A stretch of DNA of 64,000 nucleotides from Candidatus Methanoperedens sp. (GTDB lineage: Archaea > Halobacteriota > Methanosarcinia > Methanosarcinales > Methanoperedenaceae), in contig JAHFDG010000012.1 of the NCBI GenBank assembly GCA_023249105.1, positions 62,001-126,000 of the forward strand, given 5' to 3'. The notes under the pieces are model-generated. The model was not told the DNA's origin and did not search any database. It saw only the letters and a list, made by a program, of their open reading frames with translations. The translations under genes and the position numbers were made by a program. Shown in pieces: positions 1-64,000 of the stretch; position 1 is the stretch's first letter, and every line of letters begins with the position of its first letter.

Positions 1-1161
1 GATAGCCTGCCGGACGGTTATCCGGCTGCCTGTAAATACCGGAAAGGCAGCAGCAAGCAGCGGCACAGACAGCCCGATGAGAATCTGGACAACAAATACC
101 CAGTGCGGGATAAAGTCACTGGTGATGTTGAAGTTCAATATTTTCGCCGTGAATGCCGCAAATGCCCGGCCGGCCCACATGCCGGCAGGAATACCAATAA
201 GAAGTCCTGCAACGCCAAGCAGCAAAACAGATCCGAAATAAAGCCCTGCTATCTGGTAAGTCCTTGCTCCAATGACCTTCATCACTCCTATTTGCCTGGT
301 CTGCTGCGCAAGCAAAGCAGATATTGTACTTGCGACAAGGATACTACTGAGAACCAAGGCGAGAACGCCAAACGCCTCCAATAAGAACAATAGCGAATCC
401 ATTTGGTCAGAATGCGGATGTTTACCCGCATTAGGAATTTCCATCCGCGAAACTTTGTATCCGCGTTCCTCCATAACATCCCTGACCTGATAAGCGATTT
501 TGGTGATTTGAGGGATATCTGCCTTTTGCGCCGTAACAATACGCAATTCATTCAGGGCACGTGTCTCGTTGAGCCATTCCAGAGTATTGAGGGTGATGTA
601 GCCATAGGCGATATTATCTACCGCGCCTGGTGATTGCCCCGGGTCATGGACAATCCCGCTCACGCGCAGTTCGTGATTCTGACCATTATCTGGAGTCTGG
701 ATTATTACCATGTCGCCGATCTGCTTTTTGATAAGCGGCAGCGCTGAACGTTCGATGAGTATTTCACGGTCAGCGGGAGGCCAATCTCCCTGTTCGGGTT
801 TAAATGTTGACACGCGTAAATTGTTGAAGTCATCGATCACAAAGAGTAAGAGCCTTCGCCAATCACCCGGTCCGACCAGGATGCGAGCCGTGACAACACG
901 ACGTGGCTCAGCATTTGCAACCCCGGGGAGACTTTCGACAGCAGCAGCCAGCTTATCGTCGGCATTGTCCGTGTACAGGATTGCCGAGGCGGGATTTGTA
1001 CCAAGGAAATTTGCGTTTATTTCGTGGGTTAGAATAGAATAGCCGGTCAGGACTGTGCCGACCCCGAAAATTCCGATAGCGATAGCCAGTACTGCCAGCA
1101 GAGTACGCGCCTTGTTCAACCACAGATCGCGTACGACTTTGCGCCAGCGTACACTAATCAT
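1..1161 (-). CDS. ABC transporter permease, MacB/LolC-E type (partial)
   Basis: The first 387 codons are present; the frame is still open at window base 1, so the 3' part is missing. The N-terminus has a short cytoplasmic stretch (WRKVVRDLW), then a membrane helix (about residues 18-40), followed by a large extracytoplasmic MacB-type domain containing LPGVANAEPR. Three more helices begin near residue 270, with the FtsX-like motif TRQIGVMKVIGA in between. The last visible residues (SRITVRQAI) are typical of the end of the first FtsX half in proteins of about 780 residues, so a second half probably follows. The ATG at 1161 overlaps the end of the ATPase gene by 8 bases, indicating translational coupling. 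The likely role is export or extraction of a lipid, lipoprotein or peptide; the substrate cannot be told. Confidence 0.85.
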   Translation of the reverse strand, partial: MISVRWRKVVRDLWLNKARTLLAVLAIAIGIFGVGTVLTGYSILTHEINANFLGTNPASAILYTDNADDKLAAAVESLPGVANAEPRRVVTARILVGPGDWRRLLLFVIDDFNNLRVSTFKPEQGDWPPADREILIERSALPLIKKQIGDMVIIQTPDNGQNHELRVSGIVHDPGQSPGAVDNIAYGYITLNTLEWLNETRALNELRIVTAQKADIPQITKIAYQVRDVMEERGYKVSRMEIPNAGKHPHSDQMDSLLFLLEAFGVLALVLSSILVASTISALLAQQTRQIGVMKVIGARTYQIAGLYFGSVLLLGVAGLLIGIPAGMWAGRAFAAFTAKILNFNITSDFIPHWVFVVQILIGLSVPLLAAAFPVFTGSRITVRQAI

Positions 1162-1852
1162 AGAGACCACTTCCATTGGCAACCTTCCCGTCCGCTAACT
1201 TCACCACGCTTGAAACCCATGTCGTGATGTCACGTTCATGCGTCACCATTACAATGGTTTTGCCCGATGCTGCAAGGCTCTTAAAAAGCTGTAAAATAGC
1301 CTCTGAAGTATGTGAATCGAGATTGCCGGTCGGCTCATCCGCCAGCAGCAATGGAGGATCGTTTGCCAGCGCACGTGCAATAGCAGCCCGTTGTTGCTGA
1401 CCGCCGGAAAGCAACGCGGGCAGCTTATCAGCCTGCTCACTGATACCGACCTGTTCCAGAACTTGCGTCCCGGCTTTTAAATATTCCTCCTTCTTCCTGC
1501 CGAGCGCCATTGCAGGCAGATAGACATTTTCAAGTGCAGTAAGTTCAGGCAGAAGTGCATACTCCTGGAAGACGTAACCGAATTTCAAAAGACGGAATCT
1601 TGCCTTCTCGGATTCAGATATATCTGAAATGTTCTTTCCACCGAAAACGATCTCTCCGGACGTAGGTGCATCGAGCAATCCGAGCTGGTGCAGCAGCGTT
1701 GATTTCCCGCTTCCGCTCTTGCCCATTATGGCAGCAAATTCACCTCGTTTGATGTCCAGCGTGACGTTATTCAGAGCCCTTACCTTCACTTCGCCCATAG
1801 CATAGATCCGGGAAAGGTTTTTTATTTCAATTATTTTTTCATCTCCGGTCAT
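1154..1852 (-). CDS. ABC transporter ATP-binding protein, LolD/MacB type
   Basis: This is a single nucleotide-binding domain of about 232 residues. Visible motifs are Walker A (GKSGSGKST, about residues 44-52), the Q-loop in VFQEYALLP, the signature LSGGQQQRAAIARAL, Walker B LLLADEPTGNLD and the H-loop VTHE. The PTGNLD signature is typical of the LolD/FtsE/MacB group that works with FtsX-like permeases, and such permeases lie on both sides. An earlier in-frame ATG at 1873 exists, but the ATG at 1852 has a GGGGTGA ribosome site just upstream and follows the stop of the preceding gene by one base, so it is preferred. It powers the flanking permeases by ATP hydrolysis at the cytoplasmic face. 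Confidence 0.9.
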   Translation of the reverse strand: MTGDEKIIEIKNLSRIYAMGEVKVRALNNVTLDIKRGEFAAIMGKSGSGKSTLLHQLGLLDAPTSGEIVFGGKNISDISESEKARFRLLKFGYVFQEYALLPELTALENVYLPAMALGRKKEEYLKAGTQVLEQVGISEQADKLPALLSGGQQQRAAIARALANDPPLLLADEPTGNLDSHTSEAILQLFKSLAASGKTIVMVTHERDITTWVSSVVKLADGKVANGSGLYD

Positions 1853-1853
1853 T

Positions 1854-3053
1854 TCATTCACCCCATATCGCATCTATTATCGTTTTACGGACAGCCATCC
1901 ATGAAGGTATAAACCCGGCAGCAAGCGCAGCTATGATCAGACTTATTGCATTCATCGAAACTCTTTCAGGAAGAATCAGTAATGAAGCCAGTCCGATAGG
2001 AAATTTTAAAGGATGTTCGATGAACCATGGTTTTATGGCAAAAAATATTATTATCAAGCCGATAAATATGCCGCAAATCACAATGAACATTGCCTGGAAG
2101 ATATACGATTGTATGATTATGGATTCTTCTATTCCAACAGCCCTTAAAATCCCTATCTGCCTTCGCTTGCTGATAGTACTGGTATAGACTATTATAAAAA
2201 TAGTAATCACCGCAACAAACAAACCGATCGCGGATATCATCATTGCGATCATGTCAAAGCTGTTTGTTATGTTTTTTACCATGCCGGCATAGACAGTCCA
2301 TGGTTTTATTTCTTCTTTAATACCCATCTCTAAAAACTGTTTTATGTACCGGTCTTCATTTCCATTATCCCTGGTCTTGACCAGCATTTGTGAAGCTTTG
2401 TCTTCCAGGCCGACTACGGATTCCATCTCTTTCTGGCTGATGTATGCCATCGTATTGGTCTGTATGAAATTCGCATCAAATATTCCCTTTACCCTGAAGC
2501 TCTTTTTAACGCCATTATCGAACAGCACATCTACGCTATCACCAACTTTAACTCCAAGTGAACTATATTCAAGATCACCGCCATACCCTCCTGCAATCTC
2601 TTTTCCAAGTAAGATCTCGTTCTTGTCGAGCTTGCTCAAGTATTTGCCAGCGATTAGATAATTATGATTTGTAGTAACTTTCATCTCGTCATCCGGATCA
2701 ATGGAGCGAACTGTCCAGGTTCCATGTTTATCCTTATATGAAAGTGTCGCGCCCGTTACATATTGTGATGAGATGCCCACTACACCCGGAACGCCTTTTA
2801 TCTTTTGTTCCAGGGAATAAACATCGCTTATATATTTTTCATCCTTTTTGGGTTCGATCACTACGTTGCTGTATAGCGAGTTGATTACCTGATTGTTAGT
2901 AGCCTCAGTCACTCCAAGAAAAATAGAACCTATAAATACTAAATTTACAAAGATTAAGGACATTATAAAGATTATTAAAAGCTGTGTGCTTTTACTTCCT
3001 TTCATCATTGACTTGGATGCCAGAAACAACGATAGTTTAACGTTATTGAACAT
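1854..3053 (-). CDS. ABC transporter permease, FtsX/MacB family
   Basis: A 399-residue permease with the four-helix FtsX layout: one N-terminal helix (about residues 24-48), a MacB-type extracytoplasmic domain (about 50-260) and three C-terminal helices. The motif SKRRQIGILRAVG sits between the second and third helices, as in MacB and LolC/E. It is first in a three-gene run with the ATPase and the longer permease downstream, so the exporter may contain two different permeases. The domain between the first helices resembles the stalk that couples ATP hydrolysis to movement of substrates outside the membrane. Substrate unknown. Confidence 0.87.
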   Translation of the reverse strand: MFNNVKLSLFLASKSMMKGSKSTQLLIIFIMSLIFVNLVFIGSIFLGVTEATNNQVINSLYSNVVIEPKKDEKYISDVYSLEQKIKGVPGVVGISSQYVTGATLSYKDKHGTWTVRSIDPDDEMKVTTNHNYLIAGKYLSKLDKNEILLGKEIAGGYGGDLEYSSLGVKVGDSVDVLFDNGVKKSFRVKGIFDANFIQTNTMAYISQKEMESVVGLEDKASQMLVKTRDNGNEDRYIKQFLEMGIKEEIKPWTVYAGMVKNITNSFDMIAMMISAIGLFVAVITIFIIVYTSTISKRRQIGILRAVGIEESIIIQSYIFQAMFIVICGIFIGLIIIFFAIKPWFIEHPLKFPIGLASLLILPERVSMNAISLIIAALAAGFIPSWMAVRKTIIDAIWGE

Positions 3054-3076
3054 ATGCCCTCATCATATAATATTAT

Positions 3077-4228
3077 CTATAGTTTTTTCCTGCGGTGAAG
3101 ATAATATGCCCCCCCCGCTATGATCGGCAGAGTCACAATAACCGGTGCCGCCATGCCATTTTTATTCGGGCTGCGCACATAGAGGTTTAATGGTTCGGTG
3201 ACAGTCCGGACACCGAGATCGTCTTCGAATTCGATATTAGCAGAATAAGGAATGTCGCCTCCATTCTCTGCGTAGAAGGTAAAAACGCCTGGCGCATCAT
3301 CATCGGGTTTGATCTTGCCAAGGAAAGCGGTTCTTGTTCCTTTAAATGGGGCATCGAGGCTGACTTTTGCCGATTTCGCTTCACCAGTTCCTGAATTTTC
3401 AATGCGCATGTTAACAGTGACAAGGTCACCTTCTACAGGATTTTGCGGTTCGATCTTTAGGTCTGAAATCGCAAGTTCTGCCTTTCCAAGGACCCGGATT
3501 CCCGCGAAACTTTTCGAACTTATGTTTTTCCCATTCTCATCCTTGTAATCCAATTGGATGGGGATTGAGTAGGATGAAATTTCAGTCTTGTCTTTAACCG
3601 CAAATGCATAGCTCAATTGAATGGATTCCCCCGGATCAAGTCTCTTTATGACCTTTGTATCAGCATCCACAGATACGAAAGGTAGACTGCTCGTTGCTGC
3701 ACTTACCTGCACTTCCCGCGCCAAACCCGTTCCTTCATTTGAGACTGAAAACGTAATATCAAATTTATCCTTCGGGCTTATGCGCCCAGGATTTACAGAG
3801 ATATTAGAAATCATGAGTTGAGGCGCTCCTCGTACCATCACCTTGAAGGTCTTGTTGGTTTCACGGACCATATTGTTGCCAGACCAGCGTGCTCTGAATT
3901 CAATCTCGTATGCACCGGAAGCTGCGAGAGGATCGACATGAAGCAGATAGGTTTCAGCGACAGCGCCATATTTAATGATCCTGCCCTCATCGATAATGCG
4001 GTCATTTTCATTTTTAAGTTTAATTGGCGAGTCAGGAAGAATCTCAAGCCTTACATTATCTATATCGCTAAATTGATTATCAAGACTGACGGACAGCGTT
4101 AAATCCTTACCCGGTTCAACTGGCTGGGGTGAGAGCTGATCCAGTACGATTTCAAGTTCAGCGTTAGCAGGAGCAATCATGAATATGAGCGCAAACACTG
4201 CAATTAAAGTTAATAATTGCTGTTTCAT
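3077..4228 (-). CDS. secreted CARDB-repeat/S-layer-like protein with C-terminal anchor
   Basis: The 383-residue product starts with a signal peptide (MKQQLLTLIAVFALIFMIAPANA) and is followed by three Ig-like segments of about 110 residues each, every one beginning with a phrase such as LEIVLDQLSPQPVEPG, LMISNISVNPGRISPKD or LAISDLKIEPQNPVEGD. This is the COG1361/CARDB layout common in archaeal cell-surface proteins. It ends in a membrane helix (APVIVTLPIIAGGAYYL) and a basic tail HRRKKL, so it is anchored facing outward. It lies 23 bases upstream of the permease and probably forms one operon with the exporter, perhaps as its extracytoplasmic partner. That partnership is inferred from position only. 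Confidence 0.82.
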   Translation of the reverse strand: MKQQLLTLIAVFALIFMIAPANAELEIVLDQLSPQPVEPGKDLTLSVSLDNQFSDIDNVRLEILPDSPIKLKNENDRIIDEGRIIKYGAVAETYLLHVDPLAASGAYEIEFRARWSGNNMVRETNKTFKVMVRGAPQLMISNISVNPGRISPKDKFDITFSVSNEGTGLAREVQVSAATSSLPFVSVDADTKVIKRLDPGESIQLSYAFAVKDKTEISSYSIPIQLDYKDENGKNISSKSFAGIRVLGKAELAISDLKIEPQNPVEGDLVTVNMRIENSGTGEAKSAKVSLDAPFKGTRTAFLGKIKPDDDAPGVFTFYAENGGDIPYSANIEFEDDLGVRTVTEPLNLYVRSPNKNGMAAPVIVTLPIIAGGAYYLHRRKKL

Positions 4229-4234
4229 GGCGAA

Positions 4235-4633
4235 TCACCCTTTACGATCTCTGTGAGCTTCTCGCCCTAACTCAAGTCCTTGAAGGGAGGAATACACCTT
4301 TATTTCAACATCCGGCATCATGGTCCTCGCCCCTTCCAGAAGCTGCGGTGATGGGTCGCCATACAACACAACCGTATGATCATAGGCGAATTCCTCAAAG
4401 AGTCTTTTTAGAGCTTTGCGAAGGTTGTGCTTATGCTCTGCCAGAGCCTCCGAGCTCTCATAGACCTCGCGAATTTCGCACTCGGTCCGGTCGCTGCTAA
4501 GAAACCAGTCATACTGGAGCGTTCCTGTGTCCTTCTCTTTCGTCTGTCTTATAATTTCAGCCGCTTGCTGCTTGAATCCCTCTAACTTTCCCTCCCGGAT
4601 CTTCATCCGGGCGCTTACGTGTAGTTTGTTCAT
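4235..4633 (-). CDS. antibiotic biosynthesis monooxygenase (ABM/YgiN-like) domain protein
   Basis: A 132-residue protein whose first 100 residues match the ferredoxin-like ABM fold: the N-terminal strand VSARMKIREGKLEGFKQQA, the central EKDTGTLQYDWFLSSDRTECEIREVYESSEALAEH and the final strand of the dimer interface. Family members are cofactor-free monooxygenases, quinol oxidases or haem-degrading enzymes; the residues here do not decide which. The tail (residues 100-132) is an extension. The gene starts in a 4-base ATGA overlap with the gene upstream and ends 7 bases before the surface-protein gene, so it shares that operon. Confidence 0.75.
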   Translation of the reverse strand: MNKLHVSARMKIREGKLEGFKQQAAEIIRQTKEKDTGTLQYDWFLSSDRTECEIREVYESSEALAEHKHNLRKALKRLFEEFAYDHTVVLYGDPSPQLLEGARTMMPDVEIKVYSSLQGLELGREAHRDRKG

Positions 4634-4866
4634 TTATTTTCACCTTCTTTTTTTATGATATTCTTCAACTCAGGACTTGAAATGCCCAAGTCGATGACGC
4701 CAAATTTGCCCGCAATCCTCAGGATTTCGCCTTCCACCATCTTGATCTCATCGACTTCCAGGGTGCCTCCGAACTCAAATTCCTCCCTGTAGTCGCATCT
4801 GATTTTGAGGTCTTTTATCATGTTTGGCTTCAAGGTAACACAGAATGCAAATTCGTGTCCGACCAT
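4630..4866 (-). CDS. small conserved-type hypothetical protein (78 aa)
   Basis: I do not recognise a family. The ATG at 4866 is chosen because GGTGAT lies about 7 bases upstream; a longer reading to 4953 would add a cysteine-rich, non-protein-like stretch and overlap the regulatory half-sites. The product is soluble, mixed charge, with beta-rich content (MVGHEFAFCVTLKP, FEFGGTLEVDEIKMVEGEI). The stop overlaps the start of the ABM gene by 4 bases, so the two are translated together. It is divergent from the FilR1-type regulator at 4983, and the shared intergenic region carries the operator, so it is likely a target of that regulator (inference). Confidence 0.6.
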   Translation of the reverse strand: MVGHEFAFCVTLKPNMIKDLKIRCDYREEFEFGGTLEVDEIKMVEGEILRIAGKFGVIDLGISSPELKNIIKKEGENK

Positions 4867-4945
4867 TATTTTATCACCAAACGAAACATGGATTTGGAAA
4901 AGCTTAAATAAAATCTGGCACGAATGTGGAGTTAGAAAACAAATG

Positions 4946-4971
4946 TGTAACAAAGGTTACATGAATGTAAC
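4946..4971. promoter_or_regulatory. candidate operator: three TGTAAC half-sites in alternating orientation
   Basis: TGTAAC (4946-4951), GTTACA (4956-4961) and TGTAAC (4966-4971) are spaced exactly 10 bases apart, one helical turn, and form two overlapping perfect palindromes. They lie 11 bases before the ATG of the regulator at 4983 and 80 bases before the divergent start at 4866. This is the layout expected for autoregulation and control of the divergent operon. The assignment to this regulator is inferred from position. Confidence 0.6.
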
Positions 4972-4982
4972 AAGGAAACACG

Positions 4983-5729
4983 ATGAAAGTCCACGAGCTA
5001 TTCACGGAACTATCTTCTGAAAAAAGACTTGGTATTCTCCAGACCATTGATGAAAAACCGATGACATTCACCAATCTGATCAAAGAAGTTGACATGACCT
5101 CGACAGAAGCATCAAGACAGCTATCAAGATTAACAGAAGCCCGGTTAATTGAGAAAAAAGGGGACGGGAGATATTATAATACACTCTTCGGGAAACTGGT
5201 TTTATCCAGTATATCAGACCTGAACTTCATATCTGAGAATTCAGGATACTTCCTGAATCATGACACTGCACAGATTCCGCTCGATCTCCTGAGCCAAATA
5301 GACGCCCTTTCTAAAGGAGAGATAGTAACAGGTGTCTATAATATTTTAAATACCCATGAAAAAATGGGCGATGGAATAAAGGGCTACATGTGGTACATGT
5401 CCGATGATTTTCCCAGACATCATCTGCCCAATATCGAAAAGAAATTGGAAGAGGGATTGGAAATCAGAGTAATACTTCCAAAAGACCTCTGCTCCACTTC
5501 GATACTTAGCGAAAAAAACAGGAAAAAGATAGAAATCAAAGTATCAGACGAGATCAAAATATCAGTAATCGTAACCGATAAATTTTCTATGCTCGAATTA
5601 CCCGGACAGGATGGAAAGATCGATCAAAATACCGCCATCTTCGGCTATGACGACCGATTCAGAGAATGGTGCAAAAAGCTCTTCCAGTACTACTGGGAAG
5701 TAAAATGTCATCCTTGCACTTTGATTTAA
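4983..5729 (+). CDS. winged-helix regulator with FilR1 (DUF1724) domain
   Basis: A 248-residue protein with an ArsR-like winged helix in residues 1-75 (LSSEKRLGILQTI, then the recognition-helix segment TEASRQLSRLTEARLIEKKGDGRYY) and a FilR1/DUF1724 ligand domain in residues 110-240 (GYMWYMSDDFPRHH, EIRVILPKDL, FGYDDRFREWCKKLFQYYW). This architecture is characteristic of Methanosarcinales, where members respond to unknown small molecules. The ATG at 4983 is preceded closely by three TGTAAC half-sites, so binding would block its own transcription or translation start. It is divergent from the ABM/surface-protein/exporter operon, which it may control. Confidence 0.82.
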   Translation: MKVHELFTELSSEKRLGILQTIDEKPMTFTNLIKEVDMTSTEASRQLSRLTEARLIEKKGDGRYYNTLFGKLVLSSISDLNFISENSGYFLNHDTAQIPLDLLSQIDALSKGEIVTGVYNILNTHEKMGDGIKGYMWYMSDDFPRHHLPNIEKKLEEGLEIRVILPKDLCSTSILSEKNRKKIEIKVSDEIKISVIVTDKFSMLELPGQDGKIDQNTAIFGYDDRFREWCKKLFQYYWEVKCHPCTLI

Positions 5730-5775
5730 AATAATTCATCTTTATGAGGATAGTGCCGAACAAGTTGGCTATCGT

Positions 5776-6383
5776 TCATTTAGCTTTTGCAAGTATTTTG
5801 GTATATTTCTTTTCAAACTCACCCAGGCAAGTGTTGCAGCAAAAGAAATAATCCTTGCCGTCAAATTTCTTCCTTACAGCATCTCCTGATACTTTCTTAT
5901 CTCAATATGAACAGTCAGGGTTATACTGGAGAATGCGAGCGGGATAGTTGAATCCTTTCGGAATGCATTTTTTACTGATAATATGCGGATGTTATTCACA
6001 TCAATAAGATTTATCCTCTCCTGTATCACAAGAATCCGCCGCATATCTCCTGCCACTCTTGATACTATGGCTGTGTCAGAATCAGAGGTTATATACAACT
6101 CTTTAACTTGTTCTAATCCCAGGAGCTCTTCAGTTATCCTGCTGACAGCACCTGATTTTGCGTTTACCAGGAGTATCGCTTCGGTTATCCCCAGCTTATT
6201 GTTATCGATATCTATGGTGAATTTACTGATGACCCCGAGTTCAAGCAGCCTGTCCACACGGCTCTTTATCGTGTGAATGCTTGTAAGACAGCACTTCGCT
6301 ATCTCCTGGAATGACTCCCTGCTGTTGCTCTGCAAATGTGCCAATATTTTAACATCCAGGTTGTTCAGTTCTATCATATACAA
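5776..6383 (-). pseudogene. AsnC/Lrp-type regulator fused to TRASH metal-binding domain, disrupted
   Basis: From the ATG at 6383 the frame encodes an AsnC/Lrp helix-turn-helix (LNNLDVKILAHLQSNSRESFQEIA) and a ligand domain, then loses homology after about residue 137 and stops at 5874. A shift of one base at the T6 run (5968-5973; A6 on the coding strand) restores a convincing continuation: CIPKGFNYPARILQYNPDCSY, then a TGA at 5902-5904, then DKKVSGDAVRKKFDGKDYFF and CCNTCLGEFEKKY up to a TGA at 5776. The tail is a TRASH/YHS metal domain whose second CxxC cysteine (CSYC) is replaced by the TGA. AsnC-TRASH proteins are copper- or heavy-metal-responsive regulators in archaea. Two independent lesions favour a decaying gene; sequence error or TGA recoding are alternatives. 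The start may also be the ATG at 6377. Confidence 0.75.
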
Positions 6384-6433
6384 ATATCCACGGAGTGTAA
6401 ATTTAAGTGCTTTAAGGATAGGAACAATTCATT

Positions 6434-7327
6434 TTATCGCAAAAATTTCCTGAACATCATCGCCTCAACCTTGCTTATATCGAGAAGCCTGACCAGCATC
6501 TTTATATTGCTCTCATCAGGCGCGCGGGCAGGCAGCATTGTTTCCCCTTTATAGAATATCGTTCCACCTTTCATGTTTGCGCCGACATAGCCTTTAGCCT
6601 TCCCGGCTATGATAAGTGTCCCGTCTTTCATGTATGCGCCTGCGAACTCCCCGACATTGCCCACGATGAGAATCCCTCCTCTCTGGAGCACGCCTGTATT
6701 CATGCCCGCGTCACCATCCACACGCACGAACCCGCGCTTCATCAGGATACCGGTGCTCATGCCCGCGTCTCCTTCCACAATAACAGTCTTATCAGCATCA
6801 AGCCTCGCAGCTATCGTATCCCGGATTATGCCATCCTTCAGGAACAAATCATCTCCCCTCAAAACATTGGGAGGAAGAATTTCATCCTTTAACCCTCCAT
6901 GGAGTAAATTTGTAACCGACCTGAACTTTCGATAACCAGCGCGGTCAGACTTTACTTCAACCACATTGCCAATCGGTTGTTTGACATTGCCATTGACGTA
7001 GATAGACCCTTTTACCATGCTGATGCCCATTCTGGTATCAATATCGCCATCCACGATTATCGCTCCCGCTTTTTGAGGGAGACCAGTCCCCCCAAAGAAT
7101 TTCAAATCAACGCCGAGGCTGCTGCCAAGCCTTTTTCCAACATTCCCTTTAATATGCACATCCTCTTCCCGCTTCAAACAAGAGATAAGGTCTTCATAAG
7201 TATAAGACGTACCCAACTGGTGCGGGATAATACCGGAAGGTGAAAGCCGCTCTCCCTTATGCTGCCAGTAGAAATCATAGGTAAAATCACACAGGCAATC
7301 AACGGGCCGGGATAATTCAAGAAACAT
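6434..7327 (-). CDS. GXGXG beta-helix protein, formylmethanofuran dehydrogenase subunit C-like
   Basis: The 297-residue product has a right-handed beta-helix built from repeating G-rich turns, for example VHIKGNVGKRLGSSLG, IIVDGDIDTRMGISMVKG, VIVEGDAGMSTGILMKRG, VRVDGDAGMNTGVLQRGG and LIIAGKAKGYVGANMKGG. This is the GXGXG fold shared by FwdC/FmdC and the C-terminal domain of glutamate synthase. No other fwd genes are near, and the N-terminal 50 residues plus the insert around residues 125-165 differ from ordinary FwdC, so a stand-alone paralogue is more likely than the methanofuran enzyme subunit. The reaction is unknown. It is divergent from the V-ATPase I-like gene. Confidence 0.7.
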   Translation of the reverse strand: MFLELSRPVDCLCDFTYDFYWQHKGERLSPSGIIPHQLGTSYTYEDLISCLKREEDVHIKGNVGKRLGSSLGVDLKFFGGTGLPQKAGAIIVDGDIDTRMGISMVKGSIYVNGNVKQPIGNVVEVKSDRAGYRKFRSVTNLLHGGLKDEILPPNVLRGDDLFLKDGIIRDTIAARLDADKTVIVEGDAGMSTGILMKRGFVRVDGDAGMNTGVLQRGGILIVGNVGEFAGAYMKDGTLIIAGKAKGYVGANMKGGTIFYKGETMLPARAPDESNIKMLVRLLDISKVEAMMFRKFLR

Positions 7328-7409
7328 ACTGGAATAATTCTCTTAAAAGTACATGATATTTTGCAGGCTAAGATTATATCCTAAAAAGCACACATTATAT
7401 ATTTGGGAA

Positions 7410-8855
7410 GTGGTTGCACTGTTCACGCCGGTAAGGATGAATAAATTATGCGCCGTAGTGTTGAAAGAACATATCGGCAAAGTGATTTGCGCGCTTGGTG
7501 AGACGGGAGCATGCCATTTCATAGAAGAAACCGACTCAAGACTTGATTTTGCTAAAAAGAAAAAACTGATTGCATCAATTGAGCGTCGCATTGATGAAAT
7601 CCTGTTCGGGATTCCAGGCACTGAACCGCTTGATATCGACATCGATATTTCAAACGATGTTGATTCAGTGCTGTACAATCTGGCAAAAGATATGATATCC
7701 ATTGAAAAAAGACATGCAGGCAGACTGATTCGAATTAAGAAAACACTATCCCGCCTGAAATCCATTTATACAACACTCGAAAATTTTAAAGAGACACATT
7801 ATACTTATATTTTTGAAGCCTGGGTGCCTGAGGGTATGCAGGATATTGCCATGGCTTCGATTAACGAGGCTTCGGAAGGGAAAAACGCTGTAATTTTTTC
7901 AGCTCCTGATTTTGGAGAGACGCCACCTACAATGCTTTCAAATCCGGTAATGATGAAGCCATTTGAAAAACTTGTCAATGTATATGGCCTGCCGTCTTAC
8001 TACGAAATTGATCCCACATGTATTCTTTTTGTGACGTTTCCCCTGGTCTTTGGAATCATGTACGGGGATGTTGGTCACGGCATAGTTCTGTTTTTGCTAA
8101 GTACAGGGCTTTTATTGTCCAGGAAAAGTTTTAAGCGCATTATCAAATTTAAAGAATATGCCCCGATACTGTTAGGTTGTTCGATTTTCTCAATTATTTT
8201 CGGTTTTATTTACGGTGAATTCTTTGGGTTGAAATTCCAACCCCTGTGGTTAAGTCCTTCCGAGCATATTGCCTATTTCCTGTTATTATCCGTCTGGATA
8301 GGGGTTTTGCATCTTGTCCTGGGACTTATCCTTAATACCTTAAACCTGTGGAAAAACAAAAAATATCTCAGGGCAATATTCCAGGTTCAGTGGATTATTT
8401 TTTCAGGAAGCAGTATCCTGTTTTTAACGACTTTCTTATCTAAGGAATTCACCATGCTTATTGAGGGTTTCCTTGTGCTAATGCTTTTCCCGATGGTAAG
8501 TATGGTTATTGGAGGTATATTAATAAATTCAGGTGAAGGAGGAAGCAGTTTATCGGGTGTATTTATCCCGTTGTATCTTGGTCTTAAATATGCCCTGCAC
8601 CTCCTGTCGTATATGCGTCTTTTAATAATGGCGCTGGCGCATTCAACCATCAGCGCCACTATTATTGCATTAAGCGGGAATTCCGCGGTTTCACTGGCGC
8701 TAGCCGGATTTATCACCTTTGTCCTGATTATTGTTGTTGAGACTTTTGTGGTGTTTATCCAGACGCTCAGGCTCCACTGGGTTGAGTGGTTTTATTTGTT
8801 CTATAAAGGAAAGGGGATGGAGTTCAGGGCTTTTAAACTGCCACAAATTATTTGA
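7410..8855 (+). CDS. V/A-type ATPase subunit I-like membrane protein, short orphan form
   Basis: The N-terminal soluble arm has the family opening ALFTPVRMNKLCAVVLKEHIGKVICALGETGACHF, then a charged helical stretch. The membrane half (from about residue 195) contains the family motifs ILFVTFPLVFGIMYGDVGHG, GFIYGEFFG and LHLLSYMRLLIMALAHS. At about 481 residues it is well below the usual 640-700, most of the loss being in the coiled cytoplasmic arm. No other ATP synthase subunit is encoded nearby. I favour the GTG at 7410: a TATA-like ATTATATAT lies just upstream and the coding similarity begins here; an ATG at 7353 would add 19 residues unlike the family. The lysine/arginine needed for rotor contact cannot be assigned by eye. 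Confidence 0.75.
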   Translation: MVALFTPVRMNKLCAVVLKEHIGKVICALGETGACHFIEETDSRLDFAKKKKLIASIERRIDEILFGIPGTEPLDIDIDISNDVDSVLYNLAKDMISIEKRHAGRLIRIKKTLSRLKSIYTTLENFKETHYTYIFEAWVPEGMQDIAMASINEASEGKNAVIFSAPDFGETPPTMLSNPVMMKPFEKLVNVYGLPSYYEIDPTCILFVTFPLVFGIMYGDVGHGIVLFLLSTGLLLSRKSFKRIIKFKEYAPILLGCSIFSIIFGFIYGEFFGLKFQPLWLSPSEHIAYFLLLSVWIGVLHLVLGLILNTLNLWKNKKYLRAIFQVQWIIFSGSSILFLTTFLSKEFTMLIEGFLVLMLFPMVSMVIGGILINSGEGGSSLSGVFIPLYLGLKYALHLLSYMRLLIMALAHSTISATIIALSGNSAVSLALAGFITFVLIIVVETFVVFIQTLRLHWVEWFYLFYKGKGMEFRAFKLPQII

Positions 8856-10917
8856 ACTTCTTTAACAACCTTTCATAGAACCCATTATCCTTATTCTTCC
8901 TCGCAAGCCGCTCCACGATAAGCTCAGGGGTGCTTCGCGCCAGATAATTGTATCGCGGGTTTCTGTCAACGATAAGGTTCAGGTTTTCATCAAGGCCTTT
9001 TGCTTCGATGCCGTCAACGCGGATATTGTGAGCCGTATTCTTGAGTATGGATTCTGCAAGGTGGCTCACGAAAACCCCAAGCCCGTTATTATCATCCAGT
9101 TCCTCAAGGATGCCTGAGATTATTTTAGCAGAAGCTCCCGGCTCAGTGATGGATTCCATCTCGTCTGTAAGCACAATCTTTCTCTTATTGTTCGCCACTG
9201 CCGAGAAATCCTTAATCGTGCTCTCAAAAGCCCCGGCGTCCATTGTACCTTTTGATTTACCAAAATAGAAAAACTCCTCGACAAGACCGACTTCACATTC
9301 CTTTGCAGGCACAGGGAAACCCATGTGAGATAATATGACGACCTGTGCGAGCAATTCAAGCGTAGAGGTCTTCCCGCCTGAGTTTACGCCGCTCAAAAGG
9401 ATAACGCGGGCGTCATTTAACTTGCTCAGCACGGAGTTCATGCCGGAAGCTCCGACAGTATAGTTTATGGGGACAGCATTCTCAAGAAAGAGATTGGCGC
9501 CTCCGGTTATGCCAATCCCGTTTTTAGTGTTGAGCAAAGGCATATTCAGCCTGTATTTTCCTGCAAAACAGGCAATCGTGTAGCCAACGTCGAAATCAAG
9601 AACCTCGCGCACCATGAGGGATGCGGTCTCCTTTAAAGCTGAAAGCGTGCGCGCGTTTTCTCTTAAAAGCACAAGTTTTTTTGATGCAATAATGCGCAAC
9701 AGATGGTTCTTCAACCCATCGACAGCACGCGGGTTTACTTTTATGGGATGTGAAACCTCATCCCCGAAGAAATTGTTAACATACTGGGATTCTTTCGGGT
9801 TTAAGCCCAATTCGACGGCTATTGAGCGAAGCGCTGCGGCTGTTACCGAGTTGTATTTTTCTTTTACCTCTTTTTCAAAAAGGCGGTTAATACTGCCGTC
9901 CATCGCTGTTAGCAGGTCAAAACCCTTCACTGTTATGGAGCTTTTTTCTATGAGAGCGCCGAATTCAAGATTTGCTTTCCTTTCCGCATCCGTAACGGCA
10001 TCGTTTAACCTGTCGTAAATCGAGCTGCACCTGTCTATTTCACTATCCAGCCCGCTTTTTAAGTTCCCGTCTATTGATAACTTTGCCAGGCACGAGGACA
10101 TTTGCTCAAGCTCTTCTTCTTTTATCCTGTCACAGAAATCAGGGCTGTGCTGTCTTATGAGCCTGAGGGCTGAAATTGCAGAAGTGATTGATTCAATATT
10201 TTTTGTAAAGAAAGAGAGTTCTTTTTCAGGCGCCACCTGCCACATCCCGGCTTTCCTGATATCCATGAAATCAATATCCAGCTCCTCAGGGAAATCCATT
10301 CCTGCAAGGTCTGTGCTTACGATGACATGGGAGTATCCGCGGGCTACATCCACGGCTTCCCTGGCGTCGGAAACGAGCTGGACTGAAACGGGGAATTTTT
10401 TGGCTGCCTCGAATTCCCCTGCATTTGTTGCGATGATTACCCTGTCCCTGATTGCAGGGATGTTGAAATTCGTCTTTATGGATTTTATTTTTGACAAAAG
10501 GGAAGAGAGTTCATTTTCATCAAGCTTCCCCACCTTCCCAATAATGGCGCTAATTTCTTTTTGCGTTTTTTCAATCTTATCCTTTTTATGCGAAGGTAAG
10601 GGGAAATATAAGCTCAGTTTGCTCCTTGCATGTCCGGTATGGGCGGCGTCTTTAATTAGCTCAAGGATGCGTTCGTATATCTCATAGGCCTCGTTCGTCC
10701 TGAGGAAATCCCGCATACCTGCGCCTTCCTCCAGCGCAATTGCTTCCTGTACAAGAGCGATTGCGGATTTTTCTGTCATTCCTTCAAGCTCGCTCAGCGC
10801 AGCTATATCATGGTTTATTATGGCGTCAAGCGCCTGCTTTTCCCCTCCGAAGTGCTCGATGAGGCGGCGGGCGGTCTTTTCTCCAATGCGGGGGATGGAT
10901 TTCAGGGTGGTTATCAT
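8848..10917 (-). CDS. archaeal MutS-like ATPase with N-terminal helix-hairpin-helix
   Basis: The 689-residue protein begins with a helix-hairpin-helix region (LKSIPRIGEKTARRLIEHFGG and ALSELEGMTEKSA). A long helical core follows, and the MutS ATPase domain lies at about residues 455-660: Walker A GVNSGGKTS, Walker B-type segment KIVLTDEMESITEPG and the conserved GVFVSHLAE. There is no mismatch-recognition domain I and no Smr nuclease at the end, so it is the archaeal MutS2-related type rather than canonical MutS. It probably binds branched or structured DNA at recombination intermediates. It converges on, and overlaps by 8 bases, the V-ATPase I-like gene. Confidence 0.85.
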   Translation of the reverse strand: MITTLKSIPRIGEKTARRLIEHFGGEKQALDAIINHDIAALSELEGMTEKSAIALVQEAIALEEGAGMRDFLRTNEAYEIYERILELIKDAAHTGHARSKLSLYFPLPSHKKDKIEKTQKEISAIIGKVGKLDENELSSLLSKIKSIKTNFNIPAIRDRVIIATNAGEFEAAKKFPVSVQLVSDAREAVDVARGYSHVIVSTDLAGMDFPEELDIDFMDIRKAGMWQVAPEKELSFFTKNIESITSAISALRLIRQHSPDFCDRIKEEELEQMSSCLAKLSIDGNLKSGLDSEIDRCSSIYDRLNDAVTDAERKANLEFGALIEKSSITVKGFDLLTAMDGSINRLFEKEVKEKYNSVTAAALRSIAVELGLNPKESQYVNNFFGDEVSHPIKVNPRAVDGLKNHLLRIIASKKLVLLRENARTLSALKETASLMVREVLDFDVGYTIACFAGKYRLNMPLLNTKNGIGITGGANLFLENAVPINYTVGASGMNSVLSKLNDARVILLSGVNSGGKTSTLELLAQVVILSHMGFPVPAKECEVGLVEEFFYFGKSKGTMDAGAFESTIKDFSAVANNKRKIVLTDEMESITEPGASAKIISGILEELDDNNGLGVFVSHLAESILKNTAHNIRVDGIEAKGLDENLNLIVDRNPRYNYLARSTPELIVERLARKNKDNGFYERLLKKFK

Positions 10918-11054
10918 TGTTAGTTTTGAGTGTGTCTATGTTTTTTATACTCAAAAGGGGTTATGGTTTTAAAAATATTGGTGTGGAAAAGCATATTTGA
11001 TGCGAAAGTATTATCCAATAAAGTGCCCTATTGAAAACCCTGAGTTTTCTTTAT

Positions 11055-11071
11055 AACCCCCAATAAGGGGT
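11055..11071 (+). other. short hairpin in the cfbD leader
   Basis: CCCC and GGGG arms separated by AATAA sit between the probable promoter region and the GGAG ribosome site of cfbD. It could influence translation of the cfb operon; no known riboswitch pattern is recognised. Confidence 0.3.
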
Positions 11072-11087
11072 CTCCCGGAGAAAAAAG

Positions 11088-12209
11088 ATGCCTGTAAAAA
11101 AAGAAAAAGAACCTCTTATAATGCACCCGCGCCCGAGTTCAATCGTTGCTGCGCTGTACACTTTACGTGACCTCGACACCGATGTCGTGATACTTCACGG
11201 TCCTCCCGGTTGCAGCTTCAAGCATGCACGCCTTCTTGAAGAGGACGGCATGAGAGTTGTCACCACATCGCTTGACGAATCCGGATTCGTTTTCGGGGGG
11301 CATGATGCCCTTGTCGAAGTGCTTGAAAAGGTTATCGAGCGATTCAATCCCAAACGCATCGGCATCGTGGGGACATGCGCGAGCATGATAATCGGCGAAG
11401 AACTGCACGAGGCTGTTACCGAAGTCCAGCCTGACGTACCTGTAATCGAGGTTGAAGTGCATGCAGGCTACAGGGACAATACGAAAGGGGTTATTATGGC
11501 GCTTGAGTCAGCGCTTGCCTGCGGGATAATCAGCGAGGCAGAGTTTGAGAGGCAGAAAATGCTCCTGAAAGAAGCCACCATGGTTGAAAAGCGCCATGGC
11601 GCTGCAAGCAAGGAATATCTTGAACCGAGCAGGGGAGATTTGAAATATAAGGTAGCTGAAAGGCTGCTTGAGCTTCTGAAACAGGGCAAAAAAGGGCTCA
11701 ATATCCTCAATGCCAAGAAAGAGACCGCGTTCATGTTCGCGGATATCAACCTCGCAGTAGCAGAGGTGGCAGAGAAGCTCGGCAAGGGTTCCAATATCAT
11801 AAATATGGCAAACCTTGATGAGACCGTGGGTCTTCCCAAGAACAGGAGAAACGCACGCGAAATTCTGGACGACTTACAAAAGAAGGACATGGAAATCCAC
11901 CATATCATCGGAGGGCTGGATGAATATCCGGTAGCAGGAAATAACGCGAGTGAAATAATCGGCGAAAAATACTCTGATTATGATTTTGCAGTAATAACAG
12001 GCGTGCCACATGCTCTTCCCATGGATAACATAAAGAATATGGAATTATTCTCTATCACGAACGGACCGCGCCAGGTAGTGCCGCTAAAAGAAATGGGACA
12101 CAAGCATGTCGTGGTTGAAATCGACCTGCATCCCAAGACGCTGGGGGTAAACCACATCGTAGAGTCGGAATTCGGGGCGACGCTTCGGGAGATGGCAAAA
12201 GATGCCTAA
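11088..12209 (+). CDS. cfbD: Ni-sirohydrochlorin a,c-diamide reductive cyclase, catalytic subunit
   Basis: This NifD-like protein of 373 residues carries the family signatures [46 protein letters not shown] and [14 protein letters not shown]. Cysteines C42 and C97 are placed to bind the subunit 4Fe-4S cluster. CfbD with CfbC reduces Ni-sirohydrochlorin a,c-diamide and closes ring F to give 15,17(3)-seco-F430-17(3)-acid, a late step of coenzyme F430 synthesis for methyl-coenzyme M reductase. It overlaps cfbC by 8 bases and cfbB follows, which fixes the assignment against nitrogenase proteins. A GGAG ribosome site lies upstream. Confidence 0.95.
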
Positions 12210-12993
12210 GCAAATCGCCATCTACGGAAAAGGCGGCATCGGGAAATCAAGCACAGCCTCTAATGTCGCAGCAGCGTGTGCCGACCAAGGCTTCCGCGTC
12301 ACGATAATAGGATGCGACCCCAAGAGCGACTCATCCATCACCTTACTTCGCGGGAGGCGTATTCCCACGATTATGGACCTGATGCGTGAGGGCATGGACA
12401 TAAAAGAGGAGGACATCGTATTCAATGGGTATAAAGGTGTCAAATGCGTTGAAATCGGGGGGCCTGAGCCGGGAATAGGATGTGCCGGAAGGGGCATCAT
12501 CGTGGCGATCAGCCTGCTTAAGAAAATTTCAAAAGCGATTGAGGATACAGACCTTGTGATATACGATGTACCGGGCGATATCGTGTGCGGCGGTTTTGTT
12601 GCGCCTGTAAAGAAAGGGCTTGTGAATGAAGCTTATGTGCTTACTTCAGGTGAATATATGCCACTGTATGCTGCCAACAATATCTGCAAAGGGCTTTCGC
12701 GCCTTGAGATGACGCTAAACGGCGTTATCTGCAACTCCCGCGGCGCTCCCAACGAGGAAAATATTGTCAGCGAGTTCGCAAAGGAAATCGGAAGCCAGTT
12801 GCTTGCATTTATCCCGAAGGATGTTCTTGTACAGACATGCGAAAGAGAGGGTTTTTCTGTAATCGAGAAAGCCCCGGATTCTAATATCGCAGGAGTTTAC
12901 CGCAAACTTGCACACAGTATTATGACAAGAAATGAAGGAAAAATCCCTGTGCCGCTTAATGATATCAGATTGAGAGAATTAACGAAAATATAA
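12202..12993 (+). CDS. cfbC: Ni-sirohydrochlorin a,c-diamide reductive cyclase, reductase component
   Basis: A NifH-family ATPase of 263 residues. The P-loop is GKGGIGKSS (residues 9-17), the switch segment CDPKSDSS follows, and the two cysteines that bridge a 4Fe-4S cluster in the homodimer are C94 (GIGCAGRG) and C129 (DIVCGGFV). It delivers electrons one at a time to CfbD at the cost of ATP. The start overlaps the end of cfbD, so the two are co-translated in the expected 1:1 arrangement. Absence of nifDK and nearness to cfbB support the F430 role over nitrogen fixation. Confidence 0.95.
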
Positions 12994-13000
12994 AAGGAAC

Positions 13001-13030
13001 CGCAGATAAACACAGATGAACGCAGATACC
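13001..13030 (+). repeat. three tandem CRCAGATRAA-like 10-mers over the cfbB start
   Basis: CGCAGATAAA, CACAGATGAA and CGCAGATACC follow one another without spacing. The cfbB ATG at 13016 lies inside the second unit, so the first residues (MNADT) are encoded by the repeat. Repeats of this kind recur between genes in many prokaryotes; I cannot count copies elsewhere in this genome. Confidence 0.7.
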
Positions 13031-14452
13031 CTTGACATTCCCCGCATTCTCATCGCAGGAGACCGCTCCTCAGCCGGAAAAACCACAATCTCAATCGGCA
13101 TTATGTCGGTGCTGCGGGAAATGGGTTATAGTGTGCAGCCATTCAAGGTGGGACTTGATTTTATCGACCCGAGTTACCACACTGAGGTAACGGGCAGGCA
13201 TTCACGGAACCTTGACGGCTACCTGATGTCCGAGCCAGCGGTCAGGGAAGTGTTTTCACATGCGGTTGAGGGGGCGGATATTGCGGTTATCGAGGGAGTG
13301 CGCGGGCTTTTTGAGGGGCTTGAGGCTACAAGCGATATCGGAAGTACTGCGCAGATAGCAAAGATACTGAAATGTCCTGTCATTCTTGTTATCAATGCCA
13401 GAAGCATCACCCGGAGCACGGCAGCTCTTGTTTCAGGATACAAGAATTTTGACCTTGAGGTGAACGTTGCCGGGGTAATATTGAACAATATCGGTGGTGG
13501 GCGCCACGGCGAAAAAGCAAGGACTGCTATTGAGACATATACCCATACGCCTGTTATCGGGGAAATCCCGCGCAATGATTCCATGAAAATCTCTATGCGG
13601 CATCTTGGATTAATTCCTGCAATGGAAGGAAGGCGAAAGCTTGCTGATTTTGACCAAAACCTGGGAAGAATAAAGACTATTATTAAAGAGGGGATTGATA
13701 TTAATAAATTCATATCAGTTGCTGAATCGTCAGAACCCCTTCCAAGACCCAGGGAAAATATTTTCAAGTTACAATCCCATGAAAAGAAAGTAAGAATCGG
13801 GGTGGCACTGGATGAGGCATTTAATTTCTATTATAGGGATAATCTTGAACTGCTTGAGCTTGCAGGGGCAGAACTCGTTTATTTCAGCCCTGTAAACGAC
13901 ACAGCCCTGCCCAGGGTTAATGGATTGTATATCGGCGGAGGCTACCCTGAATTGTTTGGACGGGAACTTGAAGATAATACTTCAATGCGGGAATCCATCA
14001 AACAGGCGTCATCCGAAGGGCTTCCTATTTATGCAGAGTGCGGCGGGCTTATGTACCTGACTCAGGAAATCACCACTGATGTACCAGGAAGCAGTAATTA
14101 CCACATGGCGCAAATGCAGGATGGCACTTTTGCGATGGTCGGGGCGATTCCTGGAAAGACATTGATGGGACATAAAAGGGTCGTGAGCTACAACGTGGGC
14201 AGCTTTGTAAAAGATAACGTGATTGGAAAAGCCGGCGCTTCATTCATAGGGCATGAATTCCACCATTCTGAGATAGTTGACATTCCAGAAGATACAACTT
14301 TTGCTATCAGGCTTGAGCGCGGAACTGGTATCAAAGGCGAGCTTGACGGCATACTTGTCAAAAATACGCTCGCTGCGTATGCGCACCTGCATGCAGCTTC
14401 ATATACCGATTTTGCGAAGTCGTTTGTGGATTTTTGCAGTAAAGGGATTTAA
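13016..14452 (+). CDS. cfbB: Ni-sirohydrochlorin a,c-diamide synthase (CobB/CbiA family)
   Basis: The 478-residue amidotransferase has an N-terminal ATP-binding domain (IPRILIAGDRSSAGKTTISIG, FKVGLDFIDPSYH, VIEGVRGLFEG) and a C-terminal class I glutaminase domain with the nucleophile in PIYAECGGLMYL and a histidine in GHEFHHSEIV. It uses glutamine to amidate the a and c acetate groups of Ni-sirohydrochlorin. The context (cfbD and cfbC directly upstream) separates it from cobyrinate a,c-diamide synthase of cobamide synthesis, although the same fold could serve both. The N-terminal five residues come from a tandem repeat, and the nearest AAAGG is 17 bases upstream, so translation initiation may be weak. 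Confidence 0.9.
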   Translation: MNADTLDIPRILIAGDRSSAGKTTISIGIMSVLREMGYSVQPFKVGLDFIDPSYHTEVTGRHSRNLDGYLMSEPAVREVFSHAVEGADIAVIEGVRGLFEGLEATSDIGSTAQIAKILKCPVILVINARSITRSTAALVSGYKNFDLEVNVAGVILNNIGGGRHGEKARTAIETYTHTPVIGEIPRNDSMKISMRHLGLIPAMEGRRKLADFDQNLGRIKTIIKEGIDINKFISVAESSEPLPRPRENIFKLQSHEKKVRIGVALDEAFNFYYRDNLELLELAGAELVYFSPVNDTALPRVNGLYIGGGYPELFGRELEDNTSMRESIKQASSEGLPIYAECGGLMYLTQEITTDVPGSSNYHMAQMQDGTFAMVGAIPGKTLMGHKRVVSYNVGSFVKDNVIGKAGASFIGHEFHHSEIVDIPEDTTFAIRLERGTGIKGELDGILVKNTLAAYAHLHAASYTDFAKSFVDFCSKGI

Positions 14453-14474
14453 TTTTTTTAAGCACAAACTAGAT

Positions 14475-14592
14475 AAGTGAAGCTCCCCACAGCAGAGCTG
14501 TGGGGCATCTCCTGGTTCCTCGTTTTGTTGTTGCATTTCTGGGAGGCTGTACCCAACCGCAGCAGAGCTGCGGGGTATTCCGATAAAATAAA
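14475..14592 (-). repeat. 118-bp double-hairpin element, copy 1
   Basis: This copy is identical over 118 bases to 18452-18569. It holds two perfect hairpins: CCCCACAGC-AGA-GCTGTGGGG near the left end and CCGCAGC-AGA-GCTGCGG near the right end, with about 55 bases between. The layout (hairpin at each end, no terminal inverted repeat pair, AT-rich flank at one side) resembles a non-autonomous IS200/IS605-type element. On the minus strand an open frame runs through it (including EMQQQNEEPGDAPQLCC), perhaps the remnant of a transposase or TnpB tail; that is inference. The strand is arbitrary to that reading. It begins 22 bases after the cfbB stop and may act as its terminator. Confidence 0.8.
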
Positions 14593-14635
14593 GAGAAACA
14601 AAAAAGAAATTGGATAGAATAGGAAGAACTGAAAA

Positions 14636-14863
14636 ATGTCTATAAACGAATTAATGCTGATAGTATTCCTAATCAACCTTCCCTTTGGTTATTTGAGGAG
14701 TAAAGCCACTAAGTTTTCCAGGCAGTGGATGATGGCTGTGCATATCCCTGTGCCGTTCGTATTCTTATTAAGGATATTCTCAGGTTTGAACTGGACTGCT
14801 ATACCGCTGCTCGTTATATCGGACATTGCCGGACAGCTCGCCGGTGGAAAGCTCAGAAAATAA
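14636..14863 (+). CDS. small two-helix membrane protein (75 aa)
   Basis: I do not recognise a named family. Two hydrophobic segments are visible: LMLIVFLINLPFGYL (residues 6-20) and, after a basic connecting stretch (RSKATKFSRQW), IPVPFVFLLRIFSGLNWTAIPLLVISDIAGQLAGG. Small proteins of this pattern occur in Methanosarcinales. It stands between the first copy of the 118-bp element and the COG4986-type permease, 55 bases from the latter, and may share its transcript. No enzymatic residues are apparent. Confidence 0.6.
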   Translation: MSINELMLIVFLINLPFGYLRSKATKFSRQWMMAVHIPVPFVFLLRIFSGLNWTAIPLLVISDIAGQLAGGKLRK

Positions 14864-14918
14864 TATGCAGTAGATACCTGAAAAAGGATTATATACATGC
14901 TATTACTGCATTTAGTCG

Positions 14919-16544
14919 ATGAAGAAAGGACATTTTATCCTGCTAATAATAATATTTTTAATCTCAGTTACTTCAGCATTCTATTTTTTTGATATTATCG
15001 ATTTTCCAGACCTTGAATTGCTCCCATATTATGCAGCGTCTTCGTTGCTGAGAATGGGTTTTGCTTATTTCTTTGCCCTCTGTTTTGCCCTGTCGTACGG
15101 CTACATCGCAGCAACAAATACGAGTGCAAGAAAAATAATGATGCCTGTTCTTGACGTTCTCCAATCTGTCCCGATACTCGGGTTCTTCCCTGCTGCTGTT
15201 CTTTTTTTTATCGGACTTATCCCGGGCAGGACGGGCGTCGAATTTGCCGCTGTTTTTCTCATCTTTACAAGCATGGCGTGGAACATGGCTTTCGGGGTTT
15301 ACGAATCCCTGACCACCATTCCCAAAGAACTCGTTGAAGCCGCTAATAGTTTCGGGCTTCACGGCTGGCAGCGTCTTGAAAGCCTTACGCTTCCTGCCTG
15401 CGTCCCGAAACTGGTTTACAACAGCATTGTATCATGGTCCGTGGGATGGTTCTTTTTAGTAGCATCTGAGATTATTTCGGCAGGGTCGGATACGTACAAG
15501 CTTCCCGGGATAGGGAGCTTTTTGATAGATACCACATATTCGGGAAAAATAGCCCTCATGCTTGTGGGATTATCTGTCCTGGTAATAATAATTCTTTTAC
15601 TTGAATTGTTTATCTGGAAACCCATGCAGTCATGGGCTGACAAATATAACTATGAATATGCAGGGGAAAAAAGACCCGGCGAGTTCATATTCAATATGCG
15701 GATAATTAAATATGTATTCCGTTCTATTTTCGAGCTTTTCTCAAAAGTAATAGTTTCATTGTATATAATATTCCATAAGCATGAATTGATTAAGAGAACT
15801 TTAAAACTCCTGGGATATCTTATTTTAATTTCAGTCCTTGCATACATTGCATATACTTTTATTGTTTCAATCACTAAAATGCTGCATAACCTGCCAGATG
15901 AGGCTTATTCGATTCCGCTTGCCATTGCGTATTCATTCCTCCGGTTAAGCGTAGCGTACGTGATTTGCATCTTATGGACGATTCCGGCTGCTGTTTATAT
16001 TGCGCGAAACAAAAAAGCATCGTCATATCTCATGCCGATTATGGAAGTGGCAGCTTCCATCCCTGCAATCGCGCTTTTTCCCGCTATGGTGGTAATTTTC
16101 ATAAGATACGGCAGCCTTGAGATTGCGGCAATTATCCTCATACTTCTGGGTATGCAGTGGTACTTGCTTTTTAACCTGATAGCAGGAGTGAAATCGATAC
16201 CAAAAGACGTAGATACTGTCGCCGCATCTTTCGGGATAAAAGGGAAGCTCTACTGGAAAAAAGTTCTCCTGCCCGCAATGTTCCCATCATTCGTTACAGG
16301 AAGCATAACGGCATGGGGCGGAGGGTGGAACACGTTGATAGTGGCTGAATTCATAGTCTTTAAAGGGCAGGAATATCACCTGTTCGGCATTGGATACTTG
16401 CTTGACAGGGCAACATTCCAGTCACCGGATTCAAGCATGGTCTTATTATCTGTATTAAGTATGGCTGTAACTATTATATTCCTTAACAGGCTTATCTGGC
16501 AGCCAATGTACAGGAAAGCTCTGGCTAAATATAAATTTGATTGA
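14919..16544 (+). CDS. ABC transporter duplicated permease (NitT/TauT type, COG4986-like)
   Basis: The 541-residue protein is two complete permease domains in one chain, each with about six helices. Each half carries the EAA loop that contacts the ATPase: EAANSFGLHGWQRLESLTLPA (about residues 139-159) and VAASFGIKGKLYWKKVLLPA (about residues 430-449). A basic linker of about 50 residues joins the halves. The family transports anions or small organics in the nitrate/sulfonate/taurine group. The ATPase follows after 10 bases and a regulatory C-terminal protein after that, but no substrate-binding protein is encoded here, so the substrate cannot be assigned. Confidence 0.87.
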   Translation: MKKGHFILLIIIFLISVTSAFYFFDIIDFPDLELLPYYAASSLLRMGFAYFFALCFALSYGYIAATNTSARKIMMPVLDVLQSVPILGFFPAAVLFFIGLIPGRTGVEFAAVFLIFTSMAWNMAFGVYESLTTIPKELVEAANSFGLHGWQRLESLTLPACVPKLVYNSIVSWSVGWFFLVASEIISAGSDTYKLPGIGSFLIDTTYSGKIALMLVGLSVLVIIILLLELFIWKPMQSWADKYNYEYAGEKRPGEFIFNMRIIKYVFRSIFELFSKVIVSLYIIFHKHELIKRTLKLLGYLILISVLAYIAYTFIVSITKMLHNLPDEAYSIPLAIAYSFLRLSVAYVICILWTIPAAVYIARNKKASSYLMPIMEVAASIPAIALFPAMVVIFIRYGSLEIAAIILILLGMQWYLLFNLIAGVKSIPKDVDTVAASFGIKGKLYWKKVLLPAMFPSFVTGSITAWGGGWNTLIVAEFIVFKGQEYHLFGIGYLLDRATFQSPDSSMVLLSVLSMAVTIIFLNRLIWQPMYRKALAKYKFD

Positions 16545-16554
16545 TGAGGCGTGA

Positions 16555-17298
16555 ATGCTCGCAGAAATAAAAAATGTATCGAAAACCTATGAATCTGATG
16601 GTAATAAGATTTCTGTTCTTGATAATATTAATTTTACAGTGGAAGATAACGATTTCATCTGCATTGTAGGGCCGTCGGGATGCGGAAAAAGCACTCTTTT
16701 GCGAATAATTGTAGGGCTTGAAAAACCCACATCAGGTGAAGTTCTTTTTAAAGGCGAATTAATTGCGCCCGATAACCCGAAGGTAGCTATGGTTTTTCAG
16801 AATTTCGCCCTTTTTCCCTGGCTCACTGTCAAAGAAAATATTGAGCTTGTGCTTGAATCAAAAAAACACGGGGAAGAAGCCGAAAAGGTCGCCTGTAAAT
16901 ATATCAAAGCCGTGGGTCTTGATGGTTTTGAAAGGGTTTACCCCCGTGAACTCTCAGGCGGTATGAAACAAAGGGTAGGGTTTGCGCGCGCACTGGCAGT
17001 GGAACCGGTGCTGTTATGCATGGATGAACCGTTTTCATCGCTTGATGCCCTGACATCCCAGAACCTAAAAGATGAACTCCTCATGCTCTGGGCTGATGCC
17101 AGTATGCCGCCTGATGCGGTAATAATGGTAACCCATAATGTTGAGGAAGCGGTGTACATGGCTAACCGAATAATCATCCTTTCACATCGACCTGGAAAAA
17201 TCGTTGCGGATTTAAAAATCGAATTAGAAAGACCCCGTAACAGGAAAGACCCTGAATTTTATCGATGGGTTGATAAAGTCTATTCACTAATAGTATAG
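16555..17298 (+). CDS. ABC transporter ATP-binding protein, NitT/TauT type
   Basis: A 247-residue nucleotide-binding domain with Walker A GPSGCGKST, Q-loop MVFQNFALFPW, signature LSGGMKQRVGFARAL, Walker B LLCMDEPFSSLD and H-loop VTHNVEEA. The FALFPWLTVKEN and EPFSSLDALT motifs are those of nitrate/sulfonate/taurine importers. It sits 10 bases after the duplicated permease and 7 bases before the AAA-associated domain protein, giving a compact three-gene importer operon. It is a cytoplasmic energy subunit. Confidence 0.9.
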   Translation: MLAEIKNVSKTYESDGNKISVLDNINFTVEDNDFICIVGPSGCGKSTLLRIIVGLEKPTSGEVLFKGELIAPDNPKVAMVFQNFALFPWLTVKENIELVLESKKHGEEAEKVACKYIKAVGLDGFERVYPRELSGGMKQRVGFARALAVEPVLLCMDEPFSSLDALTSQNLKDELLMLWADASMPPDAVIMVTHNVEEAVYMANRIIILSHRPGKIVADLKIELERPRNRKDPEFYRWVDKVYSLIV

Positions 17299-17305
17299 TA
17301 AACAC

Positions 17306-17779
17306 ATGATATTCCCAAAAGCAACAATCAGCGAGATAATAGGACTTCTTGAAGTGGTCAATGATTCCGGCGGCATAGAGGACGCTGCCCGCCTCGCCGC
17401 AGATTTTGACCTTGAGCTTGACGAGATACTCCCTTCTATAGATGGAGCAGAACTGCTCGGGTTTGTTAAAGTTACGGATGGCAATATTGAATTGACCGCG
17501 GATGCCCAGAAACTACTTGATACAGGCATCAGGGAGAGAAAGAAAATCATCAGGGATAAAGTTGGCGGTGTTGAGATTATAAAAGAACTCAAGAATAAAC
17601 TCATTGAATCGAGCGGGCATAAAATGAAGAAAGAGGATACCCTGAAATATCTCCAGAATAGAATTGCCACAACAGATATTGAAAGTTACTTCAGGATAAT
17701 TATTAACTGGACACGGCATGCCGGATTAATAGGATATAACAGCGATTCCGAAGAGATTTGCCTTATGTCCAGAGAATAA
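17306..17779 (+). CDS. ABC transporter-associated C-terminal domain protein (AAA_assoc_C)
   Basis: A 157-residue soluble protein that matches the domain often fused to, or encoded after, NitT/TauT-type ATPases (PF09821 type). Visible are a winged-helix-like N-terminal part (SEIIGLLEVVNDSGGIEDAARLAADFDLELDEILPSIDGAELLGFV), an acidic wing (VTDGNIELTADAQKLLDTG) and the helical C-terminal YLQNRIATTDIESYFRIIINWTRHAGLIGYN. In fused forms this part lies behind the ATPase, so it probably regulates the transporter by contact rather than acting as a free transcription factor. It is separate here. Confidence 0.8.
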   Translation: MIFPKATISEIIGLLEVVNDSGGIEDAARLAADFDLELDEILPSIDGAELLGFVKVTDGNIELTADAQKLLDTGIRERKKIIRDKVGGVEIIKELKNKLIESSGHKMKKEDTLKYLQNRIATTDIESYFRIIINWTRHAGLIGYNSDSEEICLMSRE

Positions 17780-17841
17780 ATCGCCATATGGATTTTTACA
17801 GTGCAAAGATTTAAGTAATCCAGTAAATCAATAAGATATAC

Positions 17842-18150
17842 ATGATTGGAACTCCGGAATTGATATTAATCATAATTGTGGCTTTGTTCCTATTCGGTCC
17901 CACAAAACTGCCTGAATTGGCGCATTCATTAGGCAAGGCGGCAGGAGAATTCAAAAAAGCCCAGATGGAGACTGAATATGAGTTAAAGAGGCTTGATAAA
18001 CCGTTAAATGAGAAGGATACAAAGATTCATAATTTAGCGATAGAAATGGGTTTGGATGCCCAGAATAAAACAACTGAACAGCTTGTAGAAGAAATTCGCT
18101 TAATAATAAAATCCAGTGGAACTTTACCTACAAAAAAGGCGAGTGTGTAA
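17842..18150 (+). CDS. tatA: Sec-independent translocase protein TatA/E (first copy)
   Basis: The 102-residue product has the TatA plan: one N-terminal helix (TPELILIIIVALFLF), the FGPTKLPELAHSLGKAAGEFKKA hinge and amphipathic helix, and a charged tail. It forms the pore or membrane-weakening component that lets folded twin-arginine substrates cross. A second tatA starts one base after its stop. No tatC is in the window. A twin-arginine-bearing iron-sulfur protein is encoded at 21.6 kb and could be a client. Confidence 0.88.
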   Translation: MIGTPELILIIIVALFLFGPTKLPELAHSLGKAAGEFKKAQMETEYELKRLDKPLNEKDTKIHNLAIEMGLDAQNKTTEQLVEEIRLIIKSSGTLPTKKASV

Positions 18151-18151
18151 T

Positions 18152-18457
18152 ATGGTTATGGGCACAACGGAAATAATACTGATAGTAATAGCAGTCATCA
18201 TTTTGTTTGGTGCAAATAAGATTCCAGAGCTTGCAAGATCGCTGGGCAGGGCAACAGGCGAATTTAAGAAGGCAAAAAGCGAAACTGAACGCGAATTGAA
18301 AGATGTTGAGAAATCACTTAAAGAAAGCCCGCAAGAAAAATCTTCAAAGATAAAAAAGATGGCTTCCGACCTCGGAATATCGACTGAAGGTAAGAGCGAT
18401 GAACAATTGCTTGATGAAATACAGAAAAAAATGCCAACTGTAAAATCCGAAAAGTGA
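18152..18457 (+). CDS. tatA: Sec-independent translocase protein TatA/E (second copy)
   Basis: A 101-residue TatA paralogue (MVMGTTEIILIVIAVIILFGANKIPELARSLGRATGEFKKAKSETE) directly after the first tatA; an ATG at 18116 would overlap the preceding gene by 35 bases without a signal, so 18152 is preferred. The two proteins differ most in the tail. The stop codon TGA (18455-18457) lies inside the left border of the 118-bp element copy 2, so the last residues may have been altered by its insertion. Tandem TatA genes suggest two pore types or recent duplication. Confidence 0.85.
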   Translation: MVMGTTEIILIVIAVIILFGANKIPELARSLGRATGEFKKAKSETERELKDVEKSLKESPQEKSSKIKKMASDLGISTEGKSDEQLLDEIQKKMPTVKSEK

Positions 18458-18569
18458 AGCTCCCCACAGCAGAGCTGTGGGGCATCTCCTGGTTCCTCGT
18501 TTTGTTGTTGCATTTCTGGGAGGCTGTACCCAACCGCAGCAGAGCTGCGGGGTATTCCGATAAAATAAA
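18452..18569 (-). repeat. 118-bp double-hairpin element, copy 2
   Basis: Identical to 14475-14592 over 118 bases, with the same two hairpins. Its first bases contain the stop codon of the second tatA, so the element inserted exactly at the gene's end. The right flank is an A-rich stretch (AAAGGAAAATA). Identity of two copies 4 kb apart implies recent spread or gene conversion. Confidence 0.8.
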
Positions 18570-18585
18570 AGGAAAATATAAAAAA

Positions 18586-18996
18586 TTATTTCTTCTTTAC
18601 CTTTTCTTTTAACAGGAATTTTAATAAATCCTTGCTGAGACGCGTTTCCCTTCCCAATCTATCCAGTATTGCATTCTCAGATAAACCCTGCGATTTCAGT
18701 TCTTCCATTCTTTCGAATACAGCAGGTTTTACTTCGGAATATTCATTGATGTCTTTCCTGTGACCCCATACATCCCCTTCCAGGAGGGCAATACCCTGCA
18801 TATCCAGGAACATCCGGGTTGAATTTGATATCGTCTTGATATAAGAACTTGGTACGTGGATTGCTTTCACATTGGGGCATGTCTGCACTAATACGAAAAT
18901 ATCTTTGTTTGAAGGCCTGAATGCAAGGTGGATTATCTTTTCGCCTGTTCCAAGGGAGTTAATTTCCTCTTTTGAGCTTACTACTCGAATTCTCAT
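18586..18996 (-). CDS. DUF1699 family protein
   Basis: A 136-residue soluble protein with the DUF1699 pattern known from Methanosarcinales: MRIRVVSSKEEINSLG, IIHLAFRPSNKDIFVLVQTCPNVKAIHVPSSYIKTIS, MFLDMQGIALLEGDVWGHRKDINEYSEV, then a basic helical end resembling a helix-turn-helix (ILDRLGRETRLSKDLLKFLLKEKVKKK). Function is unknown; the C-terminal helices suggest possible DNA binding. It converges on the second tatA across the 118-bp element. Confidence 0.8.
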   Translation of the reverse strand: MRIRVVSSKEEINSLGTGEKIIHLAFRPSNKDIFVLVQTCPNVKAIHVPSSYIKTISNSTRMFLDMQGIALLEGDVWGHRKDINEYSEVKPAVFERMEELKSQGLSENAILDRLGRETRLSKDLLKFLLKEKVKKK

Positions 18997-19170
18997 ATTA
19001 TTTTACCTCTTTATTTTATATTATGTATGCTGCAACTTTTTTACTTAACATAAAAATTAATCGAAATTTACAATAACTATATTTACTTTTCACCATATAA
19101 ATAATCTTCGTTTATTTAATGAGATTTGGAATAAGTTATACTGTTAATATGAAATACAGATTGCCTATCC

Positions 19171-19950
19171 TTACCCGTTTTTTTCCCTGTTTTTTGAAGC
19201 CAGGTTGGCTATCCTTGCGGCAAATGCCCCGGCTACGAAACCCGCATCGATATTCACGACCGCCAATACGGAACATGATTGAAGCATGGATAGGAGCGCA
19301 GCTTCCCCCTTCCCGCCGGCACCGTAACCTGTTGACACCGGAACCCCGATAACAGGGACACCGACCAATCCTGATACTATTGCCGGAAGCGTGCCTTCGC
19401 GCCCGGCGGCAACCACAATGGCGTCAACACCTGCTTCAACAAGCCTGGTTAATTCCGGGAATAACCTGTGAATTCCTGCCACTCCAACATCGTATATTGA
19501 AGTAACGGAACAACCCATCTCCTCTGCTATCACCTTGGCTTCTTCTGCTACGGGAATATCGGCGGTACCCGCTGAAATAACGCCAATTATTCCCCCGGTT
19601 TTTGCGGCAGGCTCACCGATGACGATAATTTTTGCCCGCTTTTCCAGCCTGATTTTTGCCCCCAACTCTTTGGCTAATGAATTTAATACCGGGTAATCAT
19701 CATCCTTTACCCGCGTTATAATGGCGCGCCCTTCATTTTTTAAAAGGACCCGCGCAATGGATGCCACCTCATCGCAGGTCTTGCAGTCGGCGATAACAGC
19801 TTCGGGAATGCCAATCCTTTTTGCCCTGTGGACATCTACCCTGGCAATATCGGATAATAATTCAAAATTTGTTATCCTAAGCTGCCGCTCCGCTTCTTCA
19901 AGGCTTATCTCATTACTTTTTAATTTTTTCAGTACATCGGATAACTCCAT
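19171..19950 (-). CDS. larB: nickel pincer cofactor biosynthesis protein LarB (PurE-related)
   Basis: The 259-residue protein has the LarB opening MELSDVLKKLKSNEISLEEAERQL and RVDVHRAKRIGIPEAVIADCKT, followed by a PurE-like domain: GVISAGTADIPVAEEA, YDVGVAGIHRLFP, VVAAGREGTLPAIVSGL and VSTGYGAGGKGEAALLSMLQSC. LarB carboxylates and hydrolyses nicotinic acid adenine dinucleotide in the first step of nickel-pincer cofactor synthesis. An upstream ATG at 19992 exists, but residues before 19950 do not resemble the family. LarC and LarE are not in the window, so its end product is uncertain. Confidence 0.85.
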   Translation of the reverse strand: MELSDVLKKLKSNEISLEEAERQLRITNFELLSDIARVDVHRAKRIGIPEAVIADCKTCDEVASIARVLLKNEGRAIITRVKDDDYPVLNSLAKELGAKIRLEKRAKIIVIGEPAAKTGGIIGVISAGTADIPVAEEAKVIAEEMGCSVTSIYDVGVAGIHRLFPELTRLVEAGVDAIVVAAGREGTLPAIVSGLVGVPVIGVPVSTGYGAGGKGEAALLSMLQSCSVLAVVNIDAGFVAGAFAARIANLASKNREKNG

Positions 19951-20051
19951 GCTCTCAAATACGATGGCATATAGATTATTCTTATGCATCAATCCATGTG
20001 GTTCTTATTAAAAAATATGATAAAATAAAAATATAAAGATACTAAAACCAA

Positions 20052-20061
20052 AAGTTATATA
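20052..20061 (+). promoter_or_regulatory. probable TATA element for the cytochrome/NrfD operon
   Basis: AGTTATATATAG lies in an A-rich region about 100 bases before the cytochrome start, with transcription expected about 25 bases downstream. It is the only good TATA-like sequence in the gap between larB and the cytochrome gene. Confidence 0.4.
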
Positions 20062-20157
20062 TAGAAAACAAAAGGTTAGGTGAACACCAAAAACGGATAG
20101 GTATAACAACGAAAAAAGGCAAAAATGTATTTGTCTAAAACGGAAGGTTTGAGTAAG

Positions 20158-21117
20158 ATGCGTGTGAAATCATTAAATAAAATTATTATATCATTGATTG
20201 TCTTAACAGGATTTTTCTTTTTTTTAGTCCCTGATGCCAGTGCTTCTGAAAATTCGTGTATTGATTGCCATAAAACATTAACTCCATTTATTGAAGAGCA
20301 GCAGAAGTTCAACCAGATAAGAATAAGGCATCTTGAAAAAAATGTGGGTTGTTCCCTTGAATGCCATGAAGAAAGGGTAAGGCAGGTTGCTACAGCGAAC
20401 TACCAGCAGTGGTCTGAATCAGTTCATGCACTTAAAGGAGTGACATGTGAAGCCTGCCACGGTGGAGACCCAAAACAGCCCACCAAAGAAAAAGCGCATG
20501 TAAACTTTAAGAAAAACACAGACCCTGAAAGCCCGGTCTATTATACCAATGTTCCAAAAACATGCGGAAAATGCCATTCAAAAGAACTGGCTAATTTTGA
20601 AAACAGTAAACATTACCAGAAACTTGAATCATTGAAACTTGCGCCGACATGCACAACATGCCACGCCCCCCATACATTTACAATCATGAATCCTGAAGAG
20701 TTCAGGACTTCCTGCGGGAATTGCCATTCGGTTTATAAGAAAGTTGCACCCTACGACATACCGCTTAAGGCAGAAGATTTGCTTGGAAAAGTAAACAAAT
20801 TGAAATTCAATATCGAAATGGCAAAGCAGGATATCTTCTGGGCAAAAAAGAACGGAACCGATGTAACACAGGCAGAGCAGTATACAGATAATGCACTGAA
20901 AGGATATCAGAATCTTGCACCCATGTGGCATGAATTCAACCTGACGCATTTTGAAGATGAATTGGATGCAGCCAATAAAGAAATAAGGAAAGCTGAGACG
21001 CTTGTTAAGCCCACCGGAACTCCAACAAGGACGCCAGTTCCCAAGACATCAGGATTTATCGGATTAACCGGGATAATCACATTGCTGGCAATGTGGTACT
21101 TGATAAGAAAGAAATAG
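20158..21117 (+). CDS. six-haem cytochrome c, membrane-anchored
   Basis: The precursor (319 residues from this start) has a signal peptide (KIIISLIVLTGFFFFLVPDASASE), six haem motifs at about residues 34 (CIDCH), 65 (CSLECH, a CX3CH form), 97 (CEACH), 136 (CGKCH), 165 (CTTCH) and 186 (CGNCH), and a C-terminal helix after a TPTRTPVP linker (FIGLTGIITLLAMWYLIRKK). It is thus an extracytoplasmic cytochrome held by its C-terminal end. A longer start at 20125 would add 11 residues before the basic n-region. It is the first gene of a cluster with a second cytochrome, a four-cluster ferredoxin and NrfD, so it most likely carries electrons between the quinone-linked module and further haem proteins. 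Confidence 0.88.
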   Translation: MRVKSLNKIIISLIVLTGFFFFLVPDASASENSCIDCHKTLTPFIEEQQKFNQIRIRHLEKNVGCSLECHEERVRQVATANYQQWSESVHALKGVTCEACHGGDPKQPTKEKAHVNFKKNTDPESPVYYTNVPKTCGKCHSKELANFENSKHYQKLESLKLAPTCTTCHAPHTFTIMNPEEFRTSCGNCHSVYKKVAPYDIPLKAEDLLGKVNKLKFNIEMAKQDIFWAKKNGTDVTQAEQYTDNALKGYQNLAPMWHEFNLTHFEDELDAANKEIRKAETLVKPTGTPTRTPVPKTSGFIGLTGIITLLAMWYLIRKK

Positions 21118-21183
21118 GGATTAAAAGGGAATAAAAAAACGATTTATGAATACAAGAGAACCTCTGTTGTTGGTGAGTAACTG

Positions 21184-21633
21184 ATGCAGCCGCATTTGAA
21201 GAAAGCATTTACTTTATTGGCGCTTGTGATAATTGCATTTATCTTCGTAAGGTCACTTGTTGTCCCCTCATCTTTCGGGCAATACGGATGGTACAGGGGA
21301 GACTCTCTCGGGGATATAAGAAATTTTCCCGTAGAATATGCAGGATCCACAAGTTGCGGTGAAGAGAATTGTCACAAAAACATTTATTCGGTGTGGATTA
21401 AGGACAGGCATAAAACAGTAAACTGCGAAACATGCCATGGCCCATCTGAAAAGCATGTCAACAATATCAGGGAAATGCCTGAGCCAGCAAATGATTCAAG
21501 AGACTATTGCGGTTTATGTCATTTCAAACGGGTAGCAAGACCAACCACTTTCCCGCAGATAGACCCGGATGTTCATGGCGAGAACATGAGATGCACGTAT
21601 TGTCATAACCCCCACAAGCCGTGGTTCATATAA
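21184..21633 (+). CDS. four-haem cytochrome c, N-terminally anchored
   Basis: This 149-residue protein has an N-terminal helix (AFTLLALVIIAFIFV) that probably remains as an anchor and four haem-binding motifs: CGEENCH at 58-64 (a CX4CH spacing), CETCH at 81-85, CGLCH at 109-113 and CTYCH at 137-141. Extra histidines (H67-like region, H90, H131) could serve as distal ligands. It lies between the six-haem cytochrome and the iron-sulfur protein and ends 8 bases before the ribosome site of the latter, so the genes are one operon. It resembles small NrfH- or cytochrome c3-like electron carriers, without close identity to either. Confidence 0.85.
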   Translation: MQPHLKKAFTLLALVIIAFIFVRSLVVPSSFGQYGWYRGDSLGDIRNFPVEYAGSTSCGEENCHKNIYSVWIKDRHKTVNCETCHGPSEKHVNNIREMPEPANDSRDYCGLCHFKRVARPTTFPQIDPDVHGENMRCTYCHNPHKPWFI

Positions 21634-21646
21634 ACGGAGAATGAAA

Positions 21647-22417
21647 ATGGAAGTTACAAGACGCAAATTCACGAAAATCGGATGCAAAGTCATTCTTGGA
21701 GCGGCGGCAGTCTCTGCCATTATCGAATCCGTTGTAACAAACGGCACGGCGGCAGAGAATTCCCCCGCAGGTGAATATGACTGGAATGAGCATTTTTGGG
21801 GTTATGTTGTCGATACGCGTAAATGCATAGGCTGCGGAAGATGTGCAAACGCCTGCAAACTTGAAAATGATGTTCCTTTCGATGAGCCTGTTTACAGGAC
21901 ATGGGTTGAAAGGTACAGGACAAAAAGGGATGGGGAAGTAGTGATAGATTCACCCAACGGAAGTATCAATGGTTTCCCTGAGGATATTCCACCTGAAGAA
22001 GTCAAAAAGGCTTTCTATGTTCCTAAAATTTGCAATCATTGTGATAATCCGCCCTGCGTCCAGGTTTGTCCGGTCGGGGCAACGTTTGCGACAAAGGATG
22101 GTGTTGTTCTCGTGGATTATCAATACTGTATTGGATGCCGATATTGTATCCAGGGCTGCCCTTATGGGGCAAGGTATTTTAACACTGAAAAGGGGACTGC
22201 GGATAAATGTACCTGGTGCTATCACAGGATTACAAAAGGTCTTTTGCCCGCCTGCGTACAGGCATGTCCCACAGGGGCCCGGAAATTCGGAGACCTCAAG
22301 GACCCTGACAGCATCGTCAATAAAATCCTTGATGAAGAAAGAATCAATGTTCTTAAACTTGACCTTGGCACAAAACCCAAGGTTTACTATATAGGATTGG
22401 ACAGGGAAGTGCGATAA
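21647..22417 (+). CDS. four-cluster 4Fe-4S ferredoxin subunit (NrfC/DmsB-like), Tat signal
   Basis: The N-terminus carries a twin-arginine-type motif (TRRKFTKIG) and a hydrophobic stretch (VILGAAAVSAIIESVV), so it is predicted to be exported folded. Four cysteine groups follow, typical of NrfC/PsrB/DmsB: KCIGCGRCANACK, ICNHCDNPPCVQVCPVGA, YCIGCRYCIQGCPYGA and KCTWCYHRITKGLLPACVQACPTGA. These bind four 4Fe-4S clusters that wire the NrfD membrane quinone site to the cytochromes. The ATG at 21647 is chosen because CGGAG is 7 bases upstream; an ATG at 21641 is too close to it. It overlaps nrfD by one base (TAATG). Confidence 0.9.
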   Translation: MEVTRRKFTKIGCKVILGAAAVSAIIESVVTNGTAAENSPAGEYDWNEHFWGYVVDTRKCIGCGRCANACKLENDVPFDEPVYRTWVERYRTKRDGEVVIDSPNGSINGFPEDIPPEEVKKAFYVPKICNHCDNPPCVQVCPVGATFATKDGVVLVDYQYCIGCRYCIQGCPYGARYFNTEKGTADKCTWCYHRITKGLLPACVQACPTGARKFGDLKDPDSIVNKILDEERINVLKLDLGTKPKVYYIGLDREVR

Positions 22418-23583
22418 TGGATAATCTAATCTGGGGATACGTGTATCCCAACGAAGTTGAAATACAATGGAGCATACTGATAGTATTATATCCTTATATC
22501 ACAGGGCTTGTGGCAGGGGCGTTCATAGCATCGTCACTGTACCACGTTTTCGGTAAACAGGAAATCAAACCTGTAGCAAGATTTGCTCTCCTTACCGCAT
22601 TATCCTTCCTTCTTGTAGCGACCATGCCTCTTCTTACACACCTCGGGCATCCTGAGCGGGGCATTGAAATCATGTTTACGCCGCATCTCACATCCGCAAT
22701 GTCGGGTTTTGGCTATATTTATTCATTTTATCTCATCATTGTAGTGCTTGAGATATGGCTTTCTTTCAGGGAGGATATTGTTAAAAAAGCGCACAGTTCC
22801 AAAGGATGGAAAGAGCTAATGTATTCAGCCCTGGCTCTATTCTCGTACGATATTTCCGAAAAAGCCCTGCATGAAGATGAGAAACTTGCAAAGAGACTCG
22901 CAATAATAGGAATCCCATCGGCTGCGTTCCTTCACGGGTATGTTGGTTTCATATTTGGCGGTATCAAGGCAAATCCATGGTGGTCAACTCCCCTTATGCC
23001 ACTCATATTCCTGATGTCAGCTATAGTGTCTGGAATAGCGCTTTTGATTTTACTGTATATCGCCTCGATGAAGATCCGGAAACATGCTATCGACCACAAG
23101 TGCCTTCATTCACTGGCGCATTACCTGTGGGTTTTCCTTATATTTGATGTCACCCTGGAATTGCTTGAAATTATCAGTATGAAATATGAGTCACTTGAGG
23201 AAATAGATATTATTAACAGGCTGCTTTCAGATAAAATCGCATTCACTTTTTATGGCGTGCAGCTGACAATGGGTATCTTCATCCCGTTCGTTCTGCTCCT
23301 TCTGGTAGGTATGATGAAGAACCGTGAAACACTCAAGATGATCATGATATCAATCTCATCTGTTTTTGTTATAATCGGCGTTTTTGCCATGCGATGGAAC
23401 GTGGTCATTGGCGGGCAGGAAATCTCAAAAAGCTTGAGCGGAACACTTACGTATGTACCGGTTTTCTTTAGCCAGGAGGGTGTCCTCCCCGCAATTATAA
23501 TCTTGGTTATTCCGTTTATAATCCTGAGAGTAATAACCTATATACTTCCTCCATGGAAGGACATGGAAGAAGAAGTTACTTAA
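22417..23583 (+). CDS. NrfD/PsrC-family membrane quinone oxidoreductase subunit
   Basis: A 388-residue protein with about nine or ten membrane helices and NrfD/PsrC features: an early WSILIVLYPYITGLVAGAFIASSLYHVFG helix, the PLLTHLGHPERG loop and a final helix ending in PPWKDMEEEV. Such subunits bind menaquinone or methanophenazine near the outer face and pass electrons to the ferredoxin subunit. With the two cytochromes it forms a quinol:cytochrome c oxidoreductase-like module, running in either direction. In methane-oxidising archaea that use menaquinone, modules like this are proposed exits from the quinone pool; the direction here is inference. Confidence 0.87.
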   Translation: MDNLIWGYVYPNEVEIQWSILIVLYPYITGLVAGAFIASSLYHVFGKQEIKPVARFALLTALSFLLVATMPLLTHLGHPERGIEIMFTPHLTSAMSGFGYIYSFYLIIVVLEIWLSFREDIVKKAHSSKGWKELMYSALALFSYDISEKALHEDEKLAKRLAIIGIPSAAFLHGYVGFIFGGIKANPWWSTPLMPLIFLMSAIVSGIALLILLYIASMKIRKHAIDHKCLHSLAHYLWVFLIFDVTLELLEIISMKYESLEEIDIINRLLSDKIAFTFYGVQLTMGIFIPFVLLLLVGMMKNRETLKMIMISISSVFVIIGVFAMRWNVVIGGQEISKSLSGTLTYVPVFFSQEGVLPAIIILVIPFIILRVITYILPPWKDMEEEVT

Positions 23584-23598
23584 GTGAAATACCCTTAT

Positions 23599-25434
23599 TT
23601 AAGTTTCAAGATTCAGCCGTAATGTGACGATAGATGGATTTTCCATGATACGATAAGCTGAATCTGTGTCTTTTCCTATTTTCACATCCCCCTTCCTTCC
23701 CACAGTCGCTGTTAAAAGATAATCTTCACCGCTATACACATCCACGGTTTCACCGGATAGTCCCTTGACTGTCAGTATCACGTACTTTTTAGTACGCTCA
23801 ACTGCGGGTATATAACTCGAAATCTCTTGTTTGCCGGTTCTTTTCTTTTTTTCCTTCTCTCTGATATCAAGGTGAATCCCGAGTTTTCTTTCTATCTGGT
23901 CGATATTCTTTCCGCCTTTTCCGATAACACTCGCGATATCTTCCTCGTCAACATAAACTGTGGCGCTTGAATCTGAAACGACATCAACATCCACTTCGCT
24001 GCGAGTGTATCTTTGTATTTCTCTCTGTATCTCACCGACCGCCAGCGCCCAGGTGCCGGGACGTTCCATCTCAATTCCGGTGACAGGCATCACAACAACC
24101 TGTTCGCCGTACGTGTATATCTCATACTCGATATTCCCGGTCTCAAAGTCAGCTACGGTTATCACAGGCCGCGCCAGGTCCTGCTCGACCATCCCGTGAG
24201 GGACTTTCACCGTGAATTTAATATCATAGACCTTGGAAATTTCGCCTTTATCTATGAAAACCACGGTATCCACGACCTGTGGAATTATCCCGAGTTCAAC
24301 GCGCCCTATGAGTCTCTGTATTGCATCTACAGCCCTTGTAGCATGTACCACTCCAATCATCCCCACGCCCGCCATCCTCATGTCCGCGAATACCTGGAAA
24401 TCCCTGGTTTTCCTGACCTCATCATAAACAGTATAATCCGGTCTCACCAGCAGCAGGATATCCGCTGTTTTTTCCATATCGCCTCTTATCGGCGCATACT
24501 GCGTTATTGCATCGGTTACCTGTAAATCGCGGGGCGATTCCATTGTTTTCACGATGAAACCCTGCTCATGCAATACCTCAGCCACACTTGCAGCAAATGT
24601 GGATTTCCCGGCGCCGGGCGGACCTGCGACAAGCACTCCCCGCTGCCTTTCGATAATCCGTGCCTTAAGCTCCTTGCTCAGCCTGTAATCATCAAGCCGG
24701 ACGTTTGCTATGGGTCTTACCGCTGTTATTTCCATACCGTCTGAAAAAGGAGGCTGGGCAACGGCTATACGCATCGAGCCTATCTGGAACACCATTACCC
24801 CTTCGTATTCTATTTCCAGATGCGATTCAGGGTCTCGTTTTGCCCTTTCAATAAGTTCCTTTATAATCGTATGAAGCTCTGATTCTGAAGAGACACTGTC
24901 CCTTATCTTTACAAGTTTCTGTTTCCCCACGCTGCCCTTTTTCGCCATCGGAATAACATTTGCCTTAAGGTGCACGGAAAGAGTATCATCCGTGAAAAAG
25001 TCTTCAATCGTGAGGGATTTTAACTCTTCCATAAGCGGAATAAGGTATTCCACGTTCAACCCTTTGGCCCGGGCGACTTCAGCCTGCACCCTGTCGCTTG
25101 TAATAAAAATCGCGTTATTCTCAACTGCCACAGCGCGTATCATCGAATCTATCTCGCCTGAAGATGCGAGCTTTATCTGTTCGAGGGAGGGTCTCTTTCC
25201 TGTAAACTCAAGACTTATTTCCCCATTCTTTGCCATGTCGCTTAGTTCTTTTAATTCCTCAAGCCCTTTGAACCCTGTTTCTTTTCCACGGTTTGCCTGC
25301 GCTTCCAATTCGGAAACGAGGGCTTCAGGAACAATGACCCTTGCGATCTTAAACTCCCCGGCTTTCAATTTTGTAGTAATGCGCCCATCAATGACAACAC
25401 TTGTATCAGGAACTATAGAAAACTCCTCATTCAT
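23599..25434 (-). CDS. PINc/VapC-type ATPase with KH domain
   Basis: The 611-residue protein combines a PIN nuclease domain (VPDTSVVIDGRITTKL at the start; acidic residues in GEIDSMIRAVAVENNAIFITSDRVQAEVARA), a type II/IV secretion-type ATPase (Walker A GPPGAGKSTFA near residue 269; Asp box LLLVRPDYTVYDEVRKT; GVVHATRAVDAIQRL), and a KH RNA-binding domain (DEEDIASVIGKGGKNIDQIERKLG near residue 505). This fusion is restricted to archaea and a few bacteria and is thought to act in RNA or ribosome quality control. The strict role is unknown. It is divergent from the glnA leader. Confidence 0.9.
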   Translation of the reverse strand: MNEEFSIVPDTSVVIDGRITTKLKAGEFKIARVIVPEALVSELEAQANRGKETGFKGLEELKELSDMAKNGEISLEFTGKRPSLEQIKLASSGEIDSMIRAVAVENNAIFITSDRVQAEVARAKGLNVEYLIPLMEELKSLTIEDFFTDDTLSVHLKANVIPMAKKGSVGKQKLVKIRDSVSSESELHTIIKELIERAKRDPESHLEIEYEGVMVFQIGSMRIAVAQPPFSDGMEITAVRPIANVRLDDYRLSKELKARIIERQRGVLVAGPPGAGKSTFAASVAEVLHEQGFIVKTMESPRDLQVTDAITQYAPIRGDMEKTADILLLVRPDYTVYDEVRKTRDFQVFADMRMAGVGMIGVVHATRAVDAIQRLIGRVELGIIPQVVDTVVFIDKGEISKVYDIKFTVKVPHGMVEQDLARPVITVADFETGNIEYEIYTYGEQVVVMPVTGIEMERPGTWALAVGEIQREIQRYTRSEVDVDVVSDSSATVYVDEEDIASVIGKGGKNIDQIERKLGIHLDIREKEKKKRTGKQEISSYIPAVERTKKYVILTVKGLSGETVDVYSGEDYLLTATVGRKGDVKIGKDTDSAYRIMENPSIVTLRLNLET

Positions 25435-25559
25435 AATAATACAGATAATTCTTTTGATGCTAAATATATTCTGTGGCAGTGAATTATTAATGTAGTATCC
25501 GGATATTTTTTAATCCGTGACATCTGCCCAAATCCATACCATCCGAATTTATAGAAAAC

Positions 25560-25567
25560 TATATAAG
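25560..25567 (+). promoter_or_regulatory. TATA element of the glnA leader transcript
   Basis: TATATAAG preceded by a purine-rich GAAAAC stretch (BRE-like). Transcription would start about 25-30 bases downstream, near 25587-25592, which is where the 5' arm of the long leader stem begins. The leader before glnA would be about 285 bases. Confidence 0.6.
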
Positions 25568-25590
25568 TAGGTAAACGGTAGCTTATAGTC

Positions 25591-25698
25591 GGTCTTGACA
25601 TATCCTTTGAGGCAACCTCTCAATTTGGGAAAATACATTGTGACAGTTGATTCAAAGTTAGCGAATCTACAAAGGGTCTGAAAGGATATGTTGGGATC
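25591..25698 (+). ncRNA. structured leader RNA upstream of glnA (candidate riboswitch or small RNA)
   Basis: Bases 25591-25608 pair with 25681-25698 in an 18-bp stem; the inner 11 pairs (ACATATCCTTT with AAAGGATATGT) are perfect Watson-Crick and the outer ones include several G-U pairs. Inside are a GAGG-CAA-CCTC hairpin (25609-25619) and an eight-pair stem with one mismatch (GTTGATTC 25646-25653 with GAATCTAC 25663-25670). The predicted transcription start coincides with the 5' end of the outer stem. I do not recognise a known riboswitch class. A strong ribosome site and a 37-codon ORF follow within 10 bases, so the element could control that ORF, glnA, or act as an independent small RNA. 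Confidence 0.55.
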
Positions 25699-25719
25699 AC
25701 AACTTCAAAGGAGAAAAAA

Positions 25720-25833
25720 ATGATAGCACCTGAAAAGTTTCCAGATTCCGCAAAAGATAATGGTATAGAAAGGATAATTGCACAGGCAAGATATGCAATT
25801 CGAAAAGCTGTAATAACACAGAATGATTTATAA
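25720..25833 (+). CDS. 37-residue upstream ORF between the leader RNA and glnA
   Basis: An ATG at 25720 with AAAGGAG six bases before it opens 37 codons (begins MIAPEKFPDSAKDNGIER, ends TQNDL) and stops 41 bases before glnA. The peptide is soluble, with an amphipathic middle (IERIIAQARYAIRKAV). Small proteins that bind and modulate glutamine synthetase are known in Methanosarcina (sP26), but no sequence relation can be claimed here. It could be a functional small protein or a leader peptide that senses translation. Confidence 0.6.
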   Translation: MIAPEKFPDSAKDNGIERIIAQARYAIRKAVITQNDL

Positions 25834-25874
25834 CTACAAATAGTAATAAAGTTGAAAAGAATAAGTGATAAAAT

Positions 25875-27206
25875 ATGATTAAAACAAACGAAGATGTATT
25901 AAAATCGATAGAGGAAAACCAGGTACGATTTTTAAGATTGCAATTCGTTGACATTGGGGGAATGGTCAAGAACGTGGGCATCCCTGTATCACAGGCAGAA
26001 AAAGCCCTGAAATCAGGAATAGCATTTGACGGTTCTTCAATCGAGGGCTTTGTCAGGATAGAAGAATCCGACATGATACTAAAACCCGATATAAATACTT
26101 ATCAGATCCTTCCATGGGAAGTTAGCGGCGGTAAGGTAGCAAGGCTGATATGTGATGTTCACAGGCCGGACGGAAAACCCTTCGAAGGCGACCCACGCTA
26201 TGTTTTAAAGAGAGCGATACAGGCAGCCGCCAAAAAAGGTTTCGTCATGAACAACGGTCCTGAACTTGAATTCTTTTTCTTCAAGAGAAAAGATGGAAAG
26301 GCGATCAGTCCCCCGGAACCTCATGACTTTGGAGGTTACTTTGATTTCCCTCCTATCGACCAGGCTGAAGAAACACGACAAAATATTGTCGTAGCGCTTG
26401 AGAAAATGGGTTTCAACATTGAAGCTTCTCATCATGAGGTCTCAATAGGACAGCATGAGATAGATTTCAAATACGCAGATGCGTTAAAAACAGCGGATAA
26501 TGTCATCACATTCAAGTTCGTTACAAAAACTATCGCACAGAAAAACGACCTGCATGCCTCCTTTATGCCAAAGCCCGTTTTCGGCATCAACGGTTCAGGT
26601 ATGCACACGAACATATCCCTTTTCAAAGGGAACAATAACGCTTTCTATGACAAGAATAAGGACATGGAAGTGAGCGACACGCTGCGATATTTCGTAGGCG
26701 GGTTGAAGAAGCACGTAAAATCCTTTACAGCGGTAACAAACCCAATAGTGAACTCATATAAGAGAATAGTACCTGGTTATGAAGCGCCTGTGTATATCGC
26801 ATGGTCGGGAGCCAACCGCTCATCCATGATACGCATCCCCGCAGCCAGGGGCATGAGCACACGTGTGGAACTCAGGAGCCCTGACCCGTCATGCAATCCA
26901 TACCTGTCCTTCGCTGTTATCTTGATGGCAGGGCTTGACGGCGTGGAGAACCAGATTGACCCGGGCGAGCCAACCACGCTTAACCTCTTCCACCTGAACG
27001 AAGAAGAGCGAAAGAGTCATGGAATAGAATCGCTCCCCGGAAGTCTGAAGGAAGCGCTGGATTTTCTGGAAACCGATAGCATAATAAAGGATGCCCTCGG
27101 AGAACATGTATATACTGATTTCATGAGGCTTGGAAGAGCTGAATGGGATGCATACAGGACAAGTGTACATGATTGGGAACTTAACCGCTACCTGAATATC
27201 GTGTAA
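25875..27206 (+). CDS. glnA: glutamine synthetase, type I
   Basis: The 443-residue enzyme carries the GSI motifs: QFVDIGGMVKNVGIP, the DGSSIEGFVRIEESDMIL segment, NGPELEFFFFKR (metal glutamates), GSGMHTNISLF (ATP and glutamate site), and NRSSMIRIPAARGMSTRVELRSPDPSCNPYLSFA. It condenses ammonium and glutamate using ATP. At 443 residues it lacks the inserts of the larger GSI-beta form, so adenylylation control is unlikely; regulation by 2-oxoglutarate, PII-type proteins and NrpR is known in this group. nrpR follows 9 bases downstream. The leader contains a structured RNA and a small ORF. Confidence 0.97.
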   Translation: MIKTNEDVLKSIEENQVRFLRLQFVDIGGMVKNVGIPVSQAEKALKSGIAFDGSSIEGFVRIEESDMILKPDINTYQILPWEVSGGKVARLICDVHRPDGKPFEGDPRYVLKRAIQAAAKKGFVMNNGPELEFFFFKRKDGKAISPPEPHDFGGYFDFPPIDQAEETRQNIVVALEKMGFNIEASHHEVSIGQHEIDFKYADALKTADNVITFKFVTKTIAQKNDLHASFMPKPVFGINGSGMHTNISLFKGNNNAFYDKNKDMEVSDTLRYFVGGLKKHVKSFTAVTNPIVNSYKRIVPGYEAPVYIAWSGANRSSMIRIPAARGMSTRVELRSPDPSCNPYLSFAVILMAGLDGVENQIDPGEPTTLNLFHLNEEERKSHGIESLPGSLKEALDFLETDSIIKDALGEHVYTDFMRLGRAEWDAYRTSVHDWELNRYLNIV

Positions 27207-27215
27207 AAAGGTGAA

Positions 27216-28205
27216 ATGAACACAACTACTATCGACTCAATGGTTCAGAGGAAACTCATAGAGATACTGAGGATACTCTTCGAGAACAAAGAACCGATAG
27301 GAGCGCGGTTGATAGCAGACAGGATGAATGAACGCGGATACCCCATTGGTGAACGGGGTGTCCGTTATCACCTCCGTATCCTGGATGAGCGCGGCCTCAC
27401 GCAGCGGCAGGGTTATGACGGCAGGATAATTACTGAAAGAGGGATAAATGAATTGAATAACGCGCTTGTTGGGGACAGGCTGGGTTTCATCATTACGAGG
27501 ATTGAGAAACTTATCTACGATACCACTTTTGACCTCAAGACCGGGCAGGGGACAGTGATAATCAACACTTCGATAATAGATAAGAAAGATGTTGACAAAA
27601 CTTTAGAGATAATGCGGCATGTGATTTATGAAGGTTATTCTTTCAGCCCGTACATCAAATTAATGGAGGAAGGGGAAGAGGCTATGGATATTGATATCCC
27701 CACTGGTAAAATAGGGATAGCTACCATGTGCAGTATAACGATTGACGGGATTTTACTTAAGAGCGGGATTCCTGTAACACCTAAATATGGCGGCTTATTG
27801 AACGTGAAAAACAGGAAACCTGTGGGGTTTGAGGATATTATTGTTTATAACGGGACTTCGATTGACCCAATGCGTATTTTTATTTCAAAAAAGATGACAG
27901 GGGTTCTTGATGCTGTGGATACAGGTTCTGGCATGCTTCTTGCAAACCTGCGGGAGATTCCGGCATCGGCGGTCACAGAATCTGAAAAAATCCTTGAATC
28001 CGCAACAAGTTTTGGTATTTCAAATGTTGTGGAAATCGGGAAGCCCGGAAAATCGTTACTTAATGCGCCTGTTGAGACGGGGAAAGTGGGTGTGGCGGTT
28101 TATGCGGGCACGAATATAATGGCGGCAGTTGAAGAGAGAGGGATTAATGTCACAACTTATCCTATTTCTACTATTATGGATTTCAAGGAATTGAAGAAGT
28201 TGTAA
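27216..28205 (+). CDS. nrpR: nitrogen regulatory repressor NrpR (single NrpR domain)
   Basis: A 329-residue protein with an N-terminal winged helix (KLIEILRILFENKEPIGARLIADRMNERGYPIGERGVRYHLRILDERGL) and one NrpR (DUF128) ligand domain that binds 2-oxoglutarate (ITRIEKLIYDTTFDLKTGQGTVIINTSIID and GKIGIATMCSITIDGILLKSGIPVTPKYGG). It represses nitrogen-assimilation genes when nitrogen is ample. This is the single-domain form; a second NrpR domain partner may be elsewhere. Co-transcription with glnA suggests a feedback loop. I could not find a clear GGTA/GGAA-N6-TACC/TTCC operator in the glnA leader. Confidence 0.9.
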   Translation: MNTTTIDSMVQRKLIEILRILFENKEPIGARLIADRMNERGYPIGERGVRYHLRILDERGLTQRQGYDGRIITERGINELNNALVGDRLGFIITRIEKLIYDTTFDLKTGQGTVIINTSIIDKKDVDKTLEIMRHVIYEGYSFSPYIKLMEEGEEAMDIDIPTGKIGIATMCSITIDGILLKSGIPVTPKYGGLLNVKNRKPVGFEDIIVYNGTSIDPMRIFISKKMTGVLDAVDTGSGMLLANLREIPASAVTESEKILESATSFGISNVVEIGKPGKSLLNAPVETGKVGVAVYAGTNIMAAVEERGINVTTYPISTIMDFKELKKL

Positions 28206-28275
28206 GGTTTTAGGGCATTGGAATTGTTGATATGACGGGGAATAATCCTTGATGTTCTAAAACGCTATATACAGG

Positions 28276-28294
28276 CCTCGTACATCGTACGGGG
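28276..28294 (+). terminator. hairpin after nrpR
   Basis: CCTCGTAC and GTACGGGG arms with an ATC loop form an eight-pair stem (one G-U pair), 71 bases after the nrpR stop. It could end the glnA-nrpR transcript, although only TTTG follows. The rest of the 275-base gap up to 28480 shows no gene I can support. Confidence 0.35.
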
Positions 28295-28480
28295 TTTGTG
28301 ACTTGCGCCTCAACTTTACAACAAATATTATAAAATCCTGGCGCCGCAAAACCGGAAAAACCATCACTCCTCCGGGAATGCAAAACCATCATTCATCCTT
28401 CTTCATGCCCCGCCGATTCAATTGATGTCCGATAATCAAATCAGGAAAGGATATGTATTACAATAAACCATCTACACTAC

Positions 28481-29146
28481 ATGGAAAAACCCGGCGACAA
28501 ATTCAAATGCTACCTTGTAAGCTGGAAAGAGTCTTACTTGCTTGCAAAGCTCCTTGCGCGCAAAATTAAAAGCTCTGGGTTCAAACCCGACCTTGTAATA
28601 GGTATAGCAAGAGGAGGACTTGTCCCGGCGCGTGTTGTATGTGATTTTCTTCTCATAAGAGACCTTGCCGCCGTAAAAATCGAACACTGGGGAATCGCGG
28701 CAACGCTCGGAAAAGCCGTGATAAAGTTCCCTCTTCCTGTGGACATATCAGGAAAAAATGTGCTGATAGTGGACGATGTCGTAGATACCGGGGATACATA
28801 TGCCGTGCTTATGGATTATTTAAAGGAAAAAAATCCGAAAGAGGTCAAGACGGCAGTCCTTCACTATAAAACCTGCTCGACCAGCATCCCGGATTACTGG
28901 GCAGAGAAGCAGGATAAATGGCAATGGATAATATATCCCTGGGCTGTTTATGAGGATTTGACAGGTTTTATTATAAAAGTCCTGGCCGGACCCATGACGC
29001 TTCTTGATATCAAAAAAGCCCTGATGGGCGATTACGGCATAAAGACCTCAAAAAAAGACCTCCTTGAAATATTGAATGACATGCATGCAGACGGGAAAAT
29101 CCGGAAATTAAAAAAAGGGAGAAAGGAAAACCTGTGGGTTTCCTGA
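28481..29146 (+). CDS. phosphoribosyltransferase with winged-helix-like C-terminus
   Basis: Residues 1-150 form a type I phosphoribosyltransferase: DLVIGIARGGLVPARVVCDFL and the PRPP-binding loop VLIVDDVVDTGDT near residues 94-106. The segment IIYPWAVYEDL is typical of COG2236 hypoxanthine/xanthine-type members. Residues 160-221 (MTLLDIKKALMGDYGIKTSKKDLLEILNDMHADGKIRKLKKGR) look like a winged helix and are an addition to the usual enzyme, so it may be a regulator that uses the enzyme fold as a sensor, as with PurR. Substrate not decided. Confidence 0.83.
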   Translation: MEKPGDKFKCYLVSWKESYLLAKLLARKIKSSGFKPDLVIGIARGGLVPARVVCDFLLIRDLAAVKIEHWGIAATLGKAVIKFPLPVDISGKNVLIVDDVVDTGDTYAVLMDYLKEKNPKEVKTAVLHYKTCSTSIPDYWAEKQDKWQWIIYPWAVYEDLTGFIIKVLAGPMTLLDIKKALMGDYGIKTSKKDLLEILNDMHADGKIRKLKKGRKENLWVS

Positions 29147-29260
29147 AGATATCTCAACCAACCGACAATTTGACAGCCCCACCCATCGGAATTCTTATAT
29201 AGAACAACAAACATTGATTTGCCAAAATAGCAGCCCGGTATTTGTATAATTATATTAGAT

Positions 29261-29270
29261 TTATATAATT
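29261..29270 (+). promoter_or_regulatory. TATA element of the thermosome gene
   Basis: TTATATAATT within a very AT-rich region, 56 bases upstream of the start codon, with a GGAGG ribosome site at 29311-29315. Placement is right for an archaeal promoter with a leader of about 35 bases. Confidence 0.5.
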
Positions 29271-29325
29271 AATCGGGAAATCAAAATAATATTACTAAAA
29301 ACTGGAATCAGGAGGATAATTATCT

Positions 29326-30972
29326 ATGGCAGCACAACTTGGCGGACAACCTATCATAATTTTAAGGGAAGGCACAGAGAGAACACGCGGGCAGGAAGCC
29401 AGAAACAATAATATCATGGCGGCAAAAGCAGTTGCAGATGCCGTGAGAACCACGCTGGGACCAAAGGGCATGGATAAAATGCTTGTGGGCGGCGGGAATA
29501 TTACAATTACAAACGACGGCGTCACCATCCTGCGGGAAATGGAAATAGAGCACCCGGCAGCAAAAATGCTTGTTGAGGTAGCAAAAACGCAGGATGATGA
29601 AGTCGGGGATGGCACTACTACAGCCGCAGTTCTTACAGGAGAATTACTGTCACGGGCCCAGGAATTATTGAACCTGGACCTCCACCCCACAATAATAGTA
29701 ACTGGCTACAGGATGGCCGCTGATAAGGCAATTGAACTCCTCAAGGACATCACCCACACCATTACGGAGAACGATGAGGAGCATCTGTTGAACATAGCAA
29801 GCACCGCAATGACAGGAAAGGGCGCTGAAGGTTCAAAAGAAAAACTTGCAAAAATTACAGTTGCTGCTATCAAATCCATTGTTGATGAGGAAGACGGGAA
29901 GAAAGTCGTAGATATTGATAATATTAAAATTGAGAAAAAGGTAGGAAAAAGCGTTGATGATTGCGAACTCATCAATGGTGTGGTTCTTGATAAAAATAAA
30001 GCCCACAACAGCATGCCAAATAAGGTTGCAGATGCCAAAATTGCGCTCATTACACGACCCATTGAATTTAGCAAAATGGAGCTTGAAGCGGAAATCAATA
30101 TATCAACGCCGGATGAGCTTTCAAAATATCTTGACCAGGAAGAACAGATTGTCCATGATATCGTGAACCGAATCGCTGCCAGCGGCGCCAATGTTGTGCT
30201 GTGCCAGCTCGGCATAGAAGACATCGCGCAGCATTACCTTGCAAAAGCGAATATTCTTGCAGTACAACGCGTTGAGAAAAAGGATATCGAGAAAGTTGCA
30301 AGGGCAAGCGGTGCAAATCTCATTACAAGCCTTGACGATTTTGACGCCTCTGATTTGGGAAGCGCGGAGCTTGTTGAATTGAAGGGGCATGGCGAGGATA
30401 AGATGCTTTATATTACAGAATGCAGCAATCCCAAAGCAGTATCAATCATTATCAGGGGCGGCACAGAGCATGTACTGGACAGCACTGAACGGGCTCTTGA
30501 AGATGCCTTAAGAGTTGTGGGCGTTGCAGTGGAAGATGGAAAACTGGTTGCGGGCGCAGGTTCACCTGAGATTGAGCTTGCCTTGCGGTTAAAGGACTAC
30601 GCTTCGACATTGAAAGGCAGGGAGCAGCTTTCTGTGGCAAAGTTTGCAGAGGCGCTTGAAATCATCCCGAAGACGCTTGCGGAAAATGCAGGCCTTGACC
30701 CTATTGATATGCTTGTGGAACTGCGGAGCCAGCATGAGAGGGGAAACAAGGATTCCGGGCTTAACGTATTCACAGGAAAAGCTGAAAATATGTGGAAGAA
30801 CGGGGTTATCGAGCCACTTCGCGTCAAGACGCAGGCTATCAACTCGGCGACCGAAACCGCCATTATGATATTGAGAATAGATGACGTGCTTGCTGCTTCA
30901 GGCGGCGGCGAACAGGGCGGAGCGTGCGGCATGGGTGGTATGGGAGGCATGCCTCCTGGTATGATGATGTAA
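29326..30972 (+). CDS. ths: thermosome subunit (group II chaperonin)
   Basis: The 548-residue subunit shows all chaperonin signatures: [15 protein letters not shown] near the start, the ATP-site [15 protein letters not shown], the apical domain around residues 200-370, [36 protein letters not shown] and the equatorial ending [13 protein letters not shown] followed by a GGM-rich tail. It assembles double rings that fold proteins in the cytosol with a built-in lid. A GGAGG ribosome site is present 10 bases upstream. A second subunit gene, common in Methanosarcinales, is not in the window. Confidence 0.97.
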
Positions 30973-31093
30973 AAGCCCGGCTGCTTTTACACCTGTTTGG
31001 AGCTGGCATTGGAATAGGCAATGTATAATTGAGATACTTGCCTTATCCTTTAATTTTTTGACTATAACTAAAAAAAGCTGAAGAATTTGATTT

Positions 31094-31363
31094 TTATTTT
31101 GACAGCACAATTTCAATAATAGATACGTTGGAATCTCCCCTATCCGTGGCGATTTTCTCAGTACCTATTTTTATATCCTTTATTTTGGATTCAGGCAGGA
31201 ACCTGTTCCTTGAAACTTCCACTGCATCCACTGCCCTTGATATTGCTTTTCCCCTGGCTTTGACTGAAACTTCAGATGCGCCGTTGTTAAATTGTGTAAC
31301 TACCGCAAGAACATAGTTCATCACTGGTTTGTTTCCGATATATACTACGTTATCCTCTATCAT
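31094..31363 (-). CDS. albA: DNA/RNA-binding protein Alba
   Basis: Starting at 31363, where GGGAGGAC precedes the ATG, the product is 89 residues, the normal Alba length; the reading to 31441 adds residues unlike the family. Motifs are [41 protein letters not shown] and the final strand [11 protein letters not shown]. The lysine equivalent to the acetylation site in Sulfolobus is represented by the GNKP lysine. Alba coats DNA or RNA as dimers and shapes the chromosome. It is convergent with the thermosome gene. Confidence 0.92.
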
Positions 31364-31531
31364 ATTGTCCTCCCTGAATATCAGGTAATCAATTACTATG
31401 CCCCTACATATATTTTCCGAAATTTTTTGATAAAAAATCAATACTTATTGAAATGATTATCACATTCCCGCCATCAATAAAGGGCGCAAAAGCGTCTCCT
31501 TTATATCCATAAAGATACCACTAAAGAGACC

Positions 31532-32254
31532 ATGATTAAGCTCTCAGAACTTTACTCTGGCAAAGCAAAGACGGTTTTCAAAACAGACAATCCTGAAAAG
31601 CTGATAATGGAATTCAGGGACAGCCTGACGGCTTTTGATGGCAAGAAAAAAAGCGAAGCACCAAAAAAAGGATATTACAATGCCCAGATAGCCGCGAAGC
31701 TCTTGCAGCTTCTTGAGGAAAAAGGCATCAAGACACATTTTGACAGCATGCTTTCAGGAACTGAGATGGTCGTGGATGCAGTGGATATCATAAAAATCGA
31801 GGTAATTGTGAGGAATATCGCAGCCGGCTCACTTACCAAAAAATATCCTTTCAAGACCGGGCAGAAACTTGACCCTCCGATATTACTTTTCGATTATAAG
31901 AGCGATGAACATGGCGACCCGATGATTAATGAAGATATTGCGCTGGCGCTTGGGCTTGCAACGAAAGCTGAACTCGCAAAGATACGAAAGCTTGCACTTT
32001 CTATTAATTCGATACTTATTGATTATCTGGATGAGAGAAATCTAATGCTTCCTGACTTTAAACTTGAATTCGGACGGCGCAAAGGCAAGATAGTCCTGGC
32101 TGATGAGATATCATGCGATACATGCAGGTTCTGGGATAAAACAACAGGCGAATCCCTTGATAAGGATGTGTTCAGGTTTGATAAGGGAGACCTCGTTGCT
32201 GCTTACCGCGAGGTTGCAAGAAGGATAGTGCCTGAGATATTCAAGAAAAAATAG
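31532..32254 (+). CDS. purC: phosphoribosylaminoimidazole-succinocarboxamide synthase
   Basis: A 240-residue SAICAR synthetase: [37 protein letters not shown] binds ATP, followed by [31 protein letters not shown] and [32 protein letters not shown]. It joins aspartate to CAIR in purine synthesis in the cytosol. purE lies separately at 45.3 kb. A TATA-like TTTATATCC is about 30 bases upstream of the ATG. Confidence 0.96.
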
Positions 32255-32255
32255 G

Positions 32256-32287
32256 CGCTTTGCGGTCTTTGCGCCTCAGCGGTGAGA
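32256..32287. repeat. CTTTGCG-type intergenic repeat
   Basis: The gap between purC and rpiA is almost filled by GGCGCTTTGCGGTCTTTGCG followed by CCTCAGCGGTGAG, a periodic sequence of the widely dispersed 'CTTTGCG' kind. Two convergent genes end on either side. It may be a spacer repeat without function. Confidence 0.5.
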
Positions 32288-32290
32288 ATC

Positions 32291-32974
32291 CTATGCTTTT
32301 AATATTTCCACTGAGCCGTCTTTTTTCCCGATGTAAACGACATCCACTTTAGTGAATATCCCGTGTTCCACGATGCCTGTGCACTGTGAAAGCGCCTTAT
32401 CCAGCGATTCCGGGTCGTCTATTTCCCCGAAATCGGCATCCATAATGAAATTCCCGTTATCCGAAATAACTGGGCCATCTTTATTGACACCCATGCGCAC
32501 AACAGCTTTTCCTCCCAATTTTGCAACCTGTTTTACTACCAATTTACGCGCAAATGGGATAACTTCAAGGGGAACCGGGTGATTCAAAACTTCGACGACT
32601 TTGGATTCATCCGCCACCACCACAAACTTTTTCGCAGATTGAGCTACGATTTTTTCCCTTGTATGCGCCGCGCCGCCTCCTTTGATTGCAATAAAATTGG
32701 CTATCTGGTCAGCTCCGTCAATTGCGATATCAAGCACCGGATGCTCGTCCAGCGTGGTGATGGGGATGCCGTTCTCTGCGGCAAGGAATGCGGACTGGTA
32801 GGATGTGGGTACGCCCTGGATTTTCAAACCTGAAGCTACACGTTTTCCGAGTTCTTTAATAGCGTATGCCGTGGTGGAACCTGTGCCGAGTCCTACGACC
32901 ATGTTGTTTTTGACGAGTTGGGCGGCTTTTTCACCCGCGGCTTGTTTGGGGTTGATTTGTAGGGGTTTTTTCAT
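32291..32974 (-). CDS. rpiA: ribose-5-phosphate isomerase A
   Basis: The 227-residue enzyme contains the RpiA motifs [64 protein letters not shown] and the final domain [17 protein letters not shown]. The catalytic glutamate lies in HTREKIVA. It interconverts ribose 5-phosphate and ribulose 5-phosphate. Its start lies 6 bases after the nuclease gene upstream, so the two could share a transcript though they are unrelated in composition. Confidence 0.95.
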
Positions 32975-32980
32975 AAATTA

Positions 32981-33895
32981 TTATTGTATTGATTTATTTA
33001 TATCATTTATACACGCTTTAATAAAATCGTAAATTGCTATCTTTTGTTCTTCTTTTGAAAATGCTAAGAAATATGTTTTATTAAAATCATAACCATATGG
33101 GGTATCACTAGTATGTCTTTTAAGGTTTTCGAATTTATTGTCATCATATTTTTTTATAAAAGAATCTTGAATACTTAAACACAGCTCATGCAAGTCGGAA
33201 TAATTAACCCCTACCCAGAAATCTTGTTGGTTTATATAAATACCAGCCCAATCAATTCCGATGTTTATTTTTCCATAATTATTTATTACCTTTTCTTTCT
33301 CCAATTGATCTAAAACACTTTGAATCATATTTAATAAATTGAGAAAAGATTTTACTCCTTCTGAATATTCCCATGAAACTTTTTCATCCGACATATTTTC
33401 ATCCTTTAAGAAATCTAAAAATTGATTGAGTAAATATATTTTCGTATCATCTTCTACTTTTCTATAGTCTAATTTTGATTTTTTAAATGACTCAATTAAC
33501 GAATAAAGTTCACTCCAAAATACATGTTTATCGGTATAGTTTATACTTTCATCGTCTATATAATAGCGTGTTAACAAAATAAGTCTTGTTTCATTTGGGC
33601 GGGTTTTTAAATAATTAGAATATCTTTCCAATTGGAAATCGCCTAAACCAGCGGATATTTTGTTTTCAATGTAAACATCTAAGTTTAAAGATTTTATTGC
33701 AATATCTATTCGACCGTCTGAAAAGGATTCTTCAAGTTTTATTTCAAGATTTTTCACATCTATTTTATTATTTAGTAATTTTTCTATTAGAAACGAAGTA
33801 AATTCAGGAATTTCATCTAATAAAATAGCAAGAGATGCGCTAAAAAACTCCTCTTCTCTTTGATTTCCTCTTTTCAATGTTTTGAAAATATTCAT
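32981..33895 (-). CDS. PD-(D/E)XK nuclease superfamily protein (PDDEXK_4-like)
   Basis: The 304-residue protein opens with NQREEEFFSASLAILLDEIPEF, then the nuclease core: GRIDIAIKSLNLDVYIENKISAGLGDFQLERYSNYL, where the aspartate of GRID and the ENK triplet are the catalytic residues. The following TRLILLTRYYIDD and the later helical half fit the PDDEXK_4 group, often found near defence or mobile genes. Base composition is visibly more AT-rich than the neighbours, and it separates an ABC ATPase from where a permease would be expected, suggesting recent arrival by transfer. The target is unknown. Confidence 0.75.
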   Translation of the reverse strand: MNIFKTLKRGNQREEEFFSASLAILLDEIPEFTSFLIEKLLNNKIDVKNLEIKLEESFSDGRIDIAIKSLNLDVYIENKISAGLGDFQLERYSNYLKTRPNETRLILLTRYYIDDESINYTDKHVFWSELYSLIESFKKSKLDYRKVEDDTKIYLLNQFLDFLKDENMSDEKVSWEYSEGVKSFLNLLNMIQSVLDQLEKEKVINNYGKINIGIDWAGIYINQQDFWVGVNYSDLHELCLSIQDSFIKKYDDNKFENLKRHTSDTPYGYDFNKTYFLAFSKEEQKIAIYDFIKACINDINKSIQ

Positions 33896-33949
33896 ACCTT
33901 TACCTATATTTTATCTTCCATTGAATAATAATTTACTTACAAAAGTACT

Positions 33950-34864
33950 TCAATGAGCAAGTTTCAGGAACACATCCTCAAGGTTGGGCTGGGAAATCTC
34001 AATATTCCTGATATGAACATCACAGAACTTTTTCATCACACTATCAATAATAGATTCAACATTCTCAGCCACTATCTTTATTTTCCCGTTCTCATGCAAA
34101 ATATCAAGAATCCCGGGAATATCCTTTAGTTGGGAATCATCAAACTGCCCCATGTACTCTATCGTTATAGTCTCGCCAAGCTTCATCTGTCTTTTTAACT
34201 CGCCCGGCGCTGCATTGGCGATTATCTCCCCTTTCTTGATAAATGCAATCCGTTCGCATAGCTGCTCGGCTTCCTTCATATAATGGGTTGTCAGGACAAT
34301 TGTAATCCCTTTCTCGTCATGTATCCTCTTTATCAATCTCCTGATTTTAATCGCCATATCGGGGTCAAGACCCACCGTGGGTTCGTCCAGGAACAGGAGG
34401 CGCGGTTCATTGAGGAGGGCTTTCGCAAGCGAAAGACGCTGTTTTGTGCCTGTGGAAAGTGAGTCAAACCTGACATTCCTGAAAGGTTCAAGTTCAAGCA
34501 TATCAATTACTTTTTCAATAGCAGTATCGTCTAACCCGTAGAGCAATGAAAAATACTTGAGGTTCTCGTAAACCGTAAGGCTCCATGGAAAATTTGGGTT
34601 TCCGCTGCTTATATTCACGATGCTTTTCACGCTGTTCGGGTCAGAAAGCGCATCGATTCCAAAGACATCCACTTTACCGCTATCTGGTATTGTGAGCGTG
34701 GAAAGGATGGATATCAGCGTGGTCTTGCCTGCACCGTTTGGACCAAGTATTCCGAAAATCTCACCATCTTCGATATCGATGGAAACGTTCTTTAATACCT
34801 CTTTTTTCCCATGTGCGCCATCTTTATAAAATTTAAATAAACCTTCAGCTTTAACGGCAAGCAT
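33950..34864 (-). CDS. ABC-2 type transporter ATP-binding protein (no permease nearby)
   Basis: A 304-residue nucleotide-binding protein: Walker A GPNGAGKTT, a modified signature LSTGTKQRLSLAKALL (T-G-T in place of G-G-Q), Walker B LLFLDEPTVGLDP and H-loop LTTHYMKEAE. The tail after residue 220 holds the usual C-terminal domain of drug or lipid exporters. In this family the permease normally follows directly, but the next gene is the AT-rich nuclease. Either the permease is encoded elsewhere or it was displaced. Confidence 0.88.
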   Translation of the reverse strand: MLAVKAEGLFKFYKDGAHGKKEVLKNVSIDIEDGEIFGILGPNGAGKTTLISILSTLTIPDSGKVDVFGIDALSDPNSVKSIVNISSGNPNFPWSLTVYENLKYFSLLYGLDDTAIEKVIDMLELEPFRNVRFDSLSTGTKQRLSLAKALLNEPRLLFLDEPTVGLDPDMAIKIRRLIKRIHDEKGITIVLTTHYMKEAEQLCERIAFIKKGEIIANAAPGELKRQMKLGETITIEYMGQFDDSQLKDIPGILDILHENGKIKIVAENVESIIDSVMKKFCDVHIRNIEISQPNLEDVFLKLAH

Positions 34865-34908
34865 GGACAGGATAATGATTTTAAGGGCTATAAACTTTCG
34901 TTAGTTGC

Positions 34909-34980
34909 CAAAATCTTACATTAATAATCGATATGGATTTTAGTTCTTTTTCAGGAAATCTTAAATACAAAATACATGTA
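34909..34980 (+). promoter_or_regulatory. promoter region of first hyfB-like gene, duplicated at 37101
   Basis: CAAAATC-TACA-TAATAATCGATAT and, 15-20 bases on, AATCTTAAATACA-AA-ACAT recur in front of the second hyfB-like gene. TTAAATA at 34961-34967 is the probable TATA element. The TAATAATCGATAT block may be a regulator site. Confidence 0.55.
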
Positions 34981-35063
34981 TTCATTGGCTCCTATGCAAA
35001 AACTAAAAAATTGGAGTCAATTATTCCAATTTGATAAGGGGTCTGCAAACCGATAAGGTGGAT

Positions 35064-37088
35064 ATGATGGATACCTATTTATTTTTCGGGATGATTCTCT
35101 TTTATTTGATTGGCGCTAGTTCGGCGCTTATTCTGAACAAGAATGACCGCATCTGCACCTATACCTCTTTTTTAAGTGCCTCCATAGCTTCCGTATTCGG
35201 GATAATTTTCTCAGGTTCCATTTTATTGGGCAATGATTTCTCATTAACCCTATCAGGCTCGCCAATCCTGAATTTTGGTTTTTTTGTGGATAAGCTTTCT
35301 GCATTCTTCGTCTTTGCAATATCAATAACAGCTTTTGCAGTTTCCATTTATTCAACAGGATACGTGAGAGAATATTTCGGGAAAAAGAACATCGGCTATC
35401 TCTGTTTCCTTTATAACATTTTTATTCTCTCCATGATACTGGTTGTTTCGGCAAATAATGCTGTCATGTTCCTGATAGTCTGGGAACTGATGTCAGTAAT
35501 ATCATATCTCCTCGTGGTCTTTGAGCATGAAAAACCGCAAACTTTGAAAGCTGGTTTCATATATATTGTAATGACCCATATCGGAACCGGGTTCATTATA
35601 TTATCGTTTTTGATAATGGCAGGTTCAGGCGGGAGTTTCGGCTTCGAAACATTCCGCAACGCAGGCATGACCATGCCGCCCTATTTAAAAGATATAGCTT
35701 TCCTGTTAGCGCTTATCGGATTCGGGACAAAGGCCGGTATCGTCCCGCTTCATATCTGGCTCCCATACGCCCATCCAGCCGCGCCCAGTAACGTATCTGC
35801 GCTCATGTCCGGTGTAATGATAAAGACCGCGATTTACATGCTCATCCGGGTTTCTTTTGATTTCCTGGGCGGCGGGGTCTGGTGGTGGGGTATGCTGCTA
35901 TTGATTATTGCATCGGTTTCCGCGCTTATCGGTGTCATGTATGCATTAATGGAACATGATATGAAACGCCTTCTTGCTTTCCACAGCGTTGAAAATATCG
36001 GAATAATCCTTATCGGTGTGGGTGTTGCCATGATTTTCATGTCTTCAGGGCATCCTGACCTTGCTGCATTCGGACTGATTGCTGCCCTCTATCACACGAT
36101 TAACCACGCAGTCTTCAAATCCCTCCTCTTCATGGGCGCTGGTTCGATAATATATTCCACTCACACCAAAAATATCGAGGAATATGGAGGCCTGATAAAG
36201 AGAATGCCCTGGACAGCTTTCTTTTTCTTGATAGGCGCGATATCCATCTCGGCGCTTCCTCCATTCAATGGTTTTGTGAGCGAGTGGCTTACATTGCAGG
36301 CGCAGTTACTGAGCATTAACCTCACGGATAACATCATAAAAATAGCAGTGCTTTTTAGCGGCGCAGGTCTTGCCCTTACCGGTGCTCTTGCAGCTGCGTG
36401 TTTTGTAAAAGCATTTGGCATCAGTTTTCTTGCCCTTCCAAGAAGCGCTCATGCGGAACACGCAAAAGAAGTGCCAGCGCCAATGCTTGCAGGAATGGCA
36501 ATTCTTGCCGTGATGTGTGTTGCTCTTGGCGTCCTGCCGTTTTATGTGGTCAATATACTTGATTCGGTATCAGCGCCACTTGTCGGGACAAATATCAGTT
36601 CCAGGATCAGTTTTGACCTGACTATCGGAACACTGTCCTCTTTCCCCGCAAGCATTTCCACAACATGGATTGCATTGCTTGTATTTGTCGTTCTGCCGCT
36701 TCCTGTTATCATCTATATGCTGATGAGCCGGACGAACACGGTGAAATACGAAACATGGGGATGCGGGCAGCCGGTTTCCACGGCGCGGAATGAATATACG
36801 GCAACGGCGTTCTCAAAGCCCATACGCATCTGGCTTGGTGGAATTTTCCGCCCTCAAAGGGAAATCCAGACCACTTATTCGGACTCTCCATTCTTCAAGG
36901 ACAGGGTGATTTTTGAGTCCGAGATAGAGCCGGTATTCGAGCGATATTTGTACATACCTGTTACATGGGTGGTGCTTACAGTGTCGAGGCTAATGAAAGT
37001 TATCCAGACGGGGTACATCCAGACATACCTGCTTTACATACTTATCACGCTGGTTATTGCATTGATATATGTGGGAAGCGGAGCATAG
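35064..37088 (+). CDS. HyfB/NuoL-like proton-translocating membrane subunit, copy 1
   Basis: About 674 residues and some 16 membrane helices. Antiporter-module motifs are visible: FLIVWELMSVISYLLVVFEHEK, the lysine helix LIGFGTKAGIVPLHIWLPYAHPAAPSNVSALMSGVMIKTAIYM and the histidine helix LYHTINHAVFKSLLFMGAGSI. The C-terminal part (YETWGCGQPVSTARNEYTATAFSKPIRIWLGG) is typical of HyfB/HycC. An ATG at 35031 exists, but GGTGG directly before 35064/35067 marks the start. The gene heads the Ehr-like cluster and is a near copy of the next gene. It would move H+ or Na+ when electrons pass through the soluble arm. Confidence 0.88.
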   Translation: MMDTYLFFGMILFYLIGASSALILNKNDRICTYTSFLSASIASVFGIIFSGSILLGNDFSLTLSGSPILNFGFFVDKLSAFFVFAISITAFAVSIYSTGYVREYFGKKNIGYLCFLYNIFILSMILVVSANNAVMFLIVWELMSVISYLLVVFEHEKPQTLKAGFIYIVMTHIGTGFIILSFLIMAGSGGSFGFETFRNAGMTMPPYLKDIAFLLALIGFGTKAGIVPLHIWLPYAHPAAPSNVSALMSGVMIKTAIYMLIRVSFDFLGGGVWWWGMLLLIIASVSALIGVMYALMEHDMKRLLAFHSVENIGIILIGVGVAMIFMSSGHPDLAAFGLIAALYHTINHAVFKSLLFMGAGSIIYSTHTKNIEEYGGLIKRMPWTAFFFLIGAISISALPPFNGFVSEWLTLQAQLLSINLTDNIIKIAVLFSGAGLALTGALAAACFVKAFGISFLALPRSAHAEHAKEVPAPMLAGMAILAVMCVALGVLPFYVVNILDSVSAPLVGTNISSRISFDLTIGTLSSFPASISTTWIALLVFVVLPLPVIIYMLMSRTNTVKYETWGCGQPVSTARNEYTATAFSKPIRIWLGGIFRPQREIQTTYSDSPFFKDRVIFESEIEPVFERYLYIPVTWVVLTVSRLMKVIQTGYIQTYLLYILITLVIALIYVGSGA

Positions 37089-37100
37089 GGAAGCTCCATT

Positions 37101-37163
37101 CAAAATCCTACACTAATAATCGATATACTTTCACTGGTTAATCTTAAATACAGAAACATAGGT
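37101..37163 (+). promoter_or_regulatory. promoter region of second hyfB-like gene (copy of 34909-34980)
   Basis: It repeats the blocks before copy 1 with few changes, including TAATAATCGATAT and AATCTTAAATACA; TTAAATA at 37144-37150 is the likely TATA element. The duplication that made the second hyfB therefore included its promoter. Confidence 0.55.
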
Positions 37164-37278
37164 AAAGTGTGGTTCTGTTGTTCATAAATCAAAATAGAAA
37201 AAAGCTGGGATAATATATACATAAAATTAAGTCAACTGTTTTTGTTCACTCTCGATAGGAACGATGGTTTCTGGTGAA

Positions 37279-39303
37279 ATGATGATTACTTATTTATTTT
37301 CTGGATTGATTCTCTTCTATTTTATTGGCGCAGTATCAGCTGTGCTATTGAATAAAAAAGACGGGGTTTGCGCCTTTATTTCGTTTATTAGCGCGGCCGT
37401 TGCCTCCGTTTTCGGAATTATTTTTTCGTTATCTGTTATTTGGGGCGATCCTTTTTCATTAGCTCTTCCTGGCACTTCATTTCTGCAATTCGGTATTTTT
37501 GTGGATGCGCTGTCAGCTTTTTTCATTCTTGTAATCTCGGTTGCAGTCTTTGCAGTTTCGATATATTCAATCGGGTACGTGAGAGAATATTTCGGCAAAA
37601 AGAATATCGGATACCTTGGTTTCCTGTATAACATCTTCATTCTTTCAATGATACTCGTAGTTTCTGCAAATAATGCAATCATGTTCCTGATAGTCTGGGA
37701 ACTGATGTCCGTGATATCTTATTTACTTGTAGTTTACGAGCATGAGAAGCCAGAAACCAGGAAAGCCGGCTTTATCTATATCGTGATGACCCATATCGGA
37801 ACAGGCTTCATCATCCTATCATTCCTTATTCTTGCAGGTTCAAGCGGCAGCTTCAATTTCGAGACATTCCGCGCGGCTGGCGTTGCAATGCCTCCACTGT
37901 TACGGGACATGGCATTCGTATTCGCTCTCATTGGTTTTGGGACAAAAGCAGGTATCGTGCCGCTTCACATCTGGCTTCCTTACGCTCACCCGGCTGCGCC
38001 GAGCAATGTTTCAGCGCTCATGTCAGGCGTGATGATTAAAACTGCGATTTTTATGATGATACGGGTTTTCTTTGATTTCCTTGGCGCCGGTCAGGCATGG
38101 TGGGGATACCTTGTGCTTGCAGTGGGAACGCTTTCAGCTATCATCGGCATATTATACGCAGTCGTTGAACCTGATATCAAGCGGATGCTTGCCTTCAGCA
38201 GCATTGAGAACGTGGGAATTATATTAATCGGCATCGGCGCTTCAATGATATTTTTTGAGGGGGGAAGGCCGGGTCTTGCAGCGATTGCGGCAATAGCGGC
38301 GCTGTACCACCTCCTCAATCATTCGGTATTCAAAGGATTATTGTTCATGGGCGCAGGTTCCATAATTTTTTCAACACATACAAAGAACATCGAGAAACTG
38401 GGCGGTCTCATAAAGAAGATGCCAGTAAGCTCGGTTCTTATCCTTGTCGGGGTGCTATCCATTTCTGCATTACCGCCCTTTAGCGGTTTTGTGAGCGAAT
38501 GGCTAACTTTCCAGTCACTGCTTCTGGGTTTTAATTTTAATACCTTTACTATGATTGTGCTGTCCATCAGCGCCGCGGTTCTTGCCCTCACAGGAGCGCT
38601 TGCCGCATTCTGTTTCCTGAAAACATTTGGCATAGGGTTCCTGGCTCTACCGAGAAGCGAACATGCGGAACATGCAACCGAGGCAAACACCCCGATGCTT
38701 CTCGGAATGGGACTTTTTGCGATTTTATCAATACTGCTTGGTATTTTACCTTTCTACATCCTGCCTGCGCTGGACAGGGTTACCCGGACATTCATCGGTG
38801 TAAGTGCATTCAGCCAATTCTTTTCAATAAGCACTTTCGGGACTATTGTATTACCGGCGAAGAGCTCCCTGTCCACGCCTCTTCTTTTAGTGCTGATGTT
38901 CATTTTCCTGCTTGTACCGTTTTTGCTTCTCTATAATGCCAGAAAATCGCGGGCAATTTATGAGACATGGGGATGCGGCCAGCCCGTTTCCACGTCAAGA
39001 AACGAATACACAGCCCATGCCTTCTCAAAACCTGTGGAAATGTGGTTTAAGAACTTATACCGCCCTGCAAGGCAAACCGAAGCTACATATTCAGCTTCCC
39101 CGTTCCTCAAGGAATCCTTCAGGTTTGAATCCAGGGTGGAACAGGTATTCGAAGAATATATTTATGACCCGGTTGTGAGGTTCGTCATGGCAAAGTCGCA
39201 AAGTGCAAAGGTCGTCCAGACTGGTAGTATACATGCATACCTTTCTTATATTTTTGCAACGCTCATCATTCTTTTCATGTTCGTAATAGCAGGAGGCAGC
39301 TAA
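37279..39303 (+). CDS. HyfB/NuoL-like proton-translocating membrane subunit, copy 2
   Basis: A paralogue of the preceding gene along its whole length (both share IGYLxFLYNIFILSMILVVSANNA and GFGTKAGIVPLHIWLPYAHP), differing mainly in the loops and last helices. The lysine and histidine channel residues are kept (MIKTAIFMMIR; LYHLLNHSVFKGLLFMGAG). GGTGA precedes the ATG at 37279; a start at 37264 would put that site inside the gene. It abuts the hyfC-like gene without a gap. Two HyfB subunits suggest a complex with an extra ion pump or two alternative forms. Confidence 0.88.
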   Translation: MMITYLFSGLILFYFIGAVSAVLLNKKDGVCAFISFISAAVASVFGIIFSLSVIWGDPFSLALPGTSFLQFGIFVDALSAFFILVISVAVFAVSIYSIGYVREYFGKKNIGYLGFLYNIFILSMILVVSANNAIMFLIVWELMSVISYLLVVYEHEKPETRKAGFIYIVMTHIGTGFIILSFLILAGSSGSFNFETFRAAGVAMPPLLRDMAFVFALIGFGTKAGIVPLHIWLPYAHPAAPSNVSALMSGVMIKTAIFMMIRVFFDFLGAGQAWWGYLVLAVGTLSAIIGILYAVVEPDIKRMLAFSSIENVGIILIGIGASMIFFEGGRPGLAAIAAIAALYHLLNHSVFKGLLFMGAGSIIFSTHTKNIEKLGGLIKKMPVSSVLILVGVLSISALPPFSGFVSEWLTFQSLLLGFNFNTFTMIVLSISAAVLALTGALAAFCFLKTFGIGFLALPRSEHAEHATEANTPMLLGMGLFAILSILLGILPFYILPALDRVTRTFIGVSAFSQFFSISTFGTIVLPAKSSLSTPLLLVLMFIFLLVPFLLLYNARKSRAIYETWGCGQPVSTSRNEYTAHAFSKPVEMWFKNLYRPARQTEATYSASPFLKESFRFESRVEQVFEEYIYDPVVRFVMAKSQSAKVVQTGSIHAYLSYIFATLIILFMFVIAGGS

Positions 39304-40254
39304 ATGATTGCAAAGATTGCACTTGTAATCCTTCAGCTCCTGGCCATCATCGCCCTGGCCCCGCTTCTTAGCGGTATAATCAAAAAGATAAAAGCTTTCT
39401 TCCAGATACGAAAAGGCCCAGGCATCTTCCAGCCGTATTATGATATTGCAAAACTTTTGCAGAAGGATTCTGTAGTATCGCAAAATGTTTCATGGCTATT
39501 CCATGCAGCACCGATTGTCTCTTTTGTCGCTGTGCTTACGGCAGGTCTTTTGATTCCAATTTTTATTACGGAACTGCCTTTCGGCTTTGCCGGCGACCTG
39601 ATAGCTGTGGTGTATCTTTTTGCTCTTGCCCGGTTCTTCATAGCCCTTGCTGCGCTTGATGCTGGCAGTTCTTTTGGCGGGATGGGCGGGAGCCGCGAGA
39701 TGTTCGTGGCATCCCTGGTTGAGCCTGCGCTGATGCTTTCCATTTTCGCTATAGCCCTCAATGTCGGTTCCACGAATTTAGGCTATATCTCGCAAACTGT
39801 TTCTGCAATGGGTTTCGATGCGTTTTCGCCATACCAGATACTTGCATTCGTTGCCCTGTTTATCATCGCAATTGCGGAAACAGGACGAATACCTGTGGAT
39901 AATCCTGCAACGCACCTTGAACTTACCATGATTCATGAAGCCATGATACTTGAGTATTCGGGGAAACAACTGGCAATAGTGGAACTCGGGGCAATGATAA
40001 AACAACTGCTTGTATTCTCTCTTCTTGCCAACATATTCTTCCCCTGGGGAATTGCACAAGGCGTAAGCGCAGCGGCGGTTATCATAGCGTTGCTCGCTTA
40101 TTTCGCCAAGATTGTGATTCTGGGGGCAGTGATGGCGATGGTTGAAACCTCAACTGCAAAATGGAGATTGTTCAGGCTGCCGGAGCTGCTTTCGATATCA
40201 CTCATGTTTTCATTCCTTGCACTTGTTTCATTTATTATTGTAAAAGGTGGATAA
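39304..40254 (+). CDS. HyfC/NuoH-like membrane subunit
   Basis: The 316-residue, eight-helix protein has the complex I NuoH landmarks: GIIKKIKAFFQIRKGPGIFQPYYDIAKLLQKD, the GGSREMFVASLVEPALM segment and the cytoplasmic loop ETGRIPVDNPATHLELTMIHEAMILEYSGKQLA with conserved acidic residues. It connects the peripheral electron arm to the ion pumps. The start directly follows the stop of the second hyfB-like gene, so translation is coupled. Confidence 0.9.
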   Translation: MIAKIALVILQLLAIIALAPLLSGIIKKIKAFFQIRKGPGIFQPYYDIAKLLQKDSVVSQNVSWLFHAAPIVSFVAVLTAGLLIPIFITELPFGFAGDLIAVVYLFALARFFIALAALDAGSSFGGMGGSREMFVASLVEPALMLSIFAIALNVGSTNLGYISQTVSAMGFDAFSPYQILAFVALFIIAIAETGRIPVDNPATHLELTMIHEAMILEYSGKQLAIVELGAMIKQLLVFSLLANIFFPWGIAQGVSAAAVIIALLAYFAKIVILGAVMAMVETSTAKWRLFRLPELLSISLMFSFLALVSFIIVKGG

Positions 40255-40914
40255 ATGTCAGAAATTATTTTAGGCTCTAAAATGGTGCAATTGATCATTG
40301 CATTGATACTTGTTTCGACTTTCCTGATACTCGGTTCCACGAGGCTCTATTCATGCGTAAGGGCTTTCGGGATCCAGTCGTTCTTACTTGCGTGCGTTGC
40401 CGGTATTGTGGCATATTCAACAGGAAAAAATGATATCTATATCGTGGCACTGCTTACGCTTGTCATAAAAGCCGCAGTTATTCCCTATATTTTCATCTAT
40501 ATAATCCGTGAGATCAAGGTGAAAAGGGAAGTGGAACTGTATGTAAATGTCTCACCTTCGCTTATTATCGGCGGAGTGCTGGTCGTAATTTCATATTATC
40601 TTATACGGTCAATAAATATCTTATCCGAGCTTTCAAGTTTTGCCCTTTCAGCATCCATGTCGCTTGTATCAATCGGGCTTTTCGTAATGATAAGCCGCAA
40701 GAAAGCCATAATGCAAATGCTCGGAATACTGATAATGGAAAACGGTCTTTTCCTGGGCGCCATATCCCTGACATACGGTATGCCCCTGCTTGTTGAACTC
40801 GGGATATTCTTCGATGTCCTGATAGGCGTTCTTATCATGGGAATCCTGATATTCAGGATAAACAAGACTTTCGAGAGCATCGATACCGACATGCTTAAAA
40901 CATTGATAGGTTGA
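40255..40914 (+). CDS. HyfE-like membrane subunit
   Basis: A 219-residue protein with about seven helices in the HyfE/NuoK order. Motifs are FGIQSFLLACVAGIVAYSTG and GILIMENGLFLGAISLTYGMPLLVELGIFFDVLIGVLIMGIL, where the glutamates in the helices correspond to the NuoK channel residues. It overlaps the hyfF-like gene by 4 bases. The longer N-terminal half distinguishes HyfE from NuoK. Confidence 0.87.
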   Translation: MSEIILGSKMVQLIIALILVSTFLILGSTRLYSCVRAFGIQSFLLACVAGIVAYSTGKNDIYIVALLTLVIKAAVIPYIFIYIIREIKVKREVELYVNVSPSLIIGGVLVVISYYLIRSINILSELSSFALSASMSLVSIGLFVMISRKKAIMQMLGILIMENGLFLGAISLTYGMPLLVELGIFFDVLIGVLIMGILIFRINKTFESIDTDMLKTLIG

Positions 40915-42374
40915 TTGCGATGATCGAATACCTGCTTCTTGCTCCCATCCTTACAAGCATATTATGCTTCTTAACAAAAACCCGAAAACAGGTTGAGACG
41001 GTAAGTATTATTGGTTCAATAGCCACTCTCGTCCTGGGGTTGGTGCTTGTAAATAATGTTTTTAAATACGGTACTATAGTCGCATGGCAAAACGCCCTGT
41101 TTGCGGACGCATTCAGCGCATTTATTGTTCTTATCGTATCCATTGTGGGTTTTGTTGCGTCTTTTTACTCTGTCGGTTACATGGGGCATGAATTTGACCA
41201 TAATATATTTGATATAAAAAAATTGAAAATGTATTATGTTCTTTTCCATATTTTCATGTTCACGATGCTCCTTGTCGGGGTCACGAACAACCTGGGTCTC
41301 TGGATAGCCATTGAGATGACCACGCTTGTCTCTGCGCTTCTGATGATTCTTTATTCCAGAAAATCCTCGGTTGAAGCTGCCTGGAAATACATGATAATAT
41401 GCACGGTAGGCATCACGTTTGCGCTTTTTGGCACGATTCTTACGTATTATGCGGCAGTGAAGATACTGGGAGAGACAGGAGATGCGCTTAACTGGACATC
41501 ATTAATAGCAGTGGCAGACCAGTTTGACCCGACAATTATGAAACTGGCATTCATTTTCATCCTTATCGGGTACGGCACAAAGGCCGGGCTTGCCCCCATG
41601 CACACGTGGCTCCCGGATGCCCACAGTGAGGCTCCCACGCCTGTCAGCGCGCTTCTTTCAGGTGTGCTTCTCAACTGTGCCATGTACGGCATCATCAGAT
41701 TTTATACGATTGCAACAAAATCCACAGGTGTCGGATTTACAAGCAATCTCATAATAATATTCGGGCTTCTGTCTCTTGGCATCGCGGTGCCTTTTATCAT
41801 TTTGCAGGAAGATTATAAACGGCTTCTTGCCTATAGCAGCGTTGAACACATGGGAATAGTTGCGCTCGGTATCGGTTTTGGCGGAGTTTACGGGATATTT
41901 GGAGCCATTCTTCACATGTTCAATCATGCCATGACTAAATCCCTCATGTTCTTCGGAGCCGGAAATGTCCTCTTAAAATATGAAACAAAAGAGATAGATA
42001 AAGTCAGCGGGATAGTGAAATCAATGCCGGTAACAGGCCCGATGTTAATTATAGGCGCGCTTGCAATCACGGGTTCACCGCCTTTCAGTATATTCCTGAG
42101 CGAATTTACCATACTTGCAGCCGGGTTCCTGCAGGGCCGTTATGTCTCATCTGTCTTATTCCTGCTATTCCTGATTATGATATTTGCAGGTTTTTTCAAC
42201 AACATAAGCAAGATGGTGTTCGGGACGCCAAAACCCGGAATTACAAAAGGGGAAGTGAGCAGGTGGACGCTTGCAGCGATGTCGATTTTAATCGTATTTG
42301 TCATTGTGCTTGGCGTTTATATCCCGCCGTTCTTTTATGATATGATAATGAAAGTCGTGGCGGTTATAAGGTGA
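40911..42374 (+). CDS. HyfF/NuoN-M-like membrane subunit
   Basis: A 487-residue antiporter-like subunit of about 14 helices, with motifs LWIAIEMTTLVSALLMILYSRK, GYGTKAGLAPMHTWLPDAHSEAPTPVSALLSGV, YKRLLAYSSVEHMGIVALGIG and LHMFNHAMTKSLMFFGAGN. The proton-path lysines and histidines are kept. It is the third ion-pump-like subunit of this cluster. The start overlaps hyfE, and the hyfG-like gene begins 4 bases after its stop. Confidence 0.9.
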   Translation: MIAMIEYLLLAPILTSILCFLTKTRKQVETVSIIGSIATLVLGLVLVNNVFKYGTIVAWQNALFADAFSAFIVLIVSIVGFVASFYSVGYMGHEFDHNIFDIKKLKMYYVLFHIFMFTMLLVGVTNNLGLWIAIEMTTLVSALLMILYSRKSSVEAAWKYMIICTVGITFALFGTILTYYAAVKILGETGDALNWTSLIAVADQFDPTIMKLAFIFILIGYGTKAGLAPMHTWLPDAHSEAPTPVSALLSGVLLNCAMYGIIRFYTIATKSTGVGFTSNLIIIFGLLSLGIAVPFIILQEDYKRLLAYSSVEHMGIVALGIGFGGVYGIFGAILHMFNHAMTKSLMFFGAGNVLLKYETKEIDKVSGIVKSMPVTGPMLIIGALAITGSPPFSIFLSEFTILAAGFLQGRYVSSVLFLLFLIMIFAGFFNNISKMVFGTPKPGITKGEVSRWTLAAMSILIVFVIVLGVYIPPFFYDMIMKVVAVIR

Positions 42375-42378
42375 TATA

Positions 42379-43947
42379 ATGAATAGGGAATTCATAGCGG
42401 CTTTAAAAAAGGAATTTGGCAATAATATTCTTGATGAAATAACCTCGCTTAATGAAACATATCTCACCGTAAAAAAAGAAGCAAATGTCAAGATATGCGA
42501 CCATATTTACCATCACCTGGATATTCCCCTTGTTTCGATTTTCGCAACAGATGAGAGAAAAAAGGATGGCTGTTTCAAAATCCATTATGTGTTTTCCCTT
42601 GACAAAGGCGACGCATTCGTTATAATAAAAATAAATGTCGATGAAAAATCCCCCAGATACAATTCCATCACCCATAAGATTGCAACAGCCAACTGGTATG
42701 AGCGCGAGATACAGGATATGTTCGGCCTGGTTCCGGTCGGTCATCCCGACCCCAGGCGGCTTGTGAATTTTGAGGACTGGCCAGACGGGGTTTACCCGCT
42801 TCGGAAGGATTTTGATATAAAGACAAAACCGCCGCGCGTTGAAGGTGAATATGTGTACCGGCGCGTCGAGGGTGAAGGCGTCTATGAAATTCCCGTGGGA
42901 CCCGTGCATGCAGGCGTAATCGAACCCGGTCATTTCAGGTTCAGCGTTGCAGGCGAGCCCATAATCAATCTTGAGATACGGCATTTCTATACGCATAAAG
43001 GTGTAGAAAAACTGTTTGAGAACATATCCCTCGATAAAGCCGTGTTCCTTGCTGAGCGTGTATCCGGCGATAACTCTGTGGCGCATGCTGTAGCCTTCTG
43101 CCAGGCTGTTGAGAGAATAGCAGGTGTTGATATTCCGGGGCGGGCAAAATATATACGGGTAGTTCTCCTTGAACTTGAACGCGTGTATAATCATCTGGGG
43201 GACATTGCCGGAATTGCAACAGATGTGGCTTTTGCCATGGGCGCTGCTCATGCCAACAGGCTCAAGGAAGAAATATTGCAGCTAAACGAAAAAATAACGG
43301 GGAGCAGGCTTCTTCGCGGAATGAACACAATCGGGGGAGTGCCACGCGATATCGGTGATAAGAAAGATGAGATTTTACTCACATTATCTGAAATACAGCG
43401 TGATTTCAGGGAACTTATGGAGTACCTGATGTCAATACCGTCTCTTATGGACAGGATTGAAACCACGGGGCGCATCTATAACGATACAGCAAAAGGGCTG
43501 CATGTCGTGGGACCGGTAGCGCGAGCTTCAGGAATCAACAGGGATACGAGGCGCGACCATCCTTATGCAGCTTATCCTGAAACCAATTTCAAAGTGTCGG
43601 TGCAAAAAGGCGGCGATGTGTACGCGCGAACGCTTGTGCGCGCCGATGAAGTATGCGAATCCATTGGATTAATAGAGCAGGCGCTCTGGTCGCTTCCCGA
43701 TGGTGAAATCAATATAAACATTGGCGAAATTCCCGATGGTTATGCCCTGGGATACACTGAAGCCCCGAGGGGAGAAACGCTTTACTGGGTTATGATAGAA
43801 AACAATAGTATTGTAAGATGCAAGGTAAGAGACCCGTCGTTTTGCAACTGGCTCGCGATTGAGTACGCTGTGCTTGATAATATCGTTCCCGACTTCCCGA
43901 TTATCAATAAAAGCCTGAGCTTATCATATTCCGGCAATGATATGTAG
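42379..43947 (+). CDS. HyfG-like large subunit (NuoC-NuoD fusion) lacking Ni-Fe cysteines
   Basis: Residues 1-150 are the NuoC-like domain (ANWYEREIQDMFGLVPVGHPDPRRLV); the rest is the catalytic-subunit fold (PVGPVHAGVIEPGHFRFSVAGE, HFYTHKGVEKLFE). True group 4 hydrogenases carry CxxC after an ERVCGIC-like motif and again near the end (DPCxxC). Here the first place reads ERVSGDNS (about residues 226-233) and the second reads DPSFCNW (about 485-491), so the nickel ligands are missing at both. That is the hallmark of Ehr-type complexes, which cannot be classical hydrogenases. The electron donor or acceptor is unknown. Confidence 0.9.
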   Translation: MNREFIAALKKEFGNNILDEITSLNETYLTVKKEANVKICDHIYHHLDIPLVSIFATDERKKDGCFKIHYVFSLDKGDAFVIIKINVDEKSPRYNSITHKIATANWYEREIQDMFGLVPVGHPDPRRLVNFEDWPDGVYPLRKDFDIKTKPPRVEGEYVYRRVEGEGVYEIPVGPVHAGVIEPGHFRFSVAGEPIINLEIRHFYTHKGVEKLFENISLDKAVFLAERVSGDNSVAHAVAFCQAVERIAGVDIPGRAKYIRVVLLELERVYNHLGDIAGIATDVAFAMGAAHANRLKEEILQLNEKITGSRLLRGMNTIGGVPRDIGDKKDEILLTLSEIQRDFRELMEYLMSIPSLMDRIETTGRIYNDTAKGLHVVGPVARASGINRDTRRDHPYAAYPETNFKVSVQKGGDVYARTLVRADEVCESIGLIEQALWSLPDGEININIGEIPDGYALGYTEAPRGETLYWVMIENNSIVRCKVRDPSFCNWLAIEYAVLDNIVPDFPIINKSLSLSYSGNDM

Positions 43948-43956
43948 GTGAAAAAA

Positions 43957-44295
43957 ATGTTTGATATCCTGAAAAAAACCCTAGAAACCGGCTCGCAAAC
44001 TACAAAATATCCGCAAATTCCAGACATTGCACCTGCGGGATTTCGCGGGAAACCGGAGCTCCTGTCGGAAAAATGTACTTTCTGCGGTAAATGTACTACT
44101 GCCTGCCCGCCCGGTGTGATATGGCTGGCAGAAGGGGATGGTGAAAAAATCCTTACATTATCATACTGCGGCTGCATATTCTGTGGAAGATGCGAGGAAG
44201 TATGCCCCGAGGGTGCAATCAAACTTAGCGGGGAGTATGAGCTTGCTTCAAAGACAAAAGAAGACCTTCTTACCAGTATTCGGAGAAAGACATGA
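43957..44295 (+). CDS. HyfH/NuoI-like 2x[4Fe-4S] ferredoxin subunit
   Basis: A 112-residue ferredoxin with two cluster motifs: KCTFCGKCTTACPPG and CIFCGRCEEVCPEG, eight cysteines in all. It would connect the small subunit to a soluble partner. A GTG at 43948 is possible, but the ATG at 43957 has GGTG seven bases upstream and is more likely. The end overlaps the HyfI-like gene by 4 bases. Confidence 0.9.
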   Translation: MFDILKKTLETGSQTTKYPQIPDIAPAGFRGKPELLSEKCTFCGKCTTACPPGVIWLAEGDGEKILTLSYCGCIFCGRCEEVCPEGAIKLSGEYELASKTKEDLLTSIRRKT

Positions 44296-44780
44296 CAGTC
44301 GAGGATGAAATCGAGATAATGGGGCAGCGCCTTAATGATAAGATAAAAAAAATCTTCGGGCGCTCACTGCACATACGCGAGGTGGATGCAGGCTCATGCA
44401 ATGCCTGCGAAGTTGAGGTAAATGCGCTCTCAAATCCGATATATGATATCGAGCGATTCGGTATCCACATAGTGGCGTCCCCGCGCCATGCTGATATGCT
44501 GCTGGTCACGGGTCCTGTTACGCGGAACATGGAACTTGCTCTCCTTAAAACCTATAATGCCACGCCATCCCCAAAACTTGTGGCGGCAATGGGTTCGTGC
44601 GCATGCAATGGCGGCATATTCGGGGATACTTACGCAAGCGGGGGCGGTGTTGACCGATTTATCCCTGTGGACGTGTACATACCCGGATGCCCGCCCAGGC
44701 CGCAGGCAGTGATATTCGGCATCATGGTCGCGCTTGATAAGCTTCCGCAGAAAATTAAAAAAATAGAGGCAAAACCATGA
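44292..44780 (+). CDS. HyfI/NuoB-like small subunit
   Basis: A 162-residue iron-sulfur protein. The proximal cluster ligands are visible as CNAC (VDAGSCNACEVEVNAL), GSCACNGG and GCPPRPQAVIFG. All four are conserved although the partner large subunit has lost its nickel ligands, which indicates that electron transfer continues in the complex. The gene overlaps both neighbours by 4 bases, in front and behind. Confidence 0.92.
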   Translation: MTVEDEIEIMGQRLNDKIKKIFGRSLHIREVDAGSCNACEVEVNALSNPIYDIERFGIHIVASPRHADMLLVTGPVTRNMELALLKTYNATPSPKLVAAMGSCACNGGIFGDTYASGGGVDRFIPVDVYIPGCPPRPQAVIFGIMVALDKLPQKIKKIEAKP

Positions 44781-45211
44781 CACGATACGAGATACTTCTG
44801 GCGACCGATGGCACGGCATGCGCGAGAAAGGCCGAGATTGCAGCCATGAAAATAACAAGATCATACAACATCCGCATGGCGGCTATCTATGTAGCCGTAG
44901 CACGCAAGGATTCCGAGCGCGAGGAACTCGTGGCGCGGGGCGAGGAAGTGCTGGAACGAGTATTAAAAACAGGTGCGGATATGGGCGTGGATATCCAAAA
45001 ACTGCTGGTCGGGGTCAGCATGGCGCGGATGCCAAAAATGGGAGCACGCGCAGAGATTATATCGCAGGCAATACTGGATGCGGCAGAGAAGTACGGAGTG
45101 CATACCATCGTCATGGGCGGCGAGGGTGAGACAGATATTAACCCGGAACTTGGAAGCGTGGCACAGGCCGTGGTCAGGAAAGCAAAGTGCACTGTTCTGG
45201 TAGCAAGATAA
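44777..45211 (+). CDS. universal stress protein (UspA family)
   Basis: A 144-residue protein with the Usp fold: YEILLATDGTACARKAEIAAMKI at the start and HTIVMGGEGETDINPELGSVAQAVVRKAKCTVLVAR at the end. The ATP-binding loop usually reads GxxGxx(S/T); the GGEGETDINPELGS segment approximates it. The start overlaps the HyfI-like gene by 4 bases, so it is made with the membrane complex and may regulate it; this is inference from context. Confidence 0.85.
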   Translation: MTRYEILLATDGTACARKAEIAAMKITRSYNIRMAAIYVAVARKDSEREELVARGEEVLERVLKTGADMGVDIQKLLVGVSMARMPKMGARAEIISQAILDAAEKYGVHTIVMGGEGETDINPELGSVAQAVVRKAKCTVLVAR

Positions 45212-45253
45212 AAAAAGGATTCTATAATTTTTGGTAATCAGACCGAAAAAATA

Positions 45254-45640
45254 TTACGTCTTCCCGAGTATGCGCAGCGCCAGGTGCGCAGCATTCTCCC
45301 CGTTATCTATTCCCACGCATGCAACGGGTACACCCTTTGGCATCTGGACTATGGATAAAAGGGCATCCATTCCCCCAAGCTTTGAACTGACAGGAACGCC
45401 TATAACAGGTTTTTTTGTCCGTGAGGCGATTACGCCTGGAAGGGCTGCGGATAGTCCCGCTATTGCTATGAAGACCTTTGCATCACTTTTTTTTATATAA
45501 TCTTCAAGCTCCACGGGATTCCTGTGCGCCGAAAGGACACGTATCTCAAAATCAATTGCGCTGGTTTCCAGAACTTTTGTACACCGCTCTGCAATCTCCC
45601 TGTCGGATTCAGAACCTATCACTATCGCAATGGTTGCCAT
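45254..45640 (-). CDS. purE: N5-carboxyaminoimidazole ribonucleotide mutase
   Basis: At 128 residues this has the PurE signatures: [47 protein letters not shown] and [33 protein letters not shown]. It moves the carboxyl group within the carboxyaminoimidazole ribonucleotide, or carboxylates AIR directly, during purine synthesis. It is shorter than many bacterial PurE proteins (160) but usual for archaea. It converges with the Usp gene. Confidence 0.92.
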
Positions 45641-45729
45641 AAATCTTAATAGTCGATTAATCCATAAAATCTTTTTGTAAAAAAATTGAGGTGTGGGGGG
45701 ATGACCAATCCCCCCAACATTATGGCTTC

Positions 45730-45993
45730 CTATTCTATTTCATCATCTTCAAAGGATTGCTTCACATGTCTTGAAAACATGGAAACCCACATCGAGTACA
45801 TCCCATAAACCATTAATCCGCTGTTGGGATAAGCGGTCTCATTGATATAATTCGAATCCTGTTCCAGTTCCGCAGTATCCTGGAAATACAGTCTCATCGC
45901 CCCGTTTTTCTCAAATCCCAGTGACATGTCCTGATACTCTTTTTGCTGGTTCTTAATCTTAACTGAGGAAAAATATCTGGGAATTTCTTTCAT
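45730..45993 (-). CDS. uncharacterised small protein (87 aa)
   Basis: I do not recognise the family. It is acidic and soluble, starts [37 protein letters not shown] and ends acidic (FEDDEIE). The start overlaps the stop of the upstream DUF5371-like gene by 4 bases, so they are a two-gene unit. The size, overlap and small partner are like a toxin-antitoxin pair, but no toxin motif is visible. Confidence 0.55.
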
Positions 45994-46130
45994 ATCTCTT
46001 CCCTACCATATTTCAAATAGTGATACACTGCTTTTGAGATTGCTTCTTTGACAGAGGACTCCCCGGTTTTTTCTTTCAGTGCTATGACATCTTCCTGGGG
46101 TAGTACCGACTGGACGTGAACAATCTTCAT
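45990..46130 (-). CDS. DUF5371-like small protein
   Basis: Forty-six residues from the ATG at 46130 (MKIVHVQSVLPQEDVIALKEKTG, ending [11 protein letters not shown]). A start at 46190 would add a hydrophobic, non-homologous stretch. Short proteins of this kind are widespread in Methanosarcinales and Methanoperedens-like genomes. The pattern of a strand followed by two helices resembles ribbon-helix-helix or antitoxin-type DNA-binding proteins; this is only a suggestion. Confidence 0.55.
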   Translation of the reverse strand: MKIVHVQSVLPQEDVIALKEKTGESSVKEAISKAVYHYLKYGREEI

Positions 46131-46253
46131 TTCATTTATTCCTCCGTTTGATAACAAACATACCATCATTATCATGATTATGCTAATCATGTATAAAGCT
46201 TTCGATTAAAACGATATTAAATCTTTACCAATCAAAATATTAATATGTAAAGC

Positions 46254-46269
46254 CAGATATTCATATCTG
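46254..46269. promoter_or_regulatory. palindrome in the FAH-family leader
   Basis: CAGATAT-TC-ATATCTG is a perfect inverted repeat of seven bases per arm, about 140 bases upstream of the FAH-family gene and about 120 bases from the divergent DUF5371-like gene. TAGTCCT near 46285 and AGGACTA near 46354 can pair over a 13-codon frame with its own AAAGGAG. It may be an operator or part of a folded leader. Confidence 0.4.
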
Positions 46270-46410
46270 AAACCAAAGGAGATAGTCCTGTATGCAGCCA
46301 GAAAAGAGCATGGCAGCAAGTTATTATATCTGATTTGTGCTCAACTTCTGAAAGGACTAATTCAAGTAATTGCTTGGCTAAAATGAAAAAACGGTCGGAG
46401 GAAAAATTGT

Positions 46411-47193
46411 ATGATTGGAAGGTTCAAATTCGAGAACGAGATATTTTACGGCGATATTAGAGGGGAACGCGTGATTGTTGACAGGGGCTTGTATAGCGAT
46501 ACATTTGTAATTTCCGAGCTCCAGTTGCTGCCCCCGACCCAGCCAAGCAAGATAATCTGTGTGGGCCTAAACTACAAAGACCATGCAAAGGAATTAAACA
46601 TGCCCATACCCAAAAATCCCCTCTTATTTTTAAAGCCACCCTCGGCGGTAATTGGTCATATGGGAAAGATAGTTTATCCGGATAAAGTTAAGCGGATGGA
46701 TTATGAAGCAGAACTTGCAGTAATAATAGGCAAACGATGCAAGAACGTAAGGGCTGCGGATGCAGGAAGCATAATAATGGGATATTCGTGTTTCAACGAT
46801 GTAACTGCAAGGGACATGCAGAAGGAAGATATCCAGTGGACAAGGTCCAAGAGTTTTGATACTTTTGCTCCCATTGGTCCTTACATAGCAGACCCGACAG
46901 TGGATATCAGCGATCTTCGTATTAAAACCCGGGTGAATGGTGAATTGAGGCAGGATTCAAGTACTGCCAATCTTATTTTCAATGTGCCGCAATTGATAGA
47001 ATTTATTTCAGGCATCATGACGCTTGAACGCGGGGATATAATTGCGACGGGCACGCCGCCAGGGGTTGGCGAGCTCACAGTCGGTGACAGCGTAGAAATT
47101 GAGATAGAAAATATAGGTGTTTTGAAAAATGGCGTCATCGGCGGAATTAACTGGATGATTAAAAATATCATGCCTGAGAAGGAAACATATTAG
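46411..47193 (+). CDS. fumarylacetoacetate hydrolase family protein
   Basis: The 260-residue protein has a short N-terminal domain and the FAH core: KIICVGLNYKDHAKELN, PLLFLKPPSAVIGH, MDYEAELAVIIGKR, GYSCFNDVTARDMQ, KSFDTFAPIGP and IIATGTPPGVG. The metal-binding acidic residues are in YEAELA and TARD. Family members hydrolyse or decarboxylate acylpyruvates or 2-oxo acids; archaeal copies with a genuine substrate are unassigned. A GGAGG-like site precedes the start. Confidence 0.9.
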   Translation: MIGRFKFENEIFYGDIRGERVIVDRGLYSDTFVISELQLLPPTQPSKIICVGLNYKDHAKELNMPIPKNPLLFLKPPSAVIGHMGKIVYPDKVKRMDYEAELAVIIGKRCKNVRAADAGSIIMGYSCFNDVTARDMQKEDIQWTRSKSFDTFAPIGPYIADPTVDISDLRIKTRVNGELRQDSSTANLIFNVPQLIEFISGIMTLERGDIIATGTPPGVGELTVGDSVEIEIENIGVLKNGVIGGINWMIKNIMPEKETY

Positions 47194-47264
47194 CATACCT
47201 TCGCTTTATTAAGAATGAAAATAATTGAGATACCAAATACTGTGCTGAACAGGTGAGTAATTGA

Positions 47265-47423
47265 ATGTCTGAGATATACGATAATGTATGGGAAACCCGG
47301 AAACGCAAGCCGCCAGTAAGGGAAGAGAAGAAACTTGCTGAAGTAAAACCGCCTTTTACAGACCATGACAGGTTGAAGGACACGATAGAACGGCGGAAAA
47401 AGAATGTGTATGGAATGAAATAA
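47265..47423 (+). CDS. small charged protein (52 aa)
   Basis: A clear AGGTGAG ribosome site at 47251-47257 precedes an ATG that opens 52 codons: MSEIYDNVWETRKRKPPVRE, rich in lysine, arginine and glutamate, ending NVYGMK. It lies 71 bases after the FAH-family gene and 25 bases before the glycosyltransferase. No domain is recognised. The signal and the codon use argue for a real gene. Confidence 0.55.
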   Translation: MSEIYDNVWETRKRKPPVREEKKLAEVKPPFTDHDRLKDTIERRKKNVYGMK

Positions 47424-47448
47424 AACACATTCATTAAAATCCGTAACT

Positions 47449-48162
47449 ATGGATAAGATAGAAGTTTCAATCGTCCTGCCTGCCTACAACGAGGCTGCAA
47501 GGTTAGAGGATACAGTAGAAAGAACTGCTTTAGCTATTCGTGGAATAACGCCATCATTTGAAATCATAATAGCCGAGGATGGAAGTAAGGATGGGACAGA
47601 CAGGATTTCGCAAGCTCTTGCAAATAAATACGATTTTGTAATGCACCTGCATTCGGATGAAAGGCTGGGAAGGGGGCGCGCTATGGTCCGTGCTTTCAAG
47701 GCATCCAGGGGAGAAATCATATGCGATATTGATGTTGACCTTGCCACGGACATGAAGCATCTAAAAGAGTTAGTCCAGTCAATACGTGCCGGTTATGATT
47801 TTGCCACAGGCTCGCGGATGCTCCCTGAAAGCAATGTCAAGAGACCATTTAAGAGGGGGCTGGCGAGCAAAGGTTATAATTTTCTCACAAGATTCATGCT
47901 GGGTTCAAAACTATATGACCACCAGTGCGGTTTCAAATCCTTTAAACGCAGCTCCCTTTTTGCGCTCATGGATACCGTTAAGGATACCCACTGGTTCTGG
48001 GATACGGAATTGTTCGTGAGGGCGCAGCGCGCAGGCTACAGGATAAAAGAGTTCCCGGTAGAATGGAAACACGGCGGCGCTACAAAAGTTAATTTAATAC
48101 GGGACATTTTCGGGATGGGGTCGCAGATATTCAGGCTATGGTATGAATTCCTATGGGATTGA
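47449..48162 (+). CDS. family 2 glycosyltransferase, dolichyl-phosphate sugar synthase type
   Basis: A 237-residue GT2 enzyme with VSIVLPAYNEAARLEDTVERT, AEDGSKDGTDRIS, the DxD-bearing IICDIDVDLATDM, GSRMLPESNVKRPFKR and the acceptor region HWFWDTELFVRAQRAGYRIKEFPVEW. It transfers sugar from a nucleotide donor to dolichyl phosphate, used in archaeal protein N-glycosylation. There is no membrane helix at the end, so it acts at the inner membrane face. Confidence 0.88.
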   Translation: MDKIEVSIVLPAYNEAARLEDTVERTALAIRGITPSFEIIIAEDGSKDGTDRISQALANKYDFVMHLHSDERLGRGRAMVRAFKASRGEIICDIDVDLATDMKHLKELVQSIRAGYDFATGSRMLPESNVKRPFKRGLASKGYNFLTRFMLGSKLYDHQCGFKSFKRSSLFALMDTVKDTHWFWDTELFVRAQRAGYRIKEFPVEWKHGGATKVNLIRDIFGMGSQIFRLWYEFLWD

Positions 48163-48220
48163 AAATTTTATACAATCATACACTACCGCTTTATATATAT
48201 TGATTAACAAATCTCTCCCA

Positions 48221-48328
48221 ATGAGAGGAATGATTGGGATTGTCGTTATAATGGCGTTGGGCTACCATATCGCTGAAGCACACTCAGAGCTATCAAAATT
48301 TAAGAAAAAGTCACATACGATTCTATGA
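48221..48328 (+). CDS. possible leaderless small membrane protein (35 aa)
   Basis: MRGMIGIVVIMALGYHIAEA is a hydrophobic start followed by a basic tail. TTTATATATA lies at 48190-48199, so transcription would begin at about the ATG, giving a leaderless message. The stop overlaps the ATG of the HerA-like gene in ATGA. That overlap is the main support; the frame is short and unproven. Confidence 0.45.
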   Translation: MRGMIGIVVIMALGYHIAEAHSELSKFKKKSHTIL

Positions 48329-49917
48329 CTGGCAAAATACAGCTTCTTACTGGAAAAATGGATACAAAAGACGTATTCATAGATGCACAGGAATTTGTTA
48401 CCGGAAGAACGTGCGTAATAGGTCAAAGCGGGAGTGGTAAAAGCTATTTAATAGCCGTGCTTTGCGAACAACTGCTGCAAAATAATATCGCTTTTTGTAT
48501 AGTTGATACGGAAGGAGAATATTTCTCTTTGAAGGAAAAATTCCAATTGCTCTGGGTTGGCGGGGAAGAAGCGGATGTCAGTATAGAAGTTGATTTCTAT
48601 GACCTCATAACAAAATCAATAAAAAATAACGTCCCTTTGATTTTAGATGTATCGGATGTCCTGGACCAGAGAAAGGTTGTTTCTGATTTTGCAGGTAAAT
48701 TATATGAAATCGAAAGCCAGGTAAAGCAGCCGTATTTATTGATTATCGAGGAGGCGGACAGGTTTGTTCCGCAAAGCAAGGACTCTATAAAGGAAATCGA
48801 GGAGATTTCTAAAAGAGGGAGAAAAAGGGGGCTGGGTTTGCTTGTTGCGACGCAGAGGCCTTCGCTTGTAAATAAGAATGTCCTGTCCCAGTGCGGAAAC
48901 CAGTTAATCGGGAAATTGACAACCGAAAACGATTTAAAAGCAGTGGATTTGTTTTTTGCTGACAGGAAAGAACTGGAACTATTGCCTAAATTGAATACCG
49001 GGGAATTTTTTGTGATGGGGAATGTGGTGAAAGAAAAAACCAGGATGCAGACCATCCAGAGAATAACACAGCACAAGGGTCTTACCCCGAAACTGATTCC
49101 AAAAGCAACGGGTAAAATTACCGAGCTAAAAACAAGCCTGGGTTTTGCGGGGATGCCGGAGGAGAAAGAGAAAGTAAAAGAGGCTTATGAAGTAAAAGAA
49201 GCCTATGCTATTGGCGAGAGAAAATTAAAAGGGGTTGAGGCGAAAATTCCAAAAGAGCAGATAGAAGCTATCGTTGATGGTAAAAGAAAGAAAAAATACT
49301 GGCTGTTCGGGGAAAAGGAGCATGTAAAATCTATCGAGCTTATCTATCATCCGCTTGTCTGGGTTGAAGTAACTGCTCCTGAAGGATTTATCACGAAGAG
49401 CCTTACAGCGCATTCATTTATAGTAGATTCTGTAAGCGGAGAATTTGTGGATATTAAAAACGGGTTAAAATACTCAACAGGTATTTCCAGATTAATCGGT
49501 TTAAATGAAAATGATATCAGGATTTTGCTTGAAATTTTCAGGAATGAAAAAACTACTATCGGCGATCTTGAACTTAAAACCAAGCTATCCGAGACGACAA
49601 TAAGAAATATTATCCATAATCTGCAGGATAGGAAGATTGTAACTTCTTCAAAACAGGGTAATTTAAAATTATATTCTTTTCTTATTAACTTTAAACCCCC
49701 TGATTTAAAGCAATCTTTAATCCGCCCTGAAATACAGCAAATTTCCGGAAGAACAAATAAACAGGTGCTTACAGAGGATGTTTTGCGAAAAATAATAAAG
49801 GGTCTGGAAGATGAATCTGATATAACAAAATTTGAAGTTTTTTATTACCCGATATGGTTTGTAAACCTGGAAAACAGAAGCCTGAAAATAGATGGGGTCG
49901 CAGGGAAGGAGATTTGA
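48325..49917 (+). CDS. HerA/DUF87-type ATPase with winged-helix C-terminus
   Basis: A 530-residue P-loop protein: Walker A GQSGSGKSYL (residues 33-42), Walker B LLIIEEADRFVP and the sensor region GRKRGLGLLVATQRPSLVNKNVLSQCGNQL typical of HerA/FtsK-like ATPases. Residues 330-530 hold an added beta-rich domain and a winged helix (TTIGDLELKTKLSETTIRNIIHNLQDRKIVTS). NurA, Mre11 and Rad50 are not nearby, so this is a stand-alone ATPase, maybe a DNA or DNA-protein translocase. It is translationally coupled to a 35-codon frame. Confidence 0.85.
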   Translation: MTGKIQLLTGKMDTKDVFIDAQEFVTGRTCVIGQSGSGKSYLIAVLCEQLLQNNIAFCIVDTEGEYFSLKEKFQLLWVGGEEADVSIEVDFYDLITKSIKNNVPLILDVSDVLDQRKVVSDFAGKLYEIESQVKQPYLLIIEEADRFVPQSKDSIKEIEEISKRGRKRGLGLLVATQRPSLVNKNVLSQCGNQLIGKLTTENDLKAVDLFFADRKELELLPKLNTGEFFVMGNVVKEKTRMQTIQRITQHKGLTPKLIPKATGKITELKTSLGFAGMPEEKEKVKEAYEVKEAYAIGERKLKGVEAKIPKEQIEAIVDGKRKKKYWLFGEKEHVKSIELIYHPLVWVEVTAPEGFITKSLTAHSFIVDSVSGEFVDIKNGLKYSTGISRLIGLNENDIRILLEIFRNEKTTIGDLELKTKLSETTIRNIIHNLQDRKIVTSSKQGNLKLYSFLINFKPPDLKQSLIRPEIQQISGRTNKQVLTEDVLRKIIKGLEDESDITKFEVFYYPIWFVNLENRSLKIDGVAGKEI

Positions 49918-50032
49918 GGTTTTCTTAGCCAATATTATCCACATAATATAATAATTACTCCCCGAAACCTTTTTATATCATACGATTTCGTACATCCATT
50001 GGAGTATCTATGGAAACTCCACATGAGGAATT

Positions 50033-50239
50033 ATGGAAAAAAATGCTGGAACGATTGACCGTATTGTAAGGGTTGTTATCGGAATAGTCCTGTTGTATGC
50101 AGTTGCGACAGGTATGGTACAGGGAATTGTAATGTACGTGGCAGAGATTCTCGGCATAATGATGCTGGTTACTGCGGCGCTTGCCTACTGCCCGCTGTAT
50201 CCGGCAATGAAGATGAACACTGCATCAAAGCCAAAATAA
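50033..50239 (+). CDS. DUF2892 family membrane protein
   Basis: A 68-residue protein with the DUF2892 (YgaP-like inner membrane) pattern: NAGTIDRIVRVVIGIVLLYAVATG, a second helix and the end LAYCPLYPAMKMNT with a single cysteine. The family often accompanies sulfur-transfer or redox proteins; none is adjacent here. A TATA-like TTTTTATATCATACG lies about 60 bases upstream and GAGGAAT precedes the ATG. Confidence 0.85.
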   Translation: MEKNAGTIDRIVRVVIGIVLLYAVATGMVQGIVMYVAEILGIMMLVTAALAYCPLYPAMKMNTASKPK

Positions 50240-50329
50240 ATAGCATAATTTCGTATTTTTTTCTTTTTTATTTTATAGAGTTCTTTATCTAATCTCATTA
50301 ATCACGCCATCTCGATGACGATTTTGTCA

Positions 50330-50467
50330 TCACACTACCCCAAATGTCTCTAACACTACCAACAGCAAAAATATTATTAATGCTATTTTTACCCATTGCG
50401 GGCTAATATAATATGAGAGTTTTGGTTTAAGCTTCCCTTTTATTATTGCATCTATTTTGTCTTCCAT
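50330..50467 (-). CDS. small single-helix membrane protein (45 aa)
   Basis: The minus strand encodes MEDKIDAIIKGKLKPKLSYY, then ISPQWVKIALIIF and LLLVVLETFGVV before a TGA. A charged N-terminus, a tryptophan at the membrane border and one helix are the pattern of a genuine small membrane protein, and it fills an otherwise empty stretch. An upstream in-frame ATG at 50479 would add four residues. In the rest of 50240-50751 (50468-50751) I see no further gene. Confidence 0.5.
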   Translation of the reverse strand: MEDKIDAIIKGKLKPKLSYYISPQWVKIALIIFLLLVVLETFGVV

Positions 50468-50751
50468 CGATATGCCCATCCAGTTGTTTATCGTATGATT
50501 AAATAAAGTTTATGCTGTCTCCTTTAGGTTTTCAATCTTCTTAACGTCTGCCTCTATTAAACTTAGCTAAGGTTATCACTTTCTCAGAAGATTCTAGTCC
50601 AGTAAAAGAACCCTCATGCCCTCACGCCCATGTTCCGATTTTCGAGTGATTGCATTGAGTTTCGTGCATCAATTGAACATCTTGAACCAAAACGATAATC
50701 GTGACGCTAAAATTGGGGCACAGATAAACTAAAAAATACAGTGGAGAAGGA

Positions 50752-52122
50752 TTACCTTCTCCTGAGCGTCAGCGCCAAAATCATTCCAATGCCGACAAGA
50801 ATTACCTCAAATCCCGGAGTTTTAGTAGAGGAAGTTGCTGGTGTTGGCTCCACTATTTCCTTTGACGGATTTTTGATGGTTACGGAATATGTAAGACTTA
50901 AAGGCTGGAAATTATCTTTATTGTCACCAGGATAATATAATCCTGTGAACTGGATAGTATGCGAGCCGATTCTTGCGGATTTATCTGCTTTTATAGCTAT
51001 TGATATAGTCCTTGCGGTACCCGGCGGAACACTGAACGTACCTGCTACCACGCCAGCGCCTGACGCCTGCCCGAAATTTTCACCGGAAACATGTAAGCCT
51101 GCGGGTACACTGACCTGCGCGTCCACATTCAGCGTAACATCGTTTAAAGACGGGTTATTCATAAACAATTCCACAATCCCATCCTGGTTAGTATCTATCA
51201 CATCGGTTACCGGTCTTAGCGTAACAGACGGGCCTACGCGGAATTTTGGTGGCGTTGGAGTAGTTAGAGGGGGTGTAACTGTGGTAGGTACAACCGTGGT
51301 AGGTGGAACTGTTGTAGGTGGAACCGTGGTTGGTGGTACTGTGGTTGGTGGTACTGTGGTTGGTGGTACTGTGGTTGGTGTGGGGGTAGAAGTTAAAGCA
51401 TTATACTCGGCTTGTATTTCGCTGGCTGAAAGAGCGCGGTTGTAGATGCGGACTTCATCGATGATACCGTTGAAAGACGGGTTAGAAGGTTTAAACATGC
51501 AGGGATCGCCCACACATCCCCTTCCGATCACTAATTGTTGATTATTTTGATAAGGTGTGTATTGAGTGTTCACTGAATTATCAAGAACACCATTAATGTA
51601 AATCTTGAGAGCGGTGCGGTCATAGGTCGCTGCTATGTGGTACCAATTACCAGCAGATATGTTTCTCACGCTTCCTACGCCAAACCATGTCCAGATGTCC
51701 GGGCTATAGGAACTGGCACTAACTGTTCCATTTGGAGAAATATACAACCCATAATTATCCATCCACGATGGTTCGTACCTCTTTGTAAGAATAGTATTCT
51801 CAGCTCCATCCTGGTATCTTTTGATCCATGCTTCCATGGTATATTTCTCCAGGCTTAAGGTTGGAGAGTGCGGAACCACGACCATATCATCCACACCATT
51901 AAAACTCAGTGCTTGTCCGCTTATTCCCTGAACGAAGGTTGCGCCGTTGATAGTGCCATTGTTGCCGCTGCCGCTGGTATCCTGGGCGCTGCCGTCGAAA
52001 TGCCATTCAGCTACCAATCCACTTACAGCCGCGCCCAGCCCCGCCATACCAGCGAACACCAGCGCCGCAATAATAAACAGCGCAAAGGTGCGCGCCACTA
52101 TCGAGTATTTTACATTATTCAT
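50752..52122 (-). CDS. LamG-domain surface protein with PPTTV repeats and PGF-CTERM-like anchor
   Basis: The 456-residue precursor has a signal peptide (ARTFALFIIAALVFAGMAGLGAAV), a LamG/concanavalin A-like domain at about residues 35-245 (VAEWHFDGSAQDTSGSGNNG and FNGIIDEVRIYNRALSASEI), a threonine-proline stalk of PPTTV units, an Ig-like domain and the ending TPGFEVILVGIGMILALTLRRR. The PGF followed by a helix and RRR is the archaeosortase ArtA signal, so it is likely cut and lipid-linked outside. It may bind a cell-surface sugar or the extracellular matrix. Confidence 0.85.
   Translation of the reverse strand: MNNVKYSIVARTFALFIIAALVFAGMAGLGAAVSGLVAEWHFDGSAQDTSGSGNNGTINGATFVQGISGQALSFNGVDDMVVVPHSPTLSLEKYTMEAWIKRYQDGAENTILTKRYEPSWMDNYGLYISPNGTVSASSYSPDIWTWFGVGSVRNISAGNWYHIAATYDRTALKIYINGVLDNSVNTQYTPYQNNQQLVIGRGCVGDPCMFKPSNPSFNGIIDEVRIYNRALSASEIQAEYNALTSTPTPTTVPPTTVPPTTVPPTTVPPTTVPPTTVVPTTVTPPLTTPTPPKFRVGPSVTLRPVTDVIDTNQDGIVELFMNNPSLNDVTLNVDAQVSVPAGLHVSGENFGQASGAGVVAGTFSVPPGTARTISIAIKADKSARIGSHTIQFTGLYYPGDNKDNFQPLSLTYSVTIKNPSKEIVEPTPATSSTKTPGFEVILVGIGMILALTLRRR
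51281..51370 (-). repeat. six 15-bp repeats encoding PPTTV in the surface protein
   Basis: GTGGT-GGTGGTACT-type 15-mers stand in six tandem copies with a partial seventh. Three units are identical, so the stalk length can change by slippage. The units code a threonine-rich, probably O-glycosylated stalk. Confidence 0.8.
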
Positions 52123-52297
52123 AAAACCACCTCATTAATTTTGAGAGTTTATTGGACACGCACAGTATATAAAAGTTGTTAGTGGGTATTATTTCCAAAG
52201 CCCAGACCTATTTCTTGTCAAAATCATATACATACTCTAACTATACCATGTCCGTTATATATCTGAAAAAAGTATTAAACGCCTGTGATATTGCCTT

Positions 52298-54409
52298 ATG
52301 GGATTAAATCTTTTTGATATCGTAGTATGGTGGCTGGTTTTAGAAATAACCGGACTTGCCGCCCTTCCGATTGCCTCACAGGTATCCCGCAATTTGAAGG
52401 ATAATGGATACTCGGCTGCAAAGCCTCTCGGATTATTGCTTCTGACCTACATTAGCTGGATTATTTCTGTTTTTGCGGGTTATTCTTATTACTCAGTTTT
52501 ACTTTCTCTGGTGATTATCGGGGCATGTTCTCTTGTAATCTGTCTTATAAAGGGAATACCGCTGGTTGATAAAAAATACATAATCAAATTTGAACTCCTG
52601 TTTGCAGGGGTTTTTGTGGTTTTTGCGGTTATCCGCGCATACAGCCCCGATATTTACTGGACGGGCGGCGAAAAGCTCATGGACATAACCTACATAAACG
52701 GAATGCTGAGAACCACTGAATTCCCGCCAGCCGACCCGTGGATGTCGGGCACGGTTCTCCCGTATTATTATTTCGGATACCTGCTTGTTGCGAATCTGGT
52801 AAAATTAACCGGCATTTTATCATCCATAGCGTTTAACCTTGCGACAGCGTCATTTTTTGCACTCTCGTTCACAACTGCATTCGGTATAGGATACAATCTT
52901 ACTGAGAAAATGCGCTACGGGATTATTACCGCATTTTTTGTAACGATAGCGGGGAACCTTGTGGGCTTTTTCCAGTTGATGGCTATACTGTTCCTGAAAG
53001 GTGATGTGATAAATAATATCGTGTCATTTAATTACTGGATAGGTTCGCGCGTGATACCGGATACCATCAATGAATTTCCCTTTTTCAGCTTTCTGCAGGG
53101 CGATGTCCATGCCCACATGATTTCAATTGCCTTCCAGCTTCTTATTATACTTCTCTTATTGAATGTAATTAAATCCACGAAGAGGGATTGGGTTTCTGTT
53201 ACTGTCCTTGGAATGTCTATCGGTTTTCTCTTTCCGCTGAACACGTGGGATTATCCTGTTTACCTGTTTTTATCAGCGCTTGTAATTGGTTTTAACGTAT
53301 TTTCATCATCAAAAACAATGAAAGACGGTATAATAAAATCAATATTTCCTGTAGTAATCGTAGCGGCTTCCAGTTACCTGTCGTATCTCCCGTACCATAT
53401 TTCATTTAAGCTCGGACGGGCAATTTCATTTGTCCCTTCCGGAAGGACCGGGCTTGGATATTATTTCGTTATCTACGGGTTATTCCTTTACTTATTGTTC
53501 AGGTTTGTCACATTAAAATCAAAAAAATCGGGGCTTAAGCCGGCATATTCCGTACCAGCCCTGTTTTTGCTTTTTGTACTCTCAAGTGCGCTGGAGTTCG
53601 AATTACTGATATTAATTATCCCGCTACTTATTTTGTCAGCCGTATCCTTATCAAAAGAGAAAGATAAGAACCATGTTTTTGTATTAATCCTGATAATAAC
53701 AGGCATCCTGGTAACGTTATCCTGCGAGCTTTTTTATATACAGGACGCACTCGGAGCCGGAAATCCCGCCCTTATCCGCATGAACACGGTATTCAAACTA
53801 TATCTCCAGAACTGGATTCTTTGGGGAGTTTCAGCGGGATATATTATCTTTCATTTCAGGGATTCCTTTTCCCAAAAAAAGACATGGGGGATTTTTGCTG
53901 TGCTCCTGATTCTAATGGTATCCGTATATCCTGTGTTCGCGACGATTGGAAAATCAGGCGCTTTCAGGGGAGAACCAACACTTGATGGTGAATTGTATGT
54001 AAAAAAGGAACACCCGCAGGATTACATGGCCATTATGTGGTTCAAGAATATTACCGGGCAGCCGGTGGTCTTGCAGGCGACCGGGGAACCGTACAAATGG
54101 AATACATATATAACCGCATTTACAGGTCTTCCCACAGTAATGGGTTGGGGAGGACACGAAATCAACTGGAGATCAAACGATGCGCAAATAAATACCCGTT
54201 TTTCAGATGTGGATACCATGTACACTTCCCTTAATATGGACGAAGTTTACTCGCTTTTGAGGAAGTATAATGTGTCTTATATTTATTTTGGAGAGGTTGA
54301 GGCAAAAAGATACAGCAGCCCGAAGCTTTTTGAATCTCATCCTGAAAGGTTTCCCATGGTATTCGAATATGGGGATGTGGTTGTTTATAAGGTTGAGCCA
54401 AACCGTTAA
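52298..54409 (+). CDS. DUF2298 (Chlor_Arch_YYY) multi-spanning membrane protein
   Basis: A 703-residue protein with about 14 helices. The YYY signature is present in PPADPWMSGTVLPYYYFGYLLVANLVKLTG; WTGGEKLMDITYINGMLR and PFFSFLQGDVHAHMISIAFQ are further landmarks with conserved acidic and histidine residues. The C-terminus is extracytoplasmic (residues 560-703), with PTVMGWGGHEINWRSND. This family is related to GT-C membrane glycosyltransferases and probably transfers a sugar from a lipid carrier. A glycosyltransferase that makes dolichyl sugars lies 4 kb upstream. Confidence 0.88.
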   Translation: MGLNLFDIVVWWLVLEITGLAALPIASQVSRNLKDNGYSAAKPLGLLLLTYISWIISVFAGYSYYSVLLSLVIIGACSLVICLIKGIPLVDKKYIIKFELLFAGVFVVFAVIRAYSPDIYWTGGEKLMDITYINGMLRTTEFPPADPWMSGTVLPYYYFGYLLVANLVKLTGILSSIAFNLATASFFALSFTTAFGIGYNLTEKMRYGIITAFFVTIAGNLVGFFQLMAILFLKGDVINNIVSFNYWIGSRVIPDTINEFPFFSFLQGDVHAHMISIAFQLLIILLLLNVIKSTKRDWVSVTVLGMSIGFLFPLNTWDYPVYLFLSALVIGFNVFSSSKTMKDGIIKSIFPVVIVAASSYLSYLPYHISFKLGRAISFVPSGRTGLGYYFVIYGLFLYLLFRFVTLKSKKSGLKPAYSVPALFLLFVLSSALEFELLILIIPLLILSAVSLSKEKDKNHVFVLILIITGILVTLSCELFYIQDALGAGNPALIRMNTVFKLYLQNWILWGVSAGYIIFHFRDSFSQKKTWGIFAVLLILMVSVYPVFATIGKSGAFRGEPTLDGELYVKKEHPQDYMAIMWFKNITGQPVVLQATGEPYKWNTYITAFTGLPTVMGWGGHEINWRSNDAQINTRFSDVDTMYTSLNMDEVYSLLRKYNVSYIYFGEVEAKRYSSPKLFESHPERFPMVFEYGDVVVYKVEPNR

Positions 54410-54442
54410 AGCTTTTTACTTATAGGTTGTGCAAAAGGGCGA

Positions 54443-57307
54443 ATGAAAGAAAGGTATGACCCGTGGGAAATAGAGGAAAAATGGCAGCGTAAATGGGCTG
54501 AGACAAAAATATACGAGGCTGAGCCTGTTAATCAAAAAAAGTTTTTTATCACGATACCATACCCGTATTTAAATGGGAACCTTCATGCAGGTCATACCAG
54601 AACGTTCACGATAGGCGATGTAATTGCGCGATATAAACGTATGCAGGGTTACAATGTCCTTTTTCCGATGGGATTTCATGCTACGGGAACCCCGATAGTT
54701 GGCCTGGTGGAACAGATACAGAAAAAAGACCCTGAGACCATAAGGGTCTATAATCAGCTTCATGGAATACCACTTGATGTCCTTGATGCCATAAAGACTC
54801 CCGAGCAAATTGTTGAATATTTCAGCAGGGAAGCCGAAGCTGCTATGAAAAGCATCGGTTTTTCAATCGACTGGCGAAGAAGATTCACAACCACAGACCC
54901 GCATTACCAGAAATTCATTACATGGCAGTTCAACCTTCTCCATGATAATAACAAGGTGGTGAAAGGCGCGCATCCTGTCAGATGGTGCCCGAATGATGAA
55001 AACCCGGTTGAAGACCACGATATCTTAAGAGGCGAGGATGCAACGATAATTGATTATACTCTTATCAAATTCAAACTCAATAATGATATTCTTCCCTGCG
55101 CCACACTGCGCCCGGAAACGGTGTTCGGGGTGACGAACCTGTGGGTGAATCCGCAAAACATTCATGTGAGGATAAAGGTCAACGATGAGACATGGATAGT
55201 CAGCAAAGAAGCCTATCTTAAGCTTAAATTTACGGATAAAAATGTGGAGCTTGAATGCGAGGTCAATAGCGTTGAATTCATTGGCAAAAAAGTGAAAAAC
55301 CCGGTCACGGGTTCCCATGTCTTGATACTGCCGGCTTCGTTTGTGAGCGCCGTGAACGGGAGCGGTATCGTCATGAGCGTGCCTGCCCATGCGCCCTACG
55401 ATTATCTTGCGCTTCGCGATTTAAAAGGCAAAGAGCTGACAAAATACGGCATAACCGAAGACGTTTCATCAATCCCGCTTATTTCCCTGATCAAGGTACC
55501 GGAATATGGAAAATACCCTGCAGTCGATGCGGTAAACGAATTAAAAGTCAAAGACCAGAACGACCCGAAGGCAGAAGAAGCGACCAAACTTGTTTACAGG
55601 CGGGAATTTCATGGCGGCGTGCTGACAGAAACCACAGGAAAATACGCAGGCATGGCGGTTTCCAAAATAAAAGACGTCCTGACCCGCGACCTCATAACAC
55701 AGGGATTTGCCGATGTTTTCTATGAATTCAGCGAACAGCCAGTCATATGCAGGTGCGGGGCGACATGCGTTATCAAAATGGTAAAAGACCAGTGGTTCTT
55801 GAATTATTCAGAACCATCATGGAAAGAACAGGTCTATAAATGTCTCAGGGACATGCAGATAATCCCGCCTGAATTGAGAGTTGATTTTGAGAACAAGGTT
55901 GACTGGTTAAAAGATAAGGCATGCGCGCGGCGCAAGGGACTTGGAACAAGACTCCCGTGGGATAAGGAATGGATGATAGAATCACTCGGTGATTCAACCA
56001 TCTATATGTGCTATTATATTATTGCCAAATATCTTGATAAGTTCAAACCCGAACAACTAAAAGACGAGTTTTTCAATTATTGCCTGCTCGGTGAGGGCAC
56101 ACCTGAAAATACGGCGGCAAAGACCGGGATTGATATCAGGATCATCAAAGGAATCAGAAATGATTTCATGTACTGGTATCCAGTTGATTTGCGCACTTCA
56201 GGGAAGGATTTAATCCCGAATCACCTGTTGTTTTTCCTTTTCCATCACGTAGCGATATTCCCGGAAACGTTATGGCCCCGTGCGATTGCCATCAATGGTT
56301 TTGTATCGCTTGAAGGCCAAAAGATGAGTAAATCAAAGGGACCCTTACTCACATTGAAATCAGCAGTTAAGGAATTCGGGGCAGATGTCACACGCCTTTA
56401 TATCCTGAGCACGGCAGAACATGTACAGGATGCAGACTGGCGCGCCGCTGATGTGGAATCTACCTGGAAACAGATTGAAAGGTTCTATAAAACCGCCTTC
56501 GATATCATACAGGATAAAAATGTGGATGGAGCAGGGGAATTAAAGTTCATTGATAAATGGATGTTGAGCAAACTACAATACAGGATACATGAAACAACTG
56601 ACGCGCTTAATAAAATGCAGACAAGAAGGGCAGTCCAGAATGCATTTTACCTTCTCATGAACGATATGAAATGGTATGAACGCCGGGGCGGAAGCGCTGC
56701 CAGAAAGCAGGTTCTTGGCACATGGATCAGGTTGATGGCGCCTTTCACGCCCCATCTTTGCGATGAAATTGAAGAGGAATTGGGCGGGGAATTCATCTCG
56801 CAGGCGAAATACCCCGAAGCAGACCCGTCACTCATTGATAAGGGCGCAGAACTTGCTGAAGAGATTACAAGCAACACCCTCAAAGATATAGAAGAAATAA
56901 TCCGCCTTATCAAGATTAAACCAAAAAGGATAGTATTGTACACGGCAGCATCATGGAAAAAAGCCGTCCTTAAAAGAGCCATATTGATGAAAAAGGATAA
57001 TGTTCTTGATATGAAAAATCTCATGAACGCTCTCATGAGCGACCCAACGATACGCGCTTATGCGAAGGAAATACCAAAATTTGCGCAAAAAGTAATCATT
57101 GATATCCAGGGCATGGATGCGGAATTTATGAATTCTTTGATAGATGTGGATTTTGATGAGATTTCCGCTTTGAATGAAGCAAAGGAATTTCTGGGCAGGG
57201 CTGTTGATTGCCCGGTTGAGATTTACAGCGCTGATGCAGCCGAATACGACCCACAGGGAAAAAGCCGACATGCTGTCCCTATGAGACCAGCTATTTATAT
57301 TGAATGA
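54443..57307 (+). CDS. leuS: leucyl-tRNA synthetase, archaeal type
   Basis: A 954-residue class I synthetase. The HIGH motif appears as HAGH in PYPYLNGNLHAGHTRTFTIGD (about residues 37-57), the connective editing domain covers about residues 200-470 and KMSKS is in GQKMSKSKGPLL (about 625-632). The anticodon-binding and archaeal C-terminal regions follow. It charges tRNA-Leu and edits mistakes. It lies 33 bases after the DUF2298 gene and may share its promoter. Confidence 0.97.
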   Translation: MKERYDPWEIEEKWQRKWAETKIYEAEPVNQKKFFITIPYPYLNGNLHAGHTRTFTIGDVIARYKRMQGYNVLFPMGFHATGTPIVGLVEQIQKKDPETIRVYNQLHGIPLDVLDAIKTPEQIVEYFSREAEAAMKSIGFSIDWRRRFTTTDPHYQKFITWQFNLLHDNNKVVKGAHPVRWCPNDENPVEDHDILRGEDATIIDYTLIKFKLNNDILPCATLRPETVFGVTNLWVNPQNIHVRIKVNDETWIVSKEAYLKLKFTDKNVELECEVNSVEFIGKKVKNPVTGSHVLILPASFVSAVNGSGIVMSVPAHAPYDYLALRDLKGKELTKYGITEDVSSIPLISLIKVPEYGKYPAVDAVNELKVKDQNDPKAEEATKLVYRREFHGGVLTETTGKYAGMAVSKIKDVLTRDLITQGFADVFYEFSEQPVICRCGATCVIKMVKDQWFLNYSEPSWKEQVYKCLRDMQIIPPELRVDFENKVDWLKDKACARRKGLGTRLPWDKEWMIESLGDSTIYMCYYIIAKYLDKFKPEQLKDEFFNYCLLGEGTPENTAAKTGIDIRIIKGIRNDFMYWYPVDLRTSGKDLIPNHLLFFLFHHVAIFPETLWPRAIAINGFVSLEGQKMSKSKGPLLTLKSAVKEFGADVTRLYILSTAEHVQDADWRAADVESTWKQIERFYKTAFDIIQDKNVDGAGELKFIDKWMLSKLQYRIHETTDALNKMQTRRAVQNAFYLLMNDMKWYERRGGSAARKQVLGTWIRLMAPFTPHLCDEIEEELGGEFISQAKYPEADPSLIDKGAELAEEITSNTLKDIEEIIRLIKIKPKRIVLYTAASWKKAVLKRAILMKKDNVLDMKNLMNALMSDPTIRAYAKEIPKFAQKVIIDIQGMDAEFMNSLIDVDFDEISALNEAKEFLGRAVDCPVEIYSADAAEYDPQGKSRHAVPMRPAIYIE

Positions 57308-57360
57308 ATCCTGTTTAAAACCAGCTGGCTAAGGGAATAAGAAATATAGGAAATATTGCC

Positions 57361-57403
57361 CAATTCAAGCAATGTTGTTGATATCATGATAAACTTCATA
57401 TAT
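57361..57403 (+). promoter_or_regulatory. tandem regulatory element, copy 1 (upstream of the Roadblock-KaiC operon)
   Basis: CAATT-NN-AGCAATGTTGT-N10-ATAAACTTCATATAT. The same 43-base layout recurs at 57460, exactly 99 bases on, with all fixed blocks identical. The ATATAT end fits a TATA element, and the AGCAATGTTGT block would be a regulator site about one turn upstream. Confidence 0.65.
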
Positions 57404-57459
57404 ATTAAGACCATAAATCATTTGTAACTTGTATAAATATTTGGACAATTGAAATTGTT

Positions 57460-57502
57460 CAATTTTAGCAATGTTGTCAAAAGTACAATAAACTTCATAT
57501 AT
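57460..57502 (+). promoter_or_regulatory. tandem regulatory element, copy 2
   Basis: Second copy of the element, with a different N10 spacer. It overlaps a palindrome AATTGAA-ATTG-TTCAATT just before it (57448-57465). Transcription from this copy would start near 57525, about 80 bases before the first gene. Confidence 0.65.
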
Positions 57503-57532
57503 CACAAGGAAGAAAATATAGTATGAGTTAAT

Positions 57533-57563
57533 ATAATTACAATCATGATTATGATGTAATTAT
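57533..57563. promoter_or_regulatory. 31-base palindrome before the Roadblock gene
   Basis: ATAATTACA and TGTAATTAT form perfect nine-base arms, with an inner TCAT-GATT-ATGA pair, 44 bases before the ATG at 57607. It may be an operator or a hairpin in the 5' leader of the operon. Confidence 0.55.
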
Positions 57564-57606
57564 AATTAAATTATCGGTAATACGGATTGAAAATAACAAG
57601 GTAACC

Positions 57607-57972
57607 ATGACAACAACAGAAATGCTTGAAAAAATCTTAATAACTATAAATAATATCGGGGGTGTGGAAGCATCCGCAGTAGCAAGCAGGGACGGGTTAC
57701 TTATATGTTCAACAATATCGAAAAAGCAGCATGCTGAAACATTTGTGGCCATGTCGGCAACTATGATAGGCGCTGCGGAAACTGCAACAACGGAACTCGG
57801 GAAGGGCATCCCGGACAGGATAATCGTGGAATCAAAAACAGGGAGAATAATCGGTACCGGAGCCGGGCCAAAAGCCTTATTATTGGTCATGACTAAACCG
57901 GATGCAGGTCTGGGATTGGTTCTTATCGAGATGACAAAGGCATCAGAACAGATAAAGCAGGTTCTGGGCTGA
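57607..57972 (+). CDS. Roadblock/LC7 domain protein
   Basis: A single Roadblock/LC7 domain of 121 residues: MLEKILITINNIGGVEASAVASRDGLLICST, the central helix EATFVAM-like segment (AETFVAMSATMIGAAETATTELG) and the last strand PKALLLVMTKPDAGLGLVLIEMTKAS. These proteins form dimers that regulate small GTPases or other P-loop proteins. No GTPase is present, but a KaiC-like ATPase begins 20 bases downstream, a possible partner. The upstream region carries the duplicated element and a palindrome. Confidence 0.88.
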   Translation: MTTTEMLEKILITINNIGGVEASAVASRDGLLICSTISKKQHAETFVAMSATMIGAAETATTELGKGIPDRIIVESKTGRIIGTGAGPKALLLVMTKPDAGLGLVLIEMTKASEQIKQVLG

Positions 57973-57992
57973 TACCATATGGGGGTTATAAT

Positions 57993-59435
57993 ATGAAACA
58001 GATAACGACGGGAGTAAACGGTCTTGATAAAATATTAGAGGGGGGATTCCTGCGACCGTCTGTTGTTATGATAGCAGGCACAGCAGGGACAGGCAAAACA
58101 ACATTTGTAATGCAATCGCTGTTCAATGCTGCAAAAACCGAAGAGGTTTGCATGTACATCACAGCGCTTTCCGAGCCCATAGCTATGATTAATAATTTCA
58201 TGTCCAAATTCTCTTTTTATAATATCTCATTGCTCGGAAAAGGAAATGTCAAATATGTGCCTATTGGCATTGATATCATCCATAAAGGCTCGGATGCAAT
58301 TATTAAAGAAATGGAAAGGAACATTGAAGCAATCAAACCTGACAGGATTGTGATTGACCCGGTGAACGTATTTGCTTATGGATTAGATGGAGAGGCACAG
58401 CGCCAGTTCTATTATGATTTTTTTGCGAGCATGAAAGGATGGAATTCCCTTGTTCTTTTGACGGGCGAGTTTACCCAGGACGAACTCACTAAAAGCGCCC
58501 TGAGCTATCTGGTTGACGGTATTATCTATCTCAGTAACGAACCTTTTTACGAAAATAATATTCGCCATCTTAATATTCTCAAAATGAGAGGACAGGAATT
58601 CCAGGGCGGCAAGCATTCATGTGAGATAACAAAAGACGGGTTTATAGTATTTCCAAGATTGCGTACGCCAGCGAGGACAGCTATACTAAAAGAACGGGTT
58701 TCCACCGGGATAAAAGGATTGGACAAGATGACCGGCGGAGGTTTTAACCGCGGCTCTGCCATATTGATTTCAGGAAGCAGCGGAGCAGGCAAAACAGTAA
58801 TCGGAACACAATTCATTGTGGATGGCTTATTGAAAAAAGAACCCGGTGTGATAATCTCCTTTGAAGAAGACCCGCTTCAAATACGTGAAAATTCAAAAAT
58901 GTTTGGCTGGAATCTGGATGAATATGAAAATAAAAAAATGCTTAAAATAATATCTGCTGTAGATTTTGATATTCATGCCCTGGCTGGACAGGTGGAAGCA
59001 ACCATCCAGGAAATAAAAGCTAAACGTTTGCTGTTTGATGGGACTGCAAAACTTCAACATATGCTGCCGCAGTATATGCCGATAGCCGACTATATGGAGG
59101 ATATTGTCAATTATTTAAAAAATCAAAACATTACTGCAATTTATACAAACGAGACGTCTAACCTTACAGGCGCAACCCAGATTACAGGAACCGGTATTTC
59201 ACCAATAATGGATGCGGTCATTTTATTGCGGTATGTTGAGATAAAAAGCGAAATGCGAAAGGCTATATCAGTACTTAAGATGAGAGGTAGCAACCATGAG
59301 AAGGCGATAAGAGAAATCATTATCAATGAAAAAGGTGTTGAGGTAACACAGCAGTTTATGGAATATTCAGGAATATTATCTGGCAGTCCAGTAAAGACAC
59401 CTGTAGAAGCTTTCGTTGAAGCTTTTAAAAAATAA
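57993..59435 (+). CDS. KaiC-like ATPase with two KaiC domains
   Basis: A 480-residue protein with two RecA-like KaiC domains. The first has Walker A GTAGTGKT (residues 29-36) and begins TTGVNGLDKILEGGFLRPSVVM; the second begins near residue 233 (VSTGIKGLDKMTGGGFNRGSAILISGSSGAGKT). Catalytic-type glutamates in the FEEDPLQI and ALSEPIAM segments differ between domains. It is a signal ATPase, not the cyanobacterial clock protein, although it has the same double-domain plan. The position between a Roadblock protein and a kinase/response-regulator pair points to a sensory system. Confidence 0.92.
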   Translation: MKQITTGVNGLDKILEGGFLRPSVVMIAGTAGTGKTTFVMQSLFNAAKTEEVCMYITALSEPIAMINNFMSKFSFYNISLLGKGNVKYVPIGIDIIHKGSDAIIKEMERNIEAIKPDRIVIDPVNVFAYGLDGEAQRQFYYDFFASMKGWNSLVLLTGEFTQDELTKSALSYLVDGIIYLSNEPFYENNIRHLNILKMRGQEFQGGKHSCEITKDGFIVFPRLRTPARTAILKERVSTGIKGLDKMTGGGFNRGSAILISGSSGAGKTVIGTQFIVDGLLKKEPGVIISFEEDPLQIRENSKMFGWNLDEYENKKMLKIISAVDFDIHALAGQVEATIQEIKAKRLLFDGTAKLQHMLPQYMPIADYMEDIVNYLKNQNITAIYTNETSNLTGATQITGTGISPIMDAVILLRYVEIKSEMRKAISVLKMRGSNHEKAIREIIINEKGVEVTQQFMEYSGILSGSPVKTPVEAFVEAFKK

Positions 59436-59439
59436 TTAT

Positions 59440-59724
59440 ATGACAGAATTGATTTTAGTCCAGAAAAACATGGAAATATATGCCTGGACTGTCGCCAGCA
59501 TCATAATGATTTTTATTACAGCAATTGCCAAGTTCTATCAGGAGAAATTCGGAATAAAAACATTTTATTTTTTTTATATATTCCCGATAATTGTTATTTT
59601 TGCAGCCGCTGTTCATATTTTTTCATATAATACATTCCTCTCCGAAACATTGGAATTTCTGGGCGCTGTCGCTTCTTTTCTGGCAAGTTATTACCTGTAC
59701 AGGGTAATGGTGGGTGTGAAATGA
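59440..59724 (+). CDS. three-helix membrane protein (94 aa)
   Basis: A small integral membrane protein with helices at about residues 13-33, 44-64 and 70-90 (YAWTVASIIMIFITAIAKFY; FYFFYIFPIIVIFAAAVHIFS; TLEFLGAVASFLASYYLYRVM). I do not know the family. It starts just after the KaiC-like gene and overlaps the next by 4 bases, so both are part of the signal operon and may form a membrane unit with it. Confidence 0.65.
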   Translation: MTELILVQKNMEIYAWTVASIIMIFITAIAKFYQEKFGIKTFYFFYIFPIIVIFAAAVHIFSYNTFLSETLEFLGAVASFLASYYLYRVMVGVK

Positions 59725-60020
59725 ACTTGAACGTTGACATTATGGATTCATTCTCGTTTTTCTTGTTCGCATTCATTTTTTATTTTTTAAGTGCTCTCAG
59801 CAGACGACTGGGTGAAGTTCTGGGAATGAAAAAATATTATTATCTTTATTATGCAGGTATTTTCTTTGCAATATTGGATTCAATCTTGAGTGCTTTATTT
59901 TCTACTGGTGATAACTTGTTTTTTATAAGATATGTTTTTTTTTCAATCGGATTAACCCTAAGCCTTATTGCCTCAATAATATATTGGGGATGGTTAATCA
60001 AGGAACTTATTAGAGGATAA
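59721..60020 (+). CDS. three-helix membrane protein (99 aa)
   Basis: Like its upstream neighbour it has about three helices (FSFFLFAFIFYFLSALSRRLG; YYLYYAGIFFAILDSILSALF; FIRYVFFSIGLTLSLIASIIYWGWL) and no visible active site. The pair is similar in length and plan, and each overlaps the next gene. Comparable pairs of small membrane proteins lie beside KaiC-like genes in other archaea (general knowledge, not tested here). The lipoprotein gene begins at its last base. Confidence 0.65.
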   Translation: MNLNVDIMDSFSFFLFAFIFYFLSALSRRLGEVLGMKKYYYLYYAGIFFAILDSILSALFSTGDNLFFIRYVFFSIGLTLSLIASIIYWGWLIKELIRG

Positions 60021-60940
60021 TGTATACGAAAAGCGCATATCTTTTTATTTTTATCTTATTGATAATAACAGGTTGTATTGAAAAGCAGGAAAAAGTTAAT
60101 CTCAGCATTGTCCAGGAGCCGGAAGTCAAAGAAACTGATACTGCTGTTAAAGTCGCTATTGCATCGGTAGTATCCCCCAAGGAATCCTATGTATATTATG
60201 AAGAGATGATACAGTATATCTCAAAAAAGTTGGGCGGACCTGTAAAAATAGTACAGAAGCAGAGCTATCAGGAGATTAACCAGCTTATACAAAATAATGA
60301 AATAGACTTTGCCTTCATATGCGGCGGCGCGTACATTGATAATGATGGCAACACAACGCCAGGGATGAAGCTTCTTGTGGCGCCGCAGGTGTATGGGAAG
60401 ACAACATACAACTCCTATATAATAGTTCCAAATAACAGCAACTACACCGATTTACTCGACCTGCGCGGCAAGAAGTTTGCGTTCTCAGACCCGTTATCCA
60501 ACTCCGGAAAACTTTATCCCAGATACAGGCTGGCTCTTATCAATGAAACGCCCGGGTCCTTTTTTGGGGTAGATGAAAATGGCAGGAATAATTCTTTTTT
60601 TACATACAGCCATGACAATTCCATCATTGCGGTAGCGGAAGGGCTGGCAGATGGCGCCGCTGTTGACAGCCTGGTGTATGAATACATGAAAAATACCAGA
60701 CCTGAAATTATAGCGAAAACAAGGATTATTGAAATTTCACCTCCTTTTGGTATCCCTCCCGTAGTAGTTCCAGAGGCCATCGACCCGTTTTTGGAACAAA
60801 GGCTTAAGGATATTTTCCTGAATATGGACAAAGATGAAAATGGCATGAAAATCCTATCTAATGTCAAGATTGACAGATTCGTAAGTATAAATGACAACGC
60901 CTATGATTCTATCAGGGAAATGAGGAAACGAGTTAAATGA
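60020..60940 (+). CDS. PhnD-like phosphonate/phosphite-type binding lipoprotein
   Basis: The 306-residue product has a lipoprotein signal (LLIITGC; Cys19) and a periplasmic binding fold of the PhnD group: VKVAIASVVSPKESYVYYEEMIQYISKKLGG, EIDFAFICGGAYIDN and RGKKFAFSDPLSNSGKLYPRY. It binds a small anion outside the membrane. There is no permease or ATPase beside it; the next gene is a histidine kinase, overlapping by 4 bases, so it more likely serves as a ligand-sensing partner than as a transporter component. Confidence 0.87.
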   Translation: MYTKSAYLFIFILLIITGCIEKQEKVNLSIVQEPEVKETDTAVKVAIASVVSPKESYVYYEEMIQYISKKLGGPVKIVQKQSYQEINQLIQNNEIDFAFICGGAYIDNDGNTTPGMKLLVAPQVYGKTTYNSYIIVPNNSNYTDLLDLRGKKFAFSDPLSNSGKLYPRYRLALINETPGSFFGVDENGRNNSFFTYSHDNSIIAVAEGLADGAAVDSLVYEYMKNTRPEIIAKTRIIEISPPFGIPPVVVPEAIDPFLEQRLKDIFLNMDKDENGMKILSNVKIDRFVSINDNAYDSIREMRKRVK

Positions 60941-63168
60941 GCAGCCTTCGATTCAAAATAATTATCTCGACTTTATTTATAATATTCTTGATAGTTACCG
61001 GGTCTTATATTGTCATCCAGGATATTCAATCCGGAATTATTGAAGGCGAGTTCCGCGACAAAGGATATTTACTGGCTAATAACCTTGCAGCGGAAGTTAC
61101 AACTCCATTGCTCGTGAACGATTTAATAGAAATCAGGAATTCAGTTGAATATACTAAGGGCAACTACCCCGACATAGAATATATTTTTGTGACAGATTCC
61201 CAGGGGATAGTGCTGGTGCATACGTTTGAGAAGGGTTTCCCGAAGGCGCTTATTAATAGGAGTAAACCTTCAAATGTCATGAAGGAGGGGATATTTGAAA
61301 CCGATAAAGGGATAATACATGAATTTGACGCACCGCTTTTCAAAAATATAGGCTACGTTCATGTTGGTGTATCGGAAAACAGGGTCAGGGCGCAAATTCT
61401 CGAAGCGTCACGGAAACTGCTGTTGTTAGCTGTATCCGCAGTTGTCCTGGGCGGGATATTTATTTATTTCATCGGAAGAAGGCTGACAGAACCCATCGAG
61501 AAGCTTACCGAAGGGGCAAACAGGATAAATAAAGGCATCCTCGACCAGAGCATAGATATCGACACAAAAGATGAATTAGGCGAGCTTGCAAAGACATTTA
61601 ATGAAATGGCTTTGAGCCTGAATCAAAAAATAAAAGATTTAACCGCAGCAAAAGAACAAACTGAAGCTGCGGAAAAATATCTTGAGACAGTTTTTAACAA
61701 TATAGAAGATGGTATTATTGTTGTGAATAGCAATAATGAAATTATTAAAATAAATAAGTCATTTTTAGAGATAATGGGCATGGGTGAAGAGCAGGTGTTG
61801 GGCAGGACATGCCACGAAATAATGTTTGGAGCTAAGAAAGACCAGGAAGAAAAATGCTCGATTGATGCTTTAGTGCAAACAAAAAAACCAGTTAAATTAA
61901 TTCATGAAATTAAAGTAAGGGGGAATAAAAAAATCCTTGATTTAAGTTGTTCAGCGTTTACCGATAGAAATAAATCTGCAAATATAATTTTAGTAATCAG
62001 AGACATAACGCAGCAAAAAGCGCTTGAAGAAGAAAATATTGCGTATTATAACAACATCAAATATCTAAAGGAATTTAACGAAGAAATTCTGAATAATGTC
62101 AATCTGGCAATCCATGTCGTTGATAAAGACATGAATATCCTCGCTGTTAATGATGAATTAATAAGACTCAGCAGGGGCATAATCAAAAAAGAGCTTGTAA
62201 TGAATAAGAATCTTTATGAGGTCTACCCCTTCCTGAAAGAAAAACATGTCGATATGGAATATGAACATGTTATCAAAACCGGGGAAATTTTCCTGAGCGA
62301 AGAAAAAACGCAATATTATGACGAAATAATTTACACCAGCACAAGCAAAATACCAATCAAGGACAAGAGCGGTAATGTTGAAAAAATCATTACAGTCATC
62401 AAGGATGTAACTGACCAGAAAAAACTCGAGGAAGAGCTTAAGGATTCTTATGAAGAACTTAAACTGACTTATTCAAAACTCAAGGAACTTTATAAGATAA
62501 AAGATAGTTTCCTTTCAAACATATCGCATGAACTCAGGACGCCGCTTACATCAGTGCTGGGATATACTGAACTGTTGCTTGAAGAAAACATAAGCCAGGA
62601 ACAACGGCATAAGCTTGAGGTAATACTGCGAAATTCAAAACGGTTAACCAGGTTAATAAAAAGCCTGCTTGACAGTACACTAATTGAATCCAGGAATCTC
62701 CAGCTTGACATGCAAATGCTGCAAATTAACGACATTGTTGCACAGGCTGTTGAAGATATGAAAACAATGGCATCTGTTAAAAATCTTCCAATATATACTG
62801 AGATTCCGAAACTCCCTCTTGTCAAAGGTGACAGGGAGCGGTTGATGCAGGTATTTTCGAATATACTGGATAATGCCATTAAATTTACAATAACAGGTGA
62901 AATAAGAATAACTGCAACAGAAGAAGATAAAAACGTACATATAAAAATCAGCGATACCGGTATCGGGATTCCTGAGGATAAACTTTTGCAGATATTTGAT
63001 AGGTTTTACCAGTTGGATTCATCAGACTCACGAAAATATAGCGGGACTGGACTGGGTCTATGGATTTCAAAGAATATTGTTGAAGCCCATGGCGGCAGAA
63101 TCTGGGCGGAAAGTAAAAATAGGGGAAGTACCTTTCATATTTTATTGCCAAAATCGGTGAAAGAATGA
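60937..63168 (+). CDS. sensor histidine kinase: extracellular sensor, HAMP, two PAS, HisKA, HATPase
   Basis: At 743 residues it contains a first helix (IIISTLFIIFLIVTGSYIVIQ), an extracellular domain (about 30-160), a second helix (LLLLAVSAVVLGGIFIYFIG), HAMP (RRLTEPIEKLTEGANRINKG), two PAS domains (about 245-370 and 380-500), a dimerisation domain with phospho-acceptor His531 (SNISHELRTPL) and a catalytic domain (DNAIKF, SDTGIGIPE, GTGLGLWISKNIVEAHGG). The kinase should receive the signal from the lipoprotein and pass phosphate to the next gene's product, which it overlaps by 4 bases. Confidence 0.95.
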   Translation: MSSLRFKIIISTLFIIFLIVTGSYIVIQDIQSGIIEGEFRDKGYLLANNLAAEVTTPLLVNDLIEIRNSVEYTKGNYPDIEYIFVTDSQGIVLVHTFEKGFPKALINRSKPSNVMKEGIFETDKGIIHEFDAPLFKNIGYVHVGVSENRVRAQILEASRKLLLLAVSAVVLGGIFIYFIGRRLTEPIEKLTEGANRINKGILDQSIDIDTKDELGELAKTFNEMALSLNQKIKDLTAAKEQTEAAEKYLETVFNNIEDGIIVVNSNNEIIKINKSFLEIMGMGEEQVLGRTCHEIMFGAKKDQEEKCSIDALVQTKKPVKLIHEIKVRGNKKILDLSCSAFTDRNKSANIILVIRDITQQKALEEENIAYYNNIKYLKEFNEEILNNVNLAIHVVDKDMNILAVNDELIRLSRGIIKKELVMNKNLYEVYPFLKEKHVDMEYEHVIKTGEIFLSEEKTQYYDEIIYTSTSKIPIKDKSGNVEKIITVIKDVTDQKKLEEELKDSYEELKLTYSKLKELYKIKDSFLSNISHELRTPLTSVLGYTELLLEENISQEQRHKLEVILRNSKRLTRLIKSLLDSTLIESRNLQLDMQMLQINDIVAQAVEDMKTMASVKNLPIYTEIPKLPLVKGDRERLMQVFSNILDNAIKFTITGEIRITATEEDKNVHIKISDTGIGIPEDKLLQIFDRFYQLDSSDSRKYSGTGLGLWISKNIVEAHGGRIWAESKNRGSTFHILLPKSVKE

Positions 63169-63551
63169 ATAATAGCGTATCAATTAAAAAAGTCCTGGTG
63201 GTGGACGATGAACCCGATACTCTTGAGCTTGTAAAATTAGTCCTTGAGAGCGGCGGTTTTGAAACGGTGCTTGCTGCAAGCGGCATTGAAGCATTGGCCA
63301 TTGTTGGGAATACAAAGCCTGACCTTGTCCTTCTTGATATCATGATGCCGGACATGGATGGATGGGATGTTTTCAGGAAAATCAAAGAGAAATATCCAAA
63401 AATTCCCATTGCTATTTTGACAGCCAAAGCGCAGAACATAGATAAATTGCTCGGGCTGCATGTTTTAAAAGCCGATGATTATATAACAAAACCTTTTGGC
63501 AAAAATGAATTGATTAATAAAGTAAAGAAACTGACAGGCTGCCAGAAATGA
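63165..63551 (+). CDS. response regulator, receiver domain only
   Basis: The 128-residue protein is a bare receiver domain: acidic pair in VLVVDDEPDTLEL, the phosphorylation site Asp58 in LVLLDIMMPDMDGWD, the conserved Thr/Lys in AILTAKAQ and KPFG at the end. Without an output domain it must act by binding another protein, for example the KaiC-like ATPase, as often seen in archaea. It overlaps the kinase gene by 4 bases. Confidence 0.92.
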   Translation: MNNSVSIKKVLVVDDEPDTLELVKLVLESGGFETVLAASGIEALAIVGNTKPDLVLLDIMMPDMDGWDVFRKIKEKYPKIPIAILTAKAQNIDKLLGLHVLKADDYITKPFGKNELINKVKKLTGCQK

Positions 63552-63597
63552 AAAATGACCAAAAATTAAAGTACTATCCATAACAATTGGAGAAATC

Positions 63598-64000
63598 ATG
63601 CAAGAACAAAAAATTGTAATTCCCTTCTATACAGAGGAGAGATGGAACAACTGGATAAAAAAAGTGGTTGAAAGCGGTTTCAAGATCGAAGACCAGGAAA
63701 AAGGCGCTGTTTTTGTATATATGGAAGATGATGTGGTTCTTGCATGTTTGAAAATAATAGCAAAATACGATAAAAACCTGATTAGCAAAGAATCGGCTCT
63801 TGGGTATATTTCAGAAATTAAAAATATTGTCCTGAAAAAAATCGAACCGGTTAACGAAGATATCGACATGATGATAGAATCAGTTCAATTATCATTGATG
63901 GGTGTTTTTGCATCGTGTGAATGTTATGTAGAGAAGGCGTTTGAAAAAACAAAATCTCTGGATAAATTAATAAAAAGCGCCCTGGCGGCTGAAAAAGAAG
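63598..64000 (+). CDS. DUF2150 family protein (partial)
   Basis: An archaea-specific family: IPFYTEERWNNWIKKVVESGFKIEDQEKGAVFVYMEDDVVLACLKIIAKYD and MIESVQLSLMGVFASCECYVEKAF. The frame is open at the end of the window after 134 codons, and the protein usually ends at about 190. Function is unknown, and it may be part of the sensory cluster because it follows the receiver protein by 46 bases. Confidence 0.8.
   Translation, partial: MQEQKIVIPFYTEERWNNWIKKVVESGFKIEDQEKGAVFVYMEDDVVLACLKIIAKYDKNLISKESALGYISEIKNIVLKKIEPVNEDIDMMIESVQLSLMGVFASCECYVEKAFEKTKSLDKLIKSALAAEKE

Follow-up and report, generated by a model that had tools for sequence, protein, structure and literature searches.

Upstream of the glutamine synthetase gene glnA of a Candidatus Methanoperedens genome lies a stretch of DNA predicted to give rise to a large folded leader, followed by a ribosome-binding site and a 37-codon open reading frame (ORF). 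What is it that evolution has kept here: a regulatory RNA, a small protein that modulates glutamine synthetase (GS), or both, as a sequence-only reading of the locus had proposed? The window, that is the whole stretch of 64,000 nucleotides that was analyzed (contig JAHFDG010000012.1, positions 62,001 to 126,000), was compared with its relatives, its genus being represented by 31 Methanoperedens-type genomes.

Organization of the glnA-nrpR Locus

All features of the locus lie on the forward strand. A distal TATA box (TATATAAG, 25560–25567) is kept together with the following AAACGGTAGCYTATRGTCGGT in 28 of the 31 genomes of the genus, and its position makes a transcript start near 25588–25592, at the foot of the leader stem, plausible. 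The covariance model of the leader, R1, matches the region 25588–25714 as a whole (113.6 bits, E = 4.5e-25). The closing stem, P1, is composed of 18 consecutive pairs between a 5′ arm (25591–25608) and a 3′ arm (25681–25698), the inner 11 being of the Watson-Crick type, exactly as had been read from the sequence. The smaller hairpins thought to be enclosed by P1 are also present in the predicted fold. The conserved core CUCUCAAUUUGGG (25617–25629) forms the small hairpin P2, in which CUC (25619–25621) pairs with GGG (25627–25629), and a GAUUC/GAAUC hairpin (25649–25667), the loop of which differs in length among genomes, has 92% of its cells paired. Behind the leader is the ribosome-binding site AGGAG (25709–25713); none of the 20 aligned leaders departs from AGGAGA here.

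The ORF (25720–25833) begins with ATG at 25720 and terminates with a stop codon at 25831–25833. This stop codon is held within a second conserved promoter element of the TATA type, GAATGATTTATAA (25821–25833), which the sequence-only reading overlooked and which is glnA's own. Of 29 copies of glnA-A, 27 are preceded by an element of the GAATGATTTATAA type at a distance of 48–79 nt, including copies in genomes that lack a leader there. In the window, the interval 25821–25874 holds this element and a short leader, with the ORF stop inside the TATA box. The genes that follow are glnA-A, encoding GS (25875–27206; Pfam PF00120 and PF03951, with NCBIfam TIGR00653 above its cut-off), and the nitrogen repressor gene nrpR (27216–28205; Pfam PF01995 and PF08461). 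Stem, ribosome site, ORF, glnA, and nrpR had thus all been placed correctly, and the identities of GS and NrpR are confirmed by Pfam.

The Leader Fold Is Conserved

The minimum free energy of 25588–25720 is −39.0 kcal/mol, compared with −25.1 ± 3.4 kcal/mol for dinucleotide shuffles (z = −4.15, 0/200), and the mean z score over 24 aligned copies of the leader is −3.7. In a sequence-only alignment of 20 leaders (A1), two-sided changes were observed in 11 of the 24 P1 pairs, and 90% of the P1 cells could pair, whereas controls with slid partners reached only 31%–54%. The corresponding count in a second alignment of 24 copies (A2) was 16 of 24 pairs, a figure that leans toward the model because these copies were aligned to the covariance model and are biased toward its structure. 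Cognate P1 arms had a pairing energy of −28.1 kcal/mol and swapped arms −22.0 kcal/mol (0/20000 permutations), although these arm-swap controls, like the P1 pair-count shuffles, ignore the relatedness of the genomes.

The elements inside P1 behave differently. The inner core, of the CUCUCAAGUUGGG type, is nearly invariant in 20 copies. The CUC/GGG hairpin is likewise invariant except for one mispaired copy, and its pairing is unproven because there is no variation in sequence. The GAUUC/GAAUC hairpin shows one-sided changes only and, having no two-sided ones, is weakly supported by itself. The compensatory changes that had been suggested as a check among the glnA leaders of relatives were therefore found, in P1, and with them the conserved secondary structure by which a cis-regulatory leader RNA is recognized. 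The folded leader is genuine and has been kept in evolution.

Distribution of the Leader and the Genes behind It

The head of the leader, AAACGGTAGCYTATRGTCGGT, was found in one real copy in each of the 28 genomes that carry it, never farther than about 330 nt ahead of the start of a GS gene. G017 and G021 each contained one additional head match with three mismatches; the one in G017, when read, proved to be unrelated sequence matched by chance. Among named records, the promoter pattern occurred in Candidatus Methanoperedens, in related or other archaeal metagenome assemblies, and in one Magnetococcales record, where the match was due to chance and no leader was present.

R1 was trained on 20 leaders, including the window copy but neither the sister genus nor the copy before the ammonium transporter gene (amt). 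It recovered the leader in 27 of the 31 genomes of the genus. Its independent matches were, in each of the two sister-genus genomes (G077 and G078; E about 1e-6), a diverged leader immediately ahead of glnA-A-nrpR, and, in G043, an extra leader before amt (E = 1.1e-5). In the sister genus, the sequence of the stem has largely changed while its complementarity is retained, and the core GUCUCUCAAGUUGGG is kept; the conserved core is also retained in the amt copy. The genes that carry the leader, glnA-B, glnA-A, and amt, all belong to nitrogen assimilation, and the association is a repeated one. On contig 73 of G043 (L169, about 2620–3400, minus strand), the leader is followed by a 17-codon stub, the stop codon of which overlaps the start codon of amt. 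Read directly, this stub resembles the start of glnA-B.

Searches of the class with R1, and of the class and phylum with R2, yielded no leader beyond the taxonomic family of the window, the phylum search covering a sample of 394 genomes outside this family under strict filters. Marginal R1 and R2 matches at E 0.008–0.05 are at chance level for that many genomes. The leader was not found in the GS upstream regions of the order's other families and of genus g15, nor in the viral contigs and phage records searched. Four weak matches in the genus were discarded, three of them falling within a single repeated coding region that resembles a transposase gene, and the fourth elsewhere in unrelated sequence. 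The known range of the leader is thus far limited to Methanoperedens and a single sister genus.

The view that no known riboswitch class fits was borne out. Rfam 15 gave no match up to E 5 in 24500–28000 and, for five loci that included the leaders of relatives, none up to E 1. Neither the leader nor its relatives matched the model of the glutamine-I riboswitch (glnA RNA, RF01739). The glutamine-II riboswitch (Downstream-peptide RNA, RF01704) gave no model match either, and no conserved short peptide was found behind the leader. Both glutamine riboswitch families are mainly cyanobacterial.

Origin of the 37-Codon ORF

A second GS gene of the genus, glnA-B, is about 44% identical to glnA-A of the window. 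In nine genomes, an intact glnA-B is fed by the ribosome site of the leader, and in four of these glnA-A comes next. Additional, leaderless copies of glnA-B are located directly behind P-II-like (glnK) genes (L080, L081, and L083–L088).

The ORF bears the traces of this gene. The ORFs of G040 and G014 open with 18 codons shared with glnA-B (MATPTPEKLLEFIKEKNV, with one change in G014). The G015 ORF can be aligned to glnA-B over 53 nt free of gaps (0/200 shuffles); the alignment of the window ORF is weaker and covers 50 nt (1/200 shuffles). The window and G015 ORFs align with each other end to end. The tree of glnA-A requires at least seven switches between the state in which the leader is followed by glnA-B and that in which it is followed by a stub. 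The 37-codon ORF is what remains, in decayed form, of the beginning of a deleted glnA-B, joined to glnA's own promoter.

Could the ORF nevertheless act on GS as a functional small protein or leader peptide? Its ribosome site is good, and ORFs of 31–43 codons are present in 14 genomes. Between the window and G015, however, the ORF differs by 5 synonymous and 16 nonsynonymous changes, a synonymous share (5/21) close to the 23% expected if neutral, whereas glnA-A of the same pair differs by 87 synonymous and 16 nonsynonymous changes (87/103). The ORF is reduced to 8 codons in G012 and to 13 in G013, is broken in G019, and is absent from G010, G016, and the sister genus. It also originates from the start of glnA-B and ends in the TATA box of glnA. 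The ORF is not a conserved peptide and drifts neutrally among relatives. The search for the peptide in related genomes consequently went against the small protein that had been envisaged, and a function of this kind is very improbable.

Upkeep of the Leader after Loss of glnA-B

Of 19 genomes in which glnA-B is gone, 7 retain only a truncated or partly deleted leader, and from G009 it has disappeared altogether. By comparison, it is intact in all nine genomes with glnA-B (9/9 intact versus 7/19 damaged, p = 0.03, counting G009 as lost and ignoring relatedness). The leader is thus dispensable once glnA has its own promoter. On contig 32 of G009 (L076), a clean deletion has joined the distal TATA box to glnA's own TATA box, with the leader entirely removed.

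When the window is compared with G015, 2 of 74 sites have changed in the 5′ arm and core, as against 21 of 101 in the ORF (Fisher p = 0.0004). For this pair, the leader RNA therefore looks to be still constrained in the lineage of the window. In the G003/G020/G021 group, the leader and the ORF diverge at similar rates.

Discussion

The original interpretation of the locus stands in one half. The leader RNA is upheld by covariation, by its presence in two genera, by its restriction to GS and amt genes, and by the lack of an Rfam match; the small protein is not. The reading that we favor, with a probability of about 60%, is that of a new structured RNA, riboswitch-like in build, that forms the 5′ leader of nitrogen-assimilation genes and acts in cis. 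The distal TATA box would direct a transcript that begins at the base of P1, and P1 would close a junction made up of a small hairpin, the strongly conserved core, and a variable hairpin, with the ribosome site 10 nt after the stem. Through something that recognizes the conserved core, the leader may tune the translation start or the mRNA lifetime of the first downstream gene according to nitrogen status. In the window, glnA-B, the gene formerly served, has been deleted, and the leader now stands before the 37-codon stub, upstream of a glnA-nrpR pair that also retains its own promoter. A 10-bp pairing of the 5′ arm with the ribosome site is possible in the clade of the window only. Overall, a ribosome-site switch operated by the 5′ arm was not supported, as cognate pairing was no better than swapped pairing (permutation, 812/5000).

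What would recognize the core bears on two of the other explanations. The core may itself bind glutamine, 2-oxoglutarate, ammonium, or another nitrogen signal and so gate the translation of GS and amt. A long variable stem around a near-invariant core, in one copy per genome and before GS and amt genes only, is consistent with such a metabolite riboswitch, but no conserved pairing of the 5′ arm with the ribosome site is seen, the glutamine riboswitch families give no match, and the distribution is narrow; we regard direct binding as possible but doubtful. A new archaeal class of riboswitch, sensing glutamine, 2-oxoglutarate, or ammonium directly and controlling both GS and the ammonium transporter, is only a tentative suggestion. 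It is also rather unlikely that the 5′-terminal stem serves to protect the transcript, or to present the core to a protein, with no direct sensing of a metabolite. As would suit such a leader, P1 starts some 3 nt into the predicted transcript, and in the folds predicted for most copies the ribosome site is largely open; the near-invariant core, however, is unexplained by stability alone, and no candidate RNA-binding protein was identified.

The conserved unit might instead be mainly a DNA element, a promoter with an operator, perhaps that of NrpR, to which the hairpin is secondary. Between the TATA box and P1, a spacer of 21 bp (AAACGGTAGCTTATAGTCGGT, 25573–25593) is nearly invariant in the genus, each genome that carries it having a single real copy, invariably ahead of a GS gene; nrpR is the next gene after glnA. 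The canonical NrpR operator is GGTA-N6-TACC or GGAA-N6-TTCC, and neither form was found at 25500–25900 with up to one mismatch. Moreover, the spacer is not kept in the sister genus, which yet has the RNA core and stem, and P1 covaries as RNA. A primarily DNA-based explanation is thus improbable. The spacer may possibly be a start-site element or an operator of another form, for some other factor, and a divergent NrpR operator at the leader promoter is likewise possible.

The favored leader RNA can be compared with systems already described, although the published literature searched contains no description of the Methanoperedens glnA leader or of a similar archaeal nitrogen-assimilation RNA. 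Analogous to RF01739 and RF01704, it is a structured leader upstream of nitrogen-assimilation genes or a short ORF; glutamine riboswitches were covered by a candidate-RNA screen (PMC2864571), and the structure of the glutamine-II riboswitch has been reported (PMC6698751). The Methanoperedens leader differs in that it is archaeal, the short ORF that follows is a relic, and neither model matches. In Methanosarcina mazei, GS is controlled by NrpR, by sRNA154 (acting on glnA2), by 2-oxoglutarate, and by sP26 (PMC11957540, PMC11456600), and none of these is the Methanoperedens leader element. sRNA154 activates the translation of nrpA and masks the ribosome site of glnA2 (PMC11456600). It resembles the proposed leader in that it controls nitrogen genes post-transcriptionally, and M. 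mazei belongs to the same order, but it is a separate trans-acting small RNA, whereas the leader is fixed in cis. sP26, a protein of 23 residues that binds M. mazei GlnA1 (PMC11957540, PMC11456600), recalls the small protein first proposed here; the 37-codon ORF, in contrast, is a gene fragment without protein-level selection. In M. mazei, glnA1 is under the control of NrpR, a repressor responsive to 2-oxoglutarate (PMC11957540, PMC11456600); in the window, nrpR adjoins glnA. NrpR acts on DNA, however, and no canonical operator was found at the leader promoter. It could act together with the leader.

Given the alignments, the covariance model, and the natural variants (truncated leaders, a full deletion, and the amt copy), the leader RNA is testable at once. 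To our knowledge, cis-regulatory structured RNAs have rarely been documented in archaea. The leader would provide a case in which a regulatory leader was handed between genes once the gene behind it had been deleted.
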